From: Blepharisma japonicum
Taxonomy: Eukaryota > Ciliophora > Heterotrichea > Heterotrichida > Blepharismidae
Assembly: GCA_949751835.1 (NCBI GenBank)
Contig: CATKHK010000056.1
Location: 1 to 64,000 of the forward strand
DNA: 64,000 nucleotides
Reading direction: 5' to 3'
Within the stretch, counting starts at the first letter, position 1. Each line of letters starts with the position of its first letter. Shown in pieces: positions 1 to 64,000 of the stretch. Under the pieces are notes generated by a model. The model searched no databases. It worked only from the letters and a program-made list of their open reading frames with translations, and had not been told where the DNA came from. Both the position numbers and the translations under genes were made by a program.

Positions 1-936
1 TCCTGTTAGTTTTTTTGTTGGAGATCTGCTACCAGATCGAGTAGGACTTCTTGATCTTAATCTTGTAGCGTCGTCAACAAGCTTGAGAAATGATTGACCC
101 ATTTCTTCTTTTAGCTTATCAAGAATGTTCTGGGTGTATTTTTGATGATGCTCTGCACCTTTAATATTGTCTAAGTAAGAGCACTTCCCACTTCTTATAG
201 GCCCAGATATTGGCAGGGGCTGAGGACGTGCTCTGTCAGGCTTTTCTTTTACTTCAGGAACTTTTTCAACAGGTTTGCTTTCAGTAAGGTCTTCAAAAGT
301 TTTAGGCTCTTCAATTTGATTAATTTCATTATGCTGCTGAAAGTCTTCCACCTCTTCGGACTTATTTAGTTCTTGATCTATAGGATTCGGTTCAAGTTTA
401 TGTTCATAAATTGCCTCAGATTGAATAGGTACATCATCAGATTTAACTGTACTCTCCTTTAGTTCAGATTCCTCAAGGCAAGTCTCTTGTTGAGGCTCGC
501 TTTCATTTTCAATATTGTCACATTCCTCCTTTTCTACTCTAGCCTCAGGTTCAGAAAATTCGAAATCTTGGCTTGAAGTGATAGTGCCCATGATTCTCAC
601 TCGCAAGATTTTATCTAAAGATGTTGAAGAATCAACCAGAGCTACAACTTCTCTTGGGACCTCAAACTCAAACCATTCATCCATTCTCTGAGTCAAGTCA
701 ATGCCAAATACTTGCTCTAACGATAAAGTAACTGAGCCAAGTGCAATATTGCCAGTTTGAATAAGGAGGTGGAGTTGGATATTAGGGCTTAACTGATCAA
801 GAGCTATTTTTACAGGAGTGCTTAAAGAAAGAGTTGCAACTTTACCTTCTAAACTGATTCTACACCAAATTTCTTCTCCATTTCCACTCCATATGTCAAC
901 TTCTTGGAGCTTCAGGCAAATAAACTTTGATTCCAT
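1..936 (-). CDS. C2-like domain protein, C-terminus outside window
   Basis: The reading frame starts at ATG 934-936 and stays open to base 1, so 312 residues are visible and the C-terminus is missing. Residues 1-115 look like an all-beta C2-type sandwich: alternating hydrophobic strands, a G-S-V-T-L-S strand and an E-W-F-E-F strand typical of the second half of C2 domains. Residues 120-230 are an acidic Glu/Ser/Pro linker of low complexity. Residues 255-312 are basic and end in Arg-Ser-Pro repeats (RSRSPTRSGSRSPT). I see no Ca2+-binding Asp cluster, so a protein- or lipid-binding role is more likely than Ca2+ sensing; that is inference. The family is not recognised. Its start lies 474 bases from the stop of the next gene on the same strand. 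Confidence 0.7.
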   Translation of the reverse strand, partial: MESKFICLKLQEVDIWSGNGEEIWCRISLEGKVATLSLSTPVKIALDQLSPNIQLHLLIQTGNIALGSVTLSLEQVFGIDLTQRMDEWFEFEVPREVVALVDSSTSLDKILRVRIMGTITSSQDFEFSEPEARVEKEECDNIENESEPQQETCLEESELKESTVKSDDVPIQSEAIYEHKLEPNPIDQELNKSEEVEDFQQHNEINQIEEPKTFEDLTESKPVEKVPEVKEKPDRARPQPLPISGPIRSGKCSYLDNIKGAEHHQKYTQNILDKLKEEMGQSFLKLVDDATRLRSRSPTRSGSRSPTKKLTG

Positions 937-1410
937 TTAACGATATTTATTAATTAATAAAAAACTAACTAATAAGTGTTTTAATGGTTTCATAACCTAA
1001 TTCAAGCTTTCTCTATTCAGACTTCTTATTTTTTAAATACAATTAAACTTCACTAAATAATATTTAAAATGCATAATGAGACGCAATCTCCGAAATTAAA
1101 AATCAAGTCAAGAGAAAGTGCTTTTCAAATTAAAATTGATACTTTTTAACAATAAATGCTAAAATAAAACAATAAGCCTATACACTAACAAAATTTTCAA
1201 AAATAAATAAATAAGACAATTAGGATCATACAATACTTTGCGTTTCAGCTACTTAATATAAATAAAATTTAGGTTTTATTGAAAATTCACTAACAGCCTA
1301 AATTTGAGCATTATCACTGCATATTCTAACTTAATCTGATATTTTATATATAAACTGCTAATAATGTAACACTTGAAAAAATAGCTTATATAATTTTAAG
1401 CAATAATTTA
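937..1410. other. intergenic, AT-rich, no gene seen
   Basis: This stretch lies between two minus-strand genes. It is strongly AT-rich with many TAA/TAG in all frames, and I see no coding trace, tRNA-like fold or repeat. It should hold the promoter of the partial C2-like gene and the 3' end signals of the RING gene. Confidence 0.6.
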
Positions 1411-2232
1411 TTAAATCACCTCGGTTAAACATAATGGGCAAGTTTTCTTCGCTTTCAGCCACTGATCAATACACTCAGCATGATATGAATGGTTACATTT
1501 TGGTAGCAATTTGGCCATTTCTCCCTTTTCCATGTTCACTAGACAGATTGAGCACATATTTTCTGCTGCTAGTGGAACAACAGGAAGTTCCTAAATTGGT
1601 TTTACGTTCATTTGGTCTTCATTCAAGCCGACTGGGACATTTCCAATTCTCTCTTCCAATGCAAGCAGTTGTTCATAAGTCATATTATCTTCATTTCTAG
1701 CCATCAACCCTCTCAGATTCATCACTATATCAAAATTACGCTGTGCTAAGACATCAGGGCCTTGTTGAGCGAACATATTCTCCAAATCTTCTTCACTGAT
1801 ATTGATGACTTCGTCTTGTGGAGCCATTTCACTCCTCCTCTTTAGTTCTCTTTGTTCGTTTCTTAATCGGATAATTATCTGTCGATTTTCTTCCATTTGA
1901 GCTGTCAAGTCATCAATTTTCTTTGTAAAATATACCTTTTGATTTTCCTGGGTGCGTTTTTTTAGCTTTCAATATTCTTCTTGTAAGGCTGAAGCAGTTT
2001 GTGGAGACCCGTTTGGCTTTCCTGATTGAACCCTTCTCGGATTGAGAACTGCTTGATGGGCAAATGGGATTTCTTTAACTTCTTCTTTTTCAGCAGGAAT
2101 AGGTTTTACAGCTTTTCTAATTGGCTGTAGCGGAGTTGCAATATTTCTTTGCACTTTTCTTTCTTCGAATTGAGGAATTTTTCCTTGTTTATGGTTAAAG
2201 TTTGGTTGTCTGTTCATTATATTTATTATCAT
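1411..2232 (-). CDS. RING-H2 finger protein, probable E3 ubiquitin ligase
   Basis: Two exons joined by a 15-nt intron (1591-1605) encode 268 residues. The C-terminus is a complete RING-H2 finger: CSIC, 14 residues, then CNHSYHAEC, then CPLC six residues before the stop. The spacing C-x2-C-x14-C-x-H-x2-H-x2-C-x10-C-x2-C is canonical, and a Trp (DQWL) sits where E2-binding RINGs carry one. The rest is polar, with a basic Pro-rich N-terminus and a charged helical middle (residues 90-150). One TGA (1969-1971) reads as Trp. The start could be the first ATG or the Met five codons later. A second possible 15-mer (GTA...AAG, around 1925-1939) has the intron geometry but ends AAG and is open, so I keep it as coding. 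The role, passing ubiquitin from an E2 to a substrate, follows from the family; the substrate is unknown. Confidence 0.88.
1591..1605 (-). other. 15-nt intron
   Basis: In the sense direction it reads GTAAAACCAATTTAG, phase 0. Its TAG would stop the frame just before the RING finger; removing it restores the finger. Confidence 0.93.
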
Positions 2233-2460
2233 ATTTTAAACAAGACCAGCTTGATTTAATTGTAGAAAGTATCTAATAAACTACGATGGAAGCTAATGAT
2301 CTTATTTCAGGATTTATCAGTGCTGATTACAATTTCAATATTTTATTTTTTCATTTAACACAATATTTTGTAAAAATAGAAAAATTCCTATGAGCAGATA
2401 AAAAAATGTTATCATTAGGGGATATTCATTATAAAATTATTAATAAATATATGTTTCATG
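2233..2460. other. intergenic, possible chance 62-codon plus-strand frame
   Basis: This gap holds the 5' flank of the RING gene. A plus-strand frame from ATG 2286 to TAA 2474 gives 62 residues with one TGA as Trp, but it runs into the antisense tail of the transporter and resembles nothing known. Confidence 0.4.
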
Positions 2461-3948
2461 CTAAATTCCTATAATACTTGAAATCAAAATAAATATCATA
2501 ATCACTGTGTTTAACCCTGCTATCGCCAAAGAAAGATACTATATGAAAGTTACTTTAGACGGGAAGGGAGCATCATAATTTGATGGAGTGTTGTTCATCA
2601 ATCTCACTGCTACATGCATAATTGGAATTGCAATTGGTTGAAGAAGAAATCCAAATAATCCTACCCAATTATAAATAAGGCTCTAAGTAAATCATACAAT
2701 ATCATACACGAAAAAAGCAATAAAGAAAGGAAAAAAGAGGCAGGCAGCTCTGAAATAATAGTGGGCGTTATTAGGAATATTCTTTGAGTCAACTCCATAA
2801 TAAAGAGTCATCAGATTATCTGAAAGAGGAAGTCCCATCAAAGGGAAACTTGAAAATACATCAATTGCAGGAAACAATACGATCACATAGGCTATCAGAT
2901 AAGTCCACCACTCACGGTCACTTTGACCCATCCCTGCAGAATATTCTCGAAATGATAAGGTGCACTCTCCTTCAACATCATGAATTGCCATGGGTACGAT
3001 CATTCCAATCATAGCATACAATACAAAGGACGTCACTGTCACAAGAACTATGATCTTCTTAAGATTTCGTGACCTAAACTTCATGAACTCAGATATGCTA
3101 GGAAACTGAACTTGGAAGAGAAAAGTGAATAAAATCACAGATGCCATATTCCCTAGCTTATTTGTCGTTGCTAGAGGAGGCATTTTAAAACTCTCGTGAT
3201 CATCATCGTCAACTTGCTTTTCTGAGGCCAGTAAACCAATTGATGCAAAGACCACAAGCGAAATTATGCAGAACCTCATTATAGTTAATAAAGATTGGAT
3301 CCATCTTTGTTCTCTAAGTCCTCTAATTGTTAAATAAGTCATAAAGAGACAATAAATCATTAAATATATCCAATAATTTGCATAGCAGGAATCAGAATAA
3401 GAAGAATGATCATATATATTGCATTTGCCAAGAGATCCTAGTGGGACATTAGATGCAAATGAGCTGGCAAAGACGGTTGCATACCCAGCCTGTGCTCCTT
3501 GCAAATAAGGAATGAGCATTAAGATGTAGAACTTACTTCATTTAGATCCAAAAAGGATTCTTACGCATTCACTGATATCAAACCTTCTGTTTGATATTGT
3601 GGGTCTGTAATTAGGGGAATTTGCTATTAGAATTTCTTGTGGGCTGATTCCAAAAATAATTTGTTTTCACGTTGGCCGGTTTACTTTTATGCCTTCCTCT
3701 CTCATCCTTGAAATGATTTCTGCTCTGCTCATTATTTCCAACAGCTGCATGCCTAAGTAGTAATTTTGGAGTGCCATGAATACCATGAAAATTAAAGAGA
3801 TCAATCACCCGCTGGTTGAAAATGAATAGGGTAATGCTAGAAAACCTGCTCCTACAACTATGTTAATTGAAAAGAAATATCCAGTTATCAGTCCAAATTT
3901 TTTCACCCCTTCTATTGAAACATCTGCAGTCATTTCAAGGATCGACAT
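2461..3948 (-). CDS. transmembrane amino-acid transporter (SLC36/38-like, AAAP family)
   Basis: Three exons (introns 2683-2697 and 2539-2553) encode 485 residues; three TGA codons in the first exon read as Trp. About ten or eleven hydrophobic segments are visible. The first helix has the family signature for the unwound TM1, I-V-V-G-A-G-F-L-A-L-P, and a later helix ends in F-Q-V-Q-F-P-S-I, where SLC38 members have the TM6 motif. A long charged loop (about residues 85-150) separates TM2 and TM3, and acidic residues (VDDDDHE) fill another loop. Known members move amino acids with H+ or Na+ across plasma or lysosomal membranes; the substrate here cannot be told. The ATG at 3946-3948 is followed directly by a typical short cytosolic N-terminus. 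The gene diverges from the big membrane protein across 374 bases. Confidence 0.88.
2539..2553 (-). other. 15-nt intron
   Basis: The sense strand reads GTAACTTTCATATAG, phase 0. Removal joins the last two exons of the transporter and leads into its final membrane helix. Confidence 0.92.
2683..2697 (-). other. 15-nt intron
   Basis: The sense strand reads GTATGATTTACTTAG, phase 0, and contains both a TGA and a terminal TAG. Removal keeps the transporter open. Confidence 0.92.
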
Positions 3949-4322
3949 TTTTGGCTTTATCAACTAATTCATTCCACAATAATATAAAATTATTAAGAAA
4001 TCATATCTGAATTATGATTCCGTTAAAATAAAAAAGATAAAATCTCTTAGTGTAAAGAAAGAAGATACGAACGTAAAACTCATAAATTTATATATTATTC
4101 TTTTCTGAGATCGAGATTATATCATCTTGCTGAGCAACATATATCTTTTCTGCATGCGTTGAAAAATTTAAGGAATGAGGTCTTTAAATTATCTTTGAGC
4201 ATTTGGATTTACTAATACTAAACAAAATAGATATCTTCATTATCCCTTGCAGCTTTTCTTCATAAATAATCTAATCCCATCTTTTTACTTTCTTAGTTTT
4301 CCTGCATTTACTTGCTTATAAA
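3949..4322. other. divergent intergenic region
   Basis: The two flanking genes start outward from this 374-base gap, so it must hold both promoters. It is AT-rich; a TATAAA sits at 4318-4323, touching the ATG of the right-hand gene. I see no other structure. Confidence 0.5.
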
Positions 4323-7300
4323 ATGGTTGAGAAAATTGGAATTTTATGTTTTACACTCATTCTTGGTGCCTTTATGACGTTTCATGGAGTCACAGGTGAT
4401 AATATTTCTGAATTAGAAGATCTTCAGAATCTTCGAGTCGCAGCTAACACAGGAGGGGTTTTTTACCTTAATGACTGAATTCAAGGTAAAAATCTAACTT
4501 ATGGTCTAAGCGGGGAATTCATCAATAACACTACAGCTGAATTTCCCCATTTATCCCAAGGAATAACCTTGGCTGGCTCAGTTAATAAAAATCAAAGCAT
4601 CACATCAGCAAACAGTTTTGAGTTAATAGGTCGAGATCCTAATAATCCAGGTACCATTTTCATTATAGAAGATAATAATTTAACTCTCTGGGACATTTCT
4701 GATCCTTCAGCTCCACAAATAATTACTTCATACCAGCCTCCTTTCCAATCAAGTATAATTACCTCGGTTCCATACTCAAATGGAGTTATTAGTGTTTGTG
4801 CGGTATTACAACCTACTCCAGCAGGTTTCAAAGCAGGTCTTATCAATGTTACAGACTATGAAGCGATCAATTACTTATCTGACATAAGTGTTACAATTAC
4901 ATCTAAGGGAAACATCATTGGCGCAAGTGTTTATGGCTTGGACAACGACATTTGGCATGCTGTTATCCTTTCTGATTCAGACTATCAAATTATGATTTTC
5001 CATTACAATTTGACGTCATTGTCTGCTGAACTTTTCAACCAGATAAATGGAAGCGTAGTTGAGGAGAAGCAATTCAACCCAATAACTGTCACTTTTAGTG
5101 ACACTGAAGGTTACATTTGTGACCAAATAAATGGAGTTTATCAGTTTCAGCTTGCAAATTTCCTCTCAGCTCCAAATAAGCCCCTTGTGATCACATCTCT
5201 ACTGGCAGACCCAACAGATTTTGGAGAGATCTTTTCATGCTATTTACAAGCTAACACTTTATATGTTGGAACTGCTTCTGGAATAATTTTATATGATCTA
5301 CCAGGACTTTCCTATATAAAGAAGCTTGCAAGATATCAAGATCCATCTCAACCCTATATACTAAGCAATCTTCCAAGAATCAGTACGTATCCTTCCGAGC
5401 TTATAACTGGCTACTATGTAATTGATGCAAATACTGTGACTTTCCGAGTTTCATATTTAAATGGAGAGCTTTATGAAAATCTGCTATTTGACATTCCAGT
5501 TAATGAACTTTTTTACGATGACTCAAATAATGACACAACTCCTCCTTACATTATTGCTTACAATGTCGATACTGATTTTTATTACATTATTTTTAGCACA
5601 TCAAATTATCTGCTTTCATATGAAATTGATACAAATCCAACGATCACCTTTTTTGCAAGCAACTCAGGCTATGCCTTTAATGGAACACTCGATGTCTGGA
5701 ACTCTTTTAACCAGATTTCTCCAAATGTAAGTATTGAAGGTGTAGATCCCAGAGATTACACAATCTATACATGGAGAGGAAACTCAGCAGCAGATGGATT
5801 TTTGAACCCTGAAACTATTGAGCTCTACACAGAAATTAACATAACACATCTTAACCAGGTTTTCTATCTTCCACTGACTAACTACTTCTCTGGACAGGAC
5901 TTGAGTTATCAAATGTATCTAAGTGACCCTATTGATGGATGTGAAGTCAATATTATCATGCCTCCAAAGAGTAAACTTATTTCTTCAATCCAGGTCACAA
6001 CAGCAGGGTACTCGCCAGTCGTTATATCAGATTTTGATGATCGATTGAGGGTAATTGTGGTTGTCCCAAGCTCTACGTCTTATGCGTATCTTTATTCATC
6101 AAGCAATGAAGGAACCTTTTTGCAATCTACGCTAAAGTGTTCAGATACCTCTAAGACTGCCACTCTTGCTACTACGTTTGACTTTGAAGATAAATATATC
6201 CTAATTGAGTGCTCATCCCAAAATGTAAATACTGGACTGTTTAATGTGGACTGGGATTTCTATGTTCTCTATACTGATTATACAGTTTCCTACTTGAATA
6301 CCATTTCATACACCCAAACTTTATTTTCCGAGAAAATTGGTTTAGTGTGTGATTTTTTCTATGCTTCCAAAGGCAATCAAATTCAGCTATTCAATATGAC
6401 AGTAGGGTCAAATGCAATAGCTCTGAATCCTCTTCAGACTATTAACAGCGACTCATTAACTGGAATTACAGAATTCACCCCTACTGACATTTCTCCTGAT
6501 AATGAGCTCTGCAATCTTTATGTCTATGATTTGGTCAACGGACTAATATTGGTTTATCTCAAAGATATCACTGAGAAGCAAACTCTGTATGATTATCAGC
6601 TCTTCATTACATTTGGAGACAGAGAAAGCAGTGTTTTTATATCTAATGCCAATGGAAACTTGTTTATTGTTTCTTCAGAAAAAGAAAATCCTTTCAGCAT
6701 ATTTGTTTGCTATGTAAATGAAAATGAACTTATATACGAAAATACTTTGCCAGTAATGCCAGACTGCAGCTACTCTGGACTTTCAGTGACTGATGACTTC
6801 TTACTAGTCTTCTGCCAGAACATTGAACAAAACAAGATTCTTGTGTTCGATTATCACAATCTTTATGCATTTGAAAGTCTTTATACAACTATCAATTTGT
6901 CCCAGGTTGGAAGTATATCAGCAGTTAATACAGACAAGAACCTTCTCTTCGTTTATTCTGGGCAGTACCTTAGCACCTATACTATTGGCCAAGTTTCCGA
7001 TTATATTTCTCTTTATCAGCACTCCTATATGCTACCTTACTTTACTGGGATTTCAACTTGGGCTCTTTTGGAATTCAATTTCACCCAAGTCCCAGAAGAA
7101 AATGTATCAGGCGACTTCAAGCTTATTGCAAAAAATGGATATTATTCTGATTCTGCGACTATCACCTTTACTTTCTTGTCCAGAGGTACAGTAATTGAAC
7201 TAAATGATAGATTCGACATCGAAAACTCAGTTCTGACCTCAGGGGACAAGGTAAAAGTTATTGATGCTCAATTTACAACCCCGATCCCAATGTCAGCGTT

Positions 7301-8831
7301 TATAGGCAATAATATAGAATTTGGCCTTGTGTATTCAAATAGCACTAGAATCGACCCAACAGATTACTGCAATTCAGGCCAGCCTATATGCATTCTAGGG
7401 AAATATTCTATGGGTGAAACCTTGACATACAATAACTTAACTACTTTTGCCTATGATATGGTCAGCTATGGAGAAATTCTTTATGTTTCTATACCAAATC
7501 ATATTCTTTCTTATAATACCAGTGAGTCACCTAACAAATTATTAGAAGTCTACAATCTCGCAGATATCAACCAATCGTATCTCACTTCCTGTTATAAAAT
7601 CCATACAGTAGAAGGGTATCCTCAGCTTTTAATTATGTCATGTGAGGTTTTTGCAAAATCCTCATCAACTTATGGGAATACTTACTTGATAACATGGAAT
7701 CTTACAGATTTTTCTTCAGGATTTCCAATACCATCAGCATATCCTGCTTATATGATTGAGTCTGTTGTTGATAGCTCACAACCTTACCCATTAGTGTTTG
7801 TGTTTGATGGAGAGGACTTAAAGATCTATCAACTCGTTAAACAAGGGACAGTGTATGAATTAAATACTTATTTCACTTTGGATGCAGAGTCATTGGATTT
7901 AAATCAGTTTTATTTGACTTCAATTATATACACAAGTCCTTCGGAGCTGATTTTGATTGAAGAAAGTGCAGGATTTCTTTGGCTCAAAACCAACAATTTG
8001 CCTCCAAATCCAGTTTTCTACGACTTGGTAAGCGTTATTTCATTTGAGTCGCTAATTGCTGACTATGGAGACCTACACTTCATGTCTGCTGTTCTGCTGA
8101 GTGATAATATGACTGTCATTGCTACAGAATATCAAGGGGACGCATATATTTTCCGCTTGGGAGACATGGACATCAATTTCATCAAGCAAATCCCATCTAT
8201 AAACGTAGAAAACGCCTACTGGATTAATTCTTTGGTAGCAATTGAGAGCTTGCAACTTTTTGCTTATCCCTATTTCAATTCAATAACTGACCAAACTTTT
8301 CTAAGAGTCGTCAATTATTCCCAGCCAAATAACAATGCAATTTATACTGAGATCCCACTTGGCTCTCTGTATCCTGAGTCCAGTAATGCTAATTTCCTCA
8401 GTGCAAGAATTATACTCGGAAACTCTGGAAAATATGGGACAGTGGAAATCATTTTGATGGTGCAAACACTCATAGACAGCACTGCTGAAATTATGAGCGC
8501 AACATTGAGGACGCTCCCACTTGTCATTTATAATCCAATCGAGCGCGAGGACTCTGAGACTTTACAGCTAGAAGCAAGTATTGAAGATTCAGGGTCAAGA
8601 GAATCTTTAGGAACAGCTAAAGTTGAGTTTTCTCCTAAAGGCTCAACTCCAAGTAAAGATGGGAGCAGCAGCAGCTCAGAATGATACAAAAAATGGTGGG
8701 TTTGGCTGGCTATTGGTCTTGGTATACTTCTTTTTATATCGATTGGAGTTTTCACGTACATTTATATCAGCAAGAGAAAGATAAAGAACAGATATGAGAA
8801 TATGATTGAAAGCGCAACACTAAACTCATAA
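4323..8831 (+). CDS. large type I membrane protein with a beta-propeller-like ectodomain
   Basis: A single exon of 1502 codons. Residues 1-25 form a signal peptide (I-G-I-L-C-F-T-L-I-L-G-A core). The ectodomain of about 1430 residues is rich in Asn, Ser, Thr, Tyr and Asn-x-Ser/Thr sequons and poor in Lys and Cys; it repeats short hydrophobic-Tyr/Phe strands about every 45-50 residues, as beta-propellers do. One transmembrane helix near residue 1460 (LAIGLGILLFISIGVF) is followed by a short basic cytosolic tail. The two TGA codons outside the long open stretch fall near the N-terminus and just before the helix, and both must be Trp to add the signal and anchor. I cannot name a family; an outward-facing adhesion or receptor role is inference. 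Confidence 0.85.
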
Positions 8832-8928
8832 ATTCATATTAATCTAATTATTTCATTACACTTTATAAGTTGTTCATTTAGCATTATGAATTATTTCAAA
8901 CAAAATTTGCAAGGCAATAAATTATTTT

Positions 8929-11259
8929 TTAAATTAGTTCCCATAGACCTACAGCTTTGTGATTTCCTTTCGAAAGAATCCATTCTCCAGATTTGGTTAT
9001 AGAAAATGACTGCAAGCCATAAAAATTTGTGCAAAAATTCTTATCCCTACATGCACGCGCTTCCTTTATTTTTTCCCCTTTGTCAGGATCATATAAAAAC
9101 ACTTTTCTTGATGTTTTAATAATCAAACCTCTTGGGCGAATAGCCATCAATTCAGCAGATTGGTGACACATCCCAAATTCTCTTATTTTTTCAGCCTTTT
9201 TAAAATCCCATATCTCAACTTTACCTGCATAATCTCCAGAATATAAAAAGTTACTGCAGTCAGAAAATAGCAGTGATCTAACTGGCTTATTCTCAACATA
9301 TTTTCACTTTTGAATTTTTTTATAATCTTGATTAAACTCCCATATTTTAATACTTCTATTATATGGCGGTGATGATGCAAGATATTTATCATTAGGTGAA
9401 ATTGCCAGAATGTCTGTAATGCAATCAATTATTGATGCAGGGTTTTTTTGTTCAAGATTTCAAATAACTATTTTCTTTCAATAAATAGACAAAAGTAACT
9501 TTCCAGAACCCGAAAAATTTAATAGCTTGCATTTGCTAGTTAAATTTGTTTTAAAGTTCCCAAATATTTTTTTGGTTTCAAGATTTCAAATAACAAATGA
9601 TCGAGGATTTTGCTCTACAGCAACATATTTCCGACATCTTGAAAATGTTGCAAGACCATCGTGATAATTTCCTGAACCTTTGATTCAATTCTCTGAGTGT
9701 TTATTGATTATATCATATCTATCAATATTACCGCAATTGGTAACTCTATATAAATAATTCTCACATGAAGAAAATGCTGCAGAAGTTGTAATATTATTCG
9801 TCAACTCAATTTTTTTTTGAAATTTTTGGGTTTCTAATGCTCATTGCTTTATTCGCCCATCATTTCACCCAACAATAATATATTTTCCACATTTTGTAAA
9901 ACAAACTGGCCAGCACTTTTTCCATGATCTTCAAATTGAAGATCTAATTTGAGCTATTATCATTTGCTTTTCAACATCAAGAATTGATATTCCATCTAGA
10001 TTTGAAAGAGCTATTTTATCTTCATAAGGGGATCATGAAATTCCTCATAGATCTTTAGACGGACATCATTTTGATACAAATTTCAATTCTTTTGTTTTTG
10101 AACTCATGATAGAAAAACCGTCGTCACATGCAAGGTAGAAATATTTATGGCTCGGTGAAAAAAAGAAGCGTGATATTATATTGCTAGGTATATAAAAATT
10201 TTCAACAGTTTCGTTTATAATGGATAGTTGCTTTATTATGCCATCAGAGATACATACAATAAATTTCCCACATTTAGTAAATGTAAGGTTGCTAAAATTT
10301 TTGACTTTTCATTTATTGCGAATTCTTAAATGTTTTGAACAATTTAGTTGGACAAAATCTCAATGGCTAAATGCTATATATTTTCCACATGGAGAAAATG
10401 CGAAACTGGTTACTTGATCATGCACTTTTTTTGGTTTTACTTTATTTTTGATATCTCATATCCAGAGTAAAAGGTCGCAACCTCTAAAAGCAATAAAATT
10501 TCCACAAGGAGAAAATTCAGCATATTGGATATTAATGTATAATGTCTTGAGAAATGTGCTTTCCTTCAAGTTTCATAAATTTGCACAATTTTTGCTGCAT
10601 GTAAGAAGAAAGTCATCATTTTTTGAAATTTTAACGATTTTTATAAATTTCTTATGTTTCCCAAGTAATATACAGTTGCTAAATAATGCATCTCTTAAGT
10701 CACATTTCCTAAAATTGCAGTTGTAAAATTTTGATTGAGTGAAGTTTACTGCTTTGAGATTGCTATACTCAAAATTTACATTAAAAAATAAACATTCTGA
10801 TAGATTAGCTCCTGAAATATCAGTTCTACTGAAATCTAAATTTCTAAATTCAAAATCTGCTCTATTTAATATAAAAATTGCATTTAAGGCTGCTAGATTT
10901 ATGGAATCTGAAGATTTAGTTAGCTTGATGATATTGCATAAGTCTTCTTGCAAATTTTGAGTAATTATTAATGGAACTAGAAGAATAATGATGTCTAAAT
11001 GATTTTCGAAGTTTATTTTATTAAAATAGCTGGATAATATTGAGTCAATGTCTTTTAAATTTGGAATATCCCTTGCGATTACTTTAGCGATAAATAATTT
11101 TGTGTCATTTGATGGCTTAGAAACACATAAGAAATAAAATTTTGATTTTGAGGATAGAAGATATTGATTTTTCTTGATGCCAGCAATATGCATTTGAACA
11201 CTGGCTTTATAATTAATTATTACCATAATAAGTCTAATAGAGATTTTATCAGAAAACAT
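8929..11259 (-). CDS. pentapeptide-repeat / WD40-repeat fusion protein
   Basis: One exon of 776 residues with about fourteen TGA-Trp codons. Residues 1-130 are helical and unassigned. Residues 132-200 are pentapeptide repeats of the A(D/N)LxF kind (for example NLDFS, ANLSE, NFEYS, AVNFT). From about residue 250 to the end come WD40-type blades, each recognisable by F-S-x-C-G-K-Y-I or a variant and by closing I-W-x or W-x dipeptides. Both repeat types are scaffolds, so a protein-binding role is likely and no catalysis is visible. A coding-like stretch in the same frame (11275-11445) lies just upstream, cut off by two TAA codons, so the present N-terminus may be truncated. Pentapeptide plus WD40 architectures occur in large eukaryotic and cyanobacterial scaffold proteins. 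Confidence 0.8.
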
Positions 11260-11274
11260 AAAATTTTAATAAGC

Positions 11275-11445
11275 TTAAAAGAAAGGTTTAAATCAAATAT
11301 CATTAGGGGATTTTAACAATCCTTCTTGAGTTTTCAGCTTATTTAATTTTAAATGCAAAAAATTAATTGCTGCAAATTTATCTCATTGAATATATAAAAA
11401 TAGCATTTTGAGAAAAGAAATTAGTTCAAACAAACTTATATGTTT
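11275..11445 (-). pseudogene. coding-like remnant upstream of the pentapeptide/WD40 gene
   Basis: This 57-codon stretch is in the same frame as the gene downstream and reads as a normal helical protein (…LFELISFLKML…WDKFAAINFLHLKLNK…, one TGA as Trp). It ends in TAA, and a second TAA follows before the downstream ATG. No GT...AG of 15-16 nt spans these stops. It is either a lost N-terminal part of that gene or an unrelated remnant. Confidence 0.4.
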
Positions 11446-11718
11446 TTAATTATTATGAGATAAGAAATTATTTAGTAATTACTAATGACTAATAATGCAA
11501 TTTCTATTTATGTTTTGAAAGATACTAAAATGCAAAGATAAATAAAATAATTAAGTATAATAGAATTAAAGCATATCTCATTGATTGAGCGAAGTGTGAG
11601 ATAAAGTTTTTGGCAAAATTACTAAAAGATACAATTTTTATCAATAGCGATTATATTAAATATTATTTTTTCAAGTTGTGAAGAAATTTCCTACATATCT
11701 TATTGATCTAAAAGTAAC

Positions 11719-12580
11719 TTAAAGTAGATCAAATCATATCTGGAGGTGCGATAAGGATTTTACTTTGTTATACATCATATATGCTTGAGAAGGAAATAAC
11801 TCATTATTTGCATTACTTCTTATTTGTCTCCAAGCAGTTTCATCTGCAATTTCGCTGACATATAAATCCACCATTTTCATAAATAGAATCTTTCATCTTT
11901 AATATGGAATTTTACTTTCATCTCAGCTAATTCGAATGGATTCTTTACTCAATATTTTAAAAAATTTCTCTTTTAAGCCTCTAAATCAAAATATGTGTAT
12001 TGTACGTTATGTAATTTCAACCAAAGTTTAATTTAAATCAAATCTTTCTGATAGGTCATCTTTTCACCCAATGCAATAAGCGGTTCTATAAAATAAACAA
12101 CTGAATAGTATTTGCAAGGAATTCTATAGAGCAGACATAGAAATCCAATATTCGAATTAAACAGTTATTTCCCATAACAAGATAGTATATTATTTGGAAG
12201 CTTGGGCTATTCATGCAGTAGAATTTAATTTCTCTGGAATATCTAAAATTTTCACCTACCTTTCACTTTTAGTATCATAAATATAAAGTTAGTTATATAG
12301 TTAGCACTTTGTGCGAAATAAGAGATGTGATTTTGATAAGCAATGATGTAGGATTGATATTCTTCATGTAATATGGATTAATTGTGTATATTGCTTGCAG
12401 CATAAGTAATGGGTAAGTTTTTCTGAAGTATTGCTCTGCTTCAGAGTTATTTGATTCTACAATGGAGCGAACCTTATGGGATTAATTTTCAGATTTATAC
12501 TTATTTCTAACTCAAAGATCTATTTTTCACCCATTTATATTCATTCTGAATTCCTTATAAAGTCTTTTTTATTAGCTTCT
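11719..12580 (-). pseudogene. decayed protein gene, frames interrupted, family unknown
   Basis: Reading the minus strand with TGA as Trp, several open pieces in different frames follow each other and have protein-like composition: a piece with YFRKTYPLLMLQAIY, one with YYLVMGNNCLIRILDFYVC, one with VVYFIEPLIALGEKMTYQK, one with LKEKFFKILSKESIRISW, and a last 53-codon piece (11719-11880) starting MKMVDLYVSEIADETAW. They are separated by TAA/TAG and frame changes that 15-16-nt introns do not repair. I take this as one old gene decaying; the product is not recognised. A gene with poorly predicted introns remains possible. Confidence 0.4.
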
Positions 12581-12979
12581 AGCGACTCAAAATTATTTTA
12601 AAATACTTATTATTCACAGGAGACTGAAATTAATATTATACATTTTTTAAGCAGTCTAATAAGCAGGATTATTGCTTAAGTGCTGCTATCTCCTTAAAAA
12701 TTCATTTCTATGATATAAATTCCTTGATGAGATCTCATATGTGTAAGCAATATCATATATTATATCTTTAATCATTAACTTAATTTTATGAAATTAGAAT
12801 ATAAATTAATCAGTTTTATATTTTGATTAATTTATAAAAGCATAAAAATTGTTTTTGTTCAATTTTTCATAATATTTTGTTTTCTTATTCTATTTTTTTG
12901 ATATGAAAATCTAAATATCTTTTTTAATTTTTGACATTCAAACAGGGCTGCTTCCAAAACTAATGATCTAAATTTGGCT

Positions 12980-13134
12980 TTAGAAAAGGTGCAACAATCA
13001 AAGCAAAGCTTCTTGCGTATCAAAATCTTTTACTTTATAACTCCTATCAGCAGCTAAGTGTCTATTTTGGCATGAGCCATGATAGATGCGATATCGGCCT
13101 CATTTTTGTGCTTAACATTAAAGTTGGTGCCCAT
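12980..13134 (-). pseudogene. possible DDE transposase remnant
   Basis: Two adjoining minus-strand pieces in different frames read MGTNFNVKHKNEADIASIM, then MAHAKIDT, then LAADRSYKVKDFDTQEALL. The series D-I-A…A-x-I-D-T-L-A-A-D-R-x-Y resembles the segment around the second catalytic Asp in IS5-type DDE transposases (…LLADKGYD…). The resemblance is short and there is a frameshift in the middle, so this is a weak call. No terminal repeats were seen. Confidence 0.25.
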
Positions 13135-13294
13135 TCTTATGCTTTAAAAAATAGCCATTACCCGTTTAATTTGTGAGTACTGAGGCATTGAATTCAAAAG
13201 AGGTTGAAGTAATGCATATATGGACATTATTTGCTATCTAAGTTATGCAGTGAATGAGCGATTATTACTTAATCTTCTAATTAGTTAACCTTGA

Positions 13295-13663
13295 TTAAAT
13301 CGTAACGATATCTGGTCTAAAAGATGAGACAACATCGTTTATATCTTCCAGATCTTCTTGGGTTACACCTCTGTCCCTTAAGATTTGGAATAAATTGGAA
13401 ACAAATCTATCATATGCAGGTGAGCTAACAGCCAAGCCGACATGAACTCTTTTAATTGAAGTAAAAAAGTGGTTTTCTGCGGTGCCAAGTGCAGCCTTCA
13501 GTAGCCCTGCATTCATAGCTTTTACTCTCTCTACATCCCTTCCGATGAAATATCCTTGCAGTGCAGGGTCGTTAATGTTAACATTATAAAAATCGTCGAG
13601 AACTCTGCGCCAGAATGGGTCACCTCCGTATTTTTCGAACAGCGAAGACATTTTTATATCCAA
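13295..13663 (-). CDS. truncated hemoglobin
   Basis: 122 residues, the size of group I (N-type) truncated globins. The N-terminus L-F-E-K-Y-G-G and the D-P-A-L-x-G-Y-F segment match helix B/E of the family. The R-V-H-V-G-L-A-V segment supplies the proximal His (F8), and the last 40 residues form the G and H helices. Heme binding is expected; known relatives bind O2 or NO or act in NO detoxification. Translation may start at the Met five codons in (MSSLFEK), which fits the family start better. It is the only intact gene in a 3.3-kb stretch of decayed sequence. No TGA codon occurs in it. Confidence 0.9.
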   Translation of the reverse strand: MDIKMSSLFEKYGGDPFWRRVLDDFYNVNINDPALQGYFIGRDVERVKAMNAGLLKAALGTAENHFFTSIKRVHVGLAVSSPAYDRFVSNLFQILRDRGVTQEDLEDINDVVSSFRPDIVTI

Positions 13664-14636
13664 CTATTAGATTACCTAAGATTCTTAGAAGAGCAGATAT
13701 AGCTGCCAAAATAGTTTGGGTTTAAATACTTTAATTCGAAAAGTTTAAACTACTAACTCCTAAAGAATGAATTTGAGAATAAAAATCAAAATGCTACTGG
13801 TGCATTTTAAAAAATTTCGAAAATAATCTTTCAACCGGCATTAAGTTATAATTGAAATAAGAGACACTAATTGCGGCAAATAGCTTTATGCATAACTTCA
13901 CTTAAAGTATTTCTAATTCTTAGCATTTTAAGCTAATAGTGATAATCAAAGTGAATATTTTATCTGCTCAATCTAAAGATCAAAGCTAAAGGATGCTCAT
14001 ATATTTGAAATGCATTAAATAATTAGAATCAAAGATAATTTTTCAATTTATTAGGTAAAATCATTGTCAGTTTTGCTCGCTATAAAATGGGGAGTGACAC
14101 AACTAGATAGCAGAAAGTTGTGGATAATTTATAGGGTTTTCTATCTGGCTTTTGGCTTTTGGCCTATAGCTTTGCTAACATGATACTCTGGTTGAAGCAT
14201 ATCGCTTTAGATTCATGCAAAATTAATTTCTCATTGATATTTGAAAGCGAAGGATGATTTGGAAATATTCAAGGCACTAAATAGTATACTTTGAGCAGAT
14301 TTGAAGATCAATTTGATGCTATAAAGATCACTATTATTCAAGAAACTGAATTAGAAAATGATCTTAGCATTTCTTTAATTCTAAGCGAACTGGATATGAT
14401 CTTGAGTAGGTTTTTTTGATAACTAGCACTGATTTCAATGATGAGAAGAATATACTAAACTACTTTCCAAAATATATTCTTAATTCTGGAATGTTAGCTC
14501 GAGCTAATCGAGTTTTTAGATAGTTCAGGTTTCTAGTATCTAGCCAAAGAATTTAACTGCTCCTCCTACTAATTCGAATAAAAAGGCCAGCTTCATCCCT
14601 TAACTAAACTCATGCATCTTTTAATCTCTTTCTAAA
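13664..14636. other. gene-poor region upstream of the Ras-like gene
   Basis: AT-rich sequence with only the plus-strand remnant at 14180-14520 described below. The last 110 bases should hold the promoter of the Ras-like gene. Confidence 0.5.
14180..14520 (+). pseudogene. decayed gene fragment, family unknown
   Basis: From ATG 14180 the frame reads 34 protein-like codons to an in-frame TAG (14282-14284), continues in the same frame for 45 more codons (YTLSRFEDQFDAIKITII…) to TGA-TAA at 14417-14422, then resumes in another frame at 14419 (TDFNDEKNILNYFPKYIL…) to a TAG at 14521. A 15-mer GTATACTTTGAGCAG sits at the first stop, but removing it makes TAA. The composition is that of a real protein and the breaks suggest decay. 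No family is recognised. Confidence 0.4.
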
Positions 14637-15215
14637 ATGGTAGAGCGTTCTAAGACATTAGAATTTAAAGTCGCAGTATTAGGAGCAGCTGGTGTTGGTA
14701 AGAGCTCGCTTTGTCTGCAATTTTCTAGGAATCGCTTCCCTGAAAACTATGAGCCTACCGTAGAAGACTATTACCGAAAGCAAATGACAGTTGATGGTGA
14801 GGCTATTATGTTTTATCTGATCGACACAGCAGGCCAAGACGCAAGTGTAGGAAACTTAAATTCATTAATTCAACAAGCAATTGGCTTTGTAATTGTTTAT
14901 GACATTACAAACAGGCAAACCCTGCAAGACGCCAAGCAGATGCGGGATCGAATCCTTCATGTTAAAGACACATCACACATACCTTTGGTATTAGTGGGAA
15001 ACAAAAGTGATATAGAAAATAAAAGAGAAGTAACAGAAGAGACGGCGAAAAAGCTGGCAGAAGAGTGAAATTGTCAATCACTTGAAGTGTCTGCGAAGAC
15101 AAAGGAAAACTTAGAAACTGCGTTCATTGAATGTGCGAGGAAAGTGAAGGAAGAAATCAACAATCGGAAAGGAAGAGAGGGACTTCAGAATTGCTGTCTT
15201 TGTAGAGTTTTTTAA
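14637..15215 (+). CDS. Ras-like small GTPase
   Basis: 192 residues with all G motifs: P-loop GAAGVGKS (16-23), switch I YEPTVEDYY, switch II DTAGQDA, NKSD and VSAKTKE. The effector loop resembles Rap/Ras and the DTAGQD resembles Rheb, so it belongs to the Ras rather than the Rab or Rho branch. The residue equal to Ras Gly12 is Ala, which in Ras slows GTP hydrolysis; the switch II Gln is kept. The protein ends C-C-L-C-R-V-F, a CaaX-type prenylation site, so membrane attachment is expected. A TGA at 15066-15068 falls on a Trp. Its stop lies 10 bases from the stop of the convergent Kelch gene. Confidence 0.93.
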
Positions 15216-15225
15216 TATTAATTAT

Positions 15226-16629
15226 TTAAAGAAGAATTAGCTGCTTAATTATTGTGTTGAATTGAACGATCTTTCCTGAATTTGAAGGAACATAAATAGC
15301 ATTTTCAGACTCATAGAAAGGGTTGCTACCAAATAGGCCAGTGAATCCTTCATGCCTCTCTTGAATCGAGGGATTATCAAGCGAATATACTAATATTTGA
15401 TCATTATAAGTCGTTAAATCTCTCCCACCAAAAATTATGATTTGAGAGTCCTTGATAAATCCAAAGCATCCAATAAGGCTGAGTTCAATATTCAGTAAAG
15501 TCCATGAATTTCCATCCAATCGCTCTACTCCACCGCTAAAAACATATAAAGTATCACTTATATAAGCACTTGAACTTTCTCTGATGCATCTAAGTTCTGG
15601 CTGCACATTTCACTGATTTCCATCCCAACTTTCACAGGATTTTGATGATATCCCTCCAATCACTCAAAGGCTGTTTGAAAATTCAATTGATGTGTGAAAT
15701 TGATGATTTGTTAGCATTGTAGGTAAATTTTCTAATAACTTACTTTCAGCATTATAACTAAGTGCATTATTTTCTGTGCCACAACCTCCAGTTATTATCA
15801 AATTTCCCTTGAATTTTCCAATGCTGCTTCCTTTTCCCAAAGGATTCTTAATAATTTTAAAAAAATTTGGCTCTGAGGTGATAGAAAATGATTGAATATA
15901 CTCATTTTTAGTAAAAAAAAGTATTTGATCTTCATTTATATTTCCCTCTTCTTTAGCATCTTTATCTGCATCACTCCTAGCTAACGATTTCTTCAAATCT
16001 AGAATATCTAGTGCAGTTGGAATCGTTTCAAGCTCACTTTCCACAATCCTTTTGATCATTTTCAATTCCTCCAAGTCCCCATAAGCTTCTGCTAACTTTT
16101 CAAAGCTCTCTTTACATCCTGTAGTATCTATTAAAATCTGGCATAAATTTTTCATATCTTGCTTGTATGGATTCACACTAGCAGGGTTTTCAAAACTTCT
16201 AGGTCTTGGCAAAGCATATCCAAAAAGTCTTCCACATTTTTCGCCTCTTTTGAAATTTTCCATGCAAATATCACCATGCCAAGTGCCATCTTTTTCTAGC
16301 TTAGCTAATCCCTCGATTCCTTTCCTGAAGCTTTCACAAATCCATTCAATACCAATAATATTTTCTGCTTCTTCAAAATCTTCATACACCATATAAAATT
16401 TCCCACTTCTATGGAAGCTCATTGTGACTTTGCCCAGAGCGTCTTCAGCTTCAGTCAGTGATGGGAGCCTTTGAACTTTTTGAACAATGTCAAGCAAATG
16501 CCTATTATTCGCAATTTCATACTCCACAAGAATTGCACTATATTCTTCAGGTGCGGTGACTTTGACTTTCCATGTGTTTTTTGCGTATCTTCAGGTTGGG
16601 AGTTGTGTCAGAAACTGAATAAACTCCAT
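15226..16629 (-). CDS. pseudokinase-like domain fused to Kelch repeats
   Basis: 467 residues. Residues about 35-215 resemble the back half of a protein kinase: W-H-G-D-I-C-M-E-N-F stands where H-R-D-x-K-x-x-N is expected, followed by G-R-L-F-G-Y in place of D-F-G and by P-Y-K-Q-D-M-K-N-L-C, which matches the D-x-x-x-L-G region. No glycine loop is evident and the Mg-binding Asp of DFG is absent, so it is probably inactive. From residue 245 on come Kelch-type blades with I-I-T-G-G, V-I-G-G-I, V-F-S-G-G and I-I-F-G-G. The start at 16629 lies upstream of the longest TGA-free frame; TGA codons at 16593 and 15666 are Trp. Paired kinase-like and Kelch parts suggest a scaffold or substrate adaptor; this is inference. 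Confidence 0.75.
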
Positions 16630-16678
16630 GGTAAAATGTTTATTATTGCAAAAACAGCTTAAATTATTCGATTAACAG

Positions 16679-16939
16679 CTAAAATATCTGACACGCACAG
16701 CACTTTTTTTGTTTGGGTTCTATATCAGGATATACAATTGGTTCGACCTCGAACATGACAAACAAAGGCTCTGCAAGGATATTGTCCTTGAAACTCACTT
16801 TGTGCACTTTAGACTTGAAAAGATTCCCATATCGGTCATGCCTTGGCTTGTTGTTACTGTTGGAATCAGAAGTACGAATCATAGACCGAGGATATGTCCC
16901 AAAATGATAATCCTGTACCTTGCTTGATTTCATAGCCAT
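16679..16939 (-). CDS. small basic protein with KVSF motif and CaaX end
   Basis: 86 residues, rich in Lys, Arg, Ser and Asn, ending K-K-C-C-A-C-Q-I-F, which fits a CaaX prenylation site with extra Cys for palmitoylation. In the middle, K-V-H-K-V-S-F-K-D-N is an RVxF-type docking motif (KVSF) as used by partners of protein phosphatase 1. The plus-strand frames over the same bases have no such features, so I choose the minus strand. A membrane-tethered PP1 partner is a reasonable guess, not shown. It starts 170 bases from the divergent TBC gene. Confidence 0.6.
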   Translation of the reverse strand: MAMKSSKVQDYHFGTYPRSMIRTSDSNSNNKPRHDRYGNLFKSKVHKVSFKDNILAEPLFVMFEVEPIVYPDIEPKQKKCCACQIF

Positions 16940-17109
16940 TTTGGGTAACTGTATTCTTTATTATCTTACAATTTATAATTCCAGCCCATGCTGCACATTC
17001 CGCTGGCTTTTTTATAGAAAATATAAAGTAGTTTAATTTTAAAAGACAAGCTACTCGGGACAAGTTTGAATCAAACCGCACATAGCTGAGAATCCGGCTA
17101 ATAGATAAT

Positions 17110-18135
17110 ATGGAAAACTTAAATATTTTCAAAAGCAATACACCTAATCACAGGCATGCCTCCAAAAGTATGAGAATCTACACAAACAATCACGAAATTC
17201 AATGCTCTTGCTACTCTGAATCTAGAGGCTTTATTACCCGCAAGTATTTGCAGTTTATTCCACGGCATTCATTACTTTCATGCCCTCGAGCAGCAATGTG
17301 GCTTTCTAAGTGTGGTCCTCCTAGAAATGCTGATGAAATCTATCAAGACTTATTGGAAAGTAATTTCGAAACCCCACAGTATCTAGCAAGTGTAAAGCAA
17401 ATTGAGCTCGACTTAAATCGAACTTTTCCTGATGAAAATTATTTCTCAAATAAATCGAAAGGCAAAGAAGCCTTGAGAAGGGTGCTATTAGCATTCAGCA
17501 AATACGACCATGTACTCGGCTATGTGCAAGGAATGAACTTTATCGTAGCTGCCTTATTATGACACTCCAGTGAGGTAGATGCTTTCTGGCTGTTTATCGG
17601 GCTCATGGAAGAATTTGAACTGCGCGATATTTATTTGCCCGCACTTCCTGGACTTTCTAAGCACTGCCAGATAATTCAGCTGATTTGTTTGGATTTATTA
17701 CCAAGGCTGCATACACACTTTGCAGAGCACAGGATAACTAGCGAAATGTACGCAGCTGAATGGTGTTTTACACTATTCGGAAGCGTGGTGCCTGTGAGAG
17801 AAATGGTGAACATCTTGGAGCAGTTCTTTATGAAAGGGTGAAGCTTTTTTTATAGAATTGTGATTGTGCTGTTAGGATGCCTTGAAGAGCAGCTCTTAGC
17901 AGCTGATGATCCCATTGAAATTCTGGGACAGCTAAAGATCTGCCACCAGTCTCAAAAAGAATGGAAGAGCTTCATGGCTGTGCTGGATGGAGGAAAGCGC
18001 AAGCTGGAATGGAGCGAACTGATTGAAAGAGCAATGAATTTAGATTTAGATGATGATTATATAAAATTCTTACATAGAAATTTTAATGCTGATACAAGAC
18101 AGTTTTCTTTGAGAAAGAAACACAATAATGTATAA
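17110..18135 (+). CDS. TBC-domain Rab GTPase-activating protein
   Basis: 341 residues. The catalytic motifs are complete: I-E-L-D-L-N-R-T-F-P (arginine finger in motif B, about residue 99) and Y-V-Q-G-M-N (glutamine finger in motif C, about residue 141). Both fingers act in trans to speed GTP hydrolysis on Rab proteins. TGA codons at 17560-17562 and 17839-17841 are Trp. The domain starts within the first 60 residues and fills most of the protein, with no PH or other accessory part, so this is a minimal TBC protein. A Rab5-like GTPase is encoded elsewhere in the window but nothing links the two. Confidence 0.93.
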
Positions 18136-18235
18136 TTAATGTATCAATTTTAAGTGAATAAATGAAAAAGATAAGAAAAATGTAGAGTTTTTTATTGAAA
18201 AGGTTTTAATAAAAGTGTTAATTAATCTTCTTCAC

Positions 18236-21200
18236 TTAAAAGAAGAAGAAACTACTAGTTGTGCTAGTTGTATCACTTGGCTGTGATGGTTGAGATGATG
18301 ATGATGATGGAGATGAGGATGAAGTGTCATTTGAAGATGATGTTTGGTTTACCAGCCATTCGTCATAGTCATCCATGTCGTAATTATTAGCCAAATCGAG
18401 TTCAGAAGCAATTTCAACAAAGACATTGCTATCCAGTTCCATGAAATCAAGATCATTAAATTCAGCAGATAAGTCATAATCGTTCTCTAAGAATGAAATG
18501 CCTGTGCCAGCCCAATCCATGTTGTAGTCATTACTACTCCAAACTCCTCCTGAAGTTGAACCTTGATTACCATACATTCCTGAAGAAGTTGTATCTGCGC
18601 CTAAACCCTGAGAATATCCTTGATTATTGCCCATTCCTCCTTGAGAGCCACCATTTGAAGATCCGCTTTGCCCTTGCTGAGATGAACATCCAGCATTTTG
18701 GCATCCTCCCTGGCTTGTGCTGCATCCTTGGCCTGTACAGCCTCCTTGAGTGCTTGAGTTACTTCCGCATCCAGGATTTGAGCAGCCTCCTTGGGACCCA
18801 GTATTTGATCCTTCTACATTTGTAGATCCACTGTTTCCAGAAGATCCACCTGCATTATCGCATTTTCCTCCACATCCAGTGCATGAGCCACCTTGTGCTC
18901 CACAATTTGAGCAGTTAGATCCTTGTGCTCCTGAATTATTGCATTTTCCATCGCATCCAGCATTAGAACAGCCACACCCTTGCGATCCTGAGTTGTTGAC
19001 TCCAGAGTTATTTGTGGAACCACTATTTCCTCCAGGACAATTTGGATTACTGCATGAGCCACCTTTATTGCAGCCTGCACATGTTTGGCTTCCGCAGCCG
19101 CAGGTGTTGGCTGTTGTTCCTGTATTTCCAATTCCTGAGTTTGAGCCTACATTTCCTGAGAAGCCTTGATAATCTTCTATAAAAATAGTTCCGCTTGTTC
19201 TACCTCCAGAACTGTTGCCAATTGAACTTCCAGAATTTGCGCCGGAATTATTATCGCCCATTGTATTCATTCCTGATCCATAATTTCCTTGGCTGTTTGT
19301 TCCAGAGCTTCCTTGTCCCTGGCTACCACCCATAGTATTCATTCCTGATCCATAAGTTCCTTGGTTGCTTGATCCAGAGCTTCCTTGTTGGCCTTGGCTA
19401 CCGCCCATAGTATTCATTCCTGTTCCATAAGTTCCTTGGTTGCTTGATCCAGAGCTTCCTTGTTGTCCTTGGCTACCGCTCATAGTATTCATTCCTGTTC
19501 CATAAGTTCCTTGGCTGCTTGACCCAGAGTTTCCTTGCTGTCCTTGGCTACCACCCATAGTATTCATTCCTGTTCCATAAGTTCCTTGGTTGCTTGACCC
19601 AGAGCTTCCTTGTTGACCATTCATTTGACTACCATTAGTATTCATTCCTGACCCAGAGCTTCCTTGTTGACCGTTCATTTGGCCACCCATAGTATTCATT
19701 CCTGTTCCATAAGTTCCTTGGTTGCTTGATCCAGAATTTCCTTGTTGGCCAGTCATAGTATTCATTCCTGTTCCATAATTTCCTTGGTCTTGGCTGCTCA
19801 TTCCAGAGTTTCCCTGTTGTCCACTCATTGTATCAGATTCGACATTTCCTTGCTGGCCATCCATTGTATTTATTCCTGAGCCTCTGAAATTTTGTAAAAA
19901 CCAAACTCCCTGATTTTTAGTATTTCCTCCTTGACAATTTTTACCTTCGCATCCTGATTGATTTCCTCCAGTTGAACCGCTACTACCATGATTAGAACCA
20001 CAGTTTTCTCCTTGAGATTTATCATTTCCGGACTGGCCTCCTGAAATATTTCCAGTTGAGCCATAGCTACCTCCTTGAGAATTATCATTTCCAGATTGAC
20101 ATCCTTCAACATTTCCTATTGAGCCAGTATTACCCCCTTGTGAATTACAGCCAGATCCTTGCTGAGATCCACCAACACTTCCAGTTGAGCCATAGTTTCC
20201 GCTTTGTGAAGAGTTATCATTTCCAGATCCTCCAACGTTTCCAGATGAGCCACAATTTCCTCCTTGTAGGCTTCCTCCAACACTCCCAGATGAACCACAG
20301 TTTCCTCCTTGCGGGCATCCTCCAACATTTCCAGTTGAGCCAGAGTTTCCTCCTTGCTGGCTATTTCCTCCTCCAACATTTCCAGATCCTGAGCCGCTAT
20401 AATTAGAACTTCCTCCAGCATTATTAGTTCCACAATTGGCATTATTTCCACTTGTTGTAGAGCTTCCTTGCCCTCCAGATGTTGTGCATCCTACTTGATT
20501 AGGCTCTGTTTCTAAGAATGTAGTGCTTGAAGTTGTTTGAGAAGAGGATTCTGAATTGCCTGATTCAGTATTTTGCTGAGATCCTGCATTTTGGCTTGAT
20601 GACTGAGAAGCTGTTTGTCCTGAACTTGAAGGTTGGGTAGAAGTGGATGTAGTTTGTCCACATGCTGATCCTTGAGAAGAGCTTCCACTAGAAGATGGCT
20701 GGCTTTGAGTTGATGTGGATTGAGTACTATATTGTCCGGAAGACCCTCCTTGAGTTGGTTGCTGATTGCTAATACTACTTTGGCTTGATGATCCGCTTTG
20801 AGATGGCTGCTGATTGCTAGTACTACTTTGGCCTGATGATCCGCTTTGAGATGGCTGCTGATTGCTAGTACTACTTTGGCTTGATGATCCGCTTTGAGTT
20901 GGTTGCTGATTGCTAGTACTACTTTGGCCTGATGATCCGCTTTGAGTTGGTTGCTGATTGCTAGTACTACTTTGGCCTGATGATCCGCTTTGAGATGGCT
21001 GCTGATTGCTAGTACTACTTTGGCTTGATGATCCGCTTTGAGTTGGCTGCTGATTGCTAGTACTACTTTGGCCTGATGATCCGCTTTGAGATGGCTGCTG
21101 ATTGCTAGTACTACTTTGGCTTGATGATCCGCTTTGAGATGGCTGTTGATTACTAGTATTACTTTGACCTGATGATCCTCCTTGAGTTGGCTGTTGATTG

Positions 21201-21859
21201 CTAGTATTACTTTGGCTTGATGATCCTCCTTGAGTTGATTGCTGACTGCCAGTATTCATTTGGCCTGATGATCCACATTGAGATGGTTGCTGATTGCCAG
21301 TATAACTTTGGCCTGATGATCCACCTTGATTTGGCTGTTGATTTCCAGTATTACTTTGGCCAGATGATCCACTTTGATTAGGCTGTTGATTTCCATAATT
21401 TTGCTGGCCTAATACTCCACTTGACCCAGTTTGTTGACTTCCTCCAGAGTATTGATTATCTTTTCCTCCTTGCTGTTTAGTTTGCTGGCTTCCTCCGTAG
21501 TTTTGCCCTCCGTTTTGCTGTCCAGAAGTCGTTGATTGTTTTTGATTATTCTGACCAGAAGATTGTGAATCAGTTTTCCCTTGCTGCCCTGAAGTGTTTC
21601 CAGATTCTGAGCCAGAACCAGTTGGAACTGTTGAGCCTGTGTTTGAAGATTGCGATTCTCCTGAACTTCACATTCCAGATTTTCCATCGGTGTCTTCTAT
21701 TTGTAAGAATGATTTCTTTTTACCGACACCGGTGGTTCTTCCTTTTTCCAGGAAACTAATTCCTTGATCATCTGATAAGGGAGTCATGAAGTTTTGCTCT
21801 GCTTGAGTTGCAATGCAATAAGCAGATGCGATTAGAATACAAAGGATTGCAGGCTGCAT
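18236..21859 (-). CDS. secreted Ser/Gly/Gln/Asn-rich tandem-repeat protein
   Basis: 1207 residues in one exon, with TGA at 21668-21670 as Trp 64. Residues 1-20 are a signal peptide. The rest is low complexity in blocks: a 16-residue S-N-Q-Q-P-[ST]-Q-S-G-S-S repeat (about residues 153-378), a G-N-V-G-G / G-G-N-C-G-S-S region (about 480-620), a 25-residue G-T-Y-G-T-G-M-N-T-M-G-G repeat (about 690-870), a Cys-rich Gly region (about 910-1080), and an acidic end with Asp/Glu and a poly-Ser, poly-Phe tail. Hydrophobic residues are nearly absent except in short F-[LIMV]-[EQ] motifs near residues 36, 51, 446, 652, 890, 1120 and two in the acidic end. This fits a secreted matrix, cyst-wall or extrusome protein; the exact role is unknown. 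GC looks higher than in neighbouring genes. Confidence 0.87.
19256..19790 (-). repeat. 75-bp tandem repeat, about 7-8 units
   Basis: Copies of the G-M-N-T-M coding block start at 19331, 19406, 19481 and 19556, exactly 75 bases apart, each giving 25 residues. Units further upstream in the protein are shortened or altered. Confidence 0.88.
20727..21398 (-). repeat. 48-bp tandem repeat, about 14 units
   Basis: Inside the secreted repeat protein, units of exactly 48 bases encode 16 residues each (S-N-Q-Q-P-[ST]-Q-S-G-S-S-[GS]-Q-S-S-T). The middle units are almost identical at the DNA level and the outer ones diverge, as expected of recent unequal exchange within the array. Confidence 0.9.
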
Positions 21860-22318
21860 GTTATATATATTATTATAAACAATTAAAACTTACCATTAAT
21901 AAATCAACATCAGTCGGGAAATTTAATAAAAATGTCAGAACACATTTATTATTAATTACTAATGGCAAATCATGAATAAATTATAGAATCAGTATTGGTT
22001 TTAGCAATGATAAATATACGTAAAAAGATTATATAATTAGTGCCAATTTTGTTGGGTATATTAATTATCAATTAAAATAGAGGTAAATAATGAAATTTTA
22101 ATATCTCTTAAATTATCACAGAAAACATTAAAAAACTTAAACCATACTATATATTAGAAGAGTTATTCTTTACTTTTATGTTCTAATTCTTTAATTTAAT
22201 AAAGACTTTAAATTATTTTTTATACTGATTTATACTAGTAATAAATCTGGTCAGGCTGCTCTTTTAATAATTTAAGAAATTAGCTTAAAATTTAGAAATA
22301 AGAGATTAGCTTTCTTAA
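21860..22318. other. intergenic, AT-rich, no gene seen
   Basis: This 459-base gap upstream of the repeat protein has no coding trace in any frame. A TATATATATTATTATAA run at 21863-21879 lies directly before the start of the repeat protein and may be part of its promoter. Confidence 0.5.
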
Positions 22319-23428
22319 TTAAGATTTCTTTATAGGGCATATCATAACCATATCATGCGTAAAAGACCCAATTATAAAAGTATTGTTTTTAGCTGCAGCA
22401 ACACTCATCGACATTTTGTTTTGCATTAGCATATTCCTTTTGCTGATATCTCCAATTGTAAGATTCAGTTTATATATTCCGCTGGATAGCTCAGGATTCT
22501 TCATGCTTTTAAGTTTTTGCATGAAATCAGCGAATTCAGAGAATTTCATAAATCCTGCAACGTACAAAACGTTTGCCTCATCCGAAAGTTCAATATTATC
22601 AGGATGAAATAATACATTAAAAGTCTCAATGAATTTAAGCGATCTATCTTCTGTTATATTATACGCAATGATTTGCTTTAAAACAGTCTCTGAAACATAA
22701 AGCGTGTTTCCTAAAATGTTGATACCATTGTAGAAGTTACTCTTATCTTGCGATTTGCAATCGGCTTTACCGTTCACATTCTTGCAGAAATACAAATTGC
22801 AGCTTTTAGTAAACTGCATTGTATAAACCATCTTGGCTTGGTGCCAGCCTGAAAGATCTAAACCTTCAGGAGATTCAGTATAGTGCATAGACTGAGTGAT
22901 GTAAAATTCGTCTTCATCAATCACTGCTAAGTCATTAAATTTAGCTATGAATTCATCATCAAAGACTATAGACCTTAAATAGGTTGCTTCTATCTTTCCT
23001 TCACTTTCTTGGAGCTTGAAAACTTCTACTCTTTCTCCCCCTCTATTAAACGCGTGGTTTATCACATATAAAGTTTCATTTTTGAATAAAAATAGTCCAT
23101 GGGGATGAAATCCTATTTCTTTGGGAAAATTATGGATTGGAATTTCATATGTACTTTTACTCTCTATGTCTATTGCCAATAATCTGCCTTCTTTTCTTTT
23201 ACTTGCAGCAAAAGACTCTATAAATAAAGGAATTCTGTCATCTTCTCCTCCAATAGCAATATTTCCATAGAATGTAATATCTTCTAATGAGCCATTTGTT
23301 TGAATTGTTTCGCAGTCTTCATAATTATGATATGAAGGAAGGATGAAAAAATCCATAGTATTGCAAATCACGTAAATGATTCAGCTAAAGCTTAGCATAA
23401 TCAAGCTCAGTAATACTAGTCTCGGCAT
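22319..23428 (-). CDS. paraoxonase/arylesterase-like Ca2+ enzyme
   Basis: 369 residues starting with an uncleaved-looking hydrophobic anchor (residues 3-25, TGA = Trp 16), as in animal PON proteins. The landmarks of the six-bladed propeller are in order: G-S-L-E-D-I (Ca2+ ligands), P-H-G-L (active-site His), V-I-N-H-A-F (second His of the dyad), K-F-N-D-L-A (Asn ligand), Y-N-G-I-N-I (Asn ligand) and H-P-D-N-I-E-L (Asp-Asn ligands). With the His dyad and calcium ligands kept, hydrolysis of lactones or aryl esters is likely; the physiological substrate is unknown. The anchor plus several Cys suggests a secretory-pathway or surface location. The ATG at 23426-23428 is chosen because it supplies the anchor. 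Confidence 0.88.
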
Positions 23429-23649
23429 TTATTTAGTATAATGAAAGCATTTTTAAATTGGCATTTTATAATTTTTAAATCATATTTGAGATTAATTATG
23501 TTGAAGGAGGTATAAATACTAGGAAAAAATAATAAATAGGCTCATATTATAAGATCTTTCTTAAACAATACTCAAATCTGTGGAAATTTTGTATTACAAT
23601 AAATTTGATTCTCATAATTATTTGAATTGCTAAATACTATCTTGTATAA

Positions 23650-24813
23650 ATGGAAGATAAAAATAGAGAAAATCCTGATCAAGATCAGGAACTGAAAGGT
23701 GAAGCAGAATTGAATGCAATAGCTGACACCAAGCCTGAAATTGAAAATAGGAAAGAGGAGGAAGAAAAGGCAATAGAAATTGTGAGTGAAAGCCACTTTG
23801 AGAAAATTGAGAATGAGATAACAGGAAATGGGCAAGAAAATAATGAAGAGACAAACAAAGATATGAAAATAGAAAAAACAACAGACTCTATTGAAAACGA
23901 GCAACCAGAAATTTCAGTTGAAGAATCAAAGGATAGCACACCAAAAATCGAACCAGAAATTGAATTGCCAGAGAATGATCCTGAGGTTATTCATCAAATT
24001 CCAGAAAGTCTTGAAATTAATAGCTACGAAGAACCTAAAGCTGACAGCTCACTTAAAGCAGTCTCAGATTACCAAGATTCTCTTAAAAAATTACTCCCAG
24101 ACTCTTTGAAATCTCACTCCCTGGAAGATGCTATCAAAATCTTATCGTCAACATATAAGACGTCTTCAGAAAATTCTGACGGCTTTAAAGATACAATTCA
24201 GACTCTTATTCCACCAGATCTCAAAGACTTGCCTACGCTAGATGCAGTTCGAACTCTTGCTGCTCATTACACTAGAAAATCTTCTGATCTTATCGATTTT
24301 CGCCGTTCCCTTGAAAACCCTGATCAACTGCATCGTCTTGATGAGCTGCTGAAACTTGCAGAAAACTCTGACCTTAGCTCAATTCCACAATTCCAAGCAG
24401 AATTTTCCTCAGAAACAAAAAGCATGAATTCAGAGACCACACAGACTGAGACTGAATCTGGAATTGTTTCCTCAGATGAAACTCATGCTGTGTACGACAT
24501 AGTTAAAAAGCTAGAAGAAGAAAACGAAATACTAGAAAACACAAAGCGGGAACAGCAAAAAAAGATCGAATCGCTAAGTGGGCTGGCTAATGATAAAAAG
24601 AGTGCATCGATTGAACAGATAAAAGTTATGGTATTGAGAATGATGGAGCTTATAGGACCACAAGTACCTGAGATTGAGACAGTAGAAAGAATTATTATGC
24701 ACATGCTTGGGATGGAAAATGATGAAATCATAGGATTTGAAACAAAAAGAGCAGAGTTTAAAGGAATTGAGAGAAAGCCCACAAAAATTAAAAAAATTAA
24801 GAATAAGAGTTAG
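23650..24813 (+). CDS. acidic coiled-coil protein with a GRIP-like C-terminus
   Basis: 387 residues without any TGA. Residues 1-130 are acidic and disordered. Residues 140-235 contain a duplicated helical unit of about 38 residues (L-K-K-L-L-P-D-S-L-K… and I-Q-T-L-I-P-P-D-L-K…). A short coiled coil (about 278-310) leads to a C-terminal helical pair with V-M-V-L-R-M-M-E-L-I and V-E-R-I-I-M-H-M-L-G, which resembles the layout of GRIP domains of golgins, but the signature Tyr is not evident. A trans-Golgi tether is thus only a guess. The tail is Lys-rich. Confidence 0.75.
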   Translation: MEDKNRENPDQDQELKGEAELNAIADTKPEIENRKEEEEKAIEIVSESHFEKIENEITGNGQENNEETNKDMKIEKTTDSIENEQPEISVEESKDSTPKIEPEIELPENDPEVIHQIPESLEINSYEEPKADSSLKAVSDYQDSLKKLLPDSLKSHSLEDAIKILSSTYKTSSENSDGFKDTIQTLIPPDLKDLPTLDAVRTLAAHYTRKSSDLIDFRRSLENPDQLHRLDELLKLAENSDLSSIPQFQAEFSSETKSMNSETTQTETESGIVSSDETHAVYDIVKKLEEENEILENTKREQQKKIESLSGLANDKKSASIEQIKVMVLRMMELIGPQVPEIETVERIIMHMLGMENDEIIGFETKRAEFKGIERKPTKIKKIKNKS

Positions 24814-25087
24814 CAGTCAAATAGATAAATTTGCAATGGCAATATAATAGTAATATAAATGGAACCATAAATTTGGCTTAGGGCCTTCAAGAGACTAACT
24901 TGGAATAAAGGTATGTTCGATGATTTACCATCTTTCGGGTCTGATTATTGATGCCGAACTTCTTGCTGAGAACAGTCATTGACTATTTAGGTATGATAGA
25001 AGAGAGATCAAGAAACCAAATCATCATTCAAGATTAAGGCTTAACTTTAACAAATCTTTAAACAAAGTCTTAGCAATTAATTATTTA
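24814..25087. other. intergenic with a GC-richer rRNA-like block
   Basis: Between convergent genes, bases about 24880-25010 are clearly less AT-rich than other spacers. On the minus strand 24927-24941 reads GACCCGAAAGATGGT, identical to a conserved stretch of eukaryotic large-subunit rRNA, but the flanks match poorly. No tRNA fold and no convincing frame were found. Confidence 0.35.
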
Positions 25088-25756
25088 TTAGTTAATCCTT
25101 ACGATTTGGTCTAACCCAGGGTATAAAGGCAAATCGACTTGAAATTCTTCTGCAAGTGATAAGGGTACAAATCTTCCACCTATATAGTGGATCCCTCTAA
25201 AATAAGATGCGCACAATTTGGGCACACCTAAAGAAATCAATACATTTGGCTCTAGTCCTTCCCCAGTGACATTTCCATTTTCCACATCCCACCCTGAGGG
25301 AATATCAAGAGACACCACTTGCTTCCCGCTTTCTTTAATTTTCTGGATAATTGTTTTAAAAGGCTCCCTTAGATCACCTCTAAATGAAAACCCAAAAATT
25401 GCATCAACAATTAAGCTAAAAGAGCTGTAATCATCTAATTGATCGACAATAGGAATCCCAAGCACCCTGCATTGAGTTAAGAGGCGAGTTAAAACCAAAT
25501 TTGTAGTTGGCTTAGGGTAGAGTACAGTTGGTCTGAAGCCGAAATGAAATAAATGCCTTGCTGCTATCAGCCCATCCCCTCCGTTATTCCCTGGCCCACA
25601 CACAACAATAACAGAATCAGGAATATATTCTTTAAATATGCACTGAGCACATGAGAGCCCTGCAAGCTCCATCAGAGATTCAGTGGCAAAGCCAAGTTCT
25701 CCCATAAGCTTATCATCAAATCTTTTCGCTGCTTCCTGGCTTAAGAACCTTCTCAT
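25088..25756 (-). CDS. NAXE: NAD(P)H-hydrate epimerase
   Basis: 222 residues covering one YjeF_N domain. Visible motifs are G-P-G-N-N-G-G-D-G (nucleotide-binding loop), D-A-I-F-G-F-S-F-R-G (catalytic Asp region) and L-D-I-P-S-G-W-D-V-E-N-G (K+ and substrate loop). The enzyme interconverts R and S forms of hydrated NAD(P)H so that the dehydratase can repair them. Many bacterial proteins fuse this domain to the dehydratase; here, as in animals, it stands alone. The start gives an R-R-F-L-S N-terminus, too short for a clear mitochondrial signal. Confidence 0.94.
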   Translation of the reverse strand: MRRFLSQEAAKRFDDKLMGELGFATESLMELAGLSCAQCIFKEYIPDSVIVVCGPGNNGGDGLIAARHLFHFGFRPTVLYPKPTTNLVLTRLLTQCRVLGIPIVDQLDDYSSFSLIVDAIFGFSFRGDLREPFKTIIQKIKESGKQVVSLDIPSGWDVENGNVTGEGLEPNVLISLGVPKLCASYFRGIHYIGGRFVPLSLAEEFQVDLPLYPGLDQIVRIN

Positions 25757-25813
25757 ATTGAATAATTTGTAAATACAGTATGCTTCACTTATGAAAAGAC
25801 GTATAAAGAATAA

Positions 25814-26797
25814 ATGGATCTTCTAACATCACAGCTTTTGAAACAAAAACCTCCGAAATCTCTCAGAAGAAAATGTTTTTACTATAGAATTCTGCTCGGG
25901 AACTCAAACAGGACGATCTTGATTTTACAGACTGGATTGGGGCTTTTTGTATTTCTGCATCCAATAGTTTCTTTTGCAATCGTGACTGTAATTTTTATAT
26001 AGATTTCTGAAGGCTACGATAAATACGAGCTGGCACTGCTTCCGCTAATATGTCTAGGGGCAGAAGTTGTGACTTTTAGCAGCGTAATGTCTGTAATTGT
26101 CATTTGTGATGTAATTAAACAAAAGCAAGGATTTTCTGTATGGCACAGATCTGCTGTCGGAAGGCTAATTCAAAATGCTGTTATTGGAATGCTATGACTT
26201 TCATCCATGATTTTGTCAATCATCTACATAGAAACTACTGAAGATCAATTTTTTTTGCATTCTTTTATGATTATCACTATGCCAATCACGATTTTATTGA
26301 TCATGGCAATTGTAAAATTTATTTTTATACACATTGAAAGATTAGCGTTTTGGCTGTCAGCGTCAGTGCTGTGGCTGATACAAATAGTCATCTTGATAGT
26401 GAAAGAAGACTATAAGGTTTACATTCCGTGATATATATCACTGATGCCAATTATTTTAAATTTTATATTGCTCGGGTTTTGTAGTTTGATATTATTCAAC
26501 AGTAGGAAGAAGGCGAGGGACGTCTGAGGCGAAATTGCAACACTTCTGTCGTGTGCTGGAAGTGTAAGTGCAGGGCTCTGCATCTTTGCACTTTCATGCT
26601 ACTTGGACGGAATCATTGAGGAGTGGAAATTTTTTGTGTTTGATGGATGGGCTGCTTTATTGATGTTGTGCTGCGCTTATTGCAGAAAAATAGGGTCTTG
26701 GGTCATGGATATTGCTTTTGGACATGTTGAAGTAGATTATATACATTTTGAAAAGCCGGTAAAATTGCAAAGTCTAGTTAGGTGTAGAAGTGTTTAG
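25814..26797 (+). CDS. multi-pass membrane protein of unknown family
   Basis: Two exons (15-nt intron 25988-26002) encode 322 residues with several TGA-Trp codons. Seven or eight hydrophobic segments fill most of the chain, starting near residue 35; the N-terminus is basic and cytosol-like (K-Q-K-P-P-K-S-L-R-R-K). A basic loop (N-S-R-K-K-A-R-D) divides the last helices. No catalytic motif or receptor signature is seen. It starts 57 bases from the divergent NAXE gene. Confidence 0.82.
25988..26002 (+). other. 15-nt intron
   Basis: Reads GTAATTTTTATATAG, phase 0, splitting the first membrane segment of the 25814 gene. Without removal the frame stops at its TAG. Confidence 0.93.
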
Positions 26798-26874
26798 ATA
26801 TAAGTAGCTATATGATAAATTTCATATACTATGAACAAATTTCATATTAATCTGTACAAATTATATCTAAGATA

Positions 26875-27159
26875 ATGGGAGGAACAAAGTCTAAACCGAA
26901 AGCACTTAATCGGCCAGTTTTTGAAAATGGTGAGCTGCCTCCAGAAGTGGTTATGGGATTTGGAATCCCATTTACGCAAGAGGCTGAAAGATGTGCAAAA
27001 GAGGATGAATATCATTCTCCAACTAAAAGAAGGACTAGCAAATCTCCTAATGGAAGAAGAACGAGAAGGAAAAAGACAGGCCAAATGACTCCCGAAAGCA
27101 ATAGATCGTCGTTTGATTCCTCTGTAATTAAAACTGCAACAAGTGAGAATAAAGTTTAA
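26875..27159 (+). CDS. small basic protein with N-myristoylation signal
   Basis: 94 residues starting M-G-G-T-K-S-K-P-K, a good N-myristoylation signal (Gly2, Ser6, Lys7). The middle has a conserved-looking P-P-E-V-V-M-G-F-G-I-P-F-T segment; the C-terminal half is Arg/Lys/Ser-rich with S-P-T-K-R-R and T-P-E-S sites typical of Pro-directed kinases. It is probably a peripheral membrane or ciliary protein; the family is not recognised. Confidence 0.68.
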   Translation: MGGTKSKPKALNRPVFENGELPPEVVMGFGIPFTQEAERCAKEDEYHSPTKRRTSKSPNGRRTRRKKTGQMTPESNRSSFDSSVIKTATSENKV

Positions 27160-27317
27160 ATGAAACATCAGTAGTTAATTTACTCTAAGCCCACAGTTTT
27201 GTTTTCTTAAAAAAATTAATTTTTGAGGGTTATTAGCATGATATTATTAAATTCTCTTTCACAATAAATAAAGAAAAGTAATTACAATAATAACCATTAT
27301 TTAATTAGCAATTTACA

Positions 27318-29285
27318 TTATTCAGATACAAAGGTCCAGCCTGTCAAGTGTGTCGTTTCATTATTGACTAGGCTTTCGGCAGCCACTACTCTTTCTTGTG
27401 GCACAGACCCATGCACAACAACAGGCTTAGGTGGCCTGGGAGGTCTCAATTCTCTTCTCATAACCGAATCCCAGTTAATCCCATAAAAAAAATGATGCTC
27501 CTTGATTTCCTCTGCATCTCTTCGGCTTCCGAGTCTTTTTGATGGCTCTCTTTGCAGCAGTCCTTTAAGCAAGCTCTTTGCATCTGAGCTTAGACTGGTC
27601 GGGATTTTTAGTATTGAGTGCTGGATGTTGTGGAATAGCTGATCCTTGTTGTGGGAAAAATAAGGCGGAATTCCTACAAGCATCTCGTATAATAGCACCC
27701 CTAGTAAATACCAATCCACTGCTTTGCCATGGCCTTGACGCTTCAGCATTTCTGGGGCCAAATATGCGACGGATCCACAGAAAGACTTGGCTGAAAAGTT
27801 ATCTAAAACTCCTTCTTTAGACAGCCCAAAATCGGTGAGCATAGCATGGCCTTCTGCGTCAAGCACTACATTGTCAGGCTTCAAATCTCTAAAAATTATG
27901 TCACGTCTATGTAGCTCTTCTAAAGCTGCCAAAATTTCGCATAAATAAATTCTTGCACGGGTTTCGCTGAATCTTTTCTCTCGAGCAATGTGAGATCCTA
28001 AGTCTCCACCTGGGCAATAATCCAATATTAAAAATAGTTTGTTTTGTGTCTGGAAAGCATATTTCAGCCCTACTATAAATGGATGTCTCATATAACTGAG
28101 CACATTTCTTTCAGTCATTGCGTATTTTACTATGTTCTGACGCATCACTTTGCTTTTTTGTAAAATTTTCATTGCAAAAAGCTCATGAGAGTCCTTTTTT
28201 TCTACCAAAAATACCTCGCCGAAGCTTCCTTTTCCAATTTGTTGAATTGCTTGAAAATCCAAAGGGGATATTTTTTTCTTTTCAGGCTGAGGAGTTTCCG
28301 GAATGCTAAATGGGCATTTTCTTCGTGAGATCCCTTGCATCATAAAATCAGTCAGCTCATCGATGGAATTTCTGATTTTTATTCTTTGAGGAGTTAAGTT
28401 AAGTACTGGAAGCTGTGGCCGTTTATTTTCAGCCAGCTCTTGAATACTCATTTTATCAGTCATTTCAAAGGCGGTTTTTCCTTCATTGTTTTTCACGCTT
28501 AGGTCAGGAAATCTGCATAATATCCAATGTAAAAATTCTTTATCTTCAGTTAGGACTGCATAATGTAAAGGAGTATTCCCATCAACATCAGCTGCATTTA
28601 AAAAAGCTCCTGATCTCACTAGCAACTGAGCTGCTTGGAGTTTCGCATGCAAGCAAGCTAAATGTAAAGGGGTTCTTTGTAACAGGTCACGCGAATTTAA
28701 ATCAGTGTTGTCGCCGTAGTCCAGAAGTGTTTCACAAACTTTCACATGGCCTTTGAGAGCGGCCAAATGAAGAGCTGTCAGCCCATCTGGCATGTGACTA
28801 TTAACATTGGCAACGATGTCCCCATTGAGAGATTTATCTAATAGCATTCTACAAGTCTCATATTGGTTTGCCTCAGCTGCATCTCACAGTGCTTGGTTCA
28901 TTCTCTCATTGCTTTCTTGTGTAGATTCTGTCGTTTCGCTTGACTTGTCAAGGTCAGAATTCTTCTCAACGAAATCTTCTTGCAATGAATCTTGGTAAAA
29001 AGGACATGGGAGGGTCTCTGGGTTTTTAAAAGGAGGCGCAGCTTCCACTCTTGGGATTCTCGGGCTCATTTCAACTTTGGGAACCTTTTGAACTTGGACT
29101 CCTTCACTGATTGAGCCCATTATTGTAAAGGAATCGAAATTTTCATCTTCAGAGCCTGCAAGTTGTGTGCTGTCTTCTTCGTTAATAGATGAGGCCGTAT
29201 TTTTGAAGGCCCCGGAACTTGAATTCTTGGATTGTGTGGAATTCTTAAGATTTTTTTTTAGGTCTTTAAACTGCTTTTGATCCAT
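27318..29285 (-). CDS. ankyrin-repeat AGC protein kinase
   Basis: 655 residues. The N-terminal 130 residues are Ser/Glu-rich and disordered. Ankyrin repeats follow (about 135-290: G-L-T-A-L-H-L-A-A, R-T-P-L-H-L-A-C, N-T-P-L-H-Y-A-V, K-T-A-F-E-M). The kinase domain starts near 345 with G-K-G-S-F-G-E-V, has A-M-K-I-L, F-R-D-L-K-P-D-N, T-D-F-G-L-S, S-F-C-G-S-V-A-Y-L-A-P-E and D-W-Y-L-L-G, and ends in an AGC tail with hydrophobic motif L-T-G-W-T-F-V, resembling S6K/SGK. All catalytic residues are present. The TGA at 28884-28886 is Trp and joins the two halves. In AGC kinases the tail is phosphorylated for activation; the ankyrin part probably picks partners. Confidence 0.93.
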
Positions 29286-29697
29286 TTTTGATTATGAGAA
29301 TTAGGAGGACTGGGAGATGATTAAATATAATTAAGTCAAGCTAGTATGTTTTTTTTAAAAATAATAAAAGGTGCAAAATGGAAATTGATAATTTATCGAT
29401 GACTAAAAGGAAACTACTTTGGGGTTAGCAGGGCATGAATAATTTGAATTGACTCTTTTAAGTTTAAAAAATAAATTATTAGCAATTATATTTGGCTTAC
29501 CATTGTGATAAATAAATTTGAAACTCCAATTTTACTTTTAATTCATAATTAATGCAAAATAATAATTTTTGTGACAATAAAATGCTATTTATATGCATTT
29601 TCACTGCCATTCTTTTTCATAAAAATTAAGCATCACTGGACAAAATACTTGAATAATCAAAAATTTCGTATTAGCACTTCCATTAACTATTTTTTAT
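29286..29697. other. divergent intergenic region, no gene seen
   Basis: AT-rich 412 bases between two divergent genes; it should hold both promoters. Only very short frames occur. Confidence 0.5.
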
Positions 29698-31071
29698 ATG
29701 GCTGTACAATTGCAAAACTTCATAGCTCCAACTTATAAAAATACCGACAATACATTACACAATATGGAACAGAAAAAGTTTTGGCCAAAGTGGACCCTTT
29801 GGATCCCTTTTTCTCTACTTATAATCATCTTAGCCCTGATATGTGCAGGCTTAGGATTTCCTGAATGGGCAGAAATGAAGTCAGGCAACGAGTTACTTAC
29901 AATGAGTCTCGTGACTTGTAGTAATTGTCCGGAATCTCTTGCGCAATGGGATTGGCAATGCTTTATGAAATTCGCTTGTGACGCCCAGAGTTTGGTCGGA
30001 GATTGTAAATTACTGGATAATGGCTATCAAGCCTCCAATGCTTTCTTTTACTTAGAGTCAATTACTATCTTTATTGCATTATTACTTTTAGAAAAAATTA
30101 CTTTAGCGATTTTTGTCAGAAACTATGGAAAGACTTCTCACATATATGGGCTTAGCGCTTTGATGCTGTTCTTTCACTTGGTTGGAATTTACTTATGGTT
30201 TTCTTTGAGTGAAGCGACATGGTCAGCTGATTGTTCAGTAAATCCAGATTCCACTGTTACAACTCCATTTATGTGTGCAAAAGGTGGCCCAGTTCTTGCT
30301 ATTTGTATTGGAATACTAATTGCAATTAGCATGATCCTGAACTACCGAGTGTTCAGCCATAAAGACGACTCAAAGACAGCAATAATTTTATCCCATCAGA
30401 ACAGGTACCTTAACTTAACAATGCCAACTTGGGCTGTCACCATCCTTGGATTGCTCTTCCTGTGCATGATTTTCGGCTCTACTTCTATGGGCGTTGATAG
30501 CTGGGTTAAAAGGAGACCAAAAACCTATTCATGGTCTGGAAGTCTTCTTACTTGCTCAGGATGCATGCAAAATGTTGATGATCTAGGCTGAAACTGCCTA
30601 GCTGGCTATGAGTGTGCAGTCGATTCAAATTCTGGATCCTGCGATATGTATAACTCCCTCAGCATCGCTTCATATGCTTATATCAGCCTTCAAGCAATAG
30701 CATTGACGTCTGGAATTTTTTTATCCCAAGTTTTGATACAGTTGATGTTTGGATATGACTATGGCTTGCCAATTCTCAATTATGTAAAATTCATATAGGC
30801 TTACGCAGCGATCGCTTTCTTCGCTAACTTTTTGGCAGTGGTCATCTGGTTTGGAGTTTCTCAAGCTGGCTTCGAAAGACATTGTGGAAGTTTGGTCAAC
30901 AGTTTTACAGAAACCCCGGAGGTGTGTAGTACTGCTGGGCCAATTTTAGCCATCATTTCTACCATCCTTTCATTTTTCGCTGTTGTACTTTTCTTTTTTG
31001 TTTACAGAAATCGTGGTGAGACCATGCTGAAAATGGCTGAAGACATTGAAGGCACTGAAAGAGCATCATAA
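29698..31071 (+). CDS. eight-pass membrane protein made of two claudin-like halves
   Basis: Two exons (intron 30784-30798) encode 452 residues. Each half has four hydrophobic segments, a first outer loop with W and two or more Cys (C-S-N-C-P in the first, C-S-G-C-M in the second) and a second outer loop with Cys pairs before a G-P-[VI]-L-A-I helix. That repeated G-P-x-L-A-I and the loop Cys pattern show an internal duplication. The four-helix layout with a Cys-bearing first loop recalls the claudin/PMP22 superfamily, though the W-G-L-W-C-C signature is absent. A junction or cortex membrane role is inference. One TGA (30589-30591) is Trp. Confidence 0.83.
30784..30798 (+). other. 15-nt intron
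   Basis: Reads GTAAAATTCATATAG, phase 0, in the second half of the claudin-like gene. Confidence 0.93.
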
Positions 31072-31114
31072 ATAAAAAATTTCTTATTTCTTTTTAAACT
31101 AATCGTCAATTACC

Positions 31115-31429
31115 TTACTTAGGGTTTTTGAGGACAACAATGACTGAGTCGCCTCTTAGAAACATTTTGGCAATATATCTTTCTTTATTCACTGGAGTGG
31201 CTTTTTTCCCTTTGCCTCCTCTTGGTACTTCTGTTCACATTTCTCTTACATTTTCAAGGACCATGTTCATATGGCGATCAAAAGCTCTGACTCTGGCTAA
31301 GATCTTTCTGTTGTTGCGGCAGTTGATCAGGACTTGCGTATTTGTTTTCACAGCTTTAACAAGCAGCGACATTGGGCCTTCTGCTAAGGTTTCTTCTTGA
31401 GGGACGTCTTCTTTTGGTTTCTCTTCCAT
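31115..31429 (-). CDS. SNRPD2: spliceosomal Sm protein D2
   Basis: 104 residues, the usual SmD2 length. Sm1 motif: [29 protein letters not shown]; Sm2 motif: [15 protein letters not shown]. The Trp of the conserved E-M-W-T-E-V-P stretch is coded by TGA (31235-31237). SmD2 forms the heptameric Sm ring on U1, U2, U4 and U5 snRNAs. It is the downstream member of a head-to-tail minus-strand trio with 22 and 41 bases between genes. Confidence 0.97.
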
Positions 31430-31451
31430 TTTATTTTAGAAAAAATTACTA

Positions 31452-32450
31452 TTAATTCCTCTTATGAATTTTCCTGGGACCTCCTTTCAAGGACATGTGA
31501 TGGCGGATTTTCCATAGTTTTCTATTAGAAGTTGGTGGCAAATCTTCCCAAGCTATGTTTTCAGGAGTTTCCTCAATTTTTTCACCAGGCTCTACCTCTC
31601 TAACTGCTCTATGTTGTCTTTTCGCTAACTTTTCTTCGAATTTTTTCCTATCCAAAGCTGTTGTTTCACTTCTTTTTCTTTTTAAAGGAGCAGGTAGCAA
31701 ATAATCAGGAACTGATGCCAAATATCTTTTTGGTTTATTTTTCTTTTTAGCTTCTGCCAAAAGTTTTTTATCCTGTGGATTTTCATTAAATTTTTCTTTG
31801 ACTTCTTTTGTTGCTAATATAGCTTTTTTCACATCATTCATTCGTGCATTATGGACAGCTTTCTTTGTGACTGTCCTCAAAATATCTTCACAGCGATACC
31901 TGAACTTTTCAAACTCTTCCATTTTCAAGCCTAATTTTTCAACTGGCTTTTCTTCCTTTTTCTCTAGGCGTCTATTGAGTTTTTCCAATTGATGAGAATC
32001 TTCTGGGAGAATGAGACTGAGAATTGACATATTTGTGTTGATATCGTCAGACACATCAGAAACGCGCTTGCGGTAGTTTGAGATTGACGATGGAAAATCG
32101 AAGTTTATGAGGACTGATACTGGACATTTAAAGATCTTGTGTCGCTTGCAGCCTTTATTTTGGCTTTCTTCCTCGTCAGGGTCAATAACCACAAGAACGT
32201 CATTATGGTTTACGAAGTTAGTGACCATTAAGTGACGAGTACTTTTTGGGTGCTCATAGTTTAGGAGGAGTGATTTTATGTGAAATTCTTCTAAAAAGAT
32301 CTTTAATCGATAGCCAGTCTCTGCTGTATTTGTGTAAATCATAACTTTGCCTGTGATCAAGCCGAGCTTGAGCAGTGTGTAGACTATGATGTAGCGGTCA
32401 TCAGCTGATGATGCTTCTAAATAGGCATCTGAATGCTCGAATCCATTCAT
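31452..32450 (-). CDS. DDX56/Dbp9-like protein lacking the N-terminal helicase lobe
   Basis: 332 residues that match only the C-terminal part of DDX56/Dbp9. The start corresponds to the linker before RecA2 (L-L-K-L-G-L-I-T-G-K-V-M-I-Y-T-N-T = motif IV region). The unique C-terminal region is well kept: E-D-I-L-R-T-V-T-K-K-A-V and V-P-D-Y-L-L-P. The whole ATP-binding RecA1 lobe (Q, Walker A, DEAD, SAT) is missing, and the upstream gene ends only 41 bases away. Motif VI is degraded: Y-R-K-R-V-S-D-V-S-D where Y-x-H-R-x-G-R-x-x-R is expected. It therefore cannot act as an ATP-driven helicase alone. Dbp9 works in 60S subunit assembly; this form may keep a structural role or pair with a separate N-terminal half. 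Confidence 0.88.
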   Translation of the reverse strand: MNGFEHSDAYLEASSADDRYIIVYTLLKLGLITGKVMIYTNTAETGYRLKIFLEEFHIKSLLLNYEHPKSTRHLMVTNFVNHNDVLVVIDPDEEESQNKGCKRHKIFKCPVSVLINFDFPSSISNYRKRVSDVSDDINTNMSILSLILPEDSHQLEKLNRRLEKKEEKPVEKLGLKMEEFEKFRYRCEDILRTVTKKAVHNARMNDVKKAILATKEVKEKFNENPQDKKLLAEAKKKNKPKRYLASVPDYLLPAPLKRKRSETTALDRKKFEEKLAKRQHRAVREVEPGEKIEETPENIAWEDLPPTSNRKLWKIRHHMSLKGGPRKIHKRN

Positions 32451-32491
32451 TTAATAATTTAGCATAAACATATTTAATTAATTTTGTGTAG

Positions 32492-33982
32492 TTATTTTGC
32501 AATTGCATGGCCTGATTCTTTTAAATGAGTGAATAATTTATTCCTGGTTTCGAAATCGACTGTGCAAGTTCGGCACACAAATTCTGAGACTACTTTCTTT
32601 TTATCTCTTTTCAGCTTGGCTTTTCCGATTTTTTTCTCTTCAATTTCTTCTTCAATGATTTGGGGCTCATTTTTGCTTTCCTCAGTCTTTTTCTGTCTTT
32701 TCTCTCGTTTTTGCTTTGCTTTTCCAGCTTTCCTGTCTGGAAATACGATCGGGGATTTTTCTCTTTTCTTCTCTATTTTATCAATAGCTTTATGCTCCTC
32801 ATCAGATTCTTCATCGTTTATTTCTTCTTTTTTCTTAAAAAACTTCATTTCATGGTCCTCCTCAATGTCCTCAATCATTTCATTTTCTTCTTTTTCACTC
32901 TCATGCTTTTCTTCAATTTTTACTTCTTCTTTTGCTTTTTTCTTTTTCGGCTTTTTTGGTGATTTTACGAAAACAGGTTCTTCTTCAGGCAGTCTTACCT
33001 CTTTCAGCAGCTCCTGAGCTTTTTGTTTATGCTTTTTCGAGTTTTCATGGTTTTCAAACTGCTTGCTATTATTGAACTTTTTCTTACATAGTTCACAATA
33101 AAATTGCTGAATTTCCTCTTCGCTTTCTCTATCTTTGTCTTCTTCTGCATTTTCTCCTTCTTCCTCTTCCTCAGCTCTTTTTCTTTCTTCGTATTCTCTT
33201 GCGTATCTCTCTGCTTGCTCCTTTCGAAACTGTTCCATCATTTCTTTTTTCTTTTGAGCCTCTTCAGCTTTTCTAATTTCTTCTTCTCTTGCCTTTCTAA
33301 TTTTTTCATTTCTCAGTTCTTCTTGATATTTTACCCATCTTTCATCCCTCTTCTTCATATAGCCGACTAGCTCTCTAACCATTTCATTGAAGTTCTTTTT
33401 TTGCTTTGACCTTTCCTTCTTGTTTTCTGCCTCTACTTGTCGCCTGACATATCTATTTGGTGCATCCTGAGGATTGTAAGTATCAGCCCATGCAAAACAG
33501 CGAATTGAGGAAAAATTGGCCCAATAGTTATAGAATTCTTTTATTTCATCAATAGAAGTATTTTGTCCTCCAAAACTAGGCCTTTGAGAGCATTTTGTTT
33601 TGTTTTTAGCCTCTGTGTTTTCTTTTAGATTGATTTTTTCAAAAAGATCTCTATAAACTGCATAAAATCCGTCAGAAGCATCAGTGAAGCCACCTGGATA
33701 GGCAGAGGTTGAGAAATAGGGCCAAAGATCCATCTCTTCTGATTTAGAGCCAGATAAAATTTCAGATTTGTGTGAGTCATATCATGAGCGCTCTTGAGGA
33801 TCTGATAGGACCTCATAAGCTTCCTTTATGACTTTGAACATCTCATGTGCTTCTTCAATTTTGTCTTGGTTTTTATCAGGATGCCATACTAATGCTTGCT
33901 TTCTGTAGGCAGCTTTTATTTCATCTTGTGTCGCAGATGAGTCAATTCCCAACAGTTCATAATAGTCAATTTTTGACACCAT
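32492..33982 (-). CDS. DNAJC21: DnaJ cochaperone of 60S ribosome maturation (DNAJC21/Jjj1)
   Basis: 496 residues. An N-terminal J domain (residues 1-70) holds the HPD triad in W-H-P-D-K-N. The region up to 250 matches the DNAJC21 body ([17 protein letters not shown]-x-Y). A first C2H2 finger (F-Y-C-E-L-C…H-E-N-S-K-K-H, about 297) and a second at the C-terminus (F-V-C-R-T-C…H-L-K-E-S-G-H) flank a long Lys/Glu-rich part. In yeast, Jjj1 with Hsp70 releases Arx1 and Rei1 from cytosolic pre-60S particles. TGA at 33782-33784 is Trp. It sits beside a DDX56-like gene, also of 60S assembly. Confidence 0.94.
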
Positions 33983-34083
33983 TTATGATATATGCATAAC
34001 ATAAATTAAGGATTCTTATATAAATATTATGCATCTATACTACTTTCTGAAATAAAACCTCATTAATTCCTTATATTTTAAAA

Positions 34084-34968
34084 ATGAAACTATCTGACAT
34101 GCTAAGCTCTCAAAAGGAAGAATCCATCATTTCTCTCAATCTCCCCCCACGGCCAAGCTCAAATCGGCAGTCAGTCAAGATATATAATCCTTTTCTGCTT
34201 GAGGCTATGGGCGGGAAAGAAATCATCGTCGAGTCCTGCCACATCTGCAATGTCAATTTTTCTCTCATCAAAAAGAAATATACTTGCAAAGAATGTCAAG
34301 AGCCCACATGCAAAGAGCATCTTGTAGTACAATCCCGAGACGAGCTCGATAGGATTTGCGACAAATGTATGCATGAGAGACTATTAAAACAGAGATTGGA
34401 TGCTGATCAAGAAATAAAAGACCAGATTATGAATGATATTATCAGGTCAAAAGAAATTAGGGAGTCCAGAACACAGCTGCTCCACAAGGAAAGCACTAAG
34501 GAGAAGGTTTTGAGAAAAGAATTGAACGAAATTTATAGCAAAACTACACAGGAGGAAGAAAATTTGAACAAGAAGCTATTAGAAGAAAGCGAGGAGAAGC
34601 ATAAATTGAATGAAGAGCTGCAAAGGGTCAAGGGGCAACTTGACGCAACTAAGTACACAGAAAACGCGACGACTAGGTGGATGGGGAAAGTGAAGATGGA
34701 ATTAGACGATAAAAGAAACAAAATGATAGAGAAAAATAAGGAAATAAATGAACTGGAATCAAACTACTTAGAAGTCAGAGATTTTATACAGACGATGGTT
34801 CCAGTCAGGCTAGTGGAACAAGTAGTATGCAGGCTATGCCTACAGAAAGTCAAGCACGCATACGTTAAGATGTTCAGCGATGCAATTGAAGAAGAAAAAG
34901 CCCCAGCTCCTACGAATCGAAGGCCAGAAGTGATGAAGAGAGACTTATGCGCATGTTTTATTTTTTAA
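34084..34968 (+). CDS. FYVE-like zinc finger, coiled-coil protein with CaaX end
   Basis: 294 residues. Residues 52-98 carry eight metal ligands, C-H-I-C, C-K-E-C, C-K-E-H, C-D-K-C, spaced as in FYVE-related fingers, but without the basic R-R-H-H-C-R patch needed for PI3P. Residues 105-235 are a charged coiled coil. A second Cys pair (V-C-R-L-C) occurs near 262. The end is D-L-C-A-C-F-I-F, a CaaX-type prenylation site. A membrane-bound tether or Rab effector is plausible. It shares about 100 bases of upstream DNA with the divergent DNAJC21. Confidence 0.78.
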   Translation: MKLSDMLSSQKEESIISLNLPPRPSSNRQSVKIYNPFLLEAMGGKEIIVESCHICNVNFSLIKKKYTCKECQEPTCKEHLVVQSRDELDRICDKCMHERLLKQRLDADQEIKDQIMNDIIRSKEIRESRTQLLHKESTKEKVLRKELNEIYSKTTQEEENLNKKLLEESEEKHKLNEELQRVKGQLDATKYTENATTRWMGKVKMELDDKRNKMIEKNKEINELESNYLEVRDFIQTMVPVRLVEQVVCRLCLQKVKHAYVKMFSDAIEEEKAPAPTNRRPEVMKRDLCACFIF

Positions 34969-34982
34969 TTTATATCAAATTC

Positions 34983-36375
34983 TTATATTTCTTGCAGTTC
35001 TATTGACTCAGATTCAATTGTAGCTTTACTCACTTTTATTTCTTTTCCTACCAATAATGTGGACTCTGGCTGCAAATATATGATTAGCCCAGTTTCTTGG
35101 CTGGATTTTTCACTATTTGCTTCATAAAATGGAATAATTCTCAAGTGCTGGACTTCTTCAGAATCCAATAAATCTAACGAGAAAAATCTTCCCATATTTC
35201 TTGCTCTATATAAATATAAAATCCCTCCAATTGCAAAAACTTCCATCAATTCATGTGCAAGATTCCACGTCGCGTATTTCATCTGCCAGGTTATGTCTAT
35301 GTCTAAAATTGAATCTGACAGCAAAATATGAATAGAAAACTCTCCAAAAAAATAAAAGAAGCAGAGAACTGTAAATGAGTAAAATATCCTTTTCTTTTTA
35401 GCTACGATAGGCAATAAATGGAGGACTCTTGCCTCATTAATAACTTCTGCCTGAATAAATAAGGACTTTATAGTAGAGCAACAGTATATTGTAATATGAA
35501 TAAATAGCGATAAATACATCATTAATGCTATAGTGTTCATAACTGGCCCAATTATATTGGCAGCACTGTCCATGATATAAATTAGCACCAAATACATCAG
35601 TTGGTAGTTCATTTCTTTCCTTGATATCGAATTTCGTGACACACTCCATCCTTTGCTCAGCAAGATAAGCAAAAAGAAAAAGGAAGTCTCATATAAGCTT
35701 CTCGTTTGCTTTTTCAGCAGCCCAATCACTTCATTTCCGAGCAGAGTTGGAGGACAATTTCTAGTTTCAAAAAATCAGGCAACTGTGGTGAGGACTTTAA
35801 ATAAAATTACAACTGAGGATGATTTGTGGAATAGCTGGGCATAGGCTGCATTCATATAGTGGTTGTTGTAGCACCAGAGAGATATGATCCCAAGCCAAAT
35901 TGCTACGAAAAAGATCGATGTGGAAATTAAGGGCCAGTACTCTTCACAATGATCTGAATATCAATTTACATATATAAAAATAATCAATTGTTGCTAGAGT
36001 AGAATTAGTTGAGGATAGCTCTGCCAGGAACGAAGAACCGTCTTCAGGTGACATAGCAAAAGCAGGGATATTTGACTGTCAAATAGTAGTTCCGTTTAAG
36101 ATCAAAATAGCAGCTGTAGCATTTTGGGTAATTGAAATATTTTTTGCGATATCTGTAGGGAAGTCTACATCAAAAATAAAAAAAGAATCCTTTTGGTTGC
36201 AGGTTTTATTATAAGTCATATAGCAGACTTCGCTTGAATGCTTAAAAAATCTCTGTTTAGAAGATACTGGATGACTCACTAATGTGACGTTGTACTTAGT
36301 TTGACTTGTATTTAGGTGAAAATATCCAGCCCATTCTGAGTTTGCAAACTGAACTAATAAAAGAATTAAAATCAT
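34983..36375 (-). CDS. GOST-type seven-helix membrane protein (GPR180/TMEM145-like)
   Basis: Two exons joined by the only 16-nt intron found (35954-35969) encode 458 residues. A signal peptide (residues 1-13) leads into a luminal beta-rich domain with several N-x-S/T sites and two Cys. Seven hydrophobic segments follow from about residue 150, with a conserved-looking L-L-S-K-G-W-S-V-S-R near the third, the mark of the GPR180/TMEM145/intimal-thickness-receptor group. The tail is polar and acidic. Relatives reside in Golgi or surface membranes and act in trafficking or signalling. The stop lies 14 bases from that of the convergent FYVE-like gene. Confidence 0.85.
35954..35969 (-). other. 16-nt intron
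   Basis: The sense strand reads GTAAATTGATATTCAG. Removing 16 bases is needed to move from the luminal-domain frame to the seven-helix frame (…FYIYHCEEYW…). It ends CAG where all other introns here end TAG. Confidence 0.9.
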
Positions 36376-36780
36376 TTATAGGAAATTTTCAACTTTTGGG
36401 ATTTATAAATATATTAGGCTAATGCTGATTATACCAATAATATTGCTTATTATGATATATTCTATTAATTTTAATATTTTAATTGATATTTATGTTATGC
36501 TTAATATAAATAATATATATAGAAACACTATTTGTGCCATATCTAAAAACGTTGTTGGGTTCGTCAACTTTCCTCAATTAATTCAGGCATTCAACCCCAT
36601 CACAAGATATTTTTCCTTAATTTTAGTCGAGTAACCGAGATAGCTGATTTGCTCTTTTAGTAAGAGCTAGCGTTATGCTTATTTTCTCTGGGTAAAGTCA
36701 CTAGATATAATAAATATATATTAAAGTATCATACTAGGTGTCATATTTACTATTTATAATACTAAAATACTATACCTATA
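36376..36780. other. intergenic, AT-rich, no supported gene
   Basis: A plus-strand frame (36422-36634) exists but is mostly Ile/Asn from AT-rich DNA. Bases about 36540-36660 are less AT-rich and could be a remnant; I see no family in any frame. Confidence 0.4.
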
Positions 36781-37845
36781 TTAGTTATTCTTTTTATCAT
36801 CTCTATGAAGCTCAATTTGCTCTTTCACATCCTCAATGTTGTCTTTAATGTCATACATCTGATTCGTTGTTTTCTTCAGCAATCCAGGACTTAAAGCATT
36901 ATCGATTTTTTTATAACCCTTAATAAACGGTTGTGCTTTTTTATGAAATCCCAATTTTTCTACCCAAACTGACACATTTTTGTACATTTTTCTTAATGTT
37001 TTAAATACTTTAACGTATCTTTCCCTGAAATAATCAATCTGCATAATAACCAAAACATATTCAGTTCTTAACCATCTGAATACCTCAAATATAATTGGCA
37101 GCAAAATATCTGCTGCATACTCAACGAGGAAGATAACCAATTTAGTTGGCCCAATAGACCTTGCAATTGTTTCTACGATCTCTAGAACGTCATCCAGGTT
37201 AGAAATGAGAAATCTTATAAAAATATCTTTTCTCATGCTCTTGATAAAATGCTTTAGGATTTTTGCAAGCACAAATGTAGTCCCAAACACCATAGGAATT
37301 AAAATAACAATGATTGGGTATATAACTTGGCCAACGAATCCGATCCATCTTCGCAGGGTATCTGAGTTATATAGAACAGATGGGACGAATGTATACATGA
37401 ACTGCTCTAATCCTTCTCCGAATAAAAATCCTCTTTTGGCAATATGTCTCGCTTGACGATGTGACCAGATTTTCTTTTGAAATGCAACAAAAGCAACAGT
37501 GTCTTCAAAATAAAACACCTTGAAACCTTTTTCATGGCACTGCTTATAGATTCTCCAATAAATTGGGACAATTTTGAAGAAAAATCCAAACAATAGAAGC
37601 AAAACTATTAAAATTGAATATTGAGCCATATAAAGTTCAAGTGGAACTCCAAATACTAAGGTTGCAATTAAGAGTGCAAATCTTGAGAAGATCCTGATTC
37701 CTTCATGACCCTTCTTTAAGGCAAAGGCAAATCTAGAGGGTTCTTCAAAGCTGATTTTAAAGCTCATCCCTACTACATCTTTGATTTGATATTTATTTCC
37801 ATCTCTGTCAATTAGGGTTTCTTCAGAAAACGAGATAGGATCCAT
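36781..37845 (-). CDS. membrane-associated protein of unknown family
   Basis: 354 residues, no TGA. The N-terminal 50 residues are soluble, two hydrophobic helices follow (about 55-90), a soluble basic part (95-145), and two more long hydrophobic or amphipathic helices (165-200, 230-260). The last 80 residues are Lys-rich and helical (K-K-T-T-N-Q-M-Y-D-I-K-D-N). No enzyme motif is seen. Its start lies 28 bases from the stop of the cNMP-binding gene upstream. Confidence 0.78.
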   Translation of the reverse strand: MDPISFSEETLIDRDGNKYQIKDVVGMSFKISFEEPSRFAFALKKGHEGIRIFSRFALLIATLVFGVPLELYMAQYSILIVLLLLFGFFFKIVPIYWRIYKQCHEKGFKVFYFEDTVAFVAFQKKIWSHRQARHIAKRGFLFGEGLEQFMYTFVPSVLYNSDTLRRWIGFVGQVIYPIIVILIPMVFGTTFVLAKILKHFIKSMRKDIFIRFLISNLDDVLEIVETIARSIGPTKLVIFLVEYAADILLPIIFEVFRWLRTEYVLVIMQIDYFRERYVKVFKTLRKMYKNVSVWVEKLGFHKKAQPFIKGYKKIDNALSPGLLKKTTNQMYDIKDNIEDVKEQIELHRDDKKNN

Positions 37846-37873
37846 TTTATTACTACAAAATTTTAATATATAA

Positions 37874-39436
37874 TTATCAGCTCAACCTAAACATATGATG
37901 CTCTGTCGCAGACAGTCGCTTCATCCTTCTGCGTGAAGTGATTCCATCATGGAGCATCTTTTCTTCCCATGCATCTGTGATTACGCTATATTGCATTTGC
38001 TTTAATTCGTTGAGGGTTAATTTGCCTTGTTCTTGGAGAATATCAATAGGCGTTAAAGGCTCTTTTGCTTTGAGCTTTCATGTGTGGATGTTCCGGATTT
38101 CAATTTTTATAGGCTTTTTCTGTCGAGACTTGCGTCTCTCGATGCTTATATTTTTCATTGTGCTTGGTCTTGTTTTGAGCGGCTCTGTGTCATTGGATAT
38201 CATGGATTTGTGATTGAAGCTTTCAAATTCTTCTTTTATTTTTGGAAGGGAAGGAGTTGGAGGGTGCTTGGGAAGTCGGGGAGATGGAGAAGCTGATTTA
38301 GTATACGTGGACCCTGGGGTGCTTATTGTTAAAGGAATGACTCCTACATGCATTTTTTTAAGCTTTACATTGTTTTCCATCACAAGGCTTCTGCTTTCAG
38401 ATTTTTGAAGATTTCTTTGTCTCATAGCAGATTTGCCTTCTTCAGTGACGACAATATGTTTAAAAAAATCATCTTTTGATATAGCCAATACTTTGCCAAG
38501 GTCAGAGTGGCAATAGCTTGAAGTGGTCCTGAAATTTGAATCACTCAAAATATCTTCCTCACCGAACATTTCTCCTTTAGATAAAGAAGCCAGCTGTGTC
38601 ACTAAAGGGTATTGCTTTCTTTTCAGTGCAGATTTTTCAGGAAATGCTTTGGGAGACTTAACCGTTACTTCTATTTTTTTACAGATCCTAAATTCCCCTT
38701 CTTGTATAATGTAGATTTCTTCGTTCTTATCTTTTTCTTTGTATACAAACTGTCCTTTCTTAAACTTTTTTTGTCTGAAATAATATCCTAATCTTTGTAC
38801 ATAATTCCTAGAAAACCCTTGCAAAATGGGTAATTTCTTTAGAACTTCAACAATTGATTCGAATTTTTCCTCAAACATATTGTCTAGTATTTTTCTATAG
38901 TCGCTTGCATTTAATACAGCTAAATGGCAAGGAGTCTGACACTGAATGCTCGCAGCTCGTGGGATTCCGAGCATAATAGCTCTCTCCCCAAAAGTATCCC
39001 CAGATCCTAGCTCTCCCACTTGTTGCTTATAAAGGTGATGCTCTTGGTTCTCTATCAGCACCTTTGCCGATCCATTCAAAATGATATAAAACTTAGTCCC
39101 CTTCTCTCCTTGCTTGCAAATAAAAGAATTTGGAGGATGGTACTCATAAGTGATATACATACAGCACGAGTGGCAAACTTCTTCTGAGTACTCCTCCTTC
39201 ATTTTCATGAAAAATTTCAGTGTTATTGTGTAATCATATAGCTTTTTCAGCATTTCAGATGTCCGCTCTTTGGGATTCATCCTCAAAATGGCACGTAATG
39301 CACGAAGTTGTTCTAGCTCAGGGATGGATTCATCAAAAGAGTCTTCTTTTGTCTTTGTTGCTTTCCTCCCACGTCTGGCAGCGTTCATCATGCGTGGAGA
39401 AGGCATAGAACTGGAGTGCTTTAAGGGCTTTGACAT
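37874..39436 (-). CDS. protein with two cyclic-nucleotide-binding domains
   Basis: 520 residues. The first cNMP fold (about residues 85-205) has G-D-T-F-G-E-R-A-I-M-L-G-I-P-R-A-A-S-I, close to the phosphate-binding cassette F-G-E-[LR]-A-L…R-A-A; the Glu and Arg that bind ribose and phosphate are there. The second (about 205-330) has G-E-M-F-G-E-E-D-I-L-S and lacks the Arg, so it may not bind. There is no kinase or channel part. The C-terminal 170 residues are basic and Ser/Pro-rich. A TGA at 38078-38080 is Trp, and the frame ends TGA(Trp)-TAA at 37874. It could be a cAMP/cGMP-controlled scaffold, perhaps ciliary. Confidence 0.88.
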
Positions 39437-39480
39437 GGTTTAGTATTAATAAAAAAAAGTCTGATGTAAATATAAATAAT

Positions 39481-41046
39481 TTAATCAAGAACAATGCTGC
39501 CGGTCCCTATTGTTCCACGCCTAACTATAGCTTCTTCGAATTCTTTTAAGTCGATAACGCCATCTCCATTTTTATCTGCTTGGTTCATAACTTCTAGCAA
39601 GATATTATCATCGACTTCTCCACTACCAAGCATCTTTCTTAACTCATCTAATTCAATGACTCCATTTCCGTCTAAGTCAAAGGCACGAAATGCGGCTTCA
39701 AGCTTTTTCCTTGTAAGGGTTGTTTTCCAGTCTATTGAAGCGGTTAGGAATTCGTTATAGTTAATGAACCCATCTCCGTCCAAGTCACAATTTTTAAGTA
39801 TAGTCTCTACGTCGAATTTTAATGGTAAGTCCAGAATTTCAGCTCCTGCAATTAGCTCTTCCCTACTTAATTGACCATCTCCATCAGCATCCAGGGTCAT
39901 GAAAACGTTTTGGAGATTGTCGATTTCACTTTGTGCGGTCATATGAGCAGTGATGAACTCAAAAGCAAATTGCTTGATTTTTATATTTGAGCGAAATCTT
40001 GTGAGATTTCTCAGAGAAGAGACTAGAATAGGCTTGTTGGGTGCGTTTGTAGAAGTTCTACCTTGAACCCATTTTTCTTGAAATGCTTCTTCAGCTGTAG
40101 GTCTCTCCTCAGGATTTTTCTTCAATAATAATTTTACGAACTTTTTAGCAGATTTTGAAATCTTGCTTCATTCCTTTTCAGGAAACTGCAGTTTTTGTGT
40201 TTGAATATTTTGCATAATTTCGTAATCATTTTTTCCATTAAAAGGCAAATATCCGCATAGCATCACATATAAGATAACTCCACAACTTCACACATCGCTT
40301 TTTTCAGTGAATTCTCGATTTAATGCTTCTGGAGCTGTATAATAAGCCAGTCCATATCTTTGGAATTGCTGCGGGTTTGTAGGTGTTTGCAGCCTTGAAA
40401 CCCCGAAATCAATAACTTTTAATGGGGAGTCTTCTCCTTCATGCTGAAACAATAAATTTTCTGGTTTAAGATCTCTGTGCAGCACTTTATGCCGATGGCA
40501 ATAGCTAACAGCTGATAAAATTTGGTACATATAATGAGCTGCCATCTGCTCATTAAACCGTTGAGCCTTAACTATTCTATCAAAAAGCTCCCCTCCTGTG
40601 CAGATTTCTGAAACCACATGATAGTACCGTAAATCTTGTATGACCTCAATAATTTTGAGAATATTCGGGTGATCTAGCTTCCTCAGAATATCCACTTCCA
40701 AGAGCATATTTTTGGCATCAGAAATTTTCACATAAGTTTTCATTATGGATTTAATCGCTCTTTCTACTCCTGACTGCTTATGAAGTGCGCGCCTTACACA
40801 GCCATAAGCACCTTCCCCAAGCTGCTCTTTTATTTCATAGAAATCATAGATCTTGCCTTGGATAACTTTAACTGAGGATCTTGTGCTGACTTTGATGTTG
40901 GGGAACATTTTGTTGAATTTCTGTGTGATTATTGATTGGTCTTGTAAAGAAGCATCTGTTTTAGTCGCTGAAAGCTGTTGTTCGGCAATTTTTTCTTGAT
41001 TGGTCATCTCCTCTTTCGTTGATGATTTGCATTCACAGCATCCCAT
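39481..41046 (-). CDS. calcium-dependent protein kinase (CDPK)
   Basis: 521 residues. The N-terminus M-G-C-C-E-C-K-S-S is a myristoylation and palmitoylation signal. The kinase domain (about 72-330) has G-E-G-A-Y-G-C-V, A-I-K-S-I, H-R-D-L-K-P-E-N, I-D-F-G-V-S and T-A-P-E. The Trp of subdomain IX (S-D-V-W-S-C-G) is a TGA (40288-40290). An autoinhibitory junction leads to four EF hands: DADGDGQLSREE, DLDGDGFINYNE, DLDGNGVIELDE and DKNGDGVIDLKE, all with full Ca2+ loops. Calcium binding should free the kinase. CDPKs are found in plants, apicomplexans and ciliates. Confidence 0.96.
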
Positions 41047-41150
41047 TTAATTTCTTGTATTAAAATTTGAATTATTTCACTTTTTTTTGAAGTAATTAGA
41101 ATTCCGCGGAATGACAGTGACTAATATATATTTATTAAAATAGCTTATTT

Positions 41151-42827
41151 CTAATTGTTTACAGTGTTTTTCTTCTGGAATAAAGGATTCTCAACAGAAT
41201 AATAGCTTAACTGTGATTCATCTTGCGAAAAAAATTTTTTATCGGTACTGCGCTGAGATTGGATATTATCAGGACTTGGGGCATCTGAATTGGCAGGCTG
41301 AGCAGGATTTGAAATAGTCATGCGTCTTCTATGGCGACTTGAAGAGCTTTCTTTAGAACCAGCCTTGAGATCTTCTAATTCTTTAGTTAGCTTCATTTCA
41401 TTTTTTATGTATAAAGTTAACTTTTTATCAAGAAGGTCATTTGTATCTGCTAAAAGCTTCAGCTCTTCATCTTTGCGTTTATGAGCTTTTGCTTCTTCTT
41501 TGTATTTGATTTTAAGGGATTTTAGCTCATTTTCTAAGCTTTCATTGGTTTTTATAGCTTCATCAATAACACTTTGGAAGGCTTTTTCTTGGTTTTTTAT
41601 TTCTTTTTTTTCTTTTTTAATGGACTTTGCGATATTTACAGCTTCTTGCAGTTCTTTTTTATTTTGGCTGAGCTGAACTGTTAGTTGCTCATTGTACTTC
41701 TGTAACTTAGCATTTTCTTTGAGAGTTTGCTTAAGGAATTTTTTCCTTTCTTTAAGTTTGTCTTTTATTCTGATATAATCTTTATTCTAAGTAATTTTTA
41801 CAAGCTCTTTTCAGTCTTCACCCTCTGGGTCATATCCAAGGTCAATTTCTGGGACCATGTTATAGTGACCTTTAGGGTCTTGCTCAAAGTCATCAGTAAT
41901 TTTCCCATCATAGTCAATGGGGCTATCACATCTAGGAGGAGGCTTCGGTTTTGGGTCAGGAACTGCATTTTTAACTTTCTGTGGCCTTATTAATGTACTA
42001 GTCATGTCAGCTTCTTCAGTGTCAACCCTGCTATCTGAAGTATCATTATCAGGCGTCGATAATTTTCTATGGTTATTTATTGTCTTTTTCCATTGGTTAT
42101 ACTGTTTACATACTTCATTAAGCTCATCTATAATTCTTATATGAGAGCTTATATTTTGTTCTGAGACTTGGTCGAACTTTGCTTTGAGCTCATTTCTTGA
42201 TGCCTTAATGAGTTTGATCTGCCTAGTTATTTCTAAGACGTCGCCGTTTCGATTCATGAGTCCTGTGACTGTATTGATTAGCTCTTTATAATTATCATAG
42301 TGGCTAGAAATTTTGAAAACTTCTTGCTTCGAAAAGTGTTCAAAGAGTGGCTCAGCCACAAAGCTGAGTTTAGAGAAAATATTGTCTTTGCCTTTTTTAT
42401 TTTTCCCAAAATTTTTAGCTCACTCTGTAATACACTCGTGCAGAAATTGATAGAATTGAGCTTCGGTCTTCTGGCTGTGGTCAAGGTCTCTGTTTCTCTG
42501 TTTTAAACTTATGATGTTTTGAAGTTCCTATGTGAAATATACCTTGCTAAAAAGGACGTCTTTGAATATAGGCATAAGTTTTCTTTCCAGGTAATAAGTA
42601 AACCCTGGGTTATTGCCTGCTGCGATTGATCGGGTAATTTTTAACGCTTGAATCTTCGCTGAATATAAATTCTCTTTGCAATTAAAAATATTAGTAAGAA
42701 CCTTGCAAAACCGTTTGCATTTGTCTTTATTTGAAGCAATGATATCTGCTGAGATAATCGCAATCTGCGCATCATCTGAGTCAAAAATTGCTCCTCTGAG
42801 AGCGTTTTTTAAATCCTGTCTATTCAT
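41151..42827 (-). CDS. VHS/ENTH-like helical domain and coiled-coil protein
   Basis: Three exons (introns 42528-42542, 41787-41801) encode 548 residues. Residues 1-160 are an alpha solenoid with the feel of VHS/ENTH domains (…R-G-A-I-F-D-S-D-D-A-Q…, …K-I-Q-A-L-K-I-T-R-S-I…, …F-L-H-E-C-I-T-E-W). A linker holds P-K-P-K-P-P-P and an acidic stretch. Residues 360-480 form a long coiled coil, and the tail is Ser/Asn-rich with basic R-H-R-R-R. TGA codons at 42422 and 41811 are Trp. A trafficking adaptor is possible; it lies next to AP-4 epsilon. The family assignment of the first domain is weak. Confidence 0.75.
41787..41801 (-). other. 15-nt intron
   Basis: The sense strand reads GTAAAAATTACTTAG, phase 0, in front of the coiled coil. 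Confidence 0.92.
42528..42542 (-). other. 15-nt intron
   Basis: The sense strand reads GTATATTTCACATAG, phase 0. It joins the N-terminal exon to a frame that has no Met near its start, which supports splicing. Confidence 0.92.
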
Positions 42828-42930
42828 ATAAATTTGTACAAAATTATAATTAAAGGCGTTTTGAAATAAGAAAATGATTTACAATTTCGCAAAAAAAACA
42901 TTTTTAATTAATTCTAATCAATTACGTTAT

Positions 42931-45276
42931 CTAAAGTTCTAAAAGGTCATTGATCTTTTTTTGTTGTGGCTGCGGCTGTGGTCTTGGTTCAGGCCTTTGC
43001 ACTGGCTGAGGTTGTTGTAAAGGAGCTGGCTCATTTCCTACACCACCGAATAGACTTTGAGCGAATCTTTCTTTTTCAATTTCTTTCTGAGTTTTCTGTT
43101 TTGGAGGCTGGGCTCTCCCAGGTGCATAAGAAGTAGAAGGCTGCAAGCTAATCCCACCCTGAATTGGTCTGGGCTGATCTACAGGAGTTTGCCCTTTTTT
43201 CCCAGTGTATCCTTCATTAGTTCAGAGCCTGTTAGTCACCTTCAATTCTCTATCTACACTAACTTCTTGAATGGGTGGCGCGCCAGGAGTTGATACCAAA
43301 TAAGGTCTTCCACTTTCTACCTTTGGAGCTTCATAAGGGTCCATTTTCATGCCTTGAAAAGCTTCACTAACTTTATATTCTTCTCTTCCTTTATTTATCA
43401 AATAGCTAAGACCTCTTCTGCTTTTTTCTGGATCATAAGGTCTTGCTCCATCCATTAATTTTTGCCTTACAAAATCGTCCAAAAAGTTCAAAGTCAGGTC
43501 AAACTGTTTACCAAGGTTTTCTTTAAAGCTTATAGGGTAGGTCAGCTTAGTGCAGACTCCTGCAAACTCATAGCAGCGCTGTTGCAAATCTTCGTTACGG
43601 GATGAGCTAAATTTGCTAACAAGCTCTCTAACGTCATCAGATGGAACACCGCGGCCTAGTTTCTGTAAAGCTGTCAGGATCCAGCCTTTTGTAAGAGTGT
43701 CTTCAAATCTTCAATGTAAAGCTTTGCATAGAATAGTCATAACACGGGACTGCTGATCATTATCAAGAGATTCAGCAAATTCGCCCAAGACCCAAGCTGC
43801 AACTTGCATCATGGCATCATTGACAGAAGTTGATCGTTCTAGGATTGCTAAGTATTCTTCTGTGGTATATCTTATAGACTCAGGGTCATCTCTCCACTCA
43901 TCAATTAACCTTACTAAATTATTGACAATTCCAGGCTTCACATGCTCTCCAGACAGCTCAAAAACTCCATTCATAGTTTCTAAGTACCACCTTGAGTCTG
44001 GAGCAAACCTTTCAGCGATATCTGTGATTTGGTTCACCAATTCTTCTTTCAAATGTGAGTCAAAGCTTGTTGATCTTAAAAATCCCATTAGTTTCTCAAT
44101 GATAACTCTTACATTATTAGGATTTGTCATCCTGAACAACAAGTTTAGCGTCTTCCTCTTCAAGGTGTCATCAGTGTCTTCTAAACAGTCTACCACAACC
44201 ATCTGGTGTTGACTTGCCTGGGTTGGATCAATTTTTACAATAGAAATAAGTCCAGTGATTCCTGTATATTTTAAGTTATGATTTTCTGAAGTCAAAAACC
44301 TTGAAATGCAAAGTGCTGCACTATTAATCAAGGCTGGATTTGGATAAACTTGAGTAATGGTTTTCAAGCATTGATAAACAATTGCGTACCCTGCATTAAC
44401 CCCAGTATCATCAGCTCTCCTCATAACTTCACTTAAAATCTCATACATCTGCTCGCTAGCTTTTTGGTCGTCCTGTCCCAGCATTCCTAATATTTCTAGC
44501 AGCTGAATCTGAAACCAAGGTGCAGGCATTCTATGATAGTCATAATCACGTGGAAGTCTATGATCAATAATCTGCTTCAGGATCACCACAAATGAAGAAA
44601 TTAAGTCTTTATAATGCGGCCTTATTTTTTCATCTTGTAAAAGTGACCAAAAAGCGTTTAAGGAGCTTCCCATGACTGATGGGTCCTTATCACAAAGTGC
44701 CCTACGGAAATGCTCATTATAGTCAGGGATCAATGACGGGTTAAGTTTTATAAATTTGGTCAACACCATCACAGCTTTTTTCCTTACAATTTCATTTGGA
44801 TGCGACAAAAGTCGGACGACGTGGTCACTAATGGCATGCATCATTCCTACATTCACAAGCTTGCAAATTACTGTAAGCGCTGCTGAGACTTCTAAATAAT
44901 TCTGGCTTTGCAGGTCTCTTTGAAGTGTAGCGACTAATAAAATGATCAAATGGCTTTCTTGAGACAGACATAAAGAACATGTCAAGTAGCCGATTCTTTT
45001 TGCGATTAGGCTGGAGCTCTGAGCAAGATTAATAGCATGGATATAAGCAAATGAGGCGTCGTGGCCAAGCATCTCAATATAGATAGCACGCAATAGGTGT
45101 TCTTTCATTTTCTTCGGAGGAATGCTGGGTTCTGTGATTTTGGCTTTGAGGAGATTGACCTCTTGAGTGATAATTTTATCTTCTTCTTGTTTGGACCTGG
45201 ACTCACCAATGGATTTCACGAGGTCGAAAAGCTCTTTAGAAAGGTGACTGCCAGATGACATATTTATATTAGGCAA
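42931..45276 (-). CDS. AP4E1: AP-4 adaptor complex epsilon subunit, without ear
   Basis: 781 residues. The N-terminal trunk is strongly AP-4 epsilon-like: K-E-L-F-D-L-V-K-S-I-G-E, I-E-M-L-G-H-D-A-S-F-A-Y-I-H-A, V-R-K-K-A-V-M-V-L, L-C-D-K-D-P-S-V-M-G and P-A-P-W-F-Q-I-Q-L-L. ARM/HEAT helices run to about 600. The hinge is Pro/Gln-rich and the chain ends K-I-N-D-L-L-E-L, so the C-terminal appendage found in most epsilon subunits (about 1100 residues) is absent; L-L-E-L could be a clathrin-box-like end. TGA at 43711 and 43222 are Trp. AP-4 sorts cargo at the trans-Golgi network. The first ATG is only 6 bases after the stop of the upstream gene; M6 is an alternative start. Confidence 0.93.
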
Positions 45277-45282
45277 TTTTAA

Positions 45283-46476
45283 TTAAAATGTGCTGCAGTG
45301 ATCGAAGGATCCTCGATTAATTCCATCTCCTTCAATGTGGGGAGCTTGGGCACTTTCATCTAAACCTGCAAGCAAAATTGGGTTCTCAGAGGCTGCTTCA
45401 TAAAATAAAATGATAGGCTGAAACCCATTTCTATTGATTTTAGATAGAACTTTGCTTCATGAATCTAATTTTTGAATTGAAGAATCGTCAGCTTTGTATC
45501 ATTTATCGAAAATTTGGTTATAATAAAAAGAAACATAGTGGTATTCTTTGTAGCAAATCAGCCCTTTCAATGTATATGTCCTATAAATTTCTTGGTCTCT
45601 TTCTGCGCTAAATATAACTGAAGTCCGAAGTTCATGTCTCAGGCATTTCAGAAGAGTTTTACTGAATGATATGTCATTGTTTCATATCAAATAAAGTGCT
45701 AAAACCCTTGGAGTTGTTATCCATCTTCTTTTTATTTCAACTTTCTGGCAGCATTCAGAGCAAGTATTAAAATTGTTTACTATCAAATCTTCCCTTACTG
45801 CTTCACCAATCAAGATATCTAAGTCAGGCAGCACCTTTTCATTAATATTTGCAAAGATCTGGTACTGAGCTTCTAGTTCTGACACGTAAATTCTCAGGAA
45901 AAACTCATTTTGAATATGTGCTGTCCTATCTTTTCCACAACAAACATACTCATCTATTGTTTGTAATGCAAAATTTGCATGAGAAATGCATGGCGGGTTG
46001 CAAATTGTACAGTTTAGTTGGTCTTTTATATAAATTGATGAAGAATTCACGCAGATTGAGTTTGAGACTGACTCTCTATGTATATACATCAAGATTTCTT
46101 CAAAGGCTTCGACTGCGCATGCCATCTACATTTTCTTTACTGCTCTATCTTGAAATTTTGAGGCTAGCTGCGATAAAGCTCTTCTTACAGTCGTGGAAGA
46201 GATGGATTTTGATTCGGAGAATTGAATTTCGACCATTAAGTGCTAGATAGGAATTACTTCGATTTCGCATTTTAAACATAAATTCTGATCTTCAGATTCT
46301 TCAGATACTTCAGATACTTCAAAGAAGCTCTTTTTGTGGGCATGACTAGTTTGGGATATAAGTTGGTTTCTCAAAACTTCTATATTTCATAAGGATTGGA
46401 GGATTACATTTAGGAAACAATTGTTTTCGCCTCTATTTTTAAGTCCTTTGGGTTGTATTGTGATATCTAAGTCCAT
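45283..46476 (-). CDS. USP53/54-like ubiquitin protease family protein
   Basis: Three exons (introns 46243-46257 and 46126-46140) encode 387 residues. The Cys box reads G-L-K-N-R-G-E-N-N-C-F-L-N-V-I-L-Q-S-L-W, the form seen in USP53/54. The His box reads C-Y-K-E-Y-H-Y-V-S-F-Y-Y, followed by W-Y-K-A-D-D-S-S-I and Q-P-I-I-L-F-Y. Two Cys pairs (C-T-I-C-N-P-P-C and C-S-E-C-C) would form the finger zinc site. Cys20, the His and a following Asp are present, so activity is possible. TGA codons in three places are Trp. The stop lies 6 bases before AP4E1. Confidence 0.9.
46126..46140 (-). other. 15-nt intron
   Basis: The sense strand reads GTAAAGAAAATGTAG, phase 0. It is directly followed by an ATG codon, which could mislead a gene finder into starting there. 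Confidence 0.92.
46243..46257 (-). other. 15-nt intron
   Basis: The sense strand reads GTAATTCCTATCTAG, phase 0, in the N-terminal part of the USP gene. Confidence 0.92.
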
Positions 46477-46688
46477 ATTAAATTAAGCTCTAAAGTTCAA
46501 ATTTGCATATATGTAAGCTTCAAAATTGCTAAACTCTATCAGAAAATACAAACTGTGCTAAGAGAAATAAAATAAAATTTATTATATAAATCTGGGAAAT
46601 GATATATTCAATTTCTATAAAATTTGTGCTAAATCTCGAATAATCCCGAAATTCATGAATAAATTCCAATTTTTCTTGACTTTATTAA

Positions 46689-48935
46689 ATGGAGCATCTT
46701 ACCAAAAGACAGGAATCATTAGTTTCTCAAATAGAATCGTCTCACCCACCTTTTTCTTTTCTAATGAAAAACATTTCATTCTTTTGCAAGAGTGAACAAG
46801 AGATTTTTGAATTGCTATCTCTGAGATATGAGGATGAAAAAGAAATATCAGTCAGGATGCTTTATCAGGGTAGGTTCACAGGTAACGCAATAATTCAAAC
46901 TGAACACAAAGAAATCGCAAAAGAAATTGTTTACGCTGATGGAGGATCTATCAGGAGTCGACAGGTATGACTGGAACTAGGACGCTCAGAAAATCGAGAC
47001 AACAATAGAGGGAGAGGACAAGGAAGAGGGAGCTCAAGGCAGAATTTTACTGAAGAAAATGAAGAGCAAATGACTTACCAAAGCAGAAGAGGAAGCGGAA
47101 GAGCGATGAGAGGAATTGGGCACTTCATTGATTTGAAGCAAATTCCTTATGAGTTTCCTGAAGAAAAAAAGGGAGATAAAGAGGAAAAAAAAGAAGACAC
47201 AAAAATTGAGAAGCCAAAGCAATATGAGAGGAAGATACCAGAAGAAAGGCCAAAGGAAGCCAGGAGCTCAGAAAAAAAACTAGAGAATTATAGTGTGGAA
47301 ACGTTTATTATCAAAGTAAATGGTAATCCAGACGAAGCAGCTGATTTTCTGTTAAACAATAAAAGAAAAATGGAACAAGCTGAAATGGTTGAGCAATTTG
47401 TAGCAGCGTTTAAAAAGTCTTCAAAAGATATAGCTCAGCAAGCATTGGACCTACTAATCGCATTTAACACCAACAACGTTAAAGCCTATATCTCAATTAA
47501 CCTTGTAAAATCCCTCTCAAATATCAGATTTTCCAAAGAAAATTTTACAAACCTTCTCAATGACAACTGGAAACTTGTAGATCCTCAAGCTTTAATCCAT
47601 CTTACCCGAGGAAAATTTATAGAAATCCCTATCGAAGAAGCAGCGAGCCATCTATTTGCTATATGAAACACAAATGAATACGAAAAGGCGGTAAAAATGG
47701 CTGACGATTTTGATCTGTCTTTAGTCCTTGAGACCAAATTTTCAGCGATTTCTAAACTCTTAGCCAACGATTTGGTCGACTTAGTTTTTTGCTTGGTAGG
47801 AAACGATTTAAAGCTTGCTAAAAAAGCAATTAAAATGATGAGCAACAAGAAACACTCCAAAGAAGCAGCAAAGCTTGTAGATAAGCTGAATATCGATGTA
47901 AGAGAATTTCCTGAAATGATGAGCATTTTGAAATGAAACTCTATGAATTATCTAATGTACATGGAAGGAATAGGATGGTATAGACTAGCTGATATGGTAT
48001 CTGATGATATTGAGTCAATTGGGATTATGATAAAAAGCTTCTATGATAAATATGCAAGAAAAAGACTAGATTACTTTGGGGTTGTCGCTACAAGTTTATA
48101 TAATATGTACCCTCAAGTTGTGAGCCAGCTGGATCCCTCTATAATTCAAGGATTAGAAAAAATTCCATACATGCCTTACAATTTCCCTGATAGATATGAG
48201 CCGCTTAACAGCTTCAGCATAAGATCATCTTTGCCTCTGGAAAGGGTCCTTTTCATTGACTCTGAAGCAAAGCTTTCCCAAATGGTTTGAACTGGAAACA
48301 TCGTCGGCTTGGACAGTGAATGGAAACCTGCCAGAGTAAAATTTGATAAGCCAAAGATCGCTTTATTTCAAATCGGCTTTGAAGACGTCGTATATCTAGT
48401 AGACATGATCAAGCTAAATAGAAGCCCACTTCTAAACAATATGCTGGCTGAGCTATTTTCTAATGAAACCATTATAAAATTAGGAATAAATTTTGTAGGT
48501 GACAAAGGACATTTTAAAAAGGATTATCCTCATATGACATGCTTTGATATTGAATTCAAAAATTTTGTAGATTTATTGGAACAGTATAAAAATTTGTTCA
48601 AAGAAAATTCTGGAGGACTTGCAGGGCTATGTGAAGTCATTTTAGGGAGGCATTTATGCAAAGGGGAACAGATTTCTAATTGAGAAAGAAGACCACTTAG
48701 ATTATCACAAATACACTATGCGTCATTAGATGCATTTATTTTGATAAGTTTGTATAATGAAATGAATTTGCATGGAGTTAATGCAAAAAAGTGCGAAAAA
48801 GTGGGGAAAGGGTGTGATAATTGTGGAAGCAAGCTGCATGAAGCGAGGTCTTGCAGAAGAGGGCCAAAATGTCAAATTTGTCAGACGCTTGGGCATCTGG
48901 CAAGAAAATGTCCTTATCAACAGATATATAATTAG
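46689..48935 (+). CDS. Mut-7/EXD3-like 3'-5' exonuclease with zinc knuckles
   Basis: 748 residues in one exon with five TGA-Trp codons. The N-terminus has a small alpha/beta part, then an R-G-R-G-Q-G-R-G RGG-type stretch (about 105-120) and a charged linker. Residues 210-500 are helical, as in the N-terminal half of Mut-7. The DEDDy nuclease follows: D-S-E in V-G-L-D-S-E-W, I-N-F-V-G-D in motif II, and Y-A-S-L-D in motif III (near 677), so the four acidic residues and the Tyr are all present. Two CCHC zinc knuckles close the protein (C-D-N-C…H…C; C-Q-I-C…H…C). Mut-7 in C. elegans acts in RNA interference and transposon silencing; EXD3 trims 3' ends. A small-RNA role here is inference. Confidence 0.9.
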
Positions 48936-49049
48936 TCTTATTAGTTATTATAATTTTTAATTATGCAAAACAGTATTTTTAACAAACTTGCTTGAAATTG
49001 TTACAAAATCTGATCTAATTAAGGCTGCTAAATTACAAAAATTACTTAT

Positions 49050-49853
49050 TTAATCGTATTTCTCAATTTTCGGTAATGAAATAACTAGCTTTCCTTCAGT
49101 ATTTTCACTTGCATCTTTGAGTCCATATTCTTCTTTTGCACTGATTCCAGGCATGATTTTATTAAATTTTATAGATTTTTCTTCATTTTTGCTAGGTTTT
49201 ATAGTTTTTTCTTCATTTTTGCTTCTAAACGGTGTTGCTTTACTGCTACTTCCAGTGAATTTAATTCTTGTTTGCTCTTTCTTATATAAAATTTCTTTAT
49301 ATATTTGCTTTTGATTTACTTTTTCTCTTACAGAATCTGGAATACTCAAAGTTGACTTAGCCAAAACAGATTCAGGTGATGGTGAATTTCGAAAATCCTG
49401 AAAAATTGGGTCAGGAGTTTTTATTTGGTATGGCTTATTCGATTCAATTTTGGTTCTGAGCAACAATTTTGCTTTTTTCGACAATAAGATCGTTTTTTTC
49501 CCTAAACTCCGCCCTTTGAGTTTAGGATTCATATCGCTAAAAAGATCATCATCACTTATACTTTCTACGTTAATAAGAATATTTTCACGTTTAGGCTTTG
49601 ATTTAGACTTTCTTCTATCAATCGTTAAATCGTAAAAAGGATCATAGGAGAAAGTTTCTGCTTCTTCTCTTGAATAAGAAGCCATAAGCAAGTTTTCTTG
49701 TTTAGATAGCGGTGGTAGAGAGGTTTTTCTAATTCTTTTTTCACTTTGTTTGAATAAGCAAGAAGGAGATACTTTTCTTCATGAGACTCATCTTGGAGCT
49801 GAATAATCAGAGCGTAAATGAAGGCTTGGGTAATATTGGTAGGGAACACACAT
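49050..49853 (-). CDS. basic low-complexity protein, unknown
   Basis: 267 residues, rich in Lys, Ser and Glu, with little hydrophobic content. A short repeat K-N-E-E-K-[ST]-I-K occurs twice. Two TGA codons near the N-terminus must be Trp to reach the ATG at 49851-49853, whose N-terminus (M-C-V-P-Y-Q-Y-Y-P) has protein-like composition. I see no domain. A cytoskeleton or ciliary linker would fit such composition, but this is a guess. Confidence 0.65.
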
Positions 49854-50113
49854 GATTTATTTATGCATTAAGGAAATGATACTTCAAAATGGAATAATTT
49901 TGGATTTGTCTGGATATAGTTGATAAGCAAAATTCGCAGTTTACCTTTTAATTTTATGTATATAAGACAAAGAGTGAATGGACATTTATATTAAATATAA
50001 TTTTATTTAATTTAAAATAAGAAAACACTTTATGTTGTTTTTAGCTTAAATTAAATTAAGCTCAAAAGAAATTAATTTCTTTTTATTATTAAATATAGAA
50101 ATTTCTACCATTT

Positions 50114-51235
50114 ATGGAACAGTCTACATCAGAAATCTTAAGAAGACACATCACTGCATTTCTTCCCTACTCTCGTGAAGAATTAATTGACAAAATACGA
50201 GGATGTATTTTTGGTCAAGCAATTGGAGATGCTATAGGAATTCGGACTGAATTTAAATCTTCTGAGTGGGCTACTACTAAATGAAAAAATCAGCCTTTAA
50301 CTCTATTAAATTGGGTTCCAAAAAAAAAGTACTTTCCTGAAGGAGATTGAAGTGATGATACTGATCAATTAATCGTAATCATCAATTCCTACTTAGACTC
50401 CAATGGATTCAATGTTCTTGATTTTGCTGCAAAAATAAGAGATTGAAAACGCCATGGATTTCCCGAGCTCGGCGATAAAAAAGGCTTGGGAATAGGAAAG
50501 ACTGTTAAAAAGGCTATCCTTCATAAATCTTTTATCAGCAATCCTCATCGTGCTGCTTTAGAAGTATGAATAAATGGTAACTGTGAAATCGCTGCAAATG
50601 GAGCTTTAATGAGATCTGCTATATTAGGTATTGTTAATTTTCATGATATAGATCAAGTCATAAGACAGACTCAGATCATAGGAAAATGTACACATGCAGA
50701 CCCGAGAAGCCTAGCATCAAGTGTTGCACAAACAGTTGCTATTGCATTGATGCTTCAAGGTGCAAGAAATATTAATGAAGTTATTGAAGCAAGCTGTGAG
50801 ATCGCACAGAATTTTATTAAATCTTATAGGGAAGGACTTGATCAAGAAGTTCATGCAAATTGCAGCCCTGAAAAAAGTCAAGAATACGATAAAAATAGAA
50901 TGAGAGTAGGAAAATTATTTAAGAGAAGTTTGTTAAGAAAGTATATGCATATTGGACTAGATGAAATGAGGCCAATTGATGGGAAAAATATGGGTTATGT
51001 CTACTTTGCACTTGGATGTGGGTTTTATGGGGTGAGACAAAATAATTATGAAGAAATGATTAGAAATATTATTACAGAAGGTGGAGATGCTGATACAAAT
51101 GCTGCAATTGCTGGAGCACTACTTGGTTGCAAATTAGGATTTTCGAGACTGCCATCAAGACTTGTTCAAGAATTAAGATATAAAGATTGGCTTGAAGAAA
51201 AGTTGAACAGAGTTATTGATAAAATACTATCATAA
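50114..51235 (+). CDS. ADP-ribosylglycohydrolase family protein
   Basis: 373 residues. The DraG/ARH fold shows its two metal-binding blocks: W-S-D-D-T-D-Q (near residue 77) and G-G-D-A-D-T-N-A (near 322). The start of the fold, R-G-C-I-F-G-Q-A-I-G-D-A-I-G, is also typical. Such enzymes use two Mg2+ or Mn2+ to cleave ADP-ribose from proteins or from O-acetyl-ADP-ribose. Six TGA-Trp codons occur in the first 160 residues, including the W just before S-D-D-T. Arg, Ser or other linkage specificity cannot be told. Confidence 0.94.
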
Positions 51236-51596
51236 TATCATTAACTTTTAATAATATATTTTATGAAAAAAAAAACAAAATTAGCATTTATTTATTCTTC
51301 AAAAAAAATATAAAAATTTTCTTAAAATTTCTTAAAATTTTTAATTTAATTGGAATTTTTGGTACACTTTAATAATTTTATTGACTAATTAAAAATTAAA
51401 TCAAGATAATCTTCAAATTAAATAAAAATATGTAATAGTAAATTAAAAAATCTCTTAATGGCTGTGATAATAAATTACCATTTATTTATTAGTTTATAAA
51501 ATACTTATTAAATTGCTTTAAAAACTTGTTTTACTAGTTTTACTAAATATTATTCCTTAGCCTGTAATTTCTTTTATTTTTGTAATATATTTAATA
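51236..51596. other. intergenic, very AT-rich
   Basis: Contains poly-A and poly-T tracts and a short AAATTTTC-type repeat around 51310-51345; no gene is seen. Confidence 0.5.
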
Positions 51597-52997
51597 ATGA
51601 AATCGATATTCGAAACAGTTGACGACTCTTTTGGCTATCAATTTTGAATGGAAATAATCCCAAAGGATCCTAACGAAATTTTAAACGTTTTACATAAGGG
51701 AAAACTTATCGAGCTTAACCAAAAGAATGAAATAAATGAAGGTTTTTATTATTTGGCTGGCGATTTTTTATATTTTTCAGACTCAGAATATCAGGCTGTT
51801 CAAAAAAAGTGCATACTTTCCTGGAAAATTATTGAGCCATTTATCGAAGAAGGATCACATGGCGTGAAATATGGCTTTCAAATAAGAAAAGGTGAGCAGA
51901 AATTTGATTTTTACACAGACTCAAACGAAGACTTAGACACTTGGCTTCTCCATTTATCTAAGGTTGCCATTATGGTCGAAATATCTGACAGCTATGAAAT
52001 TAAAGGTAAATTAGGCAATGGACGTTTTGGATCTGTTTATCTTGTAACAGACCTAGATGACCAAAAATTTTTTGCTGTAAAATCAATCAGTAAATCAGTT
52101 GTTCTTAAGAAAAAATTGCTTCACGAATTAATTAACGAAATCGAGATTATGAGAATGTTAGAGCATCCCAAAATTGTTAAGCTTCATAAAGTTTATGAGT
52201 CAGAAACTCATATCCATTTAGTTCTCGATTATATACCTGGTGGGAATTTGCTAACGAGGCTTGAGTCTCTTTATAAATTCTCAGAAAAAGAAGCCTCCAT
52301 TCTTATTAAAGATCTGCTTGGAGTTTTAAATTATTTATCACAAAATGGCATCTTGCATAGAGATATCAAGCTTGAAAATATTTTACTAGTTTCAGAAAGC
52401 TCAAACACAGATTTTAAGCTAGCTGATTTCGGTTTTTCTTGTAAAATTAGCGAAGGAATTACTCAGTTGTGCGGTTCACCTGGGTATATGGCTCCAGAAA
52501 TGCTGAAAAGGCAAGCATATGGCGGAAAAGCTGATATATTTAGCACAGGGGTGCTACTTTTTATCCTTTTGACTGGAAAAGCTCCTTTTTTATGTAAATC
52601 TTTAAGACATACACTAGTAAAAAATAGAGAATGTATATTTCAGTTCCGTCAAAAGCACTGAAAACATATTTCTGATCAAGCTATAAACCTTGTAAGCGGT
52701 TTGCTAAAAGCTGATCCTTTAGAGCGGCTTAGCTTAAGACAGGCCCTTAGCCATGAATGATTTTCTGTACAAACCAACACACAAAGAAGAAATTCAAAAC
52801 ATAACGAAAAAGTCCAAGCTGTAGTAAAAAATATTAAAGAAATTGTTAAACAAGATGTTTTGGTTCACCAAACCAAATTCTCCTTTAAAGAAAAAAGTGA
52901 AATAATAGAAAACACTTGTGAAATTGCTAATATTGCTGATGAAATGAGCAATAATGATAAAGATTTAGCACAGCAAATAAAAATACTAATGCTGTAA
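51597..52997 (+). CDS. PH-domain protein kinase (CAMK-like), copy 1
   Basis: 466 residues. The N-terminal part (about 30-125) is a PH domain: K-G-K-L-I-E-L-N start, a middle strand pair and a final helix with the invariant Trp (L-D-T-W-L-L-H-L). The kinase follows at once: G-N-G-R-F-G-S-V, A-V-K-S-I, H-R-D-I-K-L-E-N, A-D-F-G-F-S, C-G-S-P-G-Y-M-A-P-E. The last Trp of the kinase core and others are TGA. After the kinase come 80 charged residues. No ligand-binding Lys/Arg pair in the PH beta1-beta2 loop is obvious. The ATG at 51597 precedes an early TGA-Trp (51645-51647). It is a paralog of the next gene. Confidence 0.92.
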
Positions 52998-53557
52998 ACA
53001 AACAGATTGATGAATTTTTTTATTATATTCATTTTTTTATTTATACATAATTTCGCTTTAATTTCATATTAATTTCAAATAAATAAAATTCTGATGTATT
53101 CATTTAGTTAAAAGCTTTATATAATTTATTCCCAAAAGCACAAAGAAATTCTATGAATTCGTATATTTTTTATGCACATAATTATTTAATAGACTCAGAT
53201 GTTACTGCTACGAAATTTCTATATTTTCTCTTATGAAATTTATATCTTTGATAAGAGATTAATCGAAGAAGATAATTTATTTTTTAATATACTAGCGATC
53301 AGTACTTCATAAATTTGGCGACAATTAGTATTGTGATGGGTGAATAAATAGATAATGGCATTATTGCATTAAATAATTATCTTATCTTTGATTGATAAAA
53401 TATTTTTAAAAAGGAAATTTTCTCTCCAATCTTCCTAAATTTGAATATTAATCTTAAAATCAGTTTCTGGTCTATAATGCATTACACTGTCATTTAAGCC
53501 ATTTACTTAGTCCACTAATATATTAAAAAAGAGTTATGCAATAATAATAAATATTCA
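52998..53557. other. intergenic between kinase paralogs
   Basis: 560 AT-rich bases with no supported frame. It probably carries the promoter of the second kinase. Confidence 0.5.
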
Positions 53558-54979
53558 ATGACATCAATTTTCAATAGCATCTATCAGCCCAAAGACATGT
53601 GCTTTTGGGAAGATTTTGCAGACTTACACAAACCAGAAACTTCTACTGTTTTTTTTCAAGGGAGCCTTTTAGAATTATCAGTTTCGAATGCCTTGAAAGA
53701 AAATTTTTTTTATTTGAACAAGAGCTCAATTTTGCGTTCTAAGAATGTTTCTTCTAGAATTACAAAAATTTCAAGCTTAAAGTGGAAAATAATAGAGCCA
53801 TTTATTGAAGAGGATAAAAGTGGAATAAAATATGGCTTTCGATTAAGCCAGGGCATTGCTTGCCGTTACTTTTACACTAAAACATCTGATGAACTAGATG
53901 AATGATTGTCTCATTTATCAAGAATCGGAATAATGACTGACATAAAGCATGACTACAATTTAAAAACAGCAATAGGTTCAGGGAGCTTTTCAAATGTATA
54001 CTTAGCTGAAGATTACGAAGATTCAAAGAAATATGCAATAAAATCTATCCCTAAAAAGCTCCTTCTCTCTAAAACTAATTTGCAAGCCTTGTGCAACGAA
54101 ATCGAAATTTTGAGACTCATTGATCATCCTGGCATAGTGAAACTACATAAAGTTTATGAAGGAAAAAGCCACATATATTTAGTGCTTGACTACGTGTCTG
54201 GTGGAAACATGCTTCAAAGACTACTCAAAAACGGACCTTTGACTGAAGTAAAAGCTGTAAAATTTGCAGTTAAACTTTTAGGTATTCTAGATTATTTGAA
54301 AATTATGAACATAGTTCATAGAGACTTGAAGCTTGAAAATATTTTATTGAACTCAGAGTCCAGTGAAACGGATTTTAAGCTGACAGATTTTGGGCTTGCT
54401 TGCTTTGTGGATAAAGAGTTGACACAAAATTGTGGCTCTCCAGGATATGTGGCTCCTGAAATTCTGAGGAAAATGCCATATGGTACAAAAGTCGACATAT
54501 TCAGCGCTGGGGTGATTTTATATATGGTTTTATCAGGTCGGGCCCCATTTGCAGGTAAAACTCCAAGAGAAACTCTTTTAAAAAACCGTGAAGCTATGGT
54601 CCAATTTCAAGAGCAGTACTGGCACGGAATTTCAAGAGAAGCAATAAGCATGATTTTAGCCCTCACAAAGTGTCAGCCATCCCTTCGACCAAACCCCAGA
54701 GATGCACTACAAAATAAATGACTTAGCATGTATACCAAAAAATTGCCCATAATGACTCTTAGATCTCCAATACTTTCTTCTAAAAATTGTGAAAAATTTA
54801 CATATCTAGACCTGCCAAACTTAGAAAACCCCAGAAGAGGAAGACTTTCAGTGGTTAGCCTTGAAAATCAAGAGTTCTCTGGAGGAGAGTCAAGAAGAGG
54901 AAGTCTTTTCCCTGGAATTTCACCCATATCAAAAACATCAAAGCTCTTATGAAAGCAAGAAATCAAAGAATCTGTATAA
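53558..54979 (+). CDS. PH-domain protein kinase (CAMK-like), copy 2
   Basis: 473 residues with the same plan as the upstream kinase. The shared W-K-I-I-E-P-F-I-E-E sequence in the PH part and L-V-L-D-Y-[VI]-x-G-G-N in the kinase show that the two are tandem duplicates that have diverged. Catalytic motifs are whole: G-S-G-S-F-S-N-V, A-I-K-S-I, H-R-D-L-K-L-E-N, T-D-F-G-L-A, C-G-S-P-G-Y-V-A-P-E. The PH-domain Trp is a TGA (53903-53905), and the W of the final helix (54719-54721) also is. The C-terminus differs from copy 1: R-R-G-R-L-S-V-V-S and R-R-G-S-L are basophilic phosphorylation sites. Confidence 0.92.
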
Positions 54980-55042
54980 AGCCCAAAAACTGCCAATCAG
55001 CTTTTTAAATTAATTATATAGTAAATTGCGTTATTTTGAAAA

Positions 55043-55222
55043 ATGATAAATGATTTACTCCTTGCTTTATTTTTAGCAACAATAGCATTTTGCTTTCATT
55101 TAAAAGATTATAAGCTTCTAACTATTACCAAAATCATAAATCAATCACAAATGTCAAAGAAATATTATTATCAAAGCTTGTTGCATATATATGAAACATT
55201 TAATTTGATTATTATTTCATAA
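55043..55222 (+). CDS. possible 59-residue peptide with N-terminal hydrophobic helix
   Basis: A short frame ends 7 bases before the next ATG. Its N-terminus (L-L-L-A-L-F-L-A-T-I-A-F) looks like a signal anchor, but AT-rich DNA easily yields such frames. No relative is known to me. Confidence 0.2.
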   Translation: MINDLLLALFLATIAFCFHLKDYKLLTITKIINQSQMSKKYYYQSLLHIYETFNLIIIS

Positions 55223-55229
55223 TTTAACG

Positions 55230-55751
55230 ATGCTGTGGCTTAGACTAAAATTACAATTAATACCCTGCATTGCTGAAGAGGTATCTAGAGCTTGTGAACT
55301 TTATCAAATGCTCTTACAAGAGGCAGGAACTGGTGACAAATCAAAGCTAAAAGAGCTCACCCTACTCCAAGCCTCTATTAGAGGCAGAATTCAAGAGTTT
55401 GAAGATTTTTTCGAAGAAAACGCAGAGCATCCTTATATACAATTCTTTGAAAAACAAAAACTTCGATTGAGGAAGCTTCTTCAAATGGAAATCCCAAAGC
55501 CAAAGCCTATCGAAAAGCCATATGAACCAGAAATTGTTATAGAAAAAGCTCCAGATAAGCCAAAGTCAATCTCCACTGACGATTTCGTCAAGGATTTACT
55601 CCAAAAGCCTTCAAAAAGGCTGGACTCTGCCTCTCAGTCTCAATTTAATCTCCAAGGAGACTGGAAAGAGCTTGTGTTCAAAATAAAGCTAACGAGGGAA
55701 GAATACAATAAACTGATGATAATGAAATCAAAAAGACCAGTGAGATTTTAA
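55230..55751 (+). CDS. helical protein of unknown function
   Basis: 173 residues, no TGA. Residues 12-90 form amphipathic helices (E-E-V-S-R-A-C-E-L-Y-Q-M-L…, I-R-G-R-I-Q-E-F-E-D-F-F-E-E). A Pro/Lys linker (P-K-P-K-P-I-E-K-P) precedes a C-terminal helical segment D-D-F-V-K-D-L-L. No domain is recognised. It stops 36 bases before the next start on the same strand. Confidence 0.72.
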   Translation: MLWLRLKLQLIPCIAEEVSRACELYQMLLQEAGTGDKSKLKELTLLQASIRGRIQEFEDFFEENAEHPYIQFFEKQKLRLRKLLQMEIPKPKPIEKPYEPEIVIEKAPDKPKSISTDDFVKDLLQKPSKRLDSASQSQFNLQGDWKELVFKIKLTREEYNKLMIMKSKRPVRF

Positions 55752-55787
55752 TAATGTTTATTCAAAGATAGTAAAATTAGTATAAAA

Positions 55788-56756
55788 ATGGGCTGTGCAA
55801 ACACAAAGCATATAATTGTGCCATCATCAAAAAATTCGACCCCAAAATGAAGTGAAAAACACCAACCTCCTAAAATAACTGCTCTCAACCGTACAACTGA
55901 CATAGAAGAGACCCTAATCGTGATCCCAATCTGACCAAGCAGTCTGCTGCAAATTAATATAGTTACTCTAACCTCTACACTTCTAAGCATTTCGCATGAA
56001 ATCTATGGGGAGTGTGGAATTACCCCTTTAAAAGAAAACCAAATTATGCTGGCGGGCGGCATTAATTGCTTGAATAATGAAGAAATGGCATCAGTCCTTA
56101 TCATTGATTTAAAAACTATACAGGTAACTATTTGCGAAAATATGCCTTATCCTAAACGAAGAATGCGTTTAATTGAAAAGAGAGACTCAAATGAAGTTTT
56201 CTGTATAGGAGGAAATAGGCAGATTTTTAATTTTAACAGCTATGAGATTGCTTACAATAGGAGCTTCTTAAAGTACTCAATCGACATAAACAAATGAGAA
56301 GAGCTAGAAGACATACCTATTGGCGTAGAATATCCTGGAGCCTATATTCTAGGCCATTTAGTATTTGTAACTGGGGGTGCTAGGGTGGAGTCTGGAGAGT
56401 TGCAAACCATTGATTTGATACAAATTTATGACCTTTCTGAAAAGATATGGAAATCAACTGATATAAAGTTGCCTTATCCTGTGTATTTTCATATAGCCAT
56501 GCCTACTGACTCTTTACATGCATTGGTATTTGGAGGAGCTAATGAAGAAGAAGATATAAGTGAAACCTTGCTGATTTCTCAGTTTGGGTATGATAGCATC
56601 GCTGAAATCCCTTGCGGAATTTCTCCACTACTTCCTTATTATTCTGTCACTTTTGAGAACTCAATCTACACAGCTAATGATAACAGACAGCTTCTATGCT
56701 TTAATAGAAGCAAGAGAGAGTGGAAAAATTATGAATTTAAAGACGAAAATCAGTAA
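55788..56756 (+). CDS. Kelch-repeat protein with N-myristoylation signal
   Basis: 322 residues starting M-G-C-A-N-T-K, a myristoylation and palmitoylation signal. From residue 60 on, Kelch-type blades occur: I-M-L-A-G-G, V-F-C-I-G-G, V-F-V-T-G-G and L-V-F-G-G, each with the double Gly. About four or five blades are recognisable. Three TGA codons (55848, 55938, 56295) read as Trp. It resembles the Kelch part of the 15.2-kb gene but has no kinase-like part. Its stop is 2 bases from the stop of the convergent PX-like gene. Confidence 0.82.
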
Positions 56757-56758
56757 AT

Positions 56759-57262
56759 TTATTTATTTCTTGTAAGTGATTTAAAAATTTTTGTTATTAA
56801 TTTTGCACTCTTTTCTTCTCGTGATTTTATAGTGTTGATTTCGAGAAAGGAAAGGATCAAGCGGACTCAAGGATCAAACTTGTTGAAATAATGGTTTGAT
56901 AGAATCGATGTAAGGGACTGCAAATAATTTTCCAAAGCAGCAAGAAGGATTGCTGTTGAGGAATGGTTTGTAAAGGTAGATACATTGGTTTTTAGAGGAA
57001 ATTTAGGTATGATATCAATTAAGCGACCTTGTTGACAAGGAGCATGGCTGAAATAGCACAGTTGAGTGTGAAAATTATAAAAATCATCACATGTTTTTCA
57101 AATTTTTGCCTTGGAGTACTCAGTTTCTACTTCAATTATGAACGTAATTTTATATGATTTTTCATTTGATACTCCAGAATTTAGAGGCTTTAATGTCTGA
57201 AGATCAGCAATCGTATTTGGTTGTGTCAACGTATAGCTGATAATATGTGCAGAAATCTCCAT
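56759..57262 (-). CDS. PX-domain-like protein
   Basis: 167 residues, visible only when TGA is read as Trp (two sites). The order Y-K-I-T-F-I-I-E-V, then W-K-T-C-D-D-F-Y-N-F-H-T-Q-L, then I-I-P-K-F-P-L-K, then the helices A-A-L-E-N-Y-L-Q-S-L matches a PX domain (strand, [RK]-x-Y-x-x-F box, P-x-x-P-x-K loop, final helices). The R-R-Y of the phosphoinositide pocket is degraded (K-T-C), so PI3P binding is doubtful. I checked every codon on the minus strand: no TAA or TAG before the end. The start at 57262 follows an in-frame TAA closely. Confidence 0.62.
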
Positions 57263-58168
57263 ATTATAATTTTTCTCATAATCATGGTTTTACACATTTG
57301 CTTTAGCAATGGATTTTAGATTAATTGAAAACCTATCAAAACTTTTTTAAGAGATTTAACAGTATAATTATTGTAAAGAAAATTCAAAGGCTTTTGGAAT
57401 TCCAGATAAATGATTCTTTATTAATTTTATTGTAATATGAATTTAATCATGATCGTACATAATATAACGCAATGTGCTTTTATTTTGATCAGTATTTGCA
57501 ATGTCTAAAGCGGAGCAAACTTGAGAAAATCTGAAAGTTTCCATCAGTTCCTTAGTAGGTACTTGTCTTCCTAAAATGGGACTTTCATTCGTAATCCCAT
57601 TTCAATGAGTAAACTCAAAATTACTGAAGCAAAATGAGCTTTTTTTATGTACTCTAATGTCATTTCCTGTCAGTAAATTCAGCAACAATGGAGAGGAAGA
57701 CCTTAAAGCCTTGAATAAATTCAGAAGTTCTGAGTCATCTACATGAAGGTATCAAGAAAGATCGATCCTTTAAATATCAATAATAGCAATATTTTCCATA
57801 GGATTCAATAATGAAATACTTTGCATGATATCATACTGCAATAATGAGAACTTAATATAACATTCAAGACATATAGGCAAATATGATGATATTGATATGG
57901 AGTAACTCGCATTAAGATTTTGCATATATGCATACTAGTGCTACGAATATCATGAAATTGCTCTGACTTTCTTGGCTCATTGTTATATAGCTTGCTCAAT
58001 CAAATAACTAAATTTCCTAGTTCCTCTTAACTGAACTCAGGACCATATTAATTATTTATTCTCATTCTAATCATCCTATTTCTTAGCCTCTCTCTTATAT
58101 TTTTATTCATCTCTTATTTCCCATAAATTTAACACAAACTTATCTTCAACTATGTGAAAATTCTTAGA
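57263..58168. other. spacer around the broken frame
   Basis: Beyond the frame at 57443-57925 I see nothing supported here. The 160 bases nearest 58169 are the 3' flank of the eL43 gene, with a pyrimidine-rich stretch around 58060-58130. Confidence 0.4.
57443..57925 (-). pseudogene. protein-like frame broken by one TAA
   Basis: From ATG 57923-57925 the frame gives 51 codons, a TAA (57770-57772), then 108 more protein-like codons (W-Y-L-H-V-D-D-S-E-L-L-N-L-F-K-A…, two TGA as Trp) to TAA 57443. No GT...AG of 15 or 16 nt covers the inner stop. It is either a recent pseudogene, two adjoining genes, or a sequence error. The composition with D-D-S-E-L-L-N-L-F-K-A-L recalls leucine-rich or F-box-associated repeats, weakly. 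Confidence 0.45.
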
Positions 58169-58507
58169 TTACTTCTTAGCTGCAGCTTGTGGCTGGGCTT
58201 GTGGGGTTGCTTCTGTAGTTTGGGCGGCTCCAGTTTGCATTAACTTGCGCAGTCTTTGTATGTTGTGACGAGCTGTAAGAGCGGCTCCAGTAGTTGGTGC
58301 CCAAGCTCCTCCAGCAATAGTCTTACAGCAGTGCTTGCATTTCCATATGCCTACACAAGTTCTCTTGACGGTCTTCTTTCCACAAAACGCACACTCATAA
58401 GTATCGTGCTGAGAGATTTCGATCTTCTTAACCATCTTTCTGAGTGAAGCTCCGTACCTGGTGGCGTATTTCCCTACGATCCCGACCTTCTTTGTGCGCT
58501 TTCCCAT
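58169..58507 (-). CDS. RPL37A: 60S ribosomal protein eL43 (L37a)
   Basis: 112 residues. The body matches eL43: [20 protein letters not shown], then the zinc ribbon Y-E-C-A-F-C-G-K…W-K-C-K-H-C and T-I-A-G-G-A-W. The family is about 92 residues; the extra 20 at the C-terminus (Ala/Gln/Thr-rich) are an addition. No TGA occurs, as expected for a short highly expressed gene that lacks extra Trp. Confidence 0.97.
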
Positions 58508-58539
58508 CCAATAAAAATGTTATAAAGCACCATTTAGAC

Positions 58540-59454
58540 TTAAGAAAATGTATTATTCAATGACGCTGTACTTTTAATGCTCCCGATTGTACTTGGGATA
58601 TCATATTGTCCAGGGCCTGGAACATCTTTGTTGACACGCGTTTTTTGATCTCTAGAGAAACTAAATCTTGGAGAAAAATAGTCAGATTTAGGGGTGTAAT
58701 TGCCAGGCCCTGGGTTACTTTTGTCTGCTATTCAAGAATCTCTTACAGATCTTCCTGCTACCGCTCTTGGGGATAAGATTTTATTGCAATTATAGTTTGG
58801 GGCATAATCGCTAGGACCAGGAGTGATTTCTTTGGAAGTTTTTATCCTTCTATGTGTTCGCACGCTTTCTTTTCCATCTTCTAGCACTGAGGCGCTCAGA
58901 AACCCATCGCGAGAACTGTGAGAAAAGGAATAATTCGGATTCTTTATCCGTTCCCATTTAGATTCATAAGCCCCAGGGCCAGGGTTTACAATATCAGAAT
59001 TTAACGACAGTCTTCTAGCTCTCCCAATTGTAGCTCTAGGTGAGTTTGGTTTGACTGGGTTTCCACTATAAGCTCCAGGTCCAGGAAGATTTTCGTCATT
59101 TTTTCCACTTGATTTGCTTCTCATCGAATAACTGATATTTCTTTTAAGATACTTCGGTGAATAATCTGCAGGCCCTGGGACCATTTCTTGGTTTCTCATA
59201 GATTTTCTTGAAATTATAATAGCTCTAGGCCCTTCCCCTATCTTTGCGGGAGTATTATAACTTGCTGGCCCAGGATTTCCATTAGGCATAGCTGCATGTT
59301 TTTGAGCTCTTGTAAATGATGAAGAACGCTTGGCTAGATCTCTTGGAATATTATAGGCAGCTGGTCCAGGAGCGTTGTAAATAGCAGCGCTTAGTCCAAA
59401 CCGTTTTTGTTTCCCAATGGAATATGATGGTTGAACAGGAATAGTGCTTATCAT
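58540..59454 (-). CDS. STPGR (sperm-tail PG-rich) repeat protein
   Basis: 304 residues with at least seven P-G-P-x-x-Y repeats (for example N-A-P-G-P-A-A-Y, V-P-G-P-A-D-Y, L-P-G-P-G-A-Y, N-P-G-P-G-A-Y, T-P-G-P-S-D-Y, N-P-G-P-G-N-Y, V-P-G-P-G-Q-Y). Repeats of this kind occur in ODF3/SHIPPO and in inner proteins of axonemal doublet microtubules, so a ciliary or cortical microtubule role is likely. I start at ATG 59452-59454; an earlier in-frame ATG would overlap the stop of the Rab gene. A TGA at 58732-58734 is Trp and adds the last two repeats. Confidence 0.88.
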
Positions 59455-59513
59455 AACGTTATTAAAATTCAATAAAATAAGCAATGAAAATGTTGGTAAA
59501 TGAACGTATTTAA

Positions 59514-60119
59514 TTAGCAGCACTTTTTCTTACCGCCAGCTGGTGTAGGTTTAGGCTGAAGAGAAATGGTCCCTGACGGCCTCGTAACAGGGGCTTGTGC
59601 TTCTAAATCCGGACACATTTTAGTTGCTATATCACGGAACACTTGTTCAACCCCATAGTTGGTTTTCGCTGAAGTCTTCCTATACAAAGCTCCGATTGAT
59701 TTCGAGTATTCTTTTGCTTCCTCCTGCGGCACTGCTTCAGTCTCTACTAAATCTTCTTTGTTTCCTGCAATGGTGACGACTATGTCTTTTGGCCCGAATT
59801 CTTGAAGTTCTTTGTGCCATCTTTTGAGTCCTTCAAAACTGTCTCGTTTTGTGATGTCGTAGACCATAATGGCAGCATTGGCGTCTCTGTAATACATTTT
59901 GGCTAAACTGTGATATCTTTCTTGTCCTGCTGTATCCCAGATATTGAACTTAATCATCTTATCATTGAACTGAAGAATCTTTCCCATGTAAGATGCACCA
60001 ATAGTAGCATCTGCGTCGTTTTTGAAGTTGTCGGCTACGAATCGTAGTACGAGACTGGATTTTCCTACTCCAGAATCGCCTAAGAGAACCACTTTGACTT
60101 GAGTTGGAGCTTTTTGCAT
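59514..60119 (-). CDS. Rab5-like small GTPase
   Basis: 201 residues with G-D-S-G-V-G-K-S, switch I A-D-A-T-I-G-A-S-Y, D-T-A-G-Q-E-R-Y-H-S-L-A-K-M-Y-Y-R, G-N-K-E-D and T-S-A-K. The T-I-G-A-S and Y-H-S-L-A motifs place it in the Rab5/21/22 group, which acts on early endosomes. The C-terminus K-K-K-C-C is a double geranylgeranyl site. A Pro-rich linker precedes it. Confidence 0.95.
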   Translation of the reverse strand: MQKAPTQVKVVLLGDSGVGKSSLVLRFVADNFKNDADATIGASYMGKILQFNDKMIKFNIWDTAGQERYHSLAKMYYRDANAAIMVYDITKRDSFEGLKRWHKELQEFGPKDIVVTIAGNKEDLVETEAVPQEEAKEYSKSIGALYRKTSAKTNYGVEQVFRDIATKMCPDLEAQAPVTRPSGTISLQPKPTPAGGKKKCC

Positions 60120-60393
60120 TTTTTCAACTATTGGATGATTATTATAATGGATCTGATATCATGGTAATAAACTTAGGCTATATTTTCAAAAGAATTTAAA
60201 TTAGAGCGAAAATTAAACAAATACAAGCTATGCCCAGGTGCATTAAAGAAGTAATTTTTAATATGAAATTTTAATGAAAATTTCAATTTTACAATATTTA
60301 AATCCGTCTAAATAATATTAGCACCAGCTTTATGATTTATTTGTATATAATATACAAATTTATATAAACTTCATTATTAAATCTATAATAATC

Positions 60394-61674
60394 CTACCCT
60401 ACAAAGTTGCCTTGGAAAAAGAGTTCTTCAGGGTGGAAAGAGCACTCCACTCTTTTATCGTTGAACTTCATCCCTGTCAGTCCTACTTTAGCTTGCATTG
60501 CTTCTTCCACCGTTGTGTACTCCACGAAGATTTTCCCAATTCCACTTGTATGCTCTCCAGGTTTTGGAATGACAATAGAGATGACTCTTCCATACTTTTT
60601 GCACTCTTCTAGCACGTCTTCATGCAAGTCTTGGTACTCATCATCATTTTCTAAATCAGTGATCCTCACCATATTCTTCAAAACTAAAATTCTTGAGCTA
60701 AACTTGGCTCTATTATCTAGTTCAGGTGTAGGCGGGAGAAATGCTTGAGTTAAACTTTCTTTACCTACTCTACTGACTACTGCTTTACAGCCTGCAATAG
60801 AAAAGCTGCCTTGTTGCAGCACATTTGCCACAGATTCGTCTTCTTCATAGTCAAAAATCGCATAACCTTTGGTTAGCCCAGTCAAGGGGTCTTTTGGCAT
60901 GTCCATACATTTTAATGTCCCGAACTCTTCTAGCATTTTTTTGGTTTCTTCTCTGCAGTAGCCATGTGGAAGCCCGCTTAAAATAAGTCTTCCTTTACCG
61001 CCAAGAATTTTGCTAGCCATATCTTCGGTTACCTTGTTCAGTCCAACAGCAGAAGCTCCTAGTGCATGGAGGCCAGCGACTACTGGCGGTTCATTTCCTG
61101 CATATGTTCTAGGTTTTCCGACTCTTAAAGGCTGACCTAAAATGCTTACATTATTTAGTGCATACCCAGCTTTGGCTTCTTCAATACTTCTAAACTCAAT
61201 AAAAGCATAATGCCCATCATTACTTATCCAAGCTGAAATTACAGGAGGGCCAGGCTACATAACAATTACCCATAAATTTAATTCCATCGACGCAATGGTG
61301 CTGTTCAGCAAGTCTACAAGTTGAGTTGAAGTAATTCCAGAAGGTAAATTGCCTATATAAAGTTCTCTATCAATTTTATTTGCTTGTGATGAAGGTATGG
61401 TAGATGCGACTTGTTGAATTTTATTGATGAATCCTTCAGGATTTACTGAAGTCTTGTGATCGTCCCAGAGCTGCTGGTTATAAGCCAGGAACGATTTTGG
61501 AGGACTGTCGAACCTGTACCGTGGGGATGGGGATCTTTGCTTTTTGGAGCGATGACTGTGATGGTGGTGTCTTCTCTCGTGCCTGCTGGATTTATGACTA
61601 GAGTATCTCTCACTGCTGGAACTATGGTGACGATGAGAACTGCGTGGGCTTCTTGATCTCCTTCTTTTGTCCAT
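60394..61674 (-). CDS. U2AF2: U2AF large subunit (U2AF65)
   Basis: Two exons (15-nt intron 61255-61269) encode 421 residues. An N-terminal Arg/Ser/His region (1-60) is followed by RRM1 (about 103-195, RNP2 L-Y-I-G-N-L), RRM2 (about 217-295, RNP1 K-G-Y-A-I-F-D-Y) and a C-terminal RRM like a UHM (about 318-415, R-I-L-V-L-K-N-M, G-K-I-F-V-E-Y). The order and the F-E-F-R-S-[VI]-[ED]-E-A-x-x-A stretch in RRM1 match U2AF65. In other eukaryotes it binds the polypyrimidine tract at 3' splice sites and recruits U2 snRNP; introns here have almost no room for such a tract. The intron lies inside RRM1. Confidence 0.93.
61255..61269 (-). other. 15-nt intron
   Basis: The sense strand reads GTAATTGTTATGTAG, between the Trp-ending exon and P-G-P-P in RRM1 of U2AF65. 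Confidence 0.93.
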
Positions 61675-61697
61675 ATTTTAAATTATCAGAAGTTAAT

Positions 61698-62852
61698 TTA
61701 CAAGGAACTTAAGCGAGAAACTGCATAGTGGTTGTCAATGGAATTTCGCTTGGAAATAGAGCCAGGACGGATTGAAATAGCTTTGCTAAGACATGAGTCT
61801 TCGTCAGTATCGTTGTCAAAAGAGCGGCCTTTGGAGCGACTGAGTTTTATATCTCAAGCAGTCTGAGTCCTTCTAGTGGTAGCTGTCATTGACCCTGGAT
61901 GAGTCTTCTTAGGTGTTCTTATAGCTTCTGTCATTGCTTTTTGGTGCTCTTCCATGTAGTCTTTTAACCTATCATGAAGTTTGTTTCTGATCCTTGGATT
62001 CTGTAGTACAATTTTGGCATTCTTCAGTTCTTCTTGCAGAGAGTTAATAAATGACTTTTGCCTTATTGTTATGATATCTCTTGTTGCAAGCTCTTTGTTG
62101 ACGTCTTCTTTATATTTTATTATTTCAAACTTTAGTCTATCAATTTCATCATTTAGCTCATCCTCAACTGTTTTAAACTCTCTTTTTACTGTTTCTAACT
62201 CATTATTATGATTTCTTTTCATTGTATCGTTCTCTTCTTGTAGAGCAATCATTTTTTTCTTATATTCTTCAGTATCTTTTTGGCAACTAGCACAAACTTC
62301 TCGTAAAGCGTCTAATTGGACTTTTAGAAGCTTTACCTCTTTTTTAAGTTCACGAGTTTCAAATTTGTCAGAAGTTTTAGTTGGCGACGAAACTTCTTTT
62401 TCCGTTGATTTTTCAATTCGAAATTCAGATATCAAGACGGCTTGATCAGATAAATATTCACCTAGCTGGCCTATGGTTTTTTCTTTGTTTGTAATAATGA
62501 TTTTCAGTCCATCGTAACCTTCCTTCATCGCTTTCGTTTCTTCTTGAAACTTTTCAATAATTGCTTCAACATTCGCTTGTAGCTCTTTTCGTGTATTATT
62601 TCGTACGATAATTTTTAAAGCTTCCATTTCTTCTTCTTTGGCTAGTCTCATATGGTCAATTTGTTTTTCCAGTCTTATCAGTCTCATTGGACTGTTTGAA
62701 CTAGGCGATATAGGTGGACTTGACGCTTTAGATGATTTTTTATATGAAAAATCAATTGGAGTCGTCTTATGAAAACTGGTCAGTTGTGGTACTGACTCCA
62801 AGTCATTTCAAAACTCATTATCAGAGCTTTGCAAGGAGATCTCAGTGTCCAT
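61698..62852 (-). CDS. coiled-coil protein, unknown
   Basis: 384 residues. Two TGA-Trp codons extend the frame at both ends: the start at 62852 adds 17 residues and the end at 61698 adds 50. Residues 60-310 are a long coiled coil with heptads broken near 140 and 190; one C-x-x-C pair (C-A-S-C) lies in it. The ends are Ser/Thr-rich and basic (R-S-K-G-R-S-F-D). No known domain is seen; centrosomal, ciliary or trafficking proteins have this form. Confidence 0.8.
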
Positions 62853-62898
62853 AATTAATAAATTTTTAATAGAAAAATTTAGTAAAAATTGTAATAGA

Positions 62899-63798
62899 TT
62901 ACTTAAATGCTATTAAAATAGAGGATTCATAGCCAATTGGTGTTCCGTTTGTAATAAGGCACTCGTAAAGCTTTGACATCACCAGATTTTCAAGTTCTCC
63001 AGCCTTGTCTGGGTTGTTTTTCATAAAGCTTTCGAAAGGACCGAAGCTTAAGAAGAGATCAGCAGCTTCTTCAGGGGTACTCAAAGGATAAACAGATATA
63101 GCAGAGTATGAAAGGACTCTTTGGAACCCTACCCTTTTTACAAACTCTCTAAAAGATTCAGGGAAACCCATGACTGCTAAATTATTCAAAATTGAATCGT
63201 GATATGGTTGCCCAATAAAAGCTCTGAAATTCTTCATAAGGCTCATATAATTGTTTGTCTTTTCATTTCCACCAAAAGTTGAAACTCCTAAAATGCCTCC
63301 ATTTTTCAGTACCCTATAAGCTTCGCTAAATGCTTTTTGAGGATCTGCTGCATTATGTATGGCCATATTCGAAATATATCTATCAAATGTCTTTTTGGGG
63401 AAAGGTAACTCTTCTATGTTAGCTTCCTCAACTGAGTAGTTTTCAGCATTAATTTTTTTTAACTCATCCAGAAATCCTGGACTGATATCAGTAGCTGTAA
63501 ATTTGCAAGATGGGGAAATTGATTTCAATATAGCTGAGACTCCGTTTCCAGGACCTGAGCCTGTTTCTAACACTGAGGTAGCTTCTCCCATCTTCATGAA
63601 AGGCAAATATTCTTGATAAAGCTTTGTGCTGGTCATGGTCCCATATTTCGAATACCAGTTTTTTGCCTCAGAAAAACCTTTTCTCAGATAGGAATGAGTT
63701 TCTGATACTGTTATTTTTGTCGAAAAATGGTACTTTTGATAAAATGTTGCGATTTTTCCTAGAGGAATAGACTTCATTTTTAGGTGCATATTTAACAA
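62899..63798 (-). CDS. class I SAM-dependent methyltransferase
   Basis: 299 residues. Motif I is V-L-E-T-G-S-G-P-G-N-G (about residue 76), then T-A-T-D-I-S-P-G-F-L (acidic end of beta 2), A-N-I-E-E-L-P-F-P and F-D-R-Y-I-S-N (motif II-like) and V-L-K-N-G-G-I-L-G-V-S (post motif). It resembles the UbiE/COQ5 and Methyltransf_11 group; the substrate cannot be told. The N-terminus is basic with K-M-K-S-I-P-L-G-K-I and could be a mitochondrial signal. It ends 46 bases from the start of the coiled-coil gene. Confidence 0.9.
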   Translation of the reverse strand: MLNMHLKMKSIPLGKIATFYQKYHFSTKITVSETHSYLRKGFSEAKNWYSKYGTMTSTKLYQEYLPFMKMGEATSVLETGSGPGNGVSAILKSISPSCKFTATDISPGFLDELKKINAENYSVEEANIEELPFPKKTFDRYISNMAIHNAADPQKAFSEAYRVLKNGGILGVSTFGGNEKTNNYMSLMKNFRAFIGQPYHDSILNNLAVMGFPESFREFVKRVGFQRVLSYSAISVYPLSTPEEAADLFLSFGPFESFMKNNPDKAGELENLVMSKLYECLITNGTPIGYESSILIAFK

Positions 63799-64000
63799 TT
63801 ACTATTAACGTAAAACGGCATATTTTTTGTCTTTATGATTGATAAAATTATTTTTATTATAATAAATTGAAAATTTGTTCATTTATGAGTCTATTTCTAT
63901 TAGAATTTTTCTATGGTGCTATGCTATTATTTAAAATTATTGATAATTCTTTGTAACTTAAGTTTGGAATAATTCGAGAGCTTTGAACTATCAAGAAAAA
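63799..64000. other. intergenic end of window
   Basis: AT-rich sequence upstream of the methyltransferase, with no frame and no telomere-like repeat. The window ends inside a chromosome. Confidence 0.5.

Follow-up and report, generated by a model that had tools for sequence, protein, structure and literature searches.

Spaced F-[LIMV]-[EQ] motifs in a probably secreted repeat protein of Blepharisma japonicum as putative aspartic-protease sites

The locus and its repeat modules

The window, a stretch of 64,000 nucleotides from Blepharisma japonicum (contig CATKHK010000056.1), carries on its minus strand a coding sequence of 1207 residues plus stop at 18236..21859. This frame is open only with TGA read as Trp, a codon that occurs in frame once, at residue 64. 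An earlier sequence-only reading had placed a 1207-residue ORF at these positions without giving the strand, and its extent was confirmed; the heterotrich source that it proposed was also supported. As candidates for hidden very short introns, the ORF contains nine GT..AG words of 15 nt and six of 16 nt. One of these short words spans the F-[LIMV]-[EQ] motif at residue 36 described below, none of them has the GTA..TAG form, and in sampled DNA the frequency of GT..AG words at 15 and 16 nt is similar to that at neighbouring lengths.

Residues 1-22 (MQPAILCILIASAYCIATQAEQ; 21794..21859, minus strand) form a likely signal peptide, as judged by a hydropathy heuristic and inspection, with an approximate cleavage point. 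The heuristic profile of the whole protein peaks at 2.9 in this N-terminal region and presents no later membrane span, which supports the proposal that the protein is secreted. Ser, Gly, Gln, Asn and Thr make up 77% of the residues and, together with the tandem arrays, this composition bears out the description of a hydrophilic, repeat-built protein.

All modules are encoded on the minus strand. Fourteen in-register 16-residue units (NQQPxQxGSSxQSxTS) occupy residues 157-380 (20720..21391). Further on lie a Gly/Ser/Asn-rich module with 10 Cys (residues 451-653; 19901..20509), a GMNTM repeat module without Cys (residues 657-892; 19184..19891) and a Cys-rich module (residues 896-1122; 18494..19174), in which 21 Cys are found between residues 920 and 1058. 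An acidic tail (residues 1126-1172; 18344..18484) and a Ser/Thr-rich C-terminus with FFFF at its end (residues 1173-1207; 18239..18343) complete the protein. The Cys-rich module shows C-x-C and C-x2-C spacing, from which a metallothionein-like metal-binding reading was considered. The pN/pS ratio is 0.44 across the 14 units of the 16-residue array and 0.74 across the four units of a 25-residue array; the units of an array are not independent, and the repeat arrays are under mild constraint only.

Silk-like, eggshell and cyst-wall proteins likewise combine Ser/Gly/Gln/Asn repeats with a Cys-rich stretch and a signal-like N-terminus; as a difference from these, searches of Pfam (E up to 0.1) and of PDB sequences (E up to 0.01) with the protein gave no match. 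Protein searches of its own genome, which score the best candidates only and which distant repeat relatives could escape, returned the gene itself and nothing else for the full protein (E up to 0.001), the N-terminal 70 residues (E up to 10) and 149 residues of the Cys-rich part (E up to 1); with 76 residues of the C-terminal part (E up to 10), the gene itself was joined by a weak match (E 4.57) that reads as a ubiquitin-hydrolase-like protein and was rejected as a paralogue. Used genome-wide as a DNA pattern, the 16-residue repeat gave 13 matches, all of them in this gene, and its control gave 0. In the literature searches, none of which was aimed at exactly this subject, no title or abstract opening among the papers listed dealt with this protein or with F-h-E sites in ciliates.

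Excess and placement of the motif

The motif F-[LIMV]-[EQ] occurs eight times in the protein, each time on the minus strand. Two sites lie soon after the signal peptide, FLE at residues 36-38 (GIS-FLE-KGR; 21746..21754) and FLQ at residues 51-53 (KKKS-FLQ-IED; 21701..21709). The interior sites are FLE at residues 448-450 (SSTT-FLE-TEP; 20510..20518), FLQ at residues 654-656 (GVW-FLQ-NFR; 19892..19900), FIE at residues 893-895 (GTI-FIE-DYQ; 19175..19183) and FLE at residues 1123-1125 (GIS-FLE-NDY; 18485..18493). The acidic tail holds FME at residues 1139-1141 (18437..18445) and FVE at residues 1147-1149 (18413..18421). The third residue is E at six sites and Q at two. The motifs themselves had been recognized in the sequence-only reading, with the interior ones put at 446, 652, 890 and 1120, two to three residues too low; its estimate that they stand about 200-240 residues apart agrees with the measured spacings of 206, 239 and 230 residues.

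Comparison with shuffled sequence, a check proposed at that stage, left the motif in excess. Composition shuffles reached at most three motifs in 20,000 runs and at most four in 50,000, against the eight observed. A first-order Markov chain, which was trained on the protein itself and is thus biased towards the motif, produced at least eight motifs in 17 of 5,000 runs. The same motif is at composition level (60 seen versus 67.4 expected) in 171 other ORFs of at least 100 residues, taken as the longest non-overlapping frames of the window and of 20 sampled 10-kb stretches, with the first 22 residues omitted and chance ORFs still included. The excess over composition corresponds to p=5.5e-12 for this ORF, and the next-best value among the 171 others is 0.017.

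The first place of the motif is specific to Phe. It is taken by eight of the 14 Phe residues of the protein and by none of the 22 Tyr, 5 Trp, 15 Leu, 12 Ile, 19 Val or 28 Met residues, and E or Q follows eight of the nine F-[LIVM] pairs. Past residue 22, the protein has 14 runs of two or more FILVMW residues, and eight of these contain a motif; for the interior, this agrees with the near absence of hydrophobic side chains noted earlier. This share, the regular interior spacing of 206-239 residues and the flexible polar repeats between the motifs are what would be expected if the motifs were left uncut and served as hydrophobic contacts, or stickers, in a gel or a phase-separating secreted matrix. 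A simple sticker, however, needs neither a first place fixed as Phe, never Tyr, Trp or an aliphatic residue, nor E or Q in the third place, and a count of eight would be low for stickers in a chain of 1185 residues. We therefore regard a sticker role as doubtful, and as less likely than a processing-site role, because these two regularities of the motif are left unexplained by it. A version with interchangeable aromatic or hydrophobic stickers was rejected, as the first place never holds Tyr, Trp, Leu, Ile, Val or Met.

The motifs at residues 448, 654 and 893 are near-optimal module borders. As a cut triple, they have a border score of 246.9, compared with an average of 176.0 for 20,000 random triples, of which 0.05% reach the observed score; the same triple slid by +20 residues scores slightly higher (250.0). 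A weaker test compared the motifs with greedy composition cuts: when the first six cuts are taken, three of the four interior motifs are no more than 20 residues from a cut (p=0.024), and with three, four and five cuts the p values are 0.066, 0.068 and 0.115. The pieces parted by the interior motifs contain 2, 10, 0 and 21 Cys. The claim that interior motifs mark the borders between repeat types thus holds in the form that they stand at or near them.

Linkers of this kind could also be copies of one ancestral linker, left behind by module addition and now functionless. The hexapeptide GISFLE is common to the sites at residues 36 and 1123, near both ends of the protein, and the modules include tandem arrays, as such a history would predict. 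Genome-wide, a GISFLE-type DNA pattern gave 16 matches, two of them in this gene, versus 12 for the reversed control; the translated contexts of the other 14, when read, placed none in a secreted repeat ORF, which would also agree with relics confined to this gene. Compared by eye, however, the eight sites have little in common in their flanks apart from the two GIS copies, and functionless sites should have lost the fixed F and the E/Q. We consider this origin improbable.

Putative processing sites and candidate enzymes

As a putative secretory precursor with short F-h-E/Q-type sites, the protein resembles the substrates of the Plasmodium merozoite plasmepsins IX and X (SFhE, SFLE, SFIQ). These substrates are cut after Phe by an aspartic protease, whereas cleavage of the ciliate protein is putative; they are invasion and egress proteins, and we know of none with this repeat make-up. 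According to excerpts of the specificity work (PMC9804387), plasmepsin X cuts after Phe, with a preference for Phe at P1, a branched residue at P2 (Ser being tolerated) and a hydrophobic residue at P1', its consensus being SFhE, and the consensus of plasmepsin IX is SFLE. Among the natural sites, which were either mapped or deduced from mutants, are SFIQ and SLVQ in an excerpt of PMC7146544, and NFLD, IALE, SSIE and SDIQ in one of PMC9352755. In the ciliate protein, Phe at P1, a hydrophobic residue at P1' and E/Q at P2', features of plasmepsin IX/X-type substrates, are present at the eight sites. The P2 residues are, in motif order, S, S, T, W, I, S, D and V; Ser, which is common in this protein, accounts for three of the eight, and S, T, V or I for six, with W and D at the rest. 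The strict form SF-h-E occurs twice, and at least two copies were obtained in 0 of 50,000 shuffles.

A second likeness is with Toxoplasma ROP1 and ROP13, alveolate exocytic-organelle proteins that are processed by ASP3 and whose sites are SFVE and SFTE, respectively (excerpt of PMC5595437). Unlike the cut considered here, theirs is written after E and not after F (PMC5595437), and the looser Toxoplasma form S-phi-X-E is not enriched in the ciliate protein, with two seen and 3,873 of 50,000 shuffles reaching two. In the same excerpt, no obvious consensus for ASP3 emerged from the work of Dogga et al. (PMC5595437). RON8 presents an SFVE motif and three putative sites, as given in an excerpt of PMC2642630.

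The signal-like N-terminus, the modules, the motif excess, the specificity for Phe and the placement at or near borders are directly supported. From these sequence features, we put at about 0.5 the probability that the protein is a secreted precursor, cut at its motifs into modules by a pepsin-like aspartic protease; cleavage of the sites, the enzyme, the organelle and the structure built are what we infer. The precursor would consist of four hydrophilic repeat modules that differ from one another, together with two short pieces at the N-terminus and the acidic tail. The F-[LIMV]-[EQ] motifs would be the putative recognition sites and, as for plasmepsin X, the scissile bond would directly follow F. 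Cleavage would occur inside a maturing secretory compartment and, besides short fragments from the ends, would yield modules with lengths near 397, 206, 239 and 230 residues. Once freed, the modules may assemble or form a gel, with disulfides joining those rich in Cys, and the end product may be extrusome content or cyst wall. On this reading the protein would work like a plasmepsin-type precursor, an analogy that does not assign it to that group. The sequence-only reading had offered both roles; its main sticker model does not account for the fixed F or for the E/Q in the third place, and its processing alternative fits the aspartic-protease consensus.

Cuts at the motifs at residues 1139 and 1147 would produce acidic-tail fragments 16 and 8 residues long, an observation that counts against processing.

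The F-h-E/Q motif might instead be a repeated luminal signal, bound by a receptor, through which the precursor is brought to a secretory organelle. Its presence soon past the signal peptide (residues 36 and 51) and again in the tail (residues 1123-1147) would suit such a function, and the Toxoplasma ROP1 pro-domain is sufficient for rhoptry targeting, though its removal is apparently without effect on targeting (excerpt of PMC5595437). A sorting signal leaves the placement near module borders unexplained, and among 15 other sampled ORFs with a hydrophobic N-terminus, called by a crude threshold, only one (22319-23428 of the window, at residue 69) has the motif within residues 20-75, so that no common pro-region rule emerges, a result that also weighs against processing. 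We judge a sorting role quite unlikely.

Concerning the enzyme required by the processing reading, the genome contains 97 matches to the pepsin-like family PF00026, exon fragments included. Two of the 97, L045 and L042, were compared with PDB sequences. L045 scores higher with plasmepsin X chains (131-138 bits) than with plasmepsins I, II and IV (94-114 bits), and its best matches are cathepsins E and D, not plasmepsin X; L042 is cathepsin D-like. At four loci of the 97 matches, four aspartic-protease ORFs include a pro-region, and in none of them does the motif precede the catalytic domain, which counts against the processing reading. A fifth ORF at these loci begins at the catalytic domain.

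Among ciliate secretory proteins, the beta/gamma-crystallin domain (PF00030) belongs to the Grt/Igr mucocyst cargo of Tetrahymena. Membership of this cargo was rejected, with no Pfam match in the protein and no PF00030 match in the genome. A ciliate precedent for the processing reading comes from the mucocyst Grl proproteins of Tetrahymena, secretory precursors whose maturation depends on the cathepsins Cth3 and Cth4, one of them aspartyl; the likeness lies in the type of maturation. An excerpt of PMC12752500 names Cth3 as a processing enzyme of the granule proproteins of Tetrahymena, and the title of the reference cited there calls it an aspartyl cathepsin.

Implications for alveolate secretory precursors

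Heterotrichs are usually placed near the base of the ciliates, and the exocytic organelles of alveolates (rhoptries, micronemes, mucocysts and trichocysts) are thought to be of common origin. The rhoptry exocytosis machinery has components in common with free-living ciliates (excerpt of PMC9670195). A speculative extension, to which we give rather low credence, is that the SFhE maturation code of apicomplexan merozoite secretory-organelle proteins predates the parasites and that a heterotrich ciliate cuts a secreted repeat polyprotein at this type of site into separate structural blocks, with an ASP3/plasmepsin X-like enzyme, for example L045. If the sites are uncut, the protein would be one more orphan low-complexity secreted protein. 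A cleavage code common to the organelle cargo of parasites and a free-living heterotrich would make the maturation step ancestral and open to study outside parasites. Homology search misses orphan repeat proteins of this kind, and the code, if true, would provide a sequence rule to find ciliate extrusome or cyst-wall precursors.

Gene and architecture of the repeat protein

The repeat protein is encoded on the minus strand by a single ORF from 21859 to 18236 (1207 codons and a stop), which is open only when TGA is read as Trp, with one TGA at codon 64. This code is supported by the neighbouring gene at 17110-18135, in which two TGA must also be read through, one of them at what we take to be a Trp position of TBC-domain proteins, the domain being recognised by eye and not by profile. 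The genome (45.2 Mb, 224 contigs) has an AT content of 67% across 264 kb sampled, and a three-unit pattern of CCCTAACA telomere repeats gave 77 forward and 91 reverse matches, against 0 for the reversed control; among the matches listed, most are near contig ends or base 1. The same 18-mer, at the same position and with the same 57-residue ORF, is found at 147-164 of contigs C136 and C207, possibly duplicate or alternative contig ends. For Blepharisma stoltei, UGA as Trp, CCCTAACA telomeres and an AT-rich (66%) somatic genome of 41 Mbp with introns of 15-16 bp are reported (PMC9942806). The likely source is thus a heterotrich similar to Blepharisma.

By a hydropathy heuristic, the N-terminus is hydrophobic, of signal-peptide type, and is followed by no membrane span. 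Ser, Gly, Gln, Asn and Thr account for 77% of the residues. The protein contains a 16-residue repeat array of 14 in-register units, an array of GMNTM repeats, a module rich in Gly, Ser and Asn that carries 10 Cys, a Cys-rich module with 21 Cys and an acidic tail. The Cys cluster (18686-19102, minus strand) packs 21 Cys, in C-x-C and C-x2-C spacing, into 139 residues, and disulfide cross-linking or metal binding is possible. At the C-terminus, four Phe (FFFF; 18239-18250, minus strand) come after a Ser/Thr-rich stretch, and inspection by eye shows no obvious GPI-type tail. Pfam and PDB sequence searches gave no match, and no other copy was detectable in the genome by the searches made. The product of the plus-strand ORF at 4323-8831 (1502 residues) starts with a signal-like segment and is predicted to have a membrane span further on.

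Motif specificity and module borders

The repeated F-[LIMV]-[EQ] motifs described in the sequence-only reading are real and non-random: eight are present, at residues 36, 51, 448, 654, 893, 1123, 1139 and 1147, compared to a maximum of four in 50,000 composition shuffles. A Markov chain trained on the protein itself, motif included, gave at least eight in 17 of 5,000 runs. The motif is at the expected level (60 seen, 67.4 expected) in 171 other ORFs of at least 100 residues (chance ORFs not excluded), taken from 264 kb made up of the window and 20 further stretches sampled, and its p value is 5.5e-12 in the repeat protein and 0.017 in the next best sampled ORF. Ordinary proteins therefore often have the motif, which is striking only in the repeat protein.

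The motifs had been proposed mainly as hydrophobic stickers, with processing sites as the alternative. In a hydrophobic sticker, aromatic or aliphatic residues other than Phe should also be tolerated, but while 8 of the 14 Phe considered begin a motif, the corresponding tripeptide never starts with Tyr (0/22), Trp (0/5), Leu (0/15), Ile (0/12), Val (0/19) or Met (0/28). Nor does a sticker need the E or Q that comes third in 8 of 9 F-[LIVM] pairs. As a protease site needs both places fixed, the processing suggestion, which also resembles published aspartic-protease sites, is favoured and the sticker is the weaker of the two.

The adjacent minus-strand gene (22319-23428), whose product has a hydrophobic N-terminus and resembles by eye an SMP-30/arylesterase-type protein, has three F-[LIVM]-[EQ] at residues 69, 266 and 302 (p=0.032).

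A composition score for three cuts, computed over residues 55-1120 with the motif residues left out, is 246.9 at 448/654/893, a value reached by 0.05% of 20,000 random triples (average 176.0); on Cys alone, 0.2% of random triples reach the score of these cuts. These three motifs thus lie, as suggested earlier, at or near borders of repeat types, which are good to about 20 residues, since shifting the triple by 20 residues in the C-terminal direction raises the score to 250.0. A greedy segmentation shows looser agreement: when its first six cuts are used, three of the four interior motifs fall no more than 20 residues from a cut (p=0.024), and stopping at three, four or five cuts gives p values of 0.066, 0.068 and 0.115.

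Putative cleavage sites and candidate proteases

The best reading, to which we give roughly even odds, is that of a secreted polyprotein whose modules are separated by sites of aspartic-protease type, and which may belong to an extrusome, a cyst wall or a gel. A cut after each motif F would yield pieces of 14, 15, 397, 206, 239, 230, 16, 8 and 60 residues, and the four large predicted pieces differ in repeat type, with 2, 10, 0 and 21 Cys. Taking F as P1, the P2 residues are, in order, S, S, T, W, I, S, D and V, and P2' is E in six motifs and Q in two. The strict form SF-h-E (h, hydrophobic) is present twice, a number found in 0 of 50,000 shuffles; the looser Toxoplasma form S-phi-X-E (phi, hydrophobic) is not enriched (2 seen, reached by 3,873 of 50,000 shuffles).

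The motif is closely matched by published sites of apicomplexan maturases, the aspartic proteases responsible for the maturation of secretory-organelle proteins. The consensus is SFhE for plasmepsin X, with Phe at P1, a branched P2 (Ser tolerated) and the cut after Phe, and SFLE for plasmepsin IX (PMC9804387), and these sites have in common with the repeat protein Phe at P1, a hydrophobic P1' and E/Q at P2'. Other sites reported are SFIQ and SLVQ in Rh2 proteins (PMC7146544) and NFLD, IALE, SSIE and SDIQ within plasmepsin X itself (PMC9352755). In Toxoplasma, ROP1 SFVE and ROP13 SFTE are written with the cut after E (PMC5595437), whereas the cut proposed here would be after F. Tetrahymena Grl proproteins are processed by the cathepsin Cth3, aspartyl according to the title of the cited paper (PMC12752500).

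The genome contains 97 matches to PF00026 (pepsin-like aspartic protease), exon fragments counted, several in tandem clusters; examples are C2:563850-569020, C2:909538-915045, C78:15365-36055 and C24:396299-404906. In four loci from these 97 matches, none of the four ORFs with a pro-region has the motif ahead of the catalytic domain; a fifth ORF begins with the catalytic domain. Among 15 further sampled ORFs whose products begin with a hydrophobic stretch (crude threshold), one has the motif within residues 20-75, and therefore a pro-region rule across the genome is not apparent in this small sample.

Pepsin-like enzymes generally accept F-L bonds, and the site alone therefore cannot name the enzyme. 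Compared with PDB sequences, the aspartic protease locus L042 is cathepsin D-like, with plasmepsin X absent from the best 60 of 83 matches. The best matches of a second locus, L045 (C33:335878-336852), are cathepsins E and D; plasmepsin X (131-138 bits) scores below these but above plasmepsins I, II and IV (94-114 bits). From these comparisons, L045 is a candidate maturase.
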